A DNA stretch of 42,720 bases, taken from positions 1 through 42,720 of the forward strand of contig QCKF01000011.1 of assembly GCA_003215545.1 (NCBI GenBank), given 5' to 3'. This document shows, one piece after another, positions 1 to 42,720 of the stretch (position 1 is its first letter; the number at the start of each line of letters is the position of its first letter). The translations under genes were made by a program, and so were the position numbers. This DNA is from Prochlorococcus sp. AG-409-L14. Lineage in GTDB: Bacteria > Cyanobacteriota > Cyanobacteriia > PCC-6307 > Cyanobiaceae. Below the pieces are notes generated by a model. The model saw nothing but the letters and a program-made list of their open reading frames with translations. It made no database searches and was not told the DNA's origin.

Positions 1-1290
1 GAGCTTCATTATTTAGAAGAGGAGCTGTCTAAATTAAATGAGCGTTGGCGATTAGAAAAAGAGCAATTTGAAACTATTAGAGAGATATATATAAAAGAAG
101 AAGAATTAAATAGTGAAATTACCGATGCAGAATTAAATGGAGATCTAGAAACAGCGGCTAGACTTCAATATGAAGAACTATATTCTCTAGATCAACAAAA
201 ATCAGAACTAGAAGAATCAATATTTAAGTCTAAAGAATCTGGTCAGAACCTGCTCAGAGATGAAGTGTTAGAGGAAGATATTGCTGATGTTGTAGCTCTT
301 TGGACCGGCATACCCGTCCAAAGAGTTCTTGAAGGCGAAAGACAAAAGCTATTAAACCTAGAAAGTCATATTGGGGTAAGAGTTATTGGACAAAATGAAG
401 CAGTTCAAGCAGTCTCAGCTGCAATTAGAAGAGCAAGGGCAGGAATGAAAGACCCTCGCAGACCTGTTGGCTCATTCTTATTCCTTGGACCAACTGGTGT
501 TGGCAAAACTGAGCTTGCAAAGGCCCTAGCGTCATCTCTATTTGATCAAGAGGAAGCATTAGTAAGGCTAGACATGAGTGAATTCATGGAAAGGAATGCC
601 GTTGCGCGTCTTCTTGGGGCACCTCCTGGATATGTTGGATATGAAGAAGGAGGCCAACTAACTGAAGCAGTAAGAGCAAAACCTTATTCAGTACTACTGT
701 TAGATGAAATTGAAAAAGCTCACCCAGATGTTTTTAATCTTCTATTACAAGTTCTTGATGATGGCCGCCTAACCGATTCACAAGGGAGGACTGTCGATTT
801 CCGCCATACTGTGATTGTCATGACTAGCAATCTGGCAAGCAAGGCAATACTTGATAACGCAAAGCTATCCGAACAACAAAGTCAAGATTTAAACATTAAA
901 AGTCCCAGTATTGATGAGAAAATTGACAATGCCCTAGAGAGACATTTTCGTCCAGAATTCTTAAATAGAATTGATGAGGTAATCAGATTCAAGCCTTTAA
1001 ATGCAAATGATTTAGAGCAAATCGTCAGACTGCAAATAGCTGATCTAAGTAAGCTTCTTGCTGAACAAGGGTTCGAATTAAGAGTAGATAATGAAACTAT
1101 TAAAATGATTGCTTTACAAGGTTATGAACCTGAATATGGTGCAAGGCCAATTAGAAGAATTATTCGACGTAAGCTCGAAAACCCTCTTGCAACAAAGCTA
1201 CTAGAAGAACATTTCTTAGGTGCAAATGCTGTTCGAGTTAAGCCCCAAGAATCTAGTTCCGATTCTCTTATCTTTTTACCTGAAGACTAA
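1..1290 (+). CDS. clpB: ClpB-type Hsp100 disaggregase, C-terminal part (5' end outside window)
   Basis: The frame is open from base 1, so the start lies upstream and 429 residues are visible. Residues 1-85 are rich in Glu, Lys and Leu, as expected for the coiled-coil middle domain that separates ClpB from ClpA and ClpC. The second AAA+ module follows: Walker A GPTGVGKT at 163-170, the substrate-pore loop GAPPGYVGY, Walker B VLLLDE at 231-236, RPEFLNRIDE at 317-326 and sensor-2 GARPIRR near 380. The family is a hexameric ATPase that pulls proteins out of aggregates together with DnaK. Cyanobacteria often carry more than one ClpB, and which paralogue this is cannot be told from the C-terminal half. 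A 76-base gap leads to secE. Confidence 0.95.
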   Translation, partial: ELHYLEEELSKLNERWRLEKEQFETIREIYIKEEELNSEITDAELNGDLETAARLQYEELYSLDQQKSELEESIFKSKESGQNLLRDEVLEEDIADVVALWTGIPVQRVLEGERQKLLNLESHIGVRVIGQNEAVQAVSAAIRRARAGMKDPRRPVGSFLFLGPTGVGKTELAKALASSLFDQEEALVRLDMSEFMERNAVARLLGAPPGYVGYEEGGQLTEAVRAKPYSVLLLDEIEKAHPDVFNLLLQVLDDGRLTDSQGRTVDFRHTVIVMTSNLASKAILDNAKLSEQQSQDLNIKSPSIDEKIDNALERHFRPEFLNRIDEVIRFKPLNANDLEQIVRLQIADLSKLLAEQGFELRVDNETIKMIALQGYEPEYGARPIRRIIRRKLENPLATKLLEEHFLGANAVRVKPQESSSDSLIFLPED

Positions 1291-1366
1291 TCATTGATAA
1301 ATCCGTTAGGGTAAAGGTATCTAGGGAAGTGCATTCGCACAGGACTTAGCCTTTATTTTCTTTCCC

Positions 1367-1609
1367 GTGACCAGTCCCACCTCCAACGAGACAGCCAAAT
1401 CCCAAGAGCCTATTGAAGAAGAGTTACCCCTTCCTAAAAAGGGATTCCTTGGGTCAACCGCAGATGAGCTTAAAATGGTTGTTTGGCCAAGTCGCCAGCA
1501 ACTATTCAGCGAGTCAATTGCCGTAATTTTAATGGTCACATTATCTGCCGCATCCATTGCTGCCGTTAGTCGCTTTTATGGCTGGGGAGCATCTCAGATT
1601 TTTCAATAA
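1367..1609 (+). CDS. secE: Preprotein translocase subunit SecE
   Basis: An 80-residue protein with an acidic, Pro-rich N terminus (about 30 residues), the conserved amphipathic stretch ending in VVWPSRQQL, and a single membrane segment at about residues 50-70. This is the short one-TM SecE typical of cyanobacteria. SecE clamps the SecY channel. The start is a GTG at 1367, the first in-frame start that gives the expected family length. Its place directly before nusG is the standard bacterial secE-nusG-rplKAJL arrangement. Confidence 0.95.
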   Translation: MTSPTSNETAKSQEPIEEELPLPKKGFLGSTADELKMVVWPSRQQLFSESIAVILMVTLSAASIAAVSRFYGWGASQIFQ

Positions 1610-1665
1610 CAAATCATCTTCTACAAAGTTCCTCTCAATCCAACCTCAACCCACATCTAATAAAA

Positions 1666-2340
1666 GTGTCAGAGTTCGATAACGATCCAAACGAGAAATC
1701 ATTGGAAGTTCGTGACCTTTCTCAATCTGGTCTTGCAGAAAAGGATGGCCAAAAAACACCATCCATAGCTCAAACAAGCATTGCCAGGTGGTATGCAGTA
1801 CAAGTTGCATCCAGCTGTGAGAAAAAAGTAAAGGCAACTCTTGAGCAAAGAGCTGTAACTCTTGGAGTTAGCAACAGAATCCTAGAAATAGAAATCCCTC
1901 AAACACCAGCAGTGAAATTAAAAAAAGATGGAAGCCGTCAATCTACTGAGGAGAAAGTTTTTCCAGGTTATGTATTAGTTCGCATGGTCCTAGATGAAGA
2001 CACAATGATGGCCGTAAGGAGCACACCTAATGTGATTAATTTTGTTGGTGCAGAAGATAGAAGAGCCACAGGAAAAGCCAGGGGGCATATAAAACCACGC
2101 CCTTTAAGTCGACAAGAAGTAGATAGGATTTTCAAACGTGCAGCTGAGAAAAAGACAGTAGTAAAAATGGATTTAGCAGAAGGAGATCAAATTCTTGTAA
2201 CCTCTGGTCCTTTCAAAGACTTCCAAGGAGAAGTTATAGAAGTTTCTGGAGAGCGAAGCAAGTTAAAAGCGCTACTATCAATATTTGGACGGGAAACTCC
2301 TGTAGAACTTGAATTTTCCCAAATAAATAAACAAAACTAA
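1666..2340 (+). CDS. nusG: Transcription termination/antitermination factor NusG
   Basis: 224 residues. The NGN domain starts with WYAVQVASSCEKKV at residue 42 and contains VFPGYVLVRM and the NVINFVG segment. The C-terminal KOW domain reads EGDQILVTSGPFKDFQGEV. NusG binds RNA polymerase and couples it to Rho or to the ribosome. An N-terminal extension of about 40 residues precedes the NGN domain, longer than in E. coli. The start used is GTG 1666. The gene follows secE by 56 bases and precedes rplK by 120 bases. Confidence 0.96.
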   Translation: MSEFDNDPNEKSLEVRDLSQSGLAEKDGQKTPSIAQTSIARWYAVQVASSCEKKVKATLEQRAVTLGVSNRILEIEIPQTPAVKLKKDGSRQSTEEKVFPGYVLVRMVLDEDTMMAVRSTPNVINFVGAEDRRATGKARGHIKPRPLSRQEVDRIFKRAAEKKTVVKMDLAEGDQILVTSGPFKDFQGEVIEVSGERSKLKALLSIFGRETPVELEFSQINKQN

Positions 2341-2460
2341 TTTCATTTGCAATTTTCCCTTGTAGAGGGGGGCAGTCTGAGATGTAAGTTTGTCTCACGT
2401 AACAACCGCACCTGTCTTCCAAGGACAAGTAATCATCAACTTTCCAACAACACCTAGACG

Positions 2461-2886
2461 ATGGCCAAAAAAATAGTAGCTGTGATCAAGTTGGCTCTTC
2501 AAGCTGGGAAAGCCAACCCCGCCCCTCCCGTAGGACCTGCACTAGGCCAGCACGGAGTAAATATCATGGCCTTCTGCAAGGAATACAACGCAAGGACTCA
2601 AGACAAGGCTGGTTTTGTAATCCCAGTAGAAATTTCTGTATTTGAAGATCGTAGTTTTACCTTCATAACCAAGACACCCCCAGCATCTGTGCTCATTACT
2701 AAGGCAGCAGGTATAGAAAAAGGCTCAGGTGATTCATCAAAAGGGCAAGCCGGTACTATTAGTAGGAGTCAACTTGAGGAAATCGCAAAAACAAAATTAC
2801 CTGATCTCAACTGCACAAGCATTGAATCAGCAATGAGAGTTATTGAAGGAACTGCCAGAAATATGGGAGTTTCAGTTAGTGACTAA
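2461..2886 (+). CDS. rplK: 50S ribosomal protein L11
   Basis: 141 residues, the usual L11 length. The N-terminal domain has the Pro-rich [17 protein letters not shown] segment and the C-terminal rRNA-binding domain follows ([25 protein letters not shown]). L11 forms the GTPase-associated stalk base on 23S rRNA and is the site through which stalled ribosomes stimulate RelA-type enzymes. ATG start; no clear Shine-Dalgarno sequence lies ahead of it, which is common in this lineage. The 120-base leader upstream contains a small stem (TGAGA/TCTCA) and no obvious known element. Confidence 0.97.
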
Positions 2887-2974
2887 AGCTCTTATAGAGT
2901 TCTAGTTTCTAAGCTAAACCACTAAATCTATTTAAGGGGGAGACAAAGCCTGTCGATTGCACCCCAAAACTATT

Positions 2975-3682
2975 ATGAACAAACCTTCCAAAAGAATTTC
3001 CAGCCTTCTTTCTAAGGTTGAAGATCGCATTTATAAACCACTCGAAGCCATTGAGCTGGTCAAAGGTAATGCTAATGCCAAGTTCGACGAAACTATCGAG
3101 GCTCACGCACGATTAGGAATTGATCCTAAATACACTGATCAACAACTAAGAACAACAGTTGCTCTACCTAAAGGCACAGGACAAAGTGTAAAAATTGCCG
3201 TAATTGCAAGGGGTGAAAAAGTTGCCGAAGCAAAGTCTGCTGGTGCCGAATTAGCAGGTGATGATGACCTTGTCGAAGCAATTAATAAAGGAGAGATGAA
3301 CTTCGATCTATTAATTGCTACCCCAGACATGATGCCCAAAGTGGCAAAGCTAGGCCGCGTACTAGGTCCTCGTGGACTGATGCCCAATCCCAAAGCAGGT
3401 ACTGTTACTACAGATTTAGTAAATGCAATTAAAGAATTTAAAGCTGGAAAATTAGAATTCAGAGCTGATAAAGCAGGGATTGTGCATGTACGTTTCGGTA
3501 AAGCAAGTTTTGGAGCAGAAGACCTATTAGAAAATCTAAAAACTTTGCAAGAGGCAATAGATCGGAATAAGCCAAGTGGAGCCAAGGGACGTTACTGGAA
3601 AAGTCTTTACATCACCTCAACAATGGGTCCATCAGTAGAAGTTGATGTAACAGCTTTACAAGATATCCAACAAGAAGTCTGA
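2975..3682 (+). CDS. rplA: 50S ribosomal protein L1
   Basis: 235 residues from the ATG at 2975, the normal family length. Conserved L1 features include [18 protein letters not shown] near the N terminus and the signature [23 protein letters not shown] split over the central domain. An in-frame TTG at 2957 would add six residues. I prefer the ATG because it matches family length, although the purine-rich AAGGGGGAG at 2934-2942 is better spaced for the TTG. L1 binds 23S rRNA at the E site and in many bacteria represses its own operon. The gene is 88 bases after rplK. Confidence 0.96.
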
Positions 3683-3736
3683 CCCCCATTGTTGTATGTT
3701 TATTAATGGCTAATAAGCCAACGGGCATGCCCGCCC

Positions 3737-3808
3737 GGCCAAAGACAGCAGGAAATGAATCGACTTGATGCATTTGCATCAGTCCTTTCCTCTAAACCCT
3801 GCCGAGGC
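3737..3808 (+). promoter_or_regulatory. Ribosomal protein L10 leader (kink-turn L10(L12)4 binding site)
   Basis: The gap before rplJ contains the conserved L10-leader pairing. GCC 3738-3740 and GCAGG 3748-3752 on the 5' side pair with CCTGC 3798-3802 and GGC 3806-3808 on the 3' side, leaving an asymmetric internal loop (AAAGACA opposite CGA) that mimics the 23S rRNA site of L10. An apical hairpin GATGC-ATTT-GCATC lies at 3767-3780. In known cases the L10(L12)4 complex binds this RNA and lowers expression of rplJ-rplL. Pairing was done by eye; the family assignment is an inference from these matches and from position. Confidence 0.8.
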
Positions 3809-3838
3809 ATAACCAACGATTTTTTCCTTTTTTGGACT

Positions 3839-3908
3839 GGATCGGGAAGCAGCCTCGTCTCCGCACGGAGTTTCTGTCGGCTGTGTGTCCTGCTTGTTCC
3901 CCCGATCC
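3839..3908 (+). promoter_or_regulatory. Long stem-loop just upstream of rplJ
   Basis: GGATCGGG (3839-3846) pairs with CCCGATCC (3901-3908), and the adjoining AAGCAG (3847-3852) pairs with CTGCTT (3890-3895); a small asymmetric bulge separates the two. The hairpin ends 12 bases before the rplJ ATG and has no following U-run, so it does not look like an intrinsic terminator. A U-rich tract (3820-3833) lies between it and the kink-turn part. It is probably the distal arm of the L10 leader or a translational control stem. Confidence 0.6.
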
Positions 3909-3920
3909 GATCCAAAACCT

Positions 3921-4442
3921 ATGGGCCGCACTCTGGAGAGCAAAAAACTAATAGTCGATGAGCTCAAAAAGCTTCTCGACCAGGCCGAGATGGCATTAGT
4001 TCTTGATTATCAAGGACTTTCCATCAAGGAAATGTCTGATCTACGTAATCGTCTCCAATCGAAAAATGGAGTATGCAAGGTAACCAAAAATACCTTGATG
4101 CGCCAAGCAATTGATGGAGATAGCAACTGGTCAGGCCTTCACTCCCTACTAAGTGGCACAAACGCTTTCATCCTCATACATGGCGATGTAGGCGGGGCTG
4201 TCAAAGCAGTACAGGCATTTCAAAAAGACACCAAAAAATCTGAAACAAAGGGCGGCCTATATGAAGGCAAGGTTCTTTCACTGGATGAGATCAAATCCAT
4301 AGGAAGCCTTCCTAGTAAGGAAGTTCTAATGGCTCAGATTGCAGGTGCCCTTAATGCCATTCCCACTAAAACTGCTGTTGGGATCCAAGAAGTTCCTTCT
4401 GGCCTTGCACGTGCTCTTAATCAACACGCTGAGAAGAACTAA
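3921..4442 (+). CDS. rplJ: 50S ribosomal protein L10
   Basis: 173 residues from the ATG at 3921 (MGRTLESKK), the usual L10 length and N terminus. An open frame continues upstream to 3885, but those codons lie inside the leader stem and are not family sequence. L10 anchors the L7/L12 dimers to the ribosome stalk base. The segment [18 protein letters not shown] is characteristic, as is the C-terminal helix region ([16 protein letters not shown]) where L12 dimers bind. It is co-transcribed with rplL after a 53-base gap and probably autoregulated through the leader. Confidence 0.95.
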
Positions 4443-4495
4443 AGCTGAACCTGTTCGTCTTGACTTTTCTCCATTACTAGTTGCTGAATCCAACC

Positions 4496-4888
4496 ATGTC
4501 TGCAAAAACTGACGAAATCCTAGAGTCTCTAAAAGGCCTTTCATTGCTTGAGGCATCAGAGCTTGTAAAACAAATTGAAGAAGCTTTCGGTGTATCCGCA
4601 GCAGCTTCTGCAGGGGTAGTAATGGCTGCACCAGGTGCTGCAGCAGCTGGAGGCGGTGAAGCTGCAGAAGAAAAAACCGAATTTGATGTTGTTCTTGAAA
4701 GCTTTGAAGCATCAGCCAAGATCAAGGTCTTAAAGGCTGTTCGAGAAGCTACTGGGCTAGGCCTAGGGGACGCTAAAGCAATGGTTGAAGCAGCTCCTAA
4801 AACAATCAAAGAAGGTGTAGGCAAAGAAGATGCTGAAGCCCTTAAAAAGGCAATAGAGGAAGCTGGAGGAAAAGTTAGCTTGAAGTAA
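4496..4888 (+). CDS. rplL: 50S ribosomal protein L7/L12
   Basis: 130 residues from the ATG at 4496; an in-frame TTG at 4481 would add only five unlikely residues. It has an N-terminal dimerisation helix ([22 protein letters not shown]), an Ala/Gly-rich hinge at about residues 38-60, and the C-terminal factor-binding domain with [28 protein letters not shown] and the closing [10 protein letters not shown]. It forms the flexible stalk that recruits translation GTPases. It is the last gene of the ribosomal block and is followed by a strong terminator. Confidence 0.97.
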
Positions 4889-4943
4889 AAACCACTTTTG
4901 AAAAGTAGGTCTCTACGTCTCTGAGCTCTTTTATTATTAAATG

Positions 4944-4975
4944 AAAAAACCGGTCTTTTATGACCGGTTTTTTTT
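4944..4975 (+). terminator. Rho-independent terminator of the rplJL transcript
   Basis: The stem CCGGTC (4950-4955)/GACCGG (4962-4967) has a six-base loop. It is preceded by six A and followed by eight T (4968-4975), extending the duplex to about 12 bp. The design is symmetric, so it could also stop transcripts arriving from the minus strand, including read-through of the sRNA gene next to it. Confidence 0.93.
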
Positions 4976-5007
4976 CAAAAAAATTCCCCGCCTAAGGCAG
5001 GGAATTT
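4976..5007 (-). terminator. Intrinsic terminator of the minus-strand small RNA
   Basis: Read on the minus strand, AAATTCCCTGCC-TTA-GGCGGGGAATTT forms a continuous 12-bp stem with one U.G wobble, followed by further T residues. On the plus strand the same position is a C.A mismatch and no T-run follows. The strand asymmetry shows that the hairpin works for minus-strand transcription, where there is no protein gene. Confidence 0.85.
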
Positions 5008-5075
5008 GAGGTGAACAACAAACAGGAGTCTTTCCTTGTTTCGACCCTGAATTGTAGTATCTGCACCCCTCACAC
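4977..5075 (-). ncRNA. Small regulatory RNA, Yfr2-family-like
   Basis: No protein gene occupies this stretch, yet it has an orphan minus-strand terminator (5007-4976) and a plausible minus-strand promoter (TTGGAA-16 nt-TATAGT at 5109-5082). The predicted transcript is about 99 nt. Its 5' half contains TCGAAACAAGGAAAGACTCC (minus strand of about 5025-5043) in a stem-loop AAACA(A)GGA/TCCTGTTT, mapped to 5020-5041. Yfr2-5 RNAs of Prochlorococcus are abundant, about 90-100 nt, and share repeated GGAAACA-type motifs in the first loop; the resemblance is good but recalled, not searched. The exact 5' end is inferred from promoter spacing. Confidence 0.65.
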
Positions 5076-5081
5076 GACACA

Positions 5082-5109
5082 ACTATAAATAGAAGCAATG
5101 AATTTCCAA
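5082..5109 (-). promoter_or_regulatory. Putative sigma-70-type promoter of the small RNA
   Basis: On the minus strand, TTGGAA (5109-5104) and TATAGT (5087-5082) are 16 bases apart. They match four of six bases of the -35 consensus and most of the -10. Transcription would begin near 5075. The only gene this could serve is the small RNA. Confidence 0.5.
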
Positions 5110-5320
5110 GGACGTAAAGGGGCGCTCTTTTAACTGGCCCATAAGCTTTTAGCTATAGATCACATGAATCATTTCACAAAATATCGAAAAAAATGAGTAT
5201 GAAGATTCAAAAAAACTGAATTATGTTTAGCTTAAAATGTATGCATAATTTACATGAAGAAAATACACCTTACAAAGCAAAAGAAGGTTGGCTATTTCCA
5301 AGAAATCGCAAATTTCTGAA

Positions 5321-6091
5321 ATGACTAAAGAAAAAGGAGTTGTAATCGCAGCAGCAACTGATGGCGCATGTAGTGGTAATCCTGGACCTGGTGGATGGGG
5401 AGCAATGATGCGATTTGAAAATGGAACTGTTCAGGAACTTGGAGGACATGAGCCACTAACAACAAATAATCGCATGGAACTTAAAGCAGCGCTTTCCTTA
5501 CTAGAAGTCTTAAATAAAGTTCCTTGCCACCCTGATTTAAGTATAAGAACAGATAGTAAATATCTAATTGATGGACTTTCTAAATGGATAATTGAATGGA
5601 AGAAAAAAGGATGGAAGACAAGCTCTGGTAAACCTGTTTCAAATCAGGACCTATGGAAAGAATTAGATAAAGCTATGATTCCAGATATAGGCTTAGAGTA
5701 CGTAAGGGCACATAGTGGCGACCCAGACAACGAAAGAGTTGATAAAATTGCAGTCGCATTCTCCAAAGGAATTGCAATAGAACTTCAATCAACAAGTCAA
5801 ATATTACCTAAAAAATTAGACGTGCAAAACAACAATAAAGTTAATCAAAAAACAAGAGATTATGCTCCATTAGTGATCAAAGAACTCCTATCTAGATTAG
5901 AGGCAGCGAATAAATTCTGTGAAGGAGATTTTTCTTTAACTGCTGAAGAAATTGCTAAATTAACAAATGAGCCTATAGATAAAATCATGCACAATATAGA
6001 ATCCTGGCAATGGAGAGATTGGCAAATTGCTCCTTCGGGGAATGCACGTTGGAAGCTCAAGCGTTTAAATAAAAAACACACAAGCCTTTAG
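5321..6091 (+). CDS. rnhA: Ribonuclease HI with a C-terminal extension
   Basis: 256 residues from the ATG at 5321; a TTG at 5288 is an alternative start that adds 11 residues. The RNase H fold fills about residues 5-155 and keeps the full catalytic set: Asp in [16 protein letters not shown], Glu in [10 protein letters not shown], Asp in [10 protein letters not shown] and Asp in [14 protein letters not shown]. It removes RNA from RNA-DNA hybrids such as R-loops and Okazaki primers. After a polar linker, about 75 C-terminal residues (from roughly [13 protein letters not shown] to the end) form a separate helical, possibly winged-helix module absent from E. coli RNase HI. The gene is nine bases ahead of pyrD. 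Confidence 0.92.
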
Positions 6092-6100
6092 ATTGAACTA

Positions 6101-7279
6101 ATGAACAAGAAACTAAATAGGAAAATAATCTCTGCAAGTGAAATTTATAAATACCTTCTTGGACCATTGCTTTCTCGGGATGATGGCATAGATGCGGAAA
6201 AATTAACTCAATTAGCACTTAATTCATTAGAGCAAGCTTCATTACGAAGAACATGGCCTATCTTTTCAGGGCTACTTGAAAACTTATCTTTAGAACTTAA
6301 AATCGAAGACCAAAGACTAATTCAAAACGTTTTTGGGATGTCATTTAATAATCCTTTAGGCCTAGCTGCTGGATTCGATAAAAATGGAGTTGCTGCAGGC
6401 ATATGGGATAAATTTGGTTTTGGATTTGCAGAATTAGGTACGGTCACTTTTCACAATCAAGCAGGCAACCCAAAGCCAAGGCTATTTCGTCTTGCAAAAG
6501 AAGAAGCGGCCTTAAACCGAATGGGATTTAACAATAATGGGGCACGTGCTATGCGTCATACACTACAGAGACAAAGAATCCAGGGCCCTGGCATGAGGCC
6601 TGCAGTCATTGGTCTTAATTTCGGAAAATCCAAAATCACACCTTTGCATAAAGCTCCAGAAGATTACGCATTAGCACTTGAAATACTTGCACCTCAAGCT
6701 GATTACGCAGTAATCAATATAAGTTCGCCAAACACACCTGGACTAAGAGATCTTCAAAGCACCGATCAACTAAAAAAATTAATTAATCGATTAAAGCAAG
6801 TAGAAGAATGTCCTCCATTATTAGTAAAAATAGCTCCAGATCTTGACAATAATTCAATAGATAAAATTGCAGAGCTTGCCCTCGATGAAGGCTTATCAGG
6901 TCTAATTGCAGTCAATACAAGCTTGGCCAGATTTGGATTGGGAAATAGACTTATCAAACAAACCGGTAAAACATTGCAAGAAGAGGCAGGTGGTCTTAGT
7001 GGAGCTCCAATACAAGACAGAGCTCTTGAAGTAATAGTCAGATTAAACAGTAAAGTAGGTAGCAATTTGCCTCTCATTGGAGTTGGTGGAATCAACTCAC
7101 CAAAGTCAGCCTGGGACAGAATTGCTTCAGGTGCTTCACTTTTACAGATATATACAGGCTGGATTTTTCAAGGGCCTGAATTAGTTCCTCTTATCTTAAA
7201 GGGACTATTAAAACAACTTGATCATTATGGCTTTAAGAATATCTCAGAGGCAGTAGGCACTAAAGCCCCATGGGTCTAA
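6101..7279 (+). CDS. pyrD: Dihydroorotate dehydrogenase (quinone), class 2
   Basis: 392 residues. It oxidises dihydroorotate to orotate in pyrimidine synthesis and passes electrons to membrane quinone. FMN and substrate motifs are in order: GFDKNG at 91-96, NRMGFNNNG at 139-147, and [11 protein letters not shown] at 206-216 with the catalytic Ser of class 2 enzymes. IGVGGI and the C-terminal phosphate-binding region follow. The N-terminal 60 residues form the helical membrane and quinone tunnel expected for class 2. It probably shares a transcript with rnhA, nine bases upstream. Confidence 0.96.
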
Positions 7280-7426
7280 CAAATCAACTCTTAAAGATTA
7301 AGCTTTAATGCAAATATGACTATTGAATTCCAAATAGACTGTACTTGTACGTAATTGATTTGATTTTTGTATCAATAGAAAGAACTAAAATCAAATAGAT
7401 TATTTTCTCCAAATTGCTTTTGATAA

Positions 7427-8509
7427 TTGAGAAAAGATCTGTCACAACATGGTGGAAACATTACCGAGGAAGCTCGGCGATTGGGATTCGATGAGAATGA
7501 GCTGATCGATGCAAGCGCCTCAATAGTTCCATTTTCACTTCCAAAACAACTTTATTTACATCTCATAGAAAAACTAAAACATAAAAAAATTAGAAATTAT
7601 CCAGACCGTAACCATACCAAGCTATGTGAAGAAATTAGCACTTTACATAAAGTAGAGATTGGGATGGTACTCCCAGGCAATGGAGCATCTGAACTATTCA
7701 CTTGGGCTGGGAAAGAATCATCTCTACGAGGAATTAGTAGCTTACCAACCCCAGGCTTTGAAGACTATGCAAGAGCTCTAAATTGCTGGGAAGCAAAATA
7801 CACTTATTTACCTTTACCTCTAGATTGGAAATCAAATTCACCCCAAAAATTCCCATTACAATCAAATACAGATATTATTTGGATCACAAATCCTCACAAT
7901 CCCACAGGACAACTTTGGAGTAGACAATCATTAGAAGATATTCTCAAAGATAAAGTTCTTGTTATATGTGACGAGGCATTTCTTCCATTAGTGCCCAACG
8001 GAGAAAGGGAATCATTAATACCTTTAACCCACAAATATCAGAATTTAGTAGTCATCAGAAGTCTTACAAAATTATTTGGGATTGCTGGTTTAAGACTAGG
8101 GTATGCAATTAGTAATCCAGCAAGATTAAGTGAATGGCAGAAATGGAGAGATCCTTGGCCATTAAATACAATTGCTATAAGTGCAGGTGAAATGCTCTTA
8201 AGCGATCATTCGCTGCTGCAAGAATGGACAAAAAGTGTCAATCAATGGATTTCAGAAGAAGGTAATTGGCTATATAAAGAATTAAACAAAATCTCAGGAA
8301 TACATGCCTACCCATCTTCATCTAATTTCATACTTATAAAAGGTGAAAATTCCTTGACATCAATGAGGGAAAAACTGGCAAGGAAGAAGATACTTTTAAG
8401 AGATTGCCGGTCATTTAAAGGTTTAAATGACAATTATCTAAGAATTTCATATCAAGAAAGAGAAGGCAATATAAAAATCATCGAAGCATTAAGTCAATTT
8501 ACTCAATAA
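7427..8509 (+). CDS. Class I/II aminotransferase, CobC/CobD-like (threonine-phosphate decarboxylase family)
   Basis: 360 residues, fold-type I PLP enzyme. The N terminus [15 protein letters not shown] with [11 protein letters not shown] resembles CobD/CobC, which make (R)-1-amino-2-propanol phosphate for the cobamide lower-loop linker; HisC lacks this HGGN opening. PLP site: GNGASEL at 84-90, NPHNPTG at 155-161, VICDEAF near 179, and Schiff-base Lys215 in [17 protein letters not shown]. The only in-frame start is TTG 7427, since a stop lies two codons upstream. It overlaps the 3' end of murG by 11 bases, tail to tail. A cobamide role is inferred from sequence type; a HisC-like activity is the alternative. 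Confidence 0.8.
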
Positions 8510-9578
8510 GCTTTTTAAGAAGTTCAACCACTCTTAAATGTGCATCTCTAACTGCCAACAATTTCATACCATCTTGCATTTGAATAAGTGGATCAAGATC
8601 TTGATTATGCTTATACAGTCTATTACATAATAAATCTCTAATGGTCTTCTTCAAAGCAACACCATTTGATTCATTCTGATGAACAATAACCCCAGCCCCA
8701 TACGAAGCTGCAAGCGCAGCATTTGCTTCTTGATGACAATCAGTTGCAAATGGATATGGCACAAATATTGCAGGAGTTCCACAAATAGAAAGTTCAGTTA
8801 TTGCCCCTGCCCCAGCTCTGCTTATTACCAAATCTGCATGTTGAAATAAACCAGGTATCTCATCACTAAATTGCTTTTCTACAAAATACTTGTGAACCAA
8901 TTTATCTGGAGACTCATCATTTTGTCCTGTCAAATGCACAACCCTACAACCGTCTTCCAAAAGTTCAGGCAATACAGTACGTACCATTCTATTAAGCCCT
9001 AGAGCTCCTTGACTTCCTCCCATCACAACCAATAAAGGTCCCTCGCCTGGCGGAACCCAATCAGGCAATAAATTAGATTCAAGGAAGGAAGCTCTAACAG
9101 GAGTACCTGTAATAATTAACTTTTTACTTGGCAATGCATAGCCATTAGAGAGAGGCAGACCTAAGGCTATTCGGTCACAAAATCTTCCCAAATAACGAGT
9201 GACTTTTCCTGGAATAACATTAGATTCATGGATAATTACAGGAACGCCACATAACTTAGCAGCAAGAATTGCTGGTGCCGAAATATATCCTCCTGTTGTA
9301 AAAACAAGCTTGACATCTTCTTGCCTTAAAAGCTCCCTGACCTTTAGCGTAGAAAAAAGTAAAGATATTAATTGCTTTAATCTTCTAATTCCAGCAGAAT
9401 GTAGTCCACCTACTTTGACCTTCATCATCTTATAACGCCTAGGCACAAGCTTGGCTTCAAGCCTGTCAGGCACACCCAACCATCTAACATCCCAATTATT
9501 TGGCAATGCCTCTGCGACTGCAAGAGCAGGAAAAAGATGACCTCCAGTACCACTTGCGGCAATCAAAATTGTTGGCAT
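8499..9578 (-). CDS. murG: UDP-GlcNAc:lipid I N-acetylglucosaminyltransferase MurG
   Basis: 359 residues, GT28 family. It adds GlcNAc to lipid I to give lipid II on the inner face of the membrane, the last intracellular step of peptidoglycan synthesis. The N-terminal [19 protein letters not shown] is the GxGGH lipid I-binding loop. The C-terminal half carries [11 protein letters not shown] and [26 protein letters not shown] with the UDP-GlcNAc contacts. It starts 47 bases from the divergent gene at 9626, so both promoters must share that space. Confidence 0.96.
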
Positions 9579-9625
9579 ATAGAAAACGATTTCCTGTTCA
9601 AAACAACTTGACTTGGAAAATTCTC

Positions 9626-10381
9626 ATGAGAACTACCAATAAATATCTATTCAAAGTTGTTATAGCTTCCATAATTGGTTTTACAAGTTTAAGTAACATA
9701 AAAGTGCTTGCCGATGGAATAGAAATACAATCTTTAAGTAATCAAATAGAAGAAAGTTTAAATAGTTCGAAGAATCCTCAATTCAACTTCCTCGATTCAA
9801 AAGTAAAAAACCAAGCCTTATATGCCAATCATAAAAATTTTCTTAGTATCTTCCCAAATGCAAAATGGAGCATCTATCCATCCCAAGAACTAAAGGATGG
9901 GCGGCGAATGCTGATAGTCTCTATCAATGGAACCAAACAAACTAAATCCCATAATTACACCTTAGTAGCAAGGCAAAAATTAGCGATAGATATAACTAAG
10001 GGGAAAATAGGAAGCAATGAACTAATGAGTGAATACTCAATTTTTACTAGCGGAGCAAAAGCATTGCCAGTGCGATTAAATATTCCTGACGTAGTTCTTA
10101 CAGGCTCTCGCTATGATGTAGATATAGTATTAGAAAAGCCTCTTGGAAATTCAGTTATAGCAGGTGGATTGATCAACATCAATAATGATAATGTTTTAAA
10201 TTCCAGTTTTCCCAAAATAGACCTACAGCCCATGGGAGGTGGCGGGATATTTAAATCTGTACAAGCGCCTTTAAAGCCAGGGTCACAAAGGTGGGCTGCC
10301 CTATTGGCTCATCCTGACGGCCTAGTGGCCATAACAAAGTTAGTACGAATAGTAAATAACAAAAGCGAGATGGGATTATGA
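9626..10381 (+). CDS. Secreted or periplasmic protein of unknown function
   Basis: 251 residues from the ATG at 9626. I do not recognise the family. The N terminus (two Arg, Lys, then VVIASIIGFTSLSNIKVLA before DGIE) reads as a Sec signal peptide cleaved near residue 30. The mature part is hydrophilic with beta-type alternation, no cysteines, and the phrases PVRLNIPDVVLTGSRYDVDIVLEKPLG and QRWAALLAHPDGLVAITKLVRI near the end, which suggest an all-beta extracytoplasmic domain. The frame stays open upstream to 9500, but that part lies in the murG coding region on the other strand and is rejected. Neighbours give no clear clue. Confidence 0.75.
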   Translation: MRTTNKYLFKVVIASIIGFTSLSNIKVLADGIEIQSLSNQIEESLNSSKNPQFNFLDSKVKNQALYANHKNFLSIFPNAKWSIYPSQELKDGRRMLIVSINGTKQTKSHNYTLVARQKLAIDITKGKIGSNELMSEYSIFTSGAKALPVRLNIPDVVLTGSRYDVDIVLEKPLGNSVIAGGLININNDNVLNSSFPKIDLQPMGGGGIFKSVQAPLKPGSQRWAALLAHPDGLVAITKLVRIVNNKSEMGL

Positions 10382-10426
10382 ATTAAGCATGCCTGAGATA
10401 TAACCTCAGACAATAATCTCTTCAAG

Positions 10427-10476
10427 AAATTCATCCCTAAAGGTAAATATATCTTTATACCTTTAAGGATGAATTT
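10427..10476. terminator. Long inverted repeat between the secreted-protein gene and pgk
   Basis: Two 19-base arms (10427-10445 and 10458-10476) pair with one mismatch around a 12-base loop. The mismatch is C.A on the plus strand and G.U on the minus strand, so the stem is slightly better in pgk mRNA, whose stop codon is 24 bases away. No clean T-run follows on either strand. It could end transcripts from both convergent genes or protect their 3' ends. Confidence 0.6.
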
Positions 10477-10499
10477 AGAAGTTTAGCTTTAATGGTTTT

Positions 10500-11708
10500 T
10501 CAAATCTCCTCATCTAATGCAGCAACACCAGGCAAAACCTTACCTTCTAAAAGCTCTAAACTTGCACCGCCACCAGTGGAAATATGAGACATTTTTTCTG
10601 CTAAACCAGCTTTCTCTACAGCCGCAACAGAATCCCCACCACCAATAATCGTACAAGTCCCATTATCACTTAAATCAGCCAATGTAGAAGCTATCGAGTT
10701 GGTTCCATTCGCAAATTTGTCAAACTCAAAAACACCCATAGGACCATTCCAAATAATTGTTTGACAATCGGCCAAAGCATCTTGAAAAGTGCTTACTGAA
10801 ACTGGGCCTATATCTAATCCCATCCAGCCTTCAGGAATTGACTCTATTGAAGCAACCTGAGTATTTGCATCAGCAGAAAAGTTGTCAGCAAGGACAACAT
10901 CTGAAGGCAAAAGTAATTGGACACCCTTTTCTTTTGCCTTTAATTCTAAAGATTTTGCCAACTCAAGTTTATCTTCTTCCACCAAACTTTTACCTACAGA
11001 AAGTCCTCTAGCCTTATAGAAAGTAAAAATCATTCCACCACCTATCAATACTTTGTCGCACTTATCTAGTAAAGATTCTAGAACACCAATCTTACTGCTA
11101 ACTTTTGATCCGCCAACAATTGCAGCCAAAGGCCGATTTGGATTATCAACGGCACCCTGTAAATACTTAAGCTCTTTCTCCATTAAATATCCAGCAACAC
11201 TAGGGCTTAAAAATCTTGTTACTCCTTCAGTAGAAGCATGTGCACGATGAGCGGCCCCAAAAGCATCGTTTACATAAACTTCTGCTAAACCGGCAAGCTG
11301 CTCAGCAAAACCTGCATCATTCTTTTCTTCTTCTGCAAAAAATCGGACATTCTCTAGAAGCAGAACATCTCCATCATTTAAAGCTTTTACTTTTGTCTGA
11401 GCATCTAAACCAATGCAACTATCAGTTTTAAAAACATTTTGTCCAATTAATTCGCCAAGCCGAGTAGCTACTGGCGTCAAACGCATTGAATCATTAACCT
11501 GCCCCTTCGGTCGACCAAAATGAGCTGAAAGAATAATCCTTGCACCCTTAGAGACTAAATCCTTAATGGTTGGGAGAGCTGCACGAATACGCGTGTCATC
11601 AGTAATAGCGCCTTGGTCATCCAAAGGGACATTGAAATCCACTCGAACCAACACACGCTTACCACGTAGGTCCTCTGCGCCGAGACTAGACAGGGAACGC
11701 TTCGCCAT
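10500..11708 (-). CDS. pgk: Phosphoglycerate kinase
   Basis: 402 residues, full length. It interconverts 1,3-bisphosphoglycerate and 3-phosphoglycerate with ADP/ATP, acting in the Calvin cycle and glycolysis. Motifs: VRVDFNVPL with the substrate Arg and Asp near the N terminus, SAHFGRPKG, the hinge region, and the nucleotide-side [14 protein letters not shown] and [19 protein letters not shown] close to the C terminus. It is monocistronic, with a 465-base gap behind its start and a long hairpin after its end. Confidence 0.97.
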
Positions 11709-11757
11709 GGATTGCCTTGAAATATGAAAACGCCGTGAGACTAACCCTTGACTGGCA

Positions 11758-11861
11758 ATTTTTACTCGTTTTGCAAAAAGTAGATTTATCTAATCTGGCC
11801 TGAAAACACTGAAAACGTAGTAATATCAATGGCTTTGACACTTGGAACGATTTTTACTCGT
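11758..11861 (+). repeat. Pair of 12-bp direct repeats in promoter-like context
   Basis: ATTTTTACTCGT occurs at 11758-11769 and again at 11850-11861, 92 bases apart. Upstream of the copies lie TTGACT (11748-11753) and TTGACA (11835-11840), the second a perfect -35 hexamer. No matching -10 box is obvious. The copies may be operator sites or duplicated promoter parts. Confidence 0.45.
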
Positions 11862-11964
11862 ATGAACCAAATTCAATAGGTCTTAAATATATTTTGGGGA
11901 AAAGCAAACTCGTGCACACTCCTAGATCAACCTTGATCTTCTCACCAAAAGAGGAAAGAAGCCT

Positions 11965-12078
11965 GTGAAAAAGTTCGTCCTTATAATCAAGCAAGTAAAA
12001 CTTGAGCTTGCTGATCAAAAATCCAGAAGAAGATCTTTTGGGAAAGTTTCAAAACACCATTTTGTATGTCTCATTTAA
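11965..12078 (+). CDS. Possible small protein, 37 residues
   Basis: A GTG at 11965 opens 37 codons ending at TAA 12076-12078. GAGGAAAG lies nine or so bases upstream, a better Shine-Dalgarno sequence than most genes here have. The product would begin MKKFVLIIKQ and is basic, with an RRRS stretch. I do not recognise it. Short ORFs arise by chance in a gap this long, so the ribosome-binding site is the only real support; conservation in related strains is unknown. Confidence 0.25.
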   Translation: MKKFVLIIKQVKLELADQKSRRRSFGKVSKHHFVCLI

Positions 12079-12173
12079 CTGATAAGTTATTTACAGATCT
12101 ATTATTTACCTCAGAGAAAGAAAAACTTAATTTGATAATTAAATTCAGCACCTAATCCAGTACTTATCTTTCT

Positions 12174-13040
12174 GTGAAAACTCCTACAATTCAGTGGTAT
12201 CCAGGCCACATAGCAAAGGCAGAAAACCAACTCAGTAAAAACCTAAAAAAAGTTGATCTTGTTATAGAAGTCCGAGATGCTCGAATTCCTATAGCAACAT
12301 CACATCCTCATCTGCAAAAATGGATTCAGGGTAAAAATCATCTCTTAGTTTTAAATCGACGAGATATGATTCCTCAAGAAGCCCTTTTATTGTGGGATGA
12401 ATGGTTCAGGAAGCAAGGGTATATTCCATGCTGGTGTGATGCTAAAAAAGGTACTGGTGTCAAACAACTACACAAGGCAGCAATTGATGCAGGGGAAAAG
12501 CTTAATAAGCGAAGAAGATCTAGGGGCATGCTTAAAAGACCAGTTAGAGCTTTAACTCTAGGCTTCCCAAATGTTGGTAAATCTGCACTAATCAATCGAT
12601 TATTGCGCAAAAAAGTTGTTGATAGTTCCCGCCGCGCAGGCGTCACACGCTCCCTACGTTGGGTTCGCATGGGCGAAGAGCTTGACCTCCTTGATGCACC
12701 AGGTGTTTTACCCCCGCGAATAGATGATCAAGAAGCTGCCATTCATCTTGCAATTTGCGATGATATCGGGCAAGCCTCATACGAAGTCGAATCAATTGCC
12801 TTGGCCTTTTTAATAAGACTAAAAAAATTAAAAAACATCTCTGCTGCAGGAGTCTCAATAGAACTTTTGGAAAAAAGGTATGGTTATCAATTGAATGAAA
12901 ATGAATCAGAGGTATACAACTGGCTGAACTTAGCTGCTTCTAGGCATACCTCATCTGATACGGGAAGAATGGCTCAACGACTGCTAGATGACTTTAGAAA
13001 ATCATCTTTAGGTTCAATTGCACTGGAACTCCCAAACTAA
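12174..13040 (+). CDS. rbgA: Ribosome biogenesis GTPase RbgA/YlqF
   Basis: 288 residues with the circularly permuted GTPase order of the YlqF/RbgA group: G4 NRRD at 61-64 comes before G1 GFPNVGKSA at 130-138, and G3 DAPG is at 174-177. The N terminus IQWYPGHIAKAE is the family signature. RbgA is needed for late 50S assembly, including L16 incorporation. Start is GTG 12174. The stop codon shares one base with the ATG of rluD, so the two are translationally coupled. Confidence 0.93.
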   Translation: MKTPTIQWYPGHIAKAENQLSKNLKKVDLVIEVRDARIPIATSHPHLQKWIQGKNHLLVLNRRDMIPQEALLLWDEWFRKQGYIPCWCDAKKGTGVKQLHKAAIDAGEKLNKRRRSRGMLKRPVRALTLGFPNVGKSALINRLLRKKVVDSSRRAGVTRSLRWVRMGEELDLLDAPGVLPPRIDDQEAAIHLAICDDIGQASYEVESIALAFLIRLKKLKNISAAGVSIELLEKRYGYQLNENESEVYNWLNLAASRHTSSDTGRMAQRLLDDFRKSSLGSIALELPN

Positions 13041-14014
13041 TGGAAGAGCTGACAAAATCTTTTGGAGAAGGGGAAGGGGAATTATTGAAATTAAATTACC
13101 CTAAGCCCCTCCCCATGCGCCTTGATAGATGGCTTACAAGTCAACGCAAAGAACAAAGTCGAGCACGAATCCAAAAATTCATAGACGCAGGTTATGTACG
13201 TGTAAATGGAATTACAGGTAAAGCAAAAACACCTTTAAGAAAAGGAGATGAAATTCTCCTATGGATTCCCCCACCAGAACCCCTTACATATTTAAAGCCT
13301 CAAGCAATACCAATAGAAATAATTTTCGAAGACAATCATCTGATTGTTCTTAATAAGCAAGCAGGCCTAACTGTTCATCCAGCTCCAGGAAATAAAGATG
13401 GAACTTTAGTAAATGCAGTTTTACACCATTGTCCTAATTTGCCAGGAATTAGTGGGAAGCTAAGACCGGGAATTGTTCATAGGCTTGATAAAGATACTAC
13501 TGGATGTATTGTAATTGCAAAAAGTCAGGAAGCACTTGTAAAATTACAAGTCCAAATACAAAAACGTATTGCATCAAGACATTATTTAGGGATCATACAT
13601 GGTGTTCCTAAAGAACAACAAGGTACAATAATTGGTCCTATTGGTCGCCATCCAATAGATAGAAAAAAATATGCTGTAGTCAATGAGGAATCTGGAAGAT
13701 ATGCCTGTACACACTGGTATTTAAAAGAAAGACTTAGGAATTACTCGCTATTAAGCTTTAAACTAGATACAGGTCGTACGCATCAAATAAGAGTACATTG
13801 TGCTCACATAGGTCACCCTATTATTGGAGACCCGACATATAGTCGCTGCAGAAAACTACCAATAAGTCTCCCAGGTCAACTTTTGCATGCTGAAAAATTA
13901 GAGTTTAATCATCCAATAACAAATGATCGAATGATATTTGTAGCTCCTTTACCAAAGTCATTTGACAATCTTTTGGCAATACTAAGAAAGAGAGTGAATC
14001 AAAATCTAAGATAG
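13040..14014 (+). CDS. rluD: 23S rRNA pseudouridine synthase RluD
   Basis: 324 residues. An S4 RNA-binding domain (about 25-80; RLDRWLTSQ to VRVNG) precedes the RluA-type catalytic domain. The catalytic Asp150 sits in HRLDKDTTG at 147-155, and the later conserved segment LDTGRTHQIRVH is intact. It modifies uridines of 23S rRNA helix 69 in E. coli and aids 50S assembly, in keeping with RbgA directly upstream (one-base overlap). Its 3' end overlaps the ABC protein gene by nine bases, tail to tail. Confidence 0.93.
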   Translation: MEELTKSFGEGEGELLKLNYPKPLPMRLDRWLTSQRKEQSRARIQKFIDAGYVRVNGITGKAKTPLRKGDEILLWIPPPEPLTYLKPQAIPIEIIFEDNHLIVLNKQAGLTVHPAPGNKDGTLVNAVLHHCPNLPGISGKLRPGIVHRLDKDTTGCIVIAKSQEALVKLQVQIQKRIASRHYLGIIHGVPKEQQGTIIGPIGRHPIDRKKYAVVNEESGRYACTHWYLKERLRNYSLLSFKLDTGRTHQIRVHCAHIGHPIIGDPTYSRCRKLPISLPGQLLHAEKLEFNHPITNDRMIFVAPLPKSFDNLLAILRKRVNQNLR

Positions 14015-15610
14015 CTCCATCCTAGGATTAGACTTTACTAATTGTTTTGTTAGGTCATTTTGTGGAGACTCAAATAGATTATTCCCTGAACCTTCTTCAA
14101 TAATATGGCCATGATTTATAACCATTACTCTATTGCAAAATCCACTTGCAATAGAAAGATCATGCGTAACAAACAATATTGCCAATCCTATTTGTGCTTG
14201 CAAAGCCCTTAATAAGTTCAAAATCTCTGCCTGAATCTCTGCATCAAGCATGCACAAGCTTTCATCACATATTAATACTTTTGGATCCATTGCAAGGGCT
14301 CTTGCGATAGCGACCCTTTGTTGCTGACCTCCAGAAAGTTCATGAGGGAAACGATTTTCAAAATCGCCTGCAGGATTTAATCCAACTTGTGCAAGAAGTG
14401 AACGCATCTTTTCCCGAGCTTCATATCTTGTCGCCATTTTATGGATAAGCAAAGGATCAGATATTGCTTCACCAATAACCATTTTAGGATTCAAGCAAGC
14501 CAATGGATCCTGAAAAACCATTTGCAAATTGCTACGTGCCAGCTTTAAAGCTTTACCCCTAAGACTAAGAATATTTCGACCTTGAAGTAAGACCTCTCCA
14601 CCTCTAACAGGTACTAAACCCATCAAAGCTTTACATAGAGTGCTTTTTCCACAACCAGATGGTCCAACTACTCCGAGGCTTTCACCAAAACGTATACCAA
14701 AACTAACCTCATCTACTGCCTTGATCCAATGATTACGCCATGGTAATGAGCTTCTAGGAATCCAACATCTCAAACGATTTACCTTTAAAACAAAGTCATT
14801 ATTAGATGCAGAACAATTTTTCCCTTCCCTTGTTCTTGCAGATTCAACTAATCTTAAACCCATCGAAGACTGAGGATTTAACAACAATGAACTTGTTGGT
14901 CCATCTTCAACTATTCGACCTTGATAAAGAATCGCTAAACGATTACACCAATGCGAAGCAATAGCTAAATCATGAGTAATTAAAATCAGTGCAGATCCAA
15001 TTTGACTACAAAGCTCGCTTAATTCAGTCATCACCTTATTAGCCACAATCGTATCAAGACTTGTTGTGGGTTCATCTGCAATAACCAAAGAAGGACTTAA
15101 AGCAATAGCTAAAGCAATTGCAACTCTCTGACGCATTCCTCCACTTAACTCATGGGGAAATGCATTGAAACTCTCTATACCAACTCCAACACGTTCCAAC
15201 AAATCTTCTGCTCTTTGTCTTCTCAAGCGAGAGTTTTCTTGAGGGACATGAGCATGAAAAGTATCAATCAGATGGCCACCAACAGTCATTAAAGGATTAA
15301 GCCTTGTCATGGGATCCTGAAAAACAAATCCAACTTTTTCGCCTCTGATTGATCTCAATATTGAGTTAGGCAACTTTCTTGGATCTTTACCAAGCAATAA
15401 AACCTTGCCCTTACACATAGAACCTGAGGGCAACATTTGCAGAATTACTCTCGCAACTGTACTTTTCCCTGAGCCCGAAGATCCAACTAGCGCAAGGGTT
15501 TCGCCAGAATCAATCCTCAAATTGAATCCATTTAAAACCCACTCCGAACCACCTGGGTAACGAACACCCAGCTCTTCAATATCTAAAAGATGCCCTATAG
15601 AACTAGGCAT
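14006..15610 (-). CDS. ABC transporter protein with two fused ATPase domains (Dpp/Opp type)
   Basis: 534 residues from the ATG at 15610; codons further upstream would run into the divergent rel gene. Two complete nucleotide-binding domains lie in one chain. The first has Walker A GSSGSGKST at 43-51, signature LSGGMRQ at 155-161 and Walker B IADEPTTSLD. The second has Walker A GPSGCGKST at 316-324, signature LSGGQQQ at 425-431 and a deviant Walker B/D-loop CDESLCMLD at 448-456. The pattern matches DppD-DppF or YejF fusions that power peptide or related solute uptake or export. No permease or binding protein is nearby, so the substrate is unknown. Confidence 0.88.
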   Translation of the reverse strand: MPSSIGHLLDIEELGVRYPGGSEWVLNGFNLRIDSGETLALVGSSGSGKSTVARVILQMLPSGSMCKGKVLLLGKDPRKLPNSILRSIRGEKVGFVFQDPMTRLNPLMTVGGHLIDTFHAHVPQENSRLRRQRAEDLLERVGVGIESFNAFPHELSGGMRQRVAIALAIALSPSLVIADEPTTSLDTIVANKVMTELSELCSQIGSALILITHDLAIASHWCNRLAILYQGRIVEDGPTSSLLLNPQSSMGLRLVESARTREGKNCSASNNDFVLKVNRLRCWIPRSSLPWRNHWIKAVDEVSFGIRFGESLGVVGPSGCGKSTLCKALMGLVPVRGGEVLLQGRNILSLRGKALKLARSNLQMVFQDPLACLNPKMVIGEAISDPLLIHKMATRYEAREKMRSLLAQVGLNPAGDFENRFPHELSGGQQQRVAIARALAMDPKVLICDESLCMLDAEIQAEILNLLRALQAQIGLAILFVTHDLSIASGFCNRVMVINHGHIIEEGSGNNLFESPQNDLTKQLVKSNPRMELS

Positions 15611-15665
15611 AGTTTGTAGCAAGGGTTCTTGAGTCTGAATAGCATGGGATGACCTACTGGGTCGG

Positions 15666-17996
15666 ATGCTTAACGCCACCTCCGCACCTAACGCAAAACA
15701 GGTCGGCTCGGCCTGTGATAAGGCGCTGTCTGATGAACCCCAGCTTAGAGCTCATGCAATCAATCATATTGATGATTATGAAATCTCTCTACCAAAATGG
15801 CTGGCAGAGATTCTTAAACACAACCCTCCAGGAATAGGTCAAAGCTGTCCTACCGACCAAGAAGCCTTACTTGCTTCTGCATTTGACTTGGCTTTTCAGC
15901 TTCACGATGGGCAATACAGAGCGAGTGGTGAGCCTTACATTGTCCATCCTGTAGCTGTAGCAGACTTATTAAGAGAGATTGGTGCAAGTTCAAGTGTCAT
16001 CGCAGCGGGCTTCCTACATGACGTAGTAGAAGATACAAATGCAACTTTGGATCAATTAGAAGGTTTCTTCGGGAGTGAAGTAAGAGGTTTAGTAGAAGGC
16101 GTAACCAAATTAGGCAGTATTCACTTCACCAATCGTACAGAGGCTCAAGCTGAAAACTTACGCAAAATGTTCCTTGCCATGGCAAGTGATATTCGCGTTG
16201 TACTTGTCAAACTCGCCGACCGAGTGCATAACATGCGTACCTTAAATTCTCTTCAATCTGATAAACAACAACGAATTGCTAGGGAAACTCGTGAGATATA
16301 TGCACCATTAGCTAATCGTCTAGGAATTGGTCGGTTCAAATGGGAACTTGAAGATCTTGCATTCAAACTACTTGAACCTGAAGCCTTTCGAAACATACAA
16401 CAACAAGTAGCTACCAAGCGGAGCGAAAGAGAGAATCGATTAGCTACGACAGTCGAGTTACTAAACAATAGATTAATCTCCGCGAATCTTGATGACTGCG
16501 AAGTTACAGGAAGACCTAAGCATCTCTATGGAATATGGACAAAAATGCAACGACAAGAAAAAGCCTTTCATGAAATTTTTGATGTAGCTGCTCTGCGCAT
16601 AATTACACCAAGTGTCGAGAGCTGTTATCGAGCATTAGCAGTTGTTCATGATACCTTCAGGCCAATTCCAGGACGTTTTAAAGATTATATTGGCCTCCCT
16701 AAGCCAAACGGCTACCAATCACTGCATACAGCTGTAATTGGTCGCCATAGACCAATAGAAGTACAAATTCGTACTCCTGAAATGCATCGTGTAGCAGAAT
16801 TTGGAATAGCTGCACATTGGAAATACAAAGAAGGAGGTTCACCAGCTGCAGGAGACACAGAAAGATTCAACTGGCTCAGGCAACTTGTTGAATGGCAACA
16901 AGAAGGTGGTAATGATGATCATAATGACTACTTAGCCTCAATAAAAGAGGATCTGTTTGATGAGGAGGTCTTTGTATTTACGCCAAAGGGTGATGTGGTT
17001 GGGCTTCGTAAAGGATCAACAGCTGTAGATTTTGCTTATCGAATACATTCAGAAGTTGGCAATCATTGCCATGGAACACGCATCAATGATCGCCTATGTG
17101 CTTTATCAACGCGCCTAGGAAACGGGGATTTTGTAGAGATACTTACTAACAAAACTGCTCATCCAAGTCTTGACTGGCTAAATTTTGTGGCGACACCAAC
17201 GGCAAGAAACAGAATTCGCCAATGGTACAAGAGAAGTCATCGCGATGAAACAATAGAACGTGGTAAGGCGATGCTGGAAAAAGAATTAGGACGAAATGGC
17301 TTTGAAGCACTACTAAATAGCGATGCCGTAAAGAAAGTGGCGCAACGTTGTAACTTACTATCAAAAGAAGATTTACTTGCTTCACTTGGATTTGGGGCTA
17401 TTACACTTAACCAAGTGCTTAATCGCTTAAGAGAAGAAGTACGTCTCCAAAATATCGATCCTCAAAAAGTACTTAGCAATTCAGATGTAGCAGAACAAAT
17501 TTCAGTCAAATCTGAATCCAATCTATCCCAAAAAGCAACGAAAGATGGTCACCCAATTGTTGGAGTTGAAGGACTCGACTACAGATTTGGTGGATGTTGC
17601 AGTCCACTTCCAGGGGAGGCAATTTTAGGAACAGTTGCCTTAGGAAATCACGGTATAACCATTCACCGACAAGATTGTGAAAATGTAGCAGCAATTCCGA
17701 CCGAAAGGAGACTGCCAGTTCATTGGAATACCATGGTCGAAACAACTCATGCAAAATTCCCTGTTCAACTCCGCATTGAAGTTATTGACAGAGTTGGAAT
17801 TCTCAAAGATATTCTTATGAGGCTCTCGGACAGCGGAATCAATGTTAGCGATGCTCGAGTGAAAACAGCCTATGGAAAACCAGCTTGTATAGATCTTAAA
17901 GTTGAATTAAATAGTTCAGCAAAATTAAATGTAACTATGAATCAAATTCGATCAATGGCAGATGTACTTGATATAGCACGGACTGGATTAACTTAA
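15666..17996 (+). CDS. spoT: Bifunctional (p)ppGpp synthetase/hydrolase (Rel/SpoT)
   Basis: 776 residues, full-length long RSH. The hydrolase domain has HD at 118-119 and ED at 122-123 in LHDVVEDT. The synthetase domain has GRFKDYIGLPKPNGYQSLHT from residue 336; its RFKD form is the RxKD type of bifunctional enzymes, not the acidic type of monofunctional RelA. TGS begins near 435 (VFVFTPKGDVV) and a C-terminal ACT domain covers about 700-776. It sets the alarmone level during amino-acid or light/dark stress. It is divergent from the ABC gene with only 55 bases between starts. Confidence 0.96.
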   Translation: MLNATSAPNAKQVGSACDKALSDEPQLRAHAINHIDDYEISLPKWLAEILKHNPPGIGQSCPTDQEALLASAFDLAFQLHDGQYRASGEPYIVHPVAVADLLREIGASSSVIAAGFLHDVVEDTNATLDQLEGFFGSEVRGLVEGVTKLGSIHFTNRTEAQAENLRKMFLAMASDIRVVLVKLADRVHNMRTLNSLQSDKQQRIARETREIYAPLANRLGIGRFKWELEDLAFKLLEPEAFRNIQQQVATKRSERENRLATTVELLNNRLISANLDDCEVTGRPKHLYGIWTKMQRQEKAFHEIFDVAALRIITPSVESCYRALAVVHDTFRPIPGRFKDYIGLPKPNGYQSLHTAVIGRHRPIEVQIRTPEMHRVAEFGIAAHWKYKEGGSPAAGDTERFNWLRQLVEWQQEGGNDDHNDYLASIKEDLFDEEVFVFTPKGDVVGLRKGSTAVDFAYRIHSEVGNHCHGTRINDRLCALSTRLGNGDFVEILTNKTAHPSLDWLNFVATPTARNRIRQWYKRSHRDETIERGKAMLEKELGRNGFEALLNSDAVKKVAQRCNLLSKEDLLASLGFGAITLNQVLNRLREEVRLQNIDPQKVLSNSDVAEQISVKSESNLSQKATKDGHPIVGVEGLDYRFGGCCSPLPGEAILGTVALGNHGITIHRQDCENVAAIPTERRLPVHWNTMVETTHAKFPVQLRIEVIDRVGILKDILMRLSDSGINVSDARVKTAYGKPACIDLKVELNSSAKLNVTMNQIRSMADVLDIARTGLT

Positions 17997-18184
17997 TAAG
18001 ATCCTAATAGAAGATGAAAGTAACTCTGAATTTCAAGCAATAAAGCAAGTCATGATTATCATTTCAAATTGATTAAGCCCTCGAGGAAGTAGGATTTTTT
18101 TGGCAAAGCCAACAAACTTTTCTCAAGTTAAACTATGGTTTCCCAGGATAAATCCAAGACAATATGACTTGCAATATTTTGTTT

Positions 18185-18667
18185 TTATTTTTCAGTCAGG
18201 TCTTTTTTGAACTTACCAGAAAGACCCTTACGTAAAATATAATAAGTAAGGCAACCAAAAAAGCAGGCTGCCAAACCCCCAACGGCAATAGAGCCAACAA
18301 ATATATTGACCATGACAAGCCAACTTTGATTAAAAAATTTGTTATACACAAAGAAATCTATATTTTGATAAGCCTCATTATTAGAAAGTATTAAAGAACC
18401 AACTTTGAAATTGAAAAAATATAATGGCAGATATGTAGCTGGATTACTTATCCAAGTACCAGCAGCTGCAAGCAAAAGATTTCCCTTTAACAAGCGAGCT
18501 AGGGCAATACCAATAAAAGTTTGCAAGCCAAAAAAGGGAAAACACCCACTAAAGATTCCAACAGCCAAACCACGTGCTCTTTCACCAGGAGTACCTTCCT
18601 GTTCCCAAAACCAAATTAGAAAACGTCGAAACTTAAAGCAAAGACGCCTTAAATGCTTATTAAACAA
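18185..18667 (-). CDS. DUF2062 family membrane protein
   Basis: 160 residues. The core EGTPGERARGLAVGIFSGCFPFFGLQTFIGIALARLLKGN followed by NPATYLPLYFFNFKVG is the DUF2062 signature. There are two or three hydrophobic segments: about 35-60, an amphipathic middle, and about 115-140. A strongly basic N terminus (RRLCFKFRRF) faces the cytoplasm by the positive-inside rule. Function is not established for the family. It is divergent from mnmE, 68 bases away. Confidence 0.8.
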   Translation of the reverse strand: MFNKHLRRLCFKFRRFLIWFWEQEGTPGERARGLAVGIFSGCFPFFGLQTFIGIALARLLKGNLLLAAAGTWISNPATYLPLYFFNFKVGSLILSNNEAYQNIDFFVYNKFFNQSWLVMVNIFVGSIAVGGLAACFFGCLTYYILRKGLSGKFKKDLTEK

Positions 18668-18735
18668 AAATCCTCCTGATCAAAAAATAAACTTAATGGG
18701 ATCGTTAGCAAGATAGATTTAACAGTGGATCATGA

Positions 18736-20118
18736 ATGACTGTGTCTTTGTCTAACGAAGAGACTATTGCAGCAATAGGTACGGCAGTCACAGCCGGACA
18801 AGGAGGCATTGCTGTCATAAGACTCTCAGGACAAGCTGCAGAAGCTGCTGCAAAAAGCGTACTAGTTATCCCAGGGAAACAACATTGGAAAACCCACAGC
18901 GTGCTTTATGGGCACGTCACTGATCATTTAGGGAAAGAACGAATTGATGAAGTCCTTGTTTTAATAATGAAAGGGCCACGCAGCTTCACTGGAGAAGACG
19001 TAGTTGAAATCCACTGCCATGGTGGTTTGATATGTGTTCAAAGAGTTTTAGAAAGATTACTAGCTCATCCAGCCGTCAGAAGAGCCGAACCAGGAGAATT
19101 TAGTCAGCGGGCAGTCCTTAACGGTCGAATTGATCTGACTCAGGCAGAAGCCATAAGTGAACTAATTACAGCCCGAAGTCATAAAGCAGCAAAAATAGCA
19201 ATGGCTGGGCTAGATGGAGGAATACAAAAGCAAATCAATGCCTTAAGAGAACGTCTATTAGATCAGCTAGCAGAGCTAGAGGCCCGTGTTGATTTTGAAG
19301 ATGAGCTTCCTAAACTATCTCATTCAAAAGTTTTATCAGAGTTGGAAGAAGTTCAACTCGCACTAAAGCAACTAATAGAAGAAGCAAATAGAGGAATGTT
19401 TCTTAGGCAAGGTCTCAGGGTCGCGCTCATTGGGCGTCCAAATGTTGGCAAAAGTTCCTTGCTTAATCGATTGTCTCGTAGAGAGCGAGCAATAGTTACA
19501 GATTTGCCAGGTACTACAAGAGACGTTCTTGAAAGCGAAATTATCTTACAAGGAGTACCAATCACACTTATTGATACTGCAGGCATACGAGAAACAAAAG
19601 ACTCACTTGAACAACTTGGAATTGCTAAAAGTCATGAGACATTGATAAGCGCAGATGTTGTAGTGATGATTTTTGACCTGTCTACTGGTTGGGCAGAAAA
19701 TGATCAACTCTTAAAAGACCAAATCCCTAAAGATTTACCCATCCTTTTAGTTGGGAATAAAGCTGACTTGAGCACTACGAAGACAATTAGCTCAACTAGT
19801 AATGGTTTCAAGCCCATAAGGTTTAGTGCGTTGACTGGTCAAGGTGAAGAATCTCTCATTAATGCCATGCTCCAAACATGTGACGCGGGCGAAACCAATA
19901 GCTTAATAACTGCACTAAACGAAAGACAGAAGGATCTAGCAGTACTAGCTATATCCTCCTTAGAGAAAACCAAAGATACAGCCAAGCAAGGCCTTCCTTG
20001 GGATTTTTGGACCATTGACCTTCGCCAAGCAATTCACCACTTAGGACAAATTACAGGCGAAGACATTACAGAAGCCCTACTAGGTAGGATTTTTTCAAAA
20101 TTCTGTATCGGTAAATAA
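18736..20118 (+). CDS. mnmE: tRNA modification GTPase MnmE (TrmE)
   Basis: 460 residues. The N-terminal formyl-THF-binding domain starts with EETIAAIGTAVTAGQGGIAVIRLSG. The G domain is inserted in the helical domain: GRPNVGKSS at 233-241, GTTRD, DTAGIRE and GNKADL. The C-terminal CIGK (457-460) carries the essential Cys. With MnmG it installs the cmnm5 group at U34 of certain tRNAs. Start is ATG 18736; another ATG four bases upstream is out of frame. Confidence 0.97.
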   Translation: MTVSLSNEETIAAIGTAVTAGQGGIAVIRLSGQAAEAAAKSVLVIPGKQHWKTHSVLYGHVTDHLGKERIDEVLVLIMKGPRSFTGEDVVEIHCHGGLICVQRVLERLLAHPAVRRAEPGEFSQRAVLNGRIDLTQAEAISELITARSHKAAKIAMAGLDGGIQKQINALRERLLDQLAELEARVDFEDELPKLSHSKVLSELEEVQLALKQLIEEANRGMFLRQGLRVALIGRPNVGKSSLLNRLSRRERAIVTDLPGTTRDVLESEIILQGVPITLIDTAGIRETKDSLEQLGIAKSHETLISADVVVMIFDLSTGWAENDQLLKDQIPKDLPILLVGNKADLSTTKTISSTSNGFKPIRFSALTGQGEESLINAMLQTCDAGETNSLITALNERQKDLAVLAISSLEKTKDTAKQGLPWDFWTIDLRQAIHHLGQITGEDITEALLGRIFSKFCIGK

Positions 20119-20192
20119 ACAACGAATAGAATTTTGATCGTACCAATTTGTTGAAGTGTTCTTCTAAAAACCCAATTACTTAAAAATTGCAC

Positions 20193-21065
20193 GTGATTTT
20201 TCAAAACCCTGTAATCAATCAACTAATTGACAGTTGGCTAGCTGAAGACATAGGTCGAGGAGATCTCTCATCCGCTGCACTACCTACATCAAGGGTAGAA
20301 GCTCTCTGGGTTGCAAAACAAGATGGGACTTTTTGTGGTGGAGAGTTAGTAAAACTAGTATTTAATCGTCTGGATAACTCTATAAAGGTAAATTTACTAA
20401 TCAAAGAAGGAGAAACCTTCATATCCAATCAAATACTTTTAGAGATAGAGGGACCTTCAAAATCTCTTATCGCAGCAGAGCGAACAGCATTAAATATTGC
20501 CATGCATCTTTCAGGGATAGCGACACAAACATCACTCTTCGTTTCCGAACTAAAAGGAACAGGAGTGAAACTAGCTGATACAAGAAAAACGACTCCTGGA
20601 CTCCGAATATTAGAAAAATATGCCGTGCGTTGTGGAGGGGGAATCAATCATCGACTAGGCCTGGATGATACTGCGATGCTCAAAGAAAATCATCTTGCCT
20701 GGGCTATGAGCATGAAAGAAGCTGTAAAAGAAACACGAAAAGTAGCTCCATGGCCATCAAAAATAATTATCGAAGCAGAAACATCTGATCAAGCGACAGA
20801 AGCGGTCATTAATGGAGCTGATGGGATACTCCTCGACGAATTTGAACCTCTTGTTCTACATGAGCTGGTGCCAAAATTAAGAGAATTGGCTGCATCGCGT
20901 TCTAATTCAGGAGGTAATGGACAAATTATTTTGGAAGCCTCAGGTGTCGACCCTAAAGACTTAAAAACTTATGCTGATACAGGCATCGATTTGATATCAA
21001 GTAGTGCTCCTATCACACGAAGTCATTGGGTCGATTTCAGTATGCGATTCAAAGAAGCTAACTAA
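20193..21065 (+). CDS. nadC: Nicotinate-nucleotide pyrophosphorylase (carboxylating), quinolinate phosphoribosyltransferase
   Basis: 290 residues from GTG 20193; TTG 20187 is an equal alternative that adds two. It converts quinolinate and PRPP to nicotinate mononucleotide in NAD synthesis. WLAEDIGRGDLSSAA near the N terminus and ADTRKTTPGLRILEKYAVRCGGG with NHRLGLDD form the type II PRT active site. IEAETSDQATEAV and DGILLDEF follow in the barrel, and LEASGVDPKDLKTYADTGIDLISSSAPI closes it. The lysine and arginine residues for quinolinate and PRPP are all present. Confidence 0.95.
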   Translation: MIFQNPVINQLIDSWLAEDIGRGDLSSAALPTSRVEALWVAKQDGTFCGGELVKLVFNRLDNSIKVNLLIKEGETFISNQILLEIEGPSKSLIAAERTALNIAMHLSGIATQTSLFVSELKGTGVKLADTRKTTPGLRILEKYAVRCGGGINHRLGLDDTAMLKENHLAWAMSMKEAVKETRKVAPWPSKIIIEAETSDQATEAVINGADGILLDEFEPLVLHELVPKLRELAASRSNSGGNGQIILEASGVDPKDLKTYADTGIDLISSSAPITRSHWVDFSMRFKEAN

Positions 21066-21132
21066 ACTCAACACAAGTGTCTCTTTCAAAGTGCAAAACC
21101 TTAATAGATCAAGGAGTCATTAGTTAAAAACA

Positions 21133-22944
21133 ATGATCAATCTGAGACAAAAATTAGAAAGGCAATGCAAATTAGCCCTAATGAGAGCGTTCCCAAAAGC
21201 TTGCGATGGAGGTAAGTTATCTGGGAAACCAATAAATCCTCAATTAGTAAGAACAAATAATCCTGAATTTGGAGATTATCAAATCAATGCTGCACTCCAG
21301 CTCACTAAAATTCTTAAGAAAGCTCCTCGTGACATTGCCACATCGATTGTCACAGAACTAACAAAGAATGAAGAGTTTGCATCTATCTGTGATTCACCAA
21401 AAATTGCAGGTCCTGGTTTTATTAATCTGACAATTAAACCCGAACGCTTAATCCAGGAGCTAATAACACGCCTTGAAGATAATCGACTAGGTATACCACT
21501 CGCCGAAACAAATGATGGTAAGAGAATCACTGATCCAATCATAGTTGACTTTTCAAGTCCAAACATTGCAAAAGAAATGCATGTGGGACATCTACGATCA
21601 ACAATTATTGGCGATTCAATTGCTCGAGTACTTGAGTTTCGTGGTCATAATGTTTTACGACTTAATCATGTTGGTGACTGGGGAACTCAATTCGGAATGC
21701 TCATAAATCATCTCAAATCAGTTGCACCTGAGGCATTAACTAAAGCGAATGCAATAGATATTGGTGATCTTGTTAATTTCTATAGGAAATCAAAAGAGCG
21801 ATTTGACTCTGACAATAATTTCAGAGAAAGATCTCGAGAAGAAGTAGTCAATCTTCAAAATGGAGATCCAACATCTCTAAAAGCATGGAAATTGCTTTGC
21901 AAGCAGTCACGAGATGAATTCCAAAAAATTTATGATCGTTTAGATGTAAGACTTACAGAAAGGGGAGAATCTTTTTATAATGAATATCTACAAGATGTAG
22001 TAGATGATCTTGATGCATTAAACCTATTAGTAAAAGACGATGGCGCAAGATGTGTTTTTCTTGAGGGTATTCTTGGCAAGAACAATAAGCCTTTAGCAAT
22101 AATCATTCAGAAAAGTGACGGTGGTTTTAACTATGCAACAACTGATTTGGCTGCAATTAGATACAGACTAAATCCATCTCCCAAAGGGGATGGAGCTTGT
22201 CGTGTGATCTATGTCACTGATTCTGGTCAATCCAATCATTTCAATGGCGTCTTTCAAATAGCTGATCGTGCTAATTGGATACCTACTGGAAAAAAAATCG
22301 AACACGTTCCCTTTGGTTTAGTCCAAGGGGAAGATGGTAAAAAACTTAAAACAAGATCTGGTGAAACTATTAAACTTAAATCTTTGCTTGATGAAGCAGT
22401 AAATCGAGCTGAATTTGACCTAAGAAGGCGCTTAAAAGAAGAAGATCGAAAAGAAAGTGAGTCATTCATCAAACTTGTCTCTGAAACTGTAGGAATTGGT
22501 GCAGTCAAATATGCTGATTTAAGTCAAAATAGAATTACAAACTATCAATTTAGTTTCGATAAAATGCTTGCTCTACATGGCAATACTGCACCTTATCTCC
22601 TCTATGCTGTAGTTCGCATCGCAGGCATTGTTCGAAAAGGTGGTTCATTAGCAACTATTCCTAAGCAGCTCGAATTTACCGAAAAACAAGAATGGGACTT
22701 AGTTAAAGAGCTGCTTAAATTTGACGACGCGATAAATGACGTTGAAGAAGAGCTCTTGCCAAATAGGCTTTGTAATTACTTGTATGAACTATGTCAAGTC
22801 TTCAACCGCTTCTATGATCAACTTCCTGTACTAAAAGCTAAAGGCTCATCAAAAAGCTCCAGACTGGCATTATGCCTAATGACAACCAATACCCTCAAGC
22901 TGGGTATGAACTTATTAGGGATTCCTACCCTTGAGAGAATGTAA
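21133..22944 (+). CDS. argS: Arginyl-tRNA synthetase
   Basis: 603 residues, class I synthetase. An N-terminal Arg-tRNA additional domain (about 1-110) precedes the Rossmann fold with the HIGH-type motif HVGH at 150-153. The KMSKS-type loop is replaced by KLKTRSG near 404, as is usual in ArgRS. The C-terminal anticodon-binding DALR domain ends with [14 protein letters not shown], a standard ArgRS C terminus. The stop codon shares one base with the ATG of the following aminotransferase gene. Confidence 0.97.
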
Positions 22945-24059
22945 TGGAATCCAGCGAAAAGCCACCATTCAACTTACCTCAACCAAGATCCGAGGTAGAG
23001 GAAATGAAACCTTACAAAGCACCATTAGAAGGCAGAAGAAACCATCTTCGCCTTGACTTTAATGAAAATACAATAGGTCCAAGCCCTCTGGTTTTAGAGG
23101 CACTGAAAAACATTGACTCAAATGAAATCTCTATTTATCCCGAATATAATGGATTGCAAAATGCCGTGAAAAATAATCTCAATAACACAGGCATAAAACA
23201 TCCTCTGAATCCTGATCAGATTGGAATCTTTAATGGTGTTGATGCAGCCATTAATGCTATTTTCCATGCCTATGCTCAGCGAGATGATCAGCTACTAACG
23301 ACTACTCCAACATTTGGGTACTACACACCATGTGCTCAAATGCAGGGGATGCGGATTGTCGCCTTACCGTATGAGGGGAAGAATTTCCAGTTTCCACTGA
23401 ACAAAATTCGTGAAGCACTAAAAATGGGGAAACCTAAGCTTCTACTTCTCTGTAACCCGAACAATCCTACAGGTAGTGTTATTTCAGCAGATGTGATCCT
23501 AAAACTATCCGAAGATAATCCAAATACTTTAGTAGTTGTTGATGAACTATATGAGTCTTTTGATGGTGACAGCGTACTGCCAAAAATCAACTTTAACTCA
23601 ACACCAAATCTTGTTATTCTTAGGTCACTTTCAAAAACTGCAGGATTAGCTGGCTTGCGAATTGGTTTTACAATAGGGAATTCTCGAGTGATTGATTATA
23701 TAAAAAGAGTTACAGGTCCATATGACATAAACAGCTTCGCAGTAAAGGCCGCCTTTGCAGCGCTAAAAGATCAAGCATATATTGATGATTATAAAGCAGA
23801 GGTTTTGCGAGCACGCGACTGGATCAAAGATGAACTCATAAGCAATAGAGTAGAACACCATATTGCAGGCGGAAACTATTTCTTGATTTGGCCTAAACGT
23901 GAATCTGATGAAATCGAAGCCTGTCTAAAAAATGATGGTATTCTAGTTAGAAATATGCGCGGCAAGCCCCTAATAGAAAAATCACTAAGAGTAAGCATTG
24001 GTACCCAAACTCAAATGCAACAATTTTGGGATTCCTATATGAAACATGAATGCAAATAA
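22944..24059 (+). CDS. hisC: Histidinol-phosphate aminotransferase family protein
   Basis: 371 residues, fold-type I PLP enzyme. HLRLDFNENTIGPSP near the N terminus is the HisC opening. PLP contacts: NGVDAAINAIFHAY, LCNPNNPTGSV, VVDELYESFDGD, and Schiff-base Lys231 in LRSLSKTAGLAGLRIGF; the final Arg is in SLRVSIGT. HisC makes histidinol phosphate from imidazoleacetol phosphate with glutamate. It starts one base inside argS, so expression is coupled. Cyanobacteria may carry more than one HisC-like protein, and an aromatic-type aminotransferase role cannot be excluded. Confidence 0.82.
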   Translation: MESSEKPPFNLPQPRSEVEEMKPYKAPLEGRRNHLRLDFNENTIGPSPLVLEALKNIDSNEISIYPEYNGLQNAVKNNLNNTGIKHPLNPDQIGIFNGVDAAINAIFHAYAQRDDQLLTTTPTFGYYTPCAQMQGMRIVALPYEGKNFQFPLNKIREALKMGKPKLLLLCNPNNPTGSVISADVILKLSEDNPNTLVVVDELYESFDGDSVLPKINFNSTPNLVILRSLSKTAGLAGLRIGFTIGNSRVIDYIKRVTGPYDINSFAVKAAFAALKDQAYIDDYKAEVLRARDWIKDELISNRVEHHIAGGNYFLIWPKRESDEIEACLKNDGILVRNMRGKPLIEKSLRVSIGTQTQMQQFWDSYMKHECK

Positions 24060-24072
24060 AAACTGAGAAAGA

Positions 24073-24807
24073 TCACTCAAGAATATTAATCACCATCTTA
24101 TTTTGAAGATTATTAGACAAGCTATATGTCTCTCCAACGGCTCTAACCTCGACATCCTTCATGGCCTCTAAAAATGGCTCGATGCCATTCTGATCACAGT
24201 CCTTAGGCACAATTCCTTTTACATATTGAAACGGAATAATATATCTTGGATTTAATTCACGAACTATTTGTGCAGCCTCTAATCCGTTATACACCTTTGC
24301 ACCTCCACCTACTGCAATAATCAAAACATCAGGCCTACCAAGTAAAACTTGATTTTCTATCGATAAAGGCCCTGCACCTCCACCAAGATGAGCGAAATTT
24401 AATCCACCTTGACTCCACTTCCAAAGTGTTGCCTTCCCAAACCTTCTGCCACCTAAGCGGTCATGATCAACTGAAAAACCTTCAATACTCATTCCTTGAA
24501 TCCGATATGAACCTGGCTTAACGAAGAACTTACCTTTAGCAACTGATGATCCTTCATCTGCCAACTTAGAACTTGCCAAAATAATATTTGCAGACACTCT
24601 TGGCTCTTTTAACCCAGCTGCACAACCAACAGCACTAAAAGGATTAATAAGCAAAGATTTACCACCTCCTTTTATGAGTAGTGCGCGATGACTAAAATTT
24701 GTGATCTCAACACCACCTGCAAGAACTGGTGAAGCTATTGCAAGAAACCCAATTAAAGCACTGGTGTACTGAAAAAAAATATTCATGGAACGAAAATTCA
24801 GTCTCAT
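24073..24807 (-). CDS. Exported metallo-beta-lactamase-fold protein lacking metal ligands
   Basis: 244 residues from the ATG at 24807; ATGs at 24819 and 24786 are alternatives. I chose 24807 because it gives a proper signal peptide: two Arg, then a hydrophobic stretch ending SPVLA before residue 31. The mature part follows the UlaG-like MBL fold strand by strand (ITNFSHRALLIKG, SLLINPF, a later GLNFAHLGG, DVLIIAVGGGAKVYNGLEAAQIV, YIIPFQYVKG). The sites that normally hold metal are changed: HxHxDH reads SSKLADEG (79-86), the Asp after HLG is Gly (143), and the last His is Gln (194). It is therefore probably not a hydrolase; its role is unknown. It lies convergent to hisC and downstream of trpG. 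Confidence 0.82.
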   Translation of the reverse strand: MRLNFRSMNIFFQYTSALIGFLAIASPVLAGGVEITNFSHRALLIKGGGKSLLINPFSAVGCAAGLKEPRVSANIILASSKLADEGSSVAKGKFFVKPGSYRIQGMSIEGFSVDHDRLGGRRFGKATLWKWSQGGLNFAHLGGGAGPLSIENQVLLGRPDVLIIAVGGGAKVYNGLEAAQIVRELNPRYIIPFQYVKGIVPKDCDQNGIEPFLEAMKDVEVRAVGETYSLSNNLQNKMVINILE

Positions 24808-24838
24808 GAAAGTAATCATGCTAATAACAAAATTATCT

Positions 24839-25441
24839 TTACTTTGAAAGGAGTTTGACTGATTTTAAAAAATTACTAAGCAAATGATGACCAGACTCTG
24901 TTAAAACACTTTCAGGGTGAAATTGAACGCCCTGGATATGAGTGTATTTACGATGCCTTAAACCCATAATCGTCCCATCTTTCAACCATGCTGTTAGTTC
25001 TAAACAATCAGGCAAACTAGATCGCTCTACAATAAGACTGTGATATCTAGTAGCAACAAGAGGCTGGGGTAAGCCCTGAAAAACTCCTTCACCAGCATGT
25101 AAAACGAGAGATGTTTTTCCATGCATCAGCTCTTGAGCTCTCACAACCTTCGCTCCGTAAACCTGAGCAAGAGCCTGATGTCCCAAACAAACACCAAGAG
25201 TAGGAACAGAAGGCGACAACTCAGACAAGATGTCCAAACATATCCCTGATTGAAAGGGATCTCCTGGACCTGGAGACAGAAGAATAGCTTCAGGCTTAAG
25301 TGCTTTAACCTGCTTAAGAGTCAGTGCATCATTGCGCTCTACCCTGACGTCTTTAGCACAAGGATGATCACAAGCCAACTCACCTAAGTACTGAACCAAA
25401 TTGAATGTAAAGCTGTCATAGTTATCAATAACTAAAATCAT
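24839..25441 (-). CDS. trpG: Anthranilate synthase component II / aminodeoxychorismate synthase amidotransferase
   Basis: 200 residues, class I glutamine amidotransferase. MILVIDNYDSFTFNLVQYL is the TrpG/PabA opening. The oxyanion segment LLSPGPGDP, the nucleophile Cys85 in GVCLGHQ, and His175/Glu177 in VQFHPES are intact. It releases ammonia from glutamine for a chorismate-using partner (TrpE, PabB or both). As no partner gene is adjacent, it may serve tryptophan and folate synthesis alike. It lies 17 bases downstream of dgkA. Confidence 0.92.
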   Translation of the reverse strand: MILVIDNYDSFTFNLVQYLGELACDHPCAKDVRVERNDALTLKQVKALKPEAILLSPGPGDPFQSGICLDILSELSPSVPTLGVCLGHQALAQVYGAKVVRAQELMHGKTSLVLHAGEGVFQGLPQPLVATRYHSLIVERSSLPDCLELTAWLKDGTIMGLRHRKYTHIQGVQFHPESVLTESGHHLLSNFLKSVKLLSK

Positions 25442-25458
25442 GGGTCAACCAAAGTCAA

Positions 25459-25920
25459 TTAAAACCCCAACCGAATTATGAGTGCTGGGAAAAGCAAAAG
25501 GGAAGCAATCAGTACAGAACTAATTGATGCAACCAGAACTCCAGCAGCAGCGCAATCCTTTGCGATTCGAGCTAATGGGTGAAATCTTCTACCAATAGCC
25601 AAGTCAACAACAGCCTCTATAGCTGTATTGAGAAGCTCTAATACCAATACCGCCGCAACTGTAAGAACAATGACAGCCAGCTTAATCACACCAAGCTCCA
25701 ACCACAAACCCATCCCAAAAGCTATGGCCCCTAGCAATAAATGAATACGAAAATTTCTTTGACTCAAAAACCCATAGGCAAGGCCTTGAAATGCATAACG
25801 AAGACTTGAAGGTAAATCACTCGCAATGCGCCACGAGGACCGCCTAGATTGCCTGGAAGGTCTTTGAGAAAATGATGTAATTTTCTCTGATCTAAAATTT
25901 GTTTTTTCAGGGAACATCAA
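25459..25920 (-). CDS. dgkA: Diacylglycerol kinase-type integral membrane protein
   Basis: 153 residues. The first 40 or so are basic and Ser-rich and are an extension not seen in E. coli DgkA. The rest has three membrane helices and the family core: FQGLAYGFLSQRNFRIHLLLG, the active-site segment ELLNTAIEAVVDL, and HPLARIAKDCAAAGVLVAS. The family phosphorylates diacylglycerol or undecaprenol; many non-proteobacterial members are undecaprenol kinases, so the lipid substrate is open. ATG at 25917 is an alternative start one codon in. It follows ybeY by 21 bases. Confidence 0.88.
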   Translation of the reverse strand: MMFPEKTNFRSEKITSFSQRPSRQSRRSSWRIASDLPSSLRYAFQGLAYGFLSQRNFRIHLLLGAIAFGMGLWLELGVIKLAVIVLTVAAVLVLELLNTAIEAVVDLAIGRRFHPLARIAKDCAAAGVLVASISSVLIASLLLFPALIIRLGF

Positions 25921-25941
25921 AAATGTTTTCCTTTAGATCTC

Positions 25942-26505
25942 TCAGAACTGAACATTATCGTTAATGCCCACAAGATGCTCCTGCAGAGACAACATCTCTT
26001 GAAGATTATCTGAGGTGCAATGATCCCAGCCTAATAAATGAAGGAGGCCATGAGAAACAAGCCATCGTAATTCAATTAATAATCCATGACTCATCTCCAT
26101 AGCTTGACGATGTGCAGTTTCAACAGAAACAATAATGTCACCCAACTCTAAACAAATCTCAGTAGGCAAAGTAAAACTTTCATCTAATATTGGGAATGAG
26201 AGAACATCTGTAGAAGATTGCTTCTTTCTCCAATGTAAGTTTAGTAGCTTAATTTTCTCATCGTCTGTAAACTTCAAGCCCATACTCATCGAAGATGAAA
26301 GCCTAACAAACTCTGGACAGGCTAAAGACTTGTCATTGCGGATAAACCTAATCCAACTTTGAAGAATATTTGTCCAGTACTGAGAATCATTTATTAATTT
26401 AGTCAATATTTCATATTCTTTGACATAGGGATCAAAAGAATATTCAGAATCATAATTAAAAACGAGATCCAACTCAAAAGAATCGGATATATTATTCCGG
26501 ACCAT
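25942..26505 (-). CDS. ybeY: Endoribonuclease YbeY (rRNA maturation factor)
   Basis: 187 residues. The zinc site H-x3-H-x5-H is present as His152, His156 and His162 in HGLLHLLGWDH. STDVLSFPI (98-106) and LGDIIVS are also typical. YbeY is a metal-dependent RNase that processes the 3' end of 16S rRNA and takes part in ribosome quality control. The N terminus is about 40 residues longer than the compact bacterial form, as in other picocyanobacteria. The gene lies six bases after the DUF3285 gene. Confidence 0.93.
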   Translation of the reverse strand: MVRNNISDSFELDLVFNYDSEYSFDPYVKEYEILTKLINDSQYWTNILQSWIRFIRNDKSLACPEFVRLSSSMSMGLKFTDDEKIKLLNLHWRKKQSSTDVLSFPILDESFTLPTEICLELGDIIVSVETAHRQAMEMSHGLLIELRWLVSHGLLHLLGWDHCTSDNLQEMLSLQEHLVGINDNVQF

Positions 26506-26511
26506 ATAATT

Positions 26512-26703
26512 TTAGTGTGGAATGGTTGGCCTCCCAAGCCAAGCAATAATGCAAATAAATCCTACGCATCCAAATGCTGTAAGAGCAAAATGGAAAAGGC
26601 TTTGACTTCCCTTTCGAACCATATTCCGCATAGCTAGCTTCACAAAGCTAGCTGGAGGTGTTCTCTTTGAAGAAGATCTTTTAGGTTCTAAATCAGTAGT
26701 CAT
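26512..26703 (-). CDS. Small membrane protein, DUF3285-like
   Basis: 63 residues. A basic, Ser/Pro-rich N terminus is followed by VKLAMRNMVRKGSQSLFHF and one membrane segment (about 40-56, ALTAFGCVGFICIIAWLG). The sequence and its place between prfB and ybeY resemble the cyanobacterial DUF3285 family, for which no function is established. Family name is from memory. It is separated from prfB by only 10 bases, so it is probably in the same transcript. Confidence 0.75.
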   Translation of the reverse strand: MTTDLEPKRSSSKRTPPASFVKLAMRNMVRKGSQSLFHFALTAFGCVGFICIIAWLGRPTIPH

Positions 26704-26713
26704 TTGATTGAAT

Positions 26714-27842
26714 TTAGTTCTCTATATTAGTATCAAGGCGATCTGCACGCACCCTTAGAAGTGCCTGAATAAATTGCTCCAAGTCACCATTCATTACTGC
26801 TTGTACATCAGTTGTTTCTTCTGCAGTTCTTAAGTCTTTAACCATCTGATATGGATGAAAAACATAATTGCGGATTTGATTTCCCCAGGCTGCTTCAACA
26901 ATGTCACCTCTAATATCTGCAATCTGTGCTGCTCTTTGTTCTTGTGCAATAACCATCAATTTAGCTTTTAATAAAATCATTGCCTTTTCCTTATTTTGTA
27001 GCTGTGAGCGCTCCTGTGTACAACGCACTGCCAAACCTGTTGGAATATGAAGAATACGAACAGCAGTTTCAACCTTATTAACATTTTGACCTCCTGCGCC
27101 TCCAGATCGACTAGTAGTTATTTCCAGATCTTTTTCTGGAATTTCTAACTGAACTTCATCATCTAACTTTGGCATCACCTCAACTCCAGCAAAGCTTGTT
27201 TGGCGTTTATCATTTGCATTAAAAGGTGAAATCCTGACAAGTCGATGGGTACCTTTTTCATTTTGCAAATATCCATATGCATACCTACCCTCAATCTCAA
27301 TTGTTGCACTTTTTATGCCAGCTTCTTCACCTTCTGAAAGCTCATCAACCGTAACCGTCATCTTCTGAGCCTCAGCCCAACGGGTATACATTCTCAAAAG
27401 CATTTGTGCCCAATCCTGAGCATCAGTACCTCCAGCGCCTGCATTGATAGACAAAACGGCTCCTTCCTTGTCATAAGGACCACTTAAAAGTCGTTCAAGC
27501 TCCCAACGATCAAGATCAGCCTCTAATTGCTTCAATCCAGAAAGAGCCTCTGCAAGCATTTCTTGATCTGGCTCAAGCTCATAAAGGTCAACAATTGCAT
27601 TCGCATCATTTATTGCAGCATCCCAACTTTCAAAACGTGCCAACTCTGCCTTCACTTCATCTAAATGACGCATCTGTTTCTTTGCATTCTGCTGATCACC
27701 CCAAAAATCAGGTTGAGCTGCAATTTGTTCTAGATCTTTTTGTGTTGCAGTCAAAGCAGGCACGTCAAAGACAGTCCTGGGCATTGCCCAGGCGATCAGT
27801 GAGAACAGACAAATCTCTTTTGAAATCAGTTAAATCAAGCAA
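26714..27842 (-). CDS. prfB: Peptide chain release factor 2, expressed by programmed +1 frameshift
   Basis: RF2 recognises UGA and UAA. Residues 1-25 are read from TTG 27842 ([18 protein letters not shown], then NAQDCL). Codon 26 is UGA at 27767-27765 in the slip site CTT TGA C. After a +1 shift over T27767, translation continues at GAC 27766 ([11 protein letters not shown]) to 26714, giving 375 residues. On this numbering the anticodon-like SPF falls at 205-207 and GGQ at 250-252, the same positions as in E. coli RF2. A Shine-Dalgarno-like AGGA lies just upstream of the slip site at the spacing known to stimulate shifting. A start at 27784 in the second frame gives a protein that would lack the N terminus and is rejected. 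Confidence 0.9.
27764..27778 (-). promoter_or_regulatory. RF2 autoregulatory +1 frameshift site
   Basis: On the minus strand, AGGAC-TGT-CTT-TGA-C (27778-27764) places a Shine-Dalgarno-like AGGA three codons ahead of the stop, followed by CTT and the UGA codon with C as next base. This is the conserved RF2 arrangement (E. coli: AGGGGG-TAT-CTT-TGA-C). When RF2 is scarce, the ribosome pauses at UGA and slips +1 to make more RF2. Confidence 0.9.
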
Positions 27843-27924
27843 GGTGAATCTGTAATTCCAAAGATTGACGCTATCAGCCCATATCCATTATTAGGATCAT
27901 TATTATCAAATTCACTAACAACTG

Positions 27925-28185
27925 ATGGCAAAAATAGAAATCTACACCTGGCAATACTGTCCGTTCTGTATCAGGGCAAAATCTTTGCTTCAGCAGAAAG
28001 GCATCGATTTCATAGAACATTCAATAGATGGAGACCAAAAAGCGCGTTCAAACATGCGCAATAGAGCTGATGGAAGAAATACTGTTCCTCAAATCTTCAT
28101 TAATGACAAAGGGATTGGAGGGTGCGATGAACTATATGAATTGGAAAAAACAAAGCAACTAGATCTTCTTTTGCAGGAAAGCTAA
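27925..28185 (+). CDS. grxC: Glutaredoxin 3
   Basis: 86 residues with the dithiol active site CPFC (residues 12-15) in [16 protein letters not shown], the cis-Pro segment TVPQIFIND and the glutathione-binding GGCDELYEL. It reduces disulfides with glutathione. It lies four bases ahead of gshB, a neat pairing of a glutathione-using and a glutathione-making gene. It is divergent from prfB, with 82 bases between start codons. Confidence 0.96.
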
Positions 28186-28189
28186 AGCT

Positions 28190-29116
28190 ATGAAACAGCT
28201 CTTCGTCCTCGACCCACTTGAGCAAATTAATCCAACCAAAGATTCATCAGCAGCATTAATGCAAGCTGCTCAAAGAGCATCCATTGAAGTTTGGGCATGT
28301 ACTCCTTCTGATTTGCAAGCTCGAGGAGACAAAGCATGGGCTGCAGCCAGTCCTGTACTAGCTGAACCTTGGATAGATATCGGAGAGCCTAAAAGCATTC
28401 CCCTATCTGACTTCACATGTATATGGATGAGAAAAGATCCTCCAGTAGACGAGGCCTTTCTGTATGCAACTCATCTTTTAGAAGTAGCAGAAAGAGATGG
28501 AGCCCTAGTGCTTAATCAACCAGCTTCTTTAAGAGCATGGAATGAAAAATTAGGTGCTCTAAGGTTTAGCGACCTTATGGCGCCAACACTGGTGGCAAGC
28601 AGGGTCTCAGAATTAGCATCATTTGCCTGTAATCAAGGCGAAGTAGTGTTAAAGCCTCTTGGAGGTAAAGGTGGACAAGGCGTTATTCGCGTTGCAACGG
28701 CCGCCAAAGGGCTTGAAGCTTTACTCGAATTAGTTACCGAACAGGAAAGGTTGCCTGTAATGATGCAAAAATTTCTCCCAGATGTTATTCAAGGAGACAA
28801 ACGTATTCTCATAGTTAATGGAGAACCTTTAGGAGCAATAAATAGGCGTCCAAAATCTGGCGATTTTCGCAGCAACCTTGCTTTAGGAGGAAAAGCTGAG
28901 GCTACACAGCTCACTCAAAGAGAAAAAGATATATGCGAAGAACTATCTCCTTCATTAAAAGCTGAAGGTTTATTTTTTGTAGGCATAGATGTTATAGGAG
29001 GTATGTTAAGCGAAATTAACGTCACAAGTCCAACTGGGATAAGAGAAGTAGAAAGTCTAATGAAAATTCCCTTAGCCGATAAAGTAATTAAGAAATTACT
29101 AACATTGTTAGATTAG
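28190..29116 (+). CDS. gshB: Glutathione synthetase
   Basis: 308 residues, ATP-grasp enzyme that joins glycine to gamma-glutamylcysteine. The N-terminal [17 protein letters not shown] and [23 protein letters not shown] are the GshB substrate domain. The glycine-rich ATP loop is [17 protein letters not shown], and the late active-site segments are [18 protein letters not shown] and [22 protein letters not shown]. It shares a transcript with grxC. The last four bases overlap the 3' end of menF. Confidence 0.96.
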
Positions 29117-30537
29117 AGATCAGAAGTTATTAAATCAAACTGATCCGCAAGGACAGCAAGTTTTAGGCCAACTTCTTTCATCTCCTTATCAACAATTGAG
29201 CCCCTTACAAGTCCTGCTCCAGCTGTTATCTCTAGCTTATTTCCTCTTGCCTGACAACAACGAATTGCAACCCTAAATTCTGCATTACCCAAGCTGTCTA
29301 TCCATCCAATAGGAGCGGCATAACTACCACGTTCAAATGGCTCAAGAGTCCTGAGCCAATTTATAGCTTCTTTCTTTGGCCATCCAGCAACTGCAGGAGT
29401 TGGATGTAATGCTTCTGCTAAATGCAAAGGTAAACAGTGCTTGTTCGAAGCAGTCACAGGAGTATGCAAATGAACTAATTTTCCATGCCTTGCTAATTGA
29501 GGATCCCTAGGCCTTCGAGGATCTAATCCTTCGCGTACAAGTGTTTGAAATATTGAATCCACTACCAATTCATGTTCCCTTCGATCCTTATCAGATCTCA
29601 GGAGTAATTCCGAAGAATCATTTTGACTAGCTGTACCAGCCAATGCATCACAAATCAATTGATCTTTCCGAAGAGACAAAAGACGCTCCGGTGATGCTCC
29701 AAAGAAAGATTCGTCCTTATTCCGCTGCCAAAGAAAGCGGCAGCTACCTTGTTGCTGCTGTCTAAGACGCAACAAAATTGCCAAAGGCTCAATCGTGCTT
29801 CTCAACACAATCGAATGTCTTACTGCTAAAACAAGCTTTTGAAGAACTCCCTCATTCACCAAATCAATTCCACGAATTAAAGCTGACCTATAACAATCTT
29901 TCCAAGTATCAGAAGAAGATTCTGCAAGCGGATAACTAAAAGTCGAAAGTTGATCCCTTTGCGAGCGTTCTAGGAGTCTTTCTCGCATAAGCCATAACTG
30001 CTCAACCAATTCCCTAGCATCGGCTTCGTGTGTGGCGACGCCATTAAGACGCAACCAACCTTCTTTGCCTTGTCTAGTTAATTGCCACCTAGGCAAGACT
30101 GCTTGAACTGCAGGAAGAGCATCTGACCTTTTTTTAATAAGCGAAACTTGTTCAAAAAAGGAAAATGCAAAGAAAAGTCTTGGTCTACATTGTTCAGGAC
30201 AATCGGGAGTTACATCTATCAAACGACCAAGAGTGACATCACAAAACCTTTGTGCTAATTCAAATCTTCTAGGCCCTGATAGATCAAATTGCTGACACTC
30301 ACCACTGGCAGCAATACATAATCCAGGTGCGGAATCCCAAAGGAAACGAAATGGCTGCTGATCAACAATTAACGGCAAATGTGACAGAGGATCGACACTT
30401 TGAATTGGCACAGCCAAGCTCAATACACAAGCATCCGTCTTCCTCTCGCCCCAGGCTTTGGCGGTAGTTTTCAAAATATCGCTGAAAATGGGGCCAGCAG
30501 TCATAAAAAGTAAAAGCTGATCACAAGCACTACTCAA
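29113..30537 (-). CDS. menF: Isochorismate synthase (phylloquinone pathway)
   Basis: 474 residues, chorismate-binding family. The C-terminal half holds the catalytic core: [76 protein letters not shown] and the closing [18 protein letters not shown]. The set fits isochorismate synthase more than TrpE or PabB because of the H(T/P)TPAVxG segment and the men neighbours. It commits chorismate to phylloquinone, the A1 cofactor of photosystem I. It is divergent from menA, 40 bases away. Confidence 0.92.
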
Positions 30538-30565
30538 ATGTATAAACCGTCACCAAGGTTAAAGG

Positions 30566-30574
30566 GGAGGTGAT
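30566..30574 (+). promoter_or_regulatory. Unusually strong ribosome-binding site of menA
   Basis: GGAGGTGAT at 30566-30574, three bases before the ATG at 30578, is a nine-base match to the complement of the 16S rRNA 3' end. Most genes in this window have weak or no Shine-Dalgarno sequence, so the site stands out and confirms the menA start. Confidence 0.8.
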
Positions 30575-30577
30575 TTC

Positions 30578-31546
30578 ATGAAAGAACATCAGGCTGTTGC
30601 AACCCTTTACGTCCCGAACGAGGAAAAAAGCCGTTTATGGAAAGCAGCAATCAAATGGCCTTTGTACTCAGTGGCCGTGATGCCAGTGCTTTTAGGAGCT
30701 GGCTGGAGAATTGGTGCAGGGCTAAATATTCGTATCGACCAATTAATTGGATTCCTTTTGGCTTCTGTATTGCTTTTGATTTGGGAAAACTTAACTAATG
30801 ATCTTTTCGATGCTGACACGGGCATAGATCAGTTAAGCAAACCACATTCTGTTGTAGCACTCCTCGGGAAACGACAACCAGTCAGACATCTAGCTTATCT
30901 AGCCCTCTCATTAGGATTGCTCCTCATCTTGCTTTTAGCAATCAAAAGCACACTTCAGGTCCTTTTCTTAGTTGTAGGCAGTTGTATTCTTGGATATTTA
31001 TACCAAGGTCCCCCATTTAGACTGGGATATCAAGGATTAGGAGAACCTTTGTGCTGGCTTGCCTTTGGCCCGCTAGCAACAGCCGCAGCACTTTTAGTGC
31101 TGTCTCCTATTGAAAGCCTTGACTCTGGTATCCCTTGGGGAACGGCAACTTCCCTTGGAGCCGGACCTGCCTTGGCTACAACTCTTGTACTTTTCTGTTC
31201 ACATTTTCACCAAGTAGCTAACGACAAAGCCCATGGGAAAAAGTCACCATTAGTTCTCCTAGGAACTCGCAGATCAGCCTCATTAGTTCCCTGGCTAATT
31301 GGAATAAGCTTATTACTTGAAATAATTCCAATTTTGCAAGGGCTATGGCCGATAACAGCACTACTTGGTTTAATTGGATTACCTACAGGAATTTCCCTAG
31401 CCCGTCTACTTAATCATTATCACAATAATCCAGAAAGAATTAGTGGAAGTAAGTTTATAGCACTACGTTTCCAAGCCTTAAATGGATTTGGGTTAAGTTT
31501 AGGATTAGCCATCGGACCTATTTTAGGAAGTAGTGTAATCAATTAA
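30578..31546 (+). CDS. menA: 1,4-dihydroxy-2-naphthoate phytyltransferase
   Basis: 322 residues, UbiA-type membrane prenyltransferase with about eight or nine helices. The first diphosphate/Mg motif is NLTNDLFDADTGID (72-84: Asp75, Asp78, Asp80, Asp84); the second is less acidic, ANDKAHGKKS. In cyanobacteria the enzyme attaches phytyl to dihydroxynaphthoate, giving demethylphylloquinone. It is first of a menA-menC-menE run on the plus strand and carries a strong ribosome-binding site. Confidence 0.94.
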   Translation: MKEHQAVATLYVPNEEKSRLWKAAIKWPLYSVAVMPVLLGAGWRIGAGLNIRIDQLIGFLLASVLLLIWENLTNDLFDADTGIDQLSKPHSVVALLGKRQPVRHLAYLALSLGLLLILLLAIKSTLQVLFLVVGSCILGYLYQGPPFRLGYQGLGEPLCWLAFGPLATAAALLVLSPIESLDSGIPWGTATSLGAGPALATTLVLFCSHFHQVANDKAHGKKSPLVLLGTRRSASLVPWLIGISLLLEIIPILQGLWPITALLGLIGLPTGISLARLLNHYHNNPERISGSKFIALRFQALNGFGLSLGLAIGPILGSSVIN

Positions 31547-31557
31547 ATTTAATACAT

Positions 31558-32526
31558 ATGCAAATCACAATAAAAATAAAACCTTTTAGCTTCAACTTAA
31601 CTAAAAATCTAAACACTTTTCGTGGTGTAATCTTTAAAAAAAAAGGATGGTTATTACATATAGAAAATGAACATGGTCAATGTGGTTGGGGAGAAGTCGC
31701 TCCTCTTCAATCTTCTGAATTAATTTCATGCAATAGTGCCTTACAAGCAATTGAACCCAAGACTTCACTTGAAAACCTAGAAGCACTGATATCTCAATCA
31801 CCCAAGGCATTAGCCTTTGGATTAGGAGCTGCGTTAGGAGAATTAAATGGCCTAGTCGGCTTCAAAAATCAAACGGCTTGGCTTAAAGCTCCTAAATCAG
31901 CCATATTGCTACCCACAGACAATTCACTACTGGAAGTAGTGGATTGTCTAGTAGATAGCAAACAAAATTGCATAGATCCACTAACAGTGAAATGGAAAGT
32001 TGCTATTAATGATCAAACATATGAGTTAAAGCTCTTAAAAGAAATCCTCAGCCGACTTCCTATAAATTCTCGTCTAAGAATCGATCCTAACACTGGCTGG
32101 AATAGAGAACAAGCAGAGATATGGGTCAATGAACTTGCTGAAGAACCTCGGTTGGAATGGTTAGAACAACCTCTAAATGCAACAGATATACAAGGCCTAA
32201 AGCAACTTTCTAAACAAGTACCTATTGCTTTAGATGAATCACTTATTTTAAAACCTTATTTACGCAACACCTGGAAAAGCTGGCAAATACGACGTCCTCT
32301 CCTAGAAGGCGACCCAAGAATTCTTCTCAATGAACTAGAGCAAGGGAAAGCGTTTAGATCAATAAGTACAGGGTTCGAGACAGGCATAGCACGTCGATGG
32401 GTAAGTCATCTTGCTGCGCTTCAACAAAAAGGTCCTACACCAACAGCCCCAGGATTAGCGCCAGGTTGGCTACCGGAAAGTCAACTCTTTAGTAGTAACC
32501 CCAAAATAGTCTGGGAAGCTGTATGA
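31558..32526 (+). CDS. menC: o-Succinylbenzoate synthase
   Basis: 322 residues, enolase superfamily. It dehydrates SHCHC to o-succinylbenzoate. Ligands and catalysts seen: K145-W-K147, Asp176 in RIDPNTGW, Glu203 in LEQPL and Asp226 in ALDES, matching K131/K133, D161, E190 and D213 of the E. coli enzyme. The second active-site Lys (K235 there, normally before Pro) appears as Arg246 in QIRRPLLEGDP. STGFETGIARRWVSHLAAL closes the barrel. It is 11 bases after menA and overlaps menE by four bases (ATGA). Confidence 0.92.
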   Translation: MQITIKIKPFSFNLTKNLNTFRGVIFKKKGWLLHIENEHGQCGWGEVAPLQSSELISCNSALQAIEPKTSLENLEALISQSPKALAFGLGAALGELNGLVGFKNQTAWLKAPKSAILLPTDNSLLEVVDCLVDSKQNCIDPLTVKWKVAINDQTYELKLLKEILSRLPINSRLRIDPNTGWNREQAEIWVNELAEEPRLEWLEQPLNATDIQGLKQLSKQVPIALDESLILKPYLRNTWKSWQIRRPLLEGDPRILLNELEQGKAFRSISTGFETGIARRWVSHLAALQQKGPTPTAPGLAPGWLPESQLFSSNPKIVWEAV

Positions 32527-33776
32527 AAAATATCTCACTAATAGTATGGGAGCCTAATAAGACACATGACTTCTCGAAAAGAATTCATGAAGAACTGCCT
32601 AAGAAGAATTGGATCCAAATAATTACAAAAAATCAAAGCCAAGTAACCATTCCTCACAATCTCTTACCTCAGGGAACTGGAGTGATTGTTAATAGTGGAG
32701 GAACTTCAGGAGGTCCTCACCAATGTTTCCATCAATGGTCCAATCTTGATCAATCAGCTCAGGCAACAGGGTATTGGTTAATCGAACAAGGCATAGAACC
32801 TAAAAATTGCGTAATTATTAACCCTTTGCCTATGCATCATGTCAGTGGATTCATGCCTTGGTGGAGAAGTCGTTTGTGGGGTTCAACCCATATATCCGTA
32901 ATACCTCAATTAATGAGAGATCCAATTGCATTAAAGAAATTCTGTGCGCCCTTTTTTAAGAAAAAAGAAGGAGCATTGATAACCTCATTAGTTCCTACTC
33001 AATTAATGAGGTTAATTTCACAACCAAAAGGATTAGAATGGCTCCAATCGTTCGACGTTATATGGCTAGGCGGTGCAGGACTATCAGAAAATCTAGCCAA
33101 AGCCGCTAGAGATTCAAACATACGTTTAGCTCCCTGCTATGGGGCAACTGAAACTGCAGCAATGGTTAGCGTTCTTAGTCCAAAAGAGTTTCTTCAAGGT
33201 CAAAATGGATGTGGAACTCCCTTAAAGGATGTACTGTTAAGTACTAACAGTGATGGTTCATTAAAGATAAAAGCGTCAAGAATAGCTAAGTTCTTATGGC
33301 GTAATGGAAAGCTTGAAAAGCTACTAGACAAGCAGGGTTGGTGGCAATCAAGCGACATAGCTGAATTAACTACAACCGATAACAAAATACAACTCAGAAT
33401 AATTGGACGTAAGGATATGGCAATTCAATCTGGAGGTGAAACAGTATTTCCAGAGAAACTTGAAGCAAAGCTAATCGAATGCGCAAAAGCTAACAAGCTT
33501 CCATTACGGAATCTTTTGTTCTTACCTATTGAAAATCAAATATGGGGTGAAAGAATTATTGCGCTTGTTCAATGGGAACAAAATCACAAACAGCCTGAAT
33601 TCAGCAAATCCCTAGTCAAATTAAAAAGACTCGTTAAAGATTGGATGCCTTATGAACAACCTATTGCTTGGTATACATGCCAAGAACTCACAAAAAATTC
33701 TCTTGGTAAATGGGAAAGGAAAAAATGGGAGAACTGGCTTAAGGAAAAACGTCTATTACAAGAAAGCACAATATAG
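32523..33776 (+). CDS. menE: o-Succinylbenzoate-CoA ligase
   Basis: 417 residues, ANL adenylate-forming enzyme, shorter at the N terminus than acyl-CoA ligases in general. The phosphate loop is NSGGTSGGPHQ in place of the usual TSGTTGxPK. LAPCYGATETAAMV (A5), RIIGRKDMAIQSGGETVFPEKLE (A8 hinge) and the C-terminal catalytic Lys in KNSLGKWERKKW are present. It activates OSB with CoA for ring closure by MenB, which is not in the window. It is translationally coupled to menC. Confidence 0.92.
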   Translation: MKNISLIVWEPNKTHDFSKRIHEELPKKNWIQIITKNQSQVTIPHNLLPQGTGVIVNSGGTSGGPHQCFHQWSNLDQSAQATGYWLIEQGIEPKNCVIINPLPMHHVSGFMPWWRSRLWGSTHISVIPQLMRDPIALKKFCAPFFKKKEGALITSLVPTQLMRLISQPKGLEWLQSFDVIWLGGAGLSENLAKAARDSNIRLAPCYGATETAAMVSVLSPKEFLQGQNGCGTPLKDVLLSTNSDGSLKIKASRIAKFLWRNGKLEKLLDKQGWWQSSDIAELTTTDNKIQLRIIGRKDMAIQSGGETVFPEKLEAKLIECAKANKLPLRNLLFLPIENQIWGERIIALVQWEQNHKQPEFSKSLVKLKRLVKDWMPYEQPIAWYTCQELTKNSLGKWERKKWENWLKEKRLLQESTI

Positions 33777-33828
33777 TTAGCCTAATAATGTAATAACTAG
33801 CTAAAAAATAAAAGTGCTTTAAGCAAGA

Positions 33829-34287
33829 TTAAGAGTTAATAGTAGCTGATGAAGCTTCGAGCCAGAGATCAATGCACCTTGGCAAAGCACATCTCTGACG
33901 AGTCTTAGCATTAATAGAAACATGATGAATTAATGACTGTGCAACCTCAACCTGATCTCTTTTAAATCTACTTTTCACTTGGAAACTATCTTTATCAAGT
34001 CTATGAGGTATTAACTCTACAAATAAGACTTCACCTGCTTTAAGAGGACTCCAAAAGTCGGCATGAGCGTGAAGGACTGGCAAGGCAACTCCTGGATCCC
34101 CAACCTTATCGCTACAGCCTGGGAAAATTTCATGGGCAGACAAACCAAAAGAATAAAGGCTTTCTTCCCAAGCTTCGTGAGACCATCTAAACAAATTTGC
34201 GAAATGCATTACACCAGCAGCATCTGTATCTCCAAAACGAACAGTTCGCTGCAATAGAAGCCAGGTTTTGGGCTTTATACCAGACAA
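33829..34287 (-). CDS. 1,4-dihydroxy-2-naphthoyl-CoA thioesterase (4HBT hotdog fold)
   Basis: 152 residues, single hotdog domain. RTVRFGDTDAAGVMHFANLFRWSHEAWEESL is the 4-hydroxybenzoyl-CoA thioesterase pattern with the catalytic Asp in DTDAAG. The Synechocystis Slr0204 family of this type releases DHNA from DHNA-CoA in the phylloquinone pathway, and the men genes next door support the same role here. It is convergent to menE and lies six bases downstream of ndhH. Other short acyl-CoA substrates remain possible. Confidence 0.85.
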   Translation of the reverse strand: MSGIKPKTWLLLQRTVRFGDTDAAGVMHFANLFRWSHEAWEESLYSFGLSAHEIFPGCSDKVGDPGVALPVLHAHADFWSPLKAGEVLFVELIPHRLDKDSFQVKSRFKRDQVEVAQSLIHHVSINAKTRQRCALPRCIDLWLEASSATINS

Positions 34288-34293
34288 AGAATT

Positions 34294-35478
34294 TTAGCGA
34301 TCTACTGAACCCATAATGACGTCAATCGAACCAAGTATGGCCATAATATCTGCTACCTTTGCACCCTTAAGGATATGAGGAAGGACCTGTAAGTTGTTTA
34401 AATCTGCCGCTCGAATCTTAAATCTCCAAGGAGTCACATCATTATTACCCTGAATAAAGACACCAATTTCACCTTTACCTGATTCCAATCTTGTATAAAG
34501 CTCACCATTGGGAATTTTAAAAGTAGGCGCAACTTTCTTAGCAACATACTGATAATCAAAACCACTGAACTCTCCTTTCTTGCCTTCACTCATACGGCGA
34601 GCTTCAAGATTTTCTGTAGGGCCGCCAGGGATCATTTCACAAGCTTGAAGAAGTATTTTCAATGATTGCCGCATTTCCTCAATCCTGACTCTATACCTTG
34701 CATAGCAATCACCATCTTTGTCCCAAGCAATATCCCAATCAAAATCGTCATAACATTCATAATGATCAACTTTTCGCAAATCCCAAGGGACACCAGCAGC
34801 ACGAAGCATGGGTCCAGAAAGACTCCAATTAATGGCATCTTCTTTGGAAATCTTTCCCAATCCTTCAATTCTTCTACGAAAGATTGGATTGTTAGTGATT
34901 AGTTTTTCATATTCATCAATTTTTGGTCCAAACCAATTGCAAAAATCCCTACATTTCTCCAGCCAGCCCCACGGCAAGTCACAAGCAACACCACCAATGC
35001 GAAAATAATTATTATTAATCAAACGTTGTCCAGTAGCAGCTTCCCAAAGGTCATATATCATTTCTCTTTCTCTAAAGATGTAGAAAAAAGGAGTTTGAGC
35101 ACCTACATCCGCTAAAAAAGGACCTAACCACAAAAGATGATTAGCTATACGATTAAGTTCAAGCATTAATACTCGAATATAACTAGCTCTTTTAGGAACA
35201 GAAATGTTAGCTAAACGTTCTGGAGCATTTACAACAATGGCTTCATAGAACATGCCTGCTGCATAATCCATACGGCTGACATATGGCACGAACATAACGT
35301 TGGTACGATTTTCTGCGATTTTTTCCATACCTCTATGCAAATAACCAATGACTGGCTCACAATCAACAACGTCTTCACCATCCAGGGTTACTACCAACCT
35401 CAAAACACCATGCATTGACGGATGATGGGGACCAAAGTTCACCACCATTGGCTCCGTACGAGTTTCAAGCTGCGTCAT
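34294..35478 (-). CDS. ndhH: NAD(P)H-quinone oxidoreductase (NDH-1) subunit H
   Basis: 394 residues, the 49-kDa/NuoD-type subunit of thylakoid NDH-1, which carries out cyclic electron flow and respiration. The start [25 protein letters not shown] is the quinone-site signature, with [15 protein letters not shown] following. PGGPTENLE and the C-terminal [15 protein letters not shown] are family-typical. It is divergent from rsmH with 43 bases between start codons. Other ndh genes are outside this window. Confidence 0.97.
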
Positions 35479-35521
35479 GCCGCCAAAAAAAAACCTAATA
35501 ACTCAATCTTAGAGAGAACTT

Positions 35522-36433
35522 ATGCCAGACCATAATCTCGTTAAATGTTCCAACTTCAAACACATACCCGTCCTAACGACTGAAGTCATGGATTCCTTCA
35601 GTCTTCTACCCCCAGAGCTATTTGATGGCGGGCTAATTATCGATGCGACCCTAGGAGGTGGAGGACATTGTGAGTTAATCCTAGAAACCCACTCAAGATT
35701 GCGTGCAATAGGTCTAGACCAAGATCCACATGCACGAGAAGCGGCAAGCGTAAGACTTGAACGCTTCGGTTCTCGCGTGAGAATCCTGGGTGAAAATTTT
35801 GCTGATTTCAATCCTCCTGAAAAAGCTATATATGTTCTTGCAGATTTAGGAGTAAGTAGTCCTCAACTAGAAACAGCCGAAAGAGGATTCAGTTTCAGGA
35901 TTGATGGCCCTCTTGATATGCGCATGAATAACGAAAAGGGAATGACTGCAAAGGAATTAATCGAAACTTGCAAAGAAGATGAACTTGCTCAAATTATTTA
36001 TGAATATGGTGAGGAAAGATTCTCCAGAAGGATTGCTAGAAAAATCAAGAAAGATCTCCTAGAGAAAGGAGCTTATAAAGGTACAAAAGAATTGGCATAT
36101 GCTATAGCAGGGTGCTATCCCGCAAAACAACGTTTTAGCAGAATTCATCCGGCAACGCGCACATTCCAAGCATTAAGAATAGCTGTGAATAATGAACTAA
36201 CTGTTCTTGAGGAATTTCTCAAGAAAGCACCTGACTGGCTTAAAAAAGATGGCTTAATAAGCTTAATAAGCTTTCATTCTCTAGAAGATAGGAGAGTAAA
36301 AAATACTTTCTTACATGATCAACGATTAGAAAAGGTTAATCGGAAACCCCTAATTGCAAACGAAAAAGAATTAAACCATAATCCAAGAAGTCGGAGCGCA
36401 AAATTACGTATTGGCAGAAAAGTTAATGATTAA
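35522..36433 (+). CDS. rsmH: 16S rRNA (cytosine(1402)-N(4))-methyltransferase RsmH (MraW)
   Basis: 303 residues. [13 protein letters not shown] opens the protein. The SAM loop is [16 protein letters not shown], followed by [14 protein letters not shown] and [31 protein letters not shown]. The C terminus has [12 protein letters not shown] and [15 protein letters not shown], then [14 protein letters not shown]. It methylates N4 of C1402 in the ribosomal P site. In many bacteria it heads the division and cell-wall cluster; here it stands alone next to ndhH, as in related picocyanobacteria. Confidence 0.96.
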
Positions 36434-36441
36434 CACTATCC

Positions 36442-37635
36442 TTAATCCCCCCTCAATCGACTGACTACATTATCTATCACACTAGTAGCTTTCTTAATAT
36501 CCTCAATAGAAGTATCTCTTCCTAAACTAAGACGAATAGATGAATCGGCTTCTTTAACAGTCCTTCCAAGAGCTAGCAAAACATGTGAAGGTTTTCCAGC
36601 ACTACAAGCAGAGCCACTACTACATGAAATAAAAGGACGTAATTCCCTAAAAAGTCTGCTTCCAGAAACTCCAAGTATGGTGATATTTAAATTATGGGGA
36701 AGCCTATTCTCCATAGAGCCATTTACAATTATATCGGGAATTTTCTGTCTTAAGTCTATTAAGAGTTGATCTCTTAATAGGCCAAGTTTTTCTTGATGGA
36801 TATTTAGATCTCTAAATGCTAATTCTGCTGCCTTAGCAAATCCAATAATCAAAGGGACAGGAATAGTTCCGGGCCTAAGATTCTGCTCTTGCCCACCACC
36901 CCAATGCAAAGGCAGTATTGGTAATTCAGATCGCATCACTAGAGATCCAATTCCTTTAGGTCCATAAAGCTTATGTGAACTTATGCTTATGAAATCTAGC
37001 CCTAATTTATCAACTTCTATGGGAATATGTCCAAATGCCTGTGCAGCATCACTATGTACCAATACTTCCTTTTCCTTACACGCTTCAACTAATTCCGCAA
37101 GAGGCTGAATGACCCCAATTTCGTTATTAGCAAACATGAAGCTTGCAAGGAATGTATCCTCTTCAAAAGCTTCCACTAATTGATCTTTAGATAAAAGCCC
37201 ATCAGGGCCTGGATATAACTCTGTCAATCGAAATCCTTCCCTAATTAATTGCCTGAGAGGGTCAAGAACTGCATGATGCTCAGTAGCAAGAGTAATAATA
37301 TGGCCAGGTGAACCTTTATCCGCTGCCATTGCACGCGCATGACCTAATAAAGCTAAATTATTAGCTTCGGTTGCACCACTAGTAAAAATCAATCTTTCTG
37401 GCACAACATTAAGCAAAGAAGCAATTTGTTCTCTTGCCAAAGTCACAGCCGCAGAGGCCATCAAACCAAAACGACTTTGCCGACTTGAAGCATTAGCCCA
37501 CAATTCGTTCCAATAAGGAGCCATTGCTTCAAGCACCTCTTGAGAACATGGCGTTGTTGATTGATAATCAAAAAGCAAAGGATAATTATTATTTGATCGC
37601 TGTAAATGAACTTGCTTCATAGCATTATTTTCCAT
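36442..37635 (-). CDS. Cysteine desulfurase (NifS/IscS-like)
   Basis: 397 residues, class V aminotransferase fold. FTSGATEANNLALLG, THE-type ATEHHAVLDPL, SDAAQAFGH and the PLP Lys222 in SSHKLYGPKGIGSL make the PLP site. The catalytic Cys344 is in the loop SSGSACSAG, the long-loop IscS/NifS type and not the SufS type. It removes sulfur from cysteine for Fe-S clusters and thio-modification. An ATG at 37620 (MKQVHLQ) is a possible later start. It is convergent to rsmH, eight bases apart. Confidence 0.92.
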   Translation of the reverse strand: MENNAMKQVHLQRSNNNYPLLFDYQSTTPCSQEVLEAMAPYWNELWANASSRQSRFGLMASAAVTLAREQIASLLNVVPERLIFTSGATEANNLALLGHARAMAADKGSPGHIITLATEHHAVLDPLRQLIREGFRLTELYPGPDGLLSKDQLVEAFEEDTFLASFMFANNEIGVIQPLAELVEACKEKEVLVHSDAAQAFGHIPIEVDKLGLDFISISSHKLYGPKGIGSLVMRSELPILPLHWGGGQEQNLRPGTIPVPLIIGFAKAAELAFRDLNIHQEKLGLLRDQLLIDLRQKIPDIIVNGSMENRLPHNLNITILGVSGSRLFRELRPFISCSSGSACSAGKPSHVLLALGRTVKEADSSIRLSLGRDTSIEDIKKATSVIDNVVSRLRGD

Positions 37636-37931
37636 TTTAAATAGTTACAATCAAATAATTGCAATGAAAGAATGAAAAGCATCCGAATATATTCTCATAA
37701 GGCTTAGCGGGAAAAGAGTTTACTTTCTGAATATATTTTTCTAAAGCTGAATATTGCATTAGGTAAATTTTTTAGTTTCGAAAATGCATTATAACTTGAG
37801 GAAGAAAGCCTTGAATACCCATCAAGAAAAATAAACGTGTTCTTAAAGCCTATATTTACCTTATATAAACATGCCTTTGGCAAGCAAAGCGTTGCTAAAG
37901 CTTCTAGATTTTCCCAAGAGACAATTTCTTT
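37636..37931. other. Divergent intergenic region, 296 bases
   Basis: AT-rich space between the cysteine desulfurase gene and the response regulator gene. It includes a repeated GAATATATT (near 37686 and 37728) and TATAAC-type strings such as the one near 37790. No RNA gene or conserved ORF is recognised. A 130-codon minus-strand frame reaching into the response regulator is judged a shadow. Both promoters must lie here. Confidence 0.5.
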
Positions 37932-38657
37932 ATGAATGAACCAAGCGTAAATACCCAAGAAATAACAAAGCAACCAAGATTGCTCCTTGTTGATGATGAA
38001 CCAGGTATGCGAAATGCAGTTAAAGCTTACCTTGAAGATGAAGGCTTTGAAGTCACTACAGCAGTTGATGGTGAAGAAGGATGGGAAAAGGCTCAAAAAT
38101 TACTGCCAGATCTAATCATTAGTGACGTAATGATGCCTCGATGCGATGGATATGGTCTCTTAAAACGTCTGAGAGAAGATGAAAGATTAAGCGGAACCCC
38201 AGTAATCTTCCTGACAGCTAAAGGAATGACAATTGATAGAACCCAAGGATATCAAGCAGGGGTGGATGATTACATTCCCAAGCCATTTGACCCAGATGAA
38301 TTAGTTGCCCGTGTTAGAAACGTCGTCAAACGACAAGACAGACTTCTAGCAGAAGCTGCAAGATTTGCAGATGCAGATGTAGGTCAAATGGCAAGGCAAA
38401 TCACAGAAATTCGCTCAATGTTGAGCGAAAGTGCAAAAGGGCCATTACAGGGTGCAGATTTACCAAATTTCACACCTAGAGAATCAAGCGTGCTGCAATT
38501 AGTTGCAGAAGGTCTAATGAATAAAGAAATAGCTAGACAATTAGAAACTTCTATTAGAAATGTAGAGAAATATGTAAGCAGGTTATTTATTAAAACCGGT
38601 ACTTCTAGTAGAACAGAGTTGGTTAGATATGCATTGGAAAATCATCTTGTAAAATAA
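37932..38657 (+). CDS. Two-component response regulator, receiver plus LuxR-type HTH
   Basis: 241 residues. The receiver domain (about 15-130) has the acidic pair DD 21-22, phospho-acceptor Asp65 in IISDVMMP, and Lys97 in FLTAKG, followed by PKPFDPDELVARVR. A coiled linker (130-170) leads to a LuxR/NarL helix-turn-helix (about 176-238: FTPRESSVLQLVAEGLMNKEIARQL, NVEKYVSRLFIKTG). It is a transcription factor; no histidine kinase is adjacent. It resembles the Ycf29-type regulators of cyanobacteria and red-algal plastids, an identification I hold loosely. Confidence 0.88.
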   Translation: MNEPSVNTQEITKQPRLLLVDDEPGMRNAVKAYLEDEGFEVTTAVDGEEGWEKAQKLLPDLIISDVMMPRCDGYGLLKRLREDERLSGTPVIFLTAKGMTIDRTQGYQAGVDDYIPKPFDPDELVARVRNVVKRQDRLLAEAARFADADVGQMARQITEIRSMLSESAKGPLQGADLPNFTPRESSVLQLVAEGLMNKEIARQLETSIRNVEKYVSRLFIKTGTSSRTELVRYALENHLVK

Positions 38658-38660
38658 AAT

Positions 38661-39659
38661 TTGAAAAATATATATAACCACAAAACAACTGACTTCTTGC
38701 CAGCCAAGTTAAACAATGGTTGGAGATACAATCTGACCATTAATCAGAACGATGCAGGGAAGAAACTATTGAGTACCTTGAGTTCACTATATACACATTC
38801 AACTCTCAAAACATGGAGGCGAAGACTAGAGGACGGGGAAATTCTTATTAATAAGCATAGTACAAATAATAACTTGGTATTAAAACTGGGAGATGTTATA
38901 ACCTGGGAACGACCACCCTGGGAAGAACCTGGTGTTCCTACTAATTTCAAAATACTATTTGATGATGGAGATTTATTTGTTATCAATAAACCTTCTGGTT
39001 TACCAGTAACTCCTGGAGGAGGCTTCTTAAAGCATACATTAACCGAGCTATTAAACGACCAAGCTAGAAAATGTAAGCAACAAGAATCGCCTAAACCCAT
39101 TCACAGACTTGGACGTTTTACATCTGGGTTAATCTTATGTGCCAGAAAAAAAGAGACTAGAGAAATTCTTTCGAAAATGATGAGAAAGTGTAGCAGTGGT
39201 AAATATCATTTAGAAAAAAAATATCTAGCCTTAGCTCTAAGAAATCACTCTCTTGAGAAAGATAAGATATTGGCAATAGAAACACCAATCGCCATGGAAT
39301 ACCATCCATTAATGAATAAGGTATGGAATACATACTCGCACTATTCATTTCGTCAAAAAATACTCCGGGCTTCTTCTTCAGTCAGATTGATAGAAAGAAA
39401 AAAGTCATTAGACCTTATAGAAGTTACTATCAAAACAGGCAGGCCACATCAAATCAGAATTCATCTAGCTTCAATAGGGACGCCTTTAAAAGGAGATCCA
39501 CTGTATGGGAAATATGGGAAATTATCACCTTTCTCAACCCCAGGGGAAGGTGGTTATTTACTACATGCGCACAAGCTCAAAAACTTAATTATAAATGATA
39601 AAGAATATTATTTTGAAGCAGATCCTCCGAAAATTTTAAAGCCAACTAATGAAACCTAA
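38661..39659 (+). CDS. RluA-family pseudouridine synthase-like protein with altered catalytic motif
   Basis: 332 residues from TTG 38661, three bases after the response regulator stop. An S4-like N-terminal part (about 20-90) precedes the RluA fold. Conserved pieces: FVINKPSGLPVTPGGGF, the active-site stretch HRLGRFTSG at 148-156, and IKTGRPHQIRIHLASIGTPLKGDPLYG. In the family the fourth residue of the active-site motif is the catalytic Asp (HRLD); here residue 151 is Gly. Plants and cyanobacteria have RluA relatives with HRLG, so this may be a subfamily and not decay. Its target RNA is unknown. It overlaps chlM by four bases, tail to tail. Confidence 0.8.
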   Translation: MKNIYNHKTTDFLPAKLNNGWRYNLTINQNDAGKKLLSTLSSLYTHSTLKTWRRRLEDGEILINKHSTNNNLVLKLGDVITWERPPWEEPGVPTNFKILFDDGDLFVINKPSGLPVTPGGGFLKHTLTELLNDQARKCKQQESPKPIHRLGRFTSGLILCARKKETREILSKMMRKCSSGKYHLEKKYLALALRNHSLEKDKILAIETPIAMEYHPLMNKVWNTYSHYSFRQKILRASSSVRLIERKKSLDLIEVTIKTGRPHQIRIHLASIGTPLKGDPLYGKYGKLSPFSTPGEGGYLLHAHKLKNLIINDKEYYFEADPPKILKPTNET

Positions 39660-40378
39660 ACCTTTTTGATCTTCTCGAATTCGATAAGTTGTGAAAAATA
39701 AAATGGAGCCTTATTTAATTTACTACGAACCAAGCTAAATCCTGATTTCTTTGCAGCTTGAATAATACCAGATTCGCTCAGTGTATAAGCGCGTGTAGTC
39801 TTGCTGGGACCAGGAAAGAGCTGGCCAATTTTTTTTAATAATGCAAGAAGAGGGGTATAAGGCGCAAAGCTTACAATCAACCTTTCTTGAGTCAATGAAC
39901 AAAGATGTCTCACCATTTCTTCCGCAGCATCTTGTGGATAATGAATAAAAACATCTAGGCAAATAACAGTATGAAAATAACCTTCCAAAGTCTCCAGATC
40001 AGATGTAATGCATTTAAATGAATCTTCTTTTATCCCATTAGCTATTGCTCTTCGATTAGTTTCAGTGACCATTGCCTCCGATATATCACTGGCCAAAACT
40101 GACTTGGCACCCATTTGTACTAGCGGTATAGAAAGGCTCCCTACTCCACATCCAGCATCACAAAAGCTCTTCTCACCCAAGCCTCCAGACTGATCAATCC
40201 ACGAAAGCACATCATCAACGGTCTTTTGATGTCCAAGCCGAATATTTCGCTGAACTTTATTCACATCTTCACTTTCACTATAAATTCGATTCCAACGATC
40301 AAATCCCATACCGTTGAAATAGTTAGTGACTTCAACCTTCTCAGCCTGCTTGAAGTCGTGAGATTTTTGACTAACCAT
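39656..40378 (-). CDS. chlM: Magnesium-protoporphyrin IX methyltransferase
   Basis: 240 residues. The N terminus VTNYFNGMGFDRWNRIYSESEDVNKVQRNIRLGHQKTV is the ChlM signature. The SAM-binding loop is FCDAGCGVGSLSIPL (about 72-86), with ASDIS at the end of the next strand. It methylates the ring C propionate of Mg-protoporphyrin IX, the step before isocyclic ring formation in chlorophyll synthesis. It lies 27 bases downstream of nagA. Confidence 0.96.
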   Translation of the reverse strand: MVSQKSHDFKQAEKVEVTNYFNGMGFDRWNRIYSESEDVNKVQRNIRLGHQKTVDDVLSWIDQSGGLGEKSFCDAGCGVGSLSIPLVQMGAKSVLASDISEAMVTETNRRAIANGIKEDSFKCITSDLETLEGYFHTVICLDVFIHYPQDAAEEMVRHLCSLTQERLIVSFAPYTPLLALLKKIGQLFPGPSKTTRAYTLSESGIIQAAKKSGFSLVRSKLNKAPFYFSQLIEFEKIKKV

Positions 40379-40405
40379 TGAAAAATGAGGTTATTAACCG
40401 AGATA

Positions 40406-41563
40406 CTAATCAGCTTGCCGCCAAGTCAACTCACCTCCAGTCTCGTTCTGTCTCCATCTGAGGAGGTTCTTAATGGATTTTCCAATCAAATGTTCATATA
40501 GCGTAAGACCTTTTCTAAGTACATTACGAGGCGCAACCGTCGCAGACCAAATTGCAGCAGCAGGTTCTCGGCTCCATTTGGCTAATCTTATGCAACCTTC
40601 CAGCAAAGGCAATGTTGTACCTGCCAAAGTTCCATCAGCAAGACGACATGTAAAACCGCTTACAATTAAGGAACGTGAATCCCACGTAAATTCTCCATCT
40701 TGAAGACCATAAGGAGATAAAGCATCACTAACTAAAGCCAACCTTTCAGAAGCCAAGATTTGCAGGAACACAGCCACATCAGGATTTACATGCACTCCAT
40801 CAGCAATTAAACCTAAAGCTATATTTCCATTTTTAATTGCTTCTGTAATAGGACCTGGTTCTCTGTGATGAATACCACGCATTGCGTTAAATGTATGCGT
40901 CAGCATGGCTCCACCACTATCAAAAAATTGCTTTGCAGTATTTGCATTGGCATCAGTGTGTCCCAAAGAAAGAACTATATTCAGGCTCTTCAATTTATTA
41001 ATCACCAATTCGGAACCATTAATTTCTGGTGCCAGAGTAACCAATGCAATTTGTGATTCAAAACCATTTATTCTCTCCTCCAGCGCACTCAAGCTTGGAT
41101 TACATACATGCTCAATAGCATGTGCTCCTCTTTTACTAGCTTGAATAAAAGGGCCTTCAAGATGTGCTCCCAACAAGGAGCATCGCCTTTCATGATGAAG
41201 CTTTCTTGCCTCTTCTAAAACAGACAACGAAGTCCGTAATTGACTTGCATCACAGCTAACTAATGTTGGACAAATAGAATCCACTCCATCTAGCCACAAT
41301 CGATCTAATAAATCCAGCAAAATAGATAACTGATCAAAAGTGAGGTCCGAGAAGCCAATTCCATAGCCACCATTTATCTGAAGATCTAAACCCATAGGAC
41401 TCACCCAATCTCCGCCCCAATTCTCGCCATGGCGAGAAGGCTCAGGAGGCATTGCTTCAATAGAAATAATTACATCTCGATCATCTACTAATAGCGACAG
41501 TTCTCGATTGTCTTTGAACTTACCTAAAGGGTGAGGCAAGCGAACGTTATTAATCTGACGCAT
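40406..41563 (-). CDS. nagA: N-acetylglucosamine-6-phosphate deacetylase
   Basis: 385 residues, amidohydrolase barrel. MGLDLQINGGYGIGFSD shows Q-x-N where other amidohydrolases have H-x-H, as in the single-metal E. coli NagA. Metal and substrate residues: Glu in LEGPFIQ, His in LSLGHTDAN, His in THTFNAMRGIHHREPG, and catalytic Asp in LVSDALSPYG. It deacetylates GlcNAc-6-P, probably in amino-sugar or cell-wall recycling. No NagB or GlcNAc uptake gene is in the window. It is divergent from purE. Confidence 0.93.
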   Translation of the reverse strand: MRQINNVRLPHPLGKFKDNRELSLLVDDRDVIISIEAMPPEPSRHGENWGGDWVSPMGLDLQINGGYGIGFSDLTFDQLSILLDLLDRLWLDGVDSICPTLVSCDASQLRTSLSVLEEARKLHHERRCSLLGAHLEGPFIQASKRGAHAIEHVCNPSLSALEERINGFESQIALVTLAPEINGSELVINKLKSLNIVLSLGHTDANANTAKQFFDSGGAMLTHTFNAMRGIHHREPGPITEAIKNGNIALGLIADGVHVNPDVAVFLQILASERLALVSDALSPYGLQDGEFTWDSRSLIVSGFTCRLADGTLAGTTLPLLEGCIRLAKWSREPAAAIWSATVAPRNVLRKGLTLYEHLIGKSIKNLLRWRQNETGGELTWRQAD

Positions 41564-41640
41564 TGGAGGTTATAGATTTTTCTAGTGCGGGACCATCAGA
41601 CTCTCGCCATTATTAATGATGAACTCTGCTATTAAAAAAA

Positions 41641-42192
41641 GTGTCTTCAGTAGCAGTTGAAGCAAAGCCAGTAGCGGCAGTAATTATGGGTAGTGACTCT
41701 GATCTAGAGACATTAAACCCTGCGATAGAAATTTTGGAAAAATTTGAAATCGAAGTTATCGTCCGAATCCTTTCAGCTCATCGCACACCTTTTGAAATGT
41801 TCAATTTTGCGAATGAAGCCAAAGACAATGGACTAAAAGTGATTATTGCTGGGGCGGGAGGAGCAGCTCACCTTCCAGGCATGGTGGCTTCTCTCACTAC
41901 CCTTCCGGTAATAGGCGTTCCTGTTAAAAGCAAAGCATTATCAGGTGTTGACTCTTTACATTCAATTGTCCAGATGCCAAATGGGATTCCTGTTGCAACT
42001 GTTGCTATAGGAGGAGGACTAAATGCTGGACTCTTAGCAGCTCAAATACTAGGAATATATGACAAGAAGATCGAAGAGCAACTTAATAACTATAGAAAAA
42101 TACTTCACTCTCAAGTAAGTGAAAAAGATGCATTAATCAAAAAACTAGGTTCAACATTGTATTTAGAAAAGCTACAAACTAAAAACAAATAG
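41641..42192 (+). CDS. purE: N5-carboxyaminoimidazole ribonucleotide mutase
   Basis: 183 residues from GTG 41641. The class I PurE core is intact: [13 protein letters not shown], the active-site [10 protein letters not shown], and [25 protein letters not shown]. It moves the carboxyl group of N5-CAIR to give CAIR in purine synthesis. The C-terminal tail of about 25 residues ([12 protein letters not shown] region) is a little longer than in E. coli. It is convergent to cysC, 56 bases apart. Confidence 0.96.
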
Positions 42193-42248
42193 AAAACTAG
42201 ATTATTAATAAATTAGGAATCTTTCTAAAAGTACATTGATCTAACTTT

Positions 42249-42720
42249 CTACTGAGGTGGGATCAAACCTAAATCGATTAATTTAGTTAATATTTGCTCT
42301 ACACAACTATCGAGCTGATTTAGACCAGTATCAATTTTTAGCTCTGGATGGTCAGGCTCTTCATATGGGCTAGAGATACCTGTAAAGTCATTAATTTCTC
42401 CTCTTCTGGCTTTTGCATATAGTCCTTTCGTATCTCTTTCTTCACAAACTTGAAGCGAAGCAGAACAATATATCTCAATAAAGTCACCTTGACCAACTAA
42501 TGATCTAGCTTTAATTCGATCACTCTTAAAAGGTGAAACAAAGGCCGTCAAAACTATAATCCCTGCATCTAAAAAGAGTTTGGAAACTTCACCAATCCGA
42601 CGAATATTTTCCTCTCTATCGGAATCAGAAAAGCCCAGATCCTTACAAAGACCATGTCGAATGTTGTCACCATCAAGAACATATGTCGCTAATCCACGCT
42701 CAAACAAAGCAACATTTACC
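42249..42720 (-). CDS. cysC: Adenylylsulfate kinase, C-terminal part (5' end outside window)
   Basis: 156 residues are visible and the frame is open to the window edge, so the N-terminal Walker A lies beyond it; the TTG at 42707 is an internal codon. YVLDGDNIRHGLCKDLGFSDSDREENIRRIGEV is the APS-binding and PAPS-motif region, and VLTAFVSPFKSDR and CEERDTKGLYAKARRGEINDFTGISSPYEEP follow as in CysC. It phosphorylates APS to PAPS in sulfate assimilation. Confidence 0.95.
   Translation of the reverse strand, partial: VNVALFERGLATYVLDGDNIRHGLCKDLGFSDSDREENIRRIGEVSKLFLDAGIIVLTAFVSPFKSDRIKARSLVGQGDFIEIYCSASLQVCEERDTKGLYAKARRGEINDFTGISSPYEEPDHPELKIDTGLNQLDSCVEQILTKLIDLGLIPPQ

Follow-up and report, generated by a model that had tools for sequence, protein, structure and literature searches.

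The prfB gene and its frameshift site

The window analysed in this work (i.e., the whole stretch of 42,720 nucleotides) carries on its minus strand a prfB gene whose coding sequence is divided between two reading frames. A zero-frame leader of 25 codons (positions 27768 to 27842) starts with TTG (27842-27840) and ends with CTT (27770-27768), which is followed by TGA (27767-27765) and C (27764), and the RF2 body, consisting of 350 codons and a stop (26714 to 27766), opens with GAC at 27766 in the +1 frame. The gene thereby shows two of the features by which prfB frameshifting is recognised, viz. an in-frame UGA early in the gene with the body in the +1 frame, and the slippery sequence CUU U with UGA and C after it (27764 to 27770), where the tRNA-Leu would slip by +1 from CUU to UUU. 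The frameshift and the TTG start are both as put forward in the original prediction, the coordinates and arithmetic of which are correct, with the joined RF2 having 375 amino acids, SPF at 205-207 and GGQ at 250-252. The encoded protein is identified as RF2 by these two motifs and by the match of the body to the NCBIfam prfB model TIGR00020 (468.6 bits, cut-off 370), and the second class-I release factor gene of the genome is RF1-like and more distant. Because the TIGR00020 match begins only at profile position 19, the simple ORF is lacking the RF2 N-terminus; as was also foreseen, an ORF caller will report a false start at ATG 27784, which is located 58 nt inside the true gene. Downstream of prfB, on the same strand, are present the genes for a DUF3285 small protein (26512-26703) and ybeY (25942-26505), and the genes for a glutaredoxin and a glutathione synthetase (27925-29116, plus strand) are divergent from it.

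Conservation of the frameshift in Cyanobacteriia

The original prediction depended on conservation of the leader frame and of CTTTGAC in relatives, and both of these are kept. At 108 loci from the same family, the leader has a constant length of 25 codons and ends in CTT TGA C. Within the class, CTTTGA is present in all 378 of the 390 Cyanobacteriia genomes in which the gene start is assembled (339 recovered by the exact hairpin pattern described below and 39 of the other 51 by inspection, with 12 having no assembled gene start). As the leader frame, its 25-codon length and the CTTTGAC are all kept in the relatives, a chance origin is ruled out and the frameshift is real. However, the frameshift as such is textbook biology that is already known. 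In a few genomes of the class the base after UGA, which is nearly always C in prfB, is swapped for U, A or G and CUUUGA is kept; this base is A or G in family f47 (L193, L194 and L196) and U in family f26 (L208, L212 and L213), with the stem and CUUUGA intact in both.

Without a frameshift, RF2 would have to initiate in the body frame, at ATG 27784, and a simple ORF does exist there. However, a body-frame start codon at this place is found in just 90 of 208 relatives and is absent in 118, and direct initiation at ATG 27784 is therefore not conserved, whereas the leader peptide and CTTTGA are kept throughout the class. Internal initiation at this ATG was rejected due to this lack of conservation, and we give virtually no credence to an RF2 made without a frameshift.

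The first codon of the leader is TTG or GTG in 103 of the 108 family leaders (L003-L113; positions 27840-27842 of the window, minus strand), with TTG in 61, GTG in 42 and ATG in none of them, and in other cyanobacterial families it is mostly ATG. The conserved weak start codon of the family may serve as a second brake on RF2. One locus, L049, lies on a contig whose title assigns it to a Verrucomicrobiales MAG, yet its prfB locus is Synechococcus-like, probably as the result of a binning error.

A conserved hairpin upstream of the shift codon

An AGGGGG-type Shine-Dalgarno (SD) sequence three nucleotides 5' of CUU, which is the usual stimulator although not required for the frameshift itself, is absent in the window. 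What is present a few nucleotides 5' of the shift site is a stable hairpin, which is one of the features expected of an upstream refolding stimulator. It is formed by a 5' arm CCUGGGC (27786 to 27792), a loop AAU (27783 to 27785) that holds the false start ATG 27784 of the simple ORF, and a 3' arm GCCCAGG (27776 to 27782), all on the minus strand, and this perfect 7-bp stem with its 3-nt loop has a predicted stability of -13.4 kcal/mol. The hairpin spans positions -22 to -6 from CUU and is separated from the shift codon by a 5-nt spacer, ACUGU (27771 to 27775, minus strand), which includes the E-site codon UGU. The spacer is 5 nt long in every relative that was aligned, and the predicted energy of the hairpin ranges from -11.3 to -13.6 kcal/mol. 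Folding of the whole leader is only moderately better than that of shuffled sequences (z -1.69).

The bases before the shift site, CGCCTGGGCAATGCCCAGGACTGTCTTTGAC, hardly vary over a GC3 range of 0.20 to 0.96, which extends from GC-poor Prochlorococcus to GC-rich Cyanobium. The exact hairpin pattern is present in 339 of the 390 Cyanobacteriia genomes, with no control matches among the matches listed, and of the remaining 51 genomes, all 39 with an assembled gene start have retained CUUUGA together with five or more of the seven stem pairs. The consensus of the hairpin in the class is CCUGGGY-NNN-RCCCAGG. A search with the Rfam covariance models yielded no relevant match to E = 10.

Selection on the base pairing

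Codon usage in the hairpin was compared among 208 prfB genes, 113 from the family and 95 from elsewhere. In the 5' arm, all of these genes encode Leu by CTG, and 195 encode Arg by CGC. Among the best conserved Leu columns of the body, by comparison, the highest value is 60% within the family and 51% in the other genes, and for the Arg columns it is at most 67%. As CTG and CGC fall outside any SD, the codon invariance of the 5' arm is beyond the reach of a selection for SD pairing. When 111 distinct sequences were shuffled synonymously using each gene's own codon usage, all 7 pairs were found in 84 of the native sequences as compared with a mean of 5.4 and a maximum of 13 in the shuffles; for the sequences with GC3 below 0.4, the corresponding number was 46 of 58 against a shuffle maximum of 5. 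None of the 7-bp registers obtained by sliding the arms came close to the pairing of the hairpin, all of them being far below it.

Covariation was examined in 105 distinct sequences, in which 96.3% of the cells are paired, and 41 double-change cells were observed versus 19.2 in shuffled sequences, with none of 500 shuffles reaching the observed number. The pair formed by columns 8 and 16, which are possibly coupled through GC content, is GC in 60, GU in 25 and AU in 19 sequences, and the A-C cell is empty: where column 8 is A (20 sequences), it faces U in 19 and C in none. The A at column 8 corresponds to about 15 changes on the RF2 tree. A strict tree-based sign test on independent pairs, which is underpowered, pointed in the expected direction (4.3 versus 0.1) with a median p of 0.125. 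A constraint on the peptide alone was rejected based on the synonymous shuffles and the codon invariance, and these sequence comparisons indicate that it is the base pairing, rather than the sequence, that is under selection. Our reading, which we regard as likely, is that cyanobacterial prfB is subject to the classical autoregulatory +1 frameshift, with the 7-bp hairpin acting as its stimulator instead of an AGGGGG SD.

The AGGA sequence and the anti-Shine-Dalgarno

The stimulator proposed in the original prediction was an AGGA sequence (27775 to 27778, minus strand), weakly SD-like, which overlaps the 3' arm. This AGGA was held to lie at the known stimulatory spacing, but it occupies positions -8 to -5 from CUU versus -9 to -4 for the AGGGGG of E. 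coli, and it is one nucleotide off with respect to the anti-SD. In fact, AGGA is the end of the 3' arm plus one base, with three of its four bases paired in the stem, a structure that the original prediction had overlooked. The pairing of CAGGACUGU from the window with the anti-SD involves 4 pairs and -4.0 kcal/mol, versus -10.3 kcal/mol for AGGGGGUAUCUUUGAC of E. coli. The role of an E. coli-like stimulator that had been assigned to AGGA is also not upheld, as the conserved element is a hairpin that contains AGG and survives where AGGA has been lost.

It could nevertheless be suggested that AGGA stimulates as a short internal SD by pairing with the anti-SD, and that the hairpin simply results from the conserved peptide RLGKTQDYL and from codon preference. 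AGGA is retained in 365 of the 378 genomes of the class, and a weak SD contribution may therefore exist; further, some sister lineages have AAGGAG in this register, -8 to -5, and the anti-SD is intact at the 16S 3' end in 8 of 8 relatives (the window's own assembly, 64% complete, has two CACCTCC matches that are not clearly 16S). However, the most codon-invariant columns are the CTG and CGC of the 5' arm, which no SD includes, the pairing goes well beyond that of the synonymous shuffles, the duplex with the anti-SD is worth only -4.0 kcal/mol, and in 12 of the 13 genomes without AGGA the stem is present. On this evidence we consider a short internal SD to be an unlikely stimulator.

The 12 stem-bearing genomes without AGGA (L182, L184, L187-190, L197, L205, L207, L211, L214 and L215) have kept 5 to 7 pairs, and in two of them, L211 and L214, the closing C-G pair is exchanged for G-C and AGGA has become AGCA. 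The stem is degenerate in the remaining genome, L174 (G534, Prochlorococcus-like), where TCTGAAG-AAT-TCTCAAG, with -4.8 kcal/mol and no AGGA, stands before an intact CTTTGA with an intact leader, and the shift is still needed, which counts against the hairpin as stimulator; it is the sole member of the class that was seen with a degenerate stem.

These genomes also bear on the suggestion that the hairpin is a mask, tuning or repressing the shift while AGGA stimulates it, either by leaving AGGA usable for the anti-SD only after a ribosome has opened the stem, or by barring free 30S subunits from initiating in the body frame at the loop ATG 27784. The pairing probability of AGG in the folded leader (0.97-1.0) and the presence of a body-frame start codon in the loop in 90 of 208 relatives accord with a mask. 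However, the stem persists both where AGGA is gone and in the 118 of 208 relatives with no start codon in the loop, and such a masking role appears quite unlikely to us.

Sister lineages and origin of the hairpin

Families of the same phylum that lie outside the class, and which are presumably non-photosynthetic given this placement and their small genomes, are lacking the stem at this place in all 30 prfB starts examined. In most of these 30, AGGAGG or AAGGAG is found before CUUUGA; a few have weaker sequences, and in one the shift site cannot be recognised. A covariance model search of 39 sister-lineage genomes gave no hit with E below 0.05. In family f31, also outside the class, the prfB start of L247 has no recognisable CTTTGA and that of L255 has TTTTTGAT and no SD; it is possible that the frameshift has been lost or altered in these two.

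The hairpin is already present in f25, the most divergent family of the class that was sampled (57-59% identity). As the hairpin occurs across the class and the sister lineages have SD-type sites, the change from SD to hairpin is placed on the stem of Cyanobacteriia. Loss of the anti-SD was rejected as the cause of this swap, the 16S 3' end being intact in 8 of 8 relatives. We somewhat favour the view that a hairpin took over the task of the internal SD of prfB on the stem of the photosynthetic cyanobacteria, and that it is a natural, class-wide frameshift stimulator in the mRNA exit region that is independent of the anti-SD.

Stable hairpins in coding regions can pause ribosomes or alter decay. 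Due to this general capacity, the hairpin could also be thought of as hindering an oncoming ribosome, or as acting in mRNA stability or processing, in a manner unrelated to the slip, although no result favours this. In contrast, the distance of 5 nt to CUU is fixed in all aligned sequences and the hairpin is present only where an SD-type stimulator is missing, and it is therefore tied to the shift site; a function unrelated to the slip is, in our estimate, very improbable.

Proposed mechanism and significance

According to the mechanism that we propose, when RF2 is scarce the UGA in the A site would remain unread, the tRNA-Leu would slip from CUU to UUU and translation would resume at GAC. The hairpin would be unwound by the approaching ribosome. 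When CUU then occupies the P site and the ribosome is paused at UGA, it would refold at the mRNA exit, where it would take the place of the SD:anti-SD helix of other bacteria. Its refolding could pull the mRNA by one nucleotide in the 5' direction and/or strain the E site, and the +1 slip would thereby be favoured. The predicted energy of the hairpin is -11.3 to -13.6 kcal/mol versus -4.0 kcal/mol for the rival AGGA:anti-SD duplex. That the hairpin stimulates shifting, and does so in this manner, is suggested by analogy with engineered upstream hairpins and with that of T4 (PMC6321510, PMC3639245, PMC5009743). In the work of Huang et al., an engineered hairpin put in place of the SD before CUUUGA had about 60% of the +1 activity of the SD with 70S ribosomes, and this only when RF2 was absent; a destabilised hairpin was much weaker (PMC6321510). 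A similar effect of an upstream hairpin was seen in yeast by Cho et al., in whose study -1 attenuation depended on stability and distance, with the activity being halved when the spacing of the hairpin went from 2 to 5 nt (PMC3639245); this weighs somewhat against the analogy, the cyanobacterial spacer being longer than that of the engineered hairpins. In T4 gene 60, a natural 5' stem loop is thought to pull the mRNA through the exit channel (reviewed in PMC5009743).

The RF2 frameshift cassette is regarded as near-uniform, with the SD:anti-SD duplex as its universal stimulator, and in a prfB survey of 12,753 genomes AGGGGG is described as hyper-conserved, with no mention of cyanobacteria or hairpins (PMC12421855). 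Because it is absent from Rfam and from this survey, the hairpin stimulator would be a new variation on a known frameshift. Our literature search found no report of a natural hairpin in the place of the SD:anti-SD duplex, nor of a cyanobacterial prfB with a hairpin; the survey by Baranov et al. 2002, which was outside that search, may mention one. If an old and large clade has exchanged this duplex for a hairpin, the decisive property would be a rigid duplex at the exit and not the pairing with rRNA itself. The natural variants, in which AGGA is lost and the stem kept or pairs are swapped, provide ready-made constructs for a direct test, and an annotation rule for cyanobacterial RF2 is also obtained.

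Comparison with known systems

With the prfB frameshift of E. coli (PMC12421855, PMC5009743), the cyanobacterial gene has in common the CUU UGA C, the UGA at codon 26, the 25-codon leader and the +1 body. However, in E. coli an AGGGGG SD is present 3 nt before CUU, whereas cyanobacteria have a 7-bp hairpin whose end is 5 nt away from it. The engineered refolding hairpins (PMC3639245, PMC6321510) are likewise located just 5' of a +1 site, but the hairpin of PMC6321510 is artificial, with 12 GC-rich base pairs, and abuts the E site, whereas that of cyanobacteria is natural, has 7 bp and a 5-nt spacer, and ends 2 nt before the E-site codon. Bypassing in phage T4 gene 60 (PMC5009743) also involves a natural stem loop located 5' of its take-off codon; however, it is a long bypass that makes use of several other signals, and in cyanobacterial prfB the shift is of a single nucleotide. 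A natural upstream stem loop affecting frameshifting is also known from Barley yellow dwarf virus (PMC5009743), but there, unlike in cyanobacterial prfB, it operates on eukaryotic ribosomes and with a long-range 3' element.
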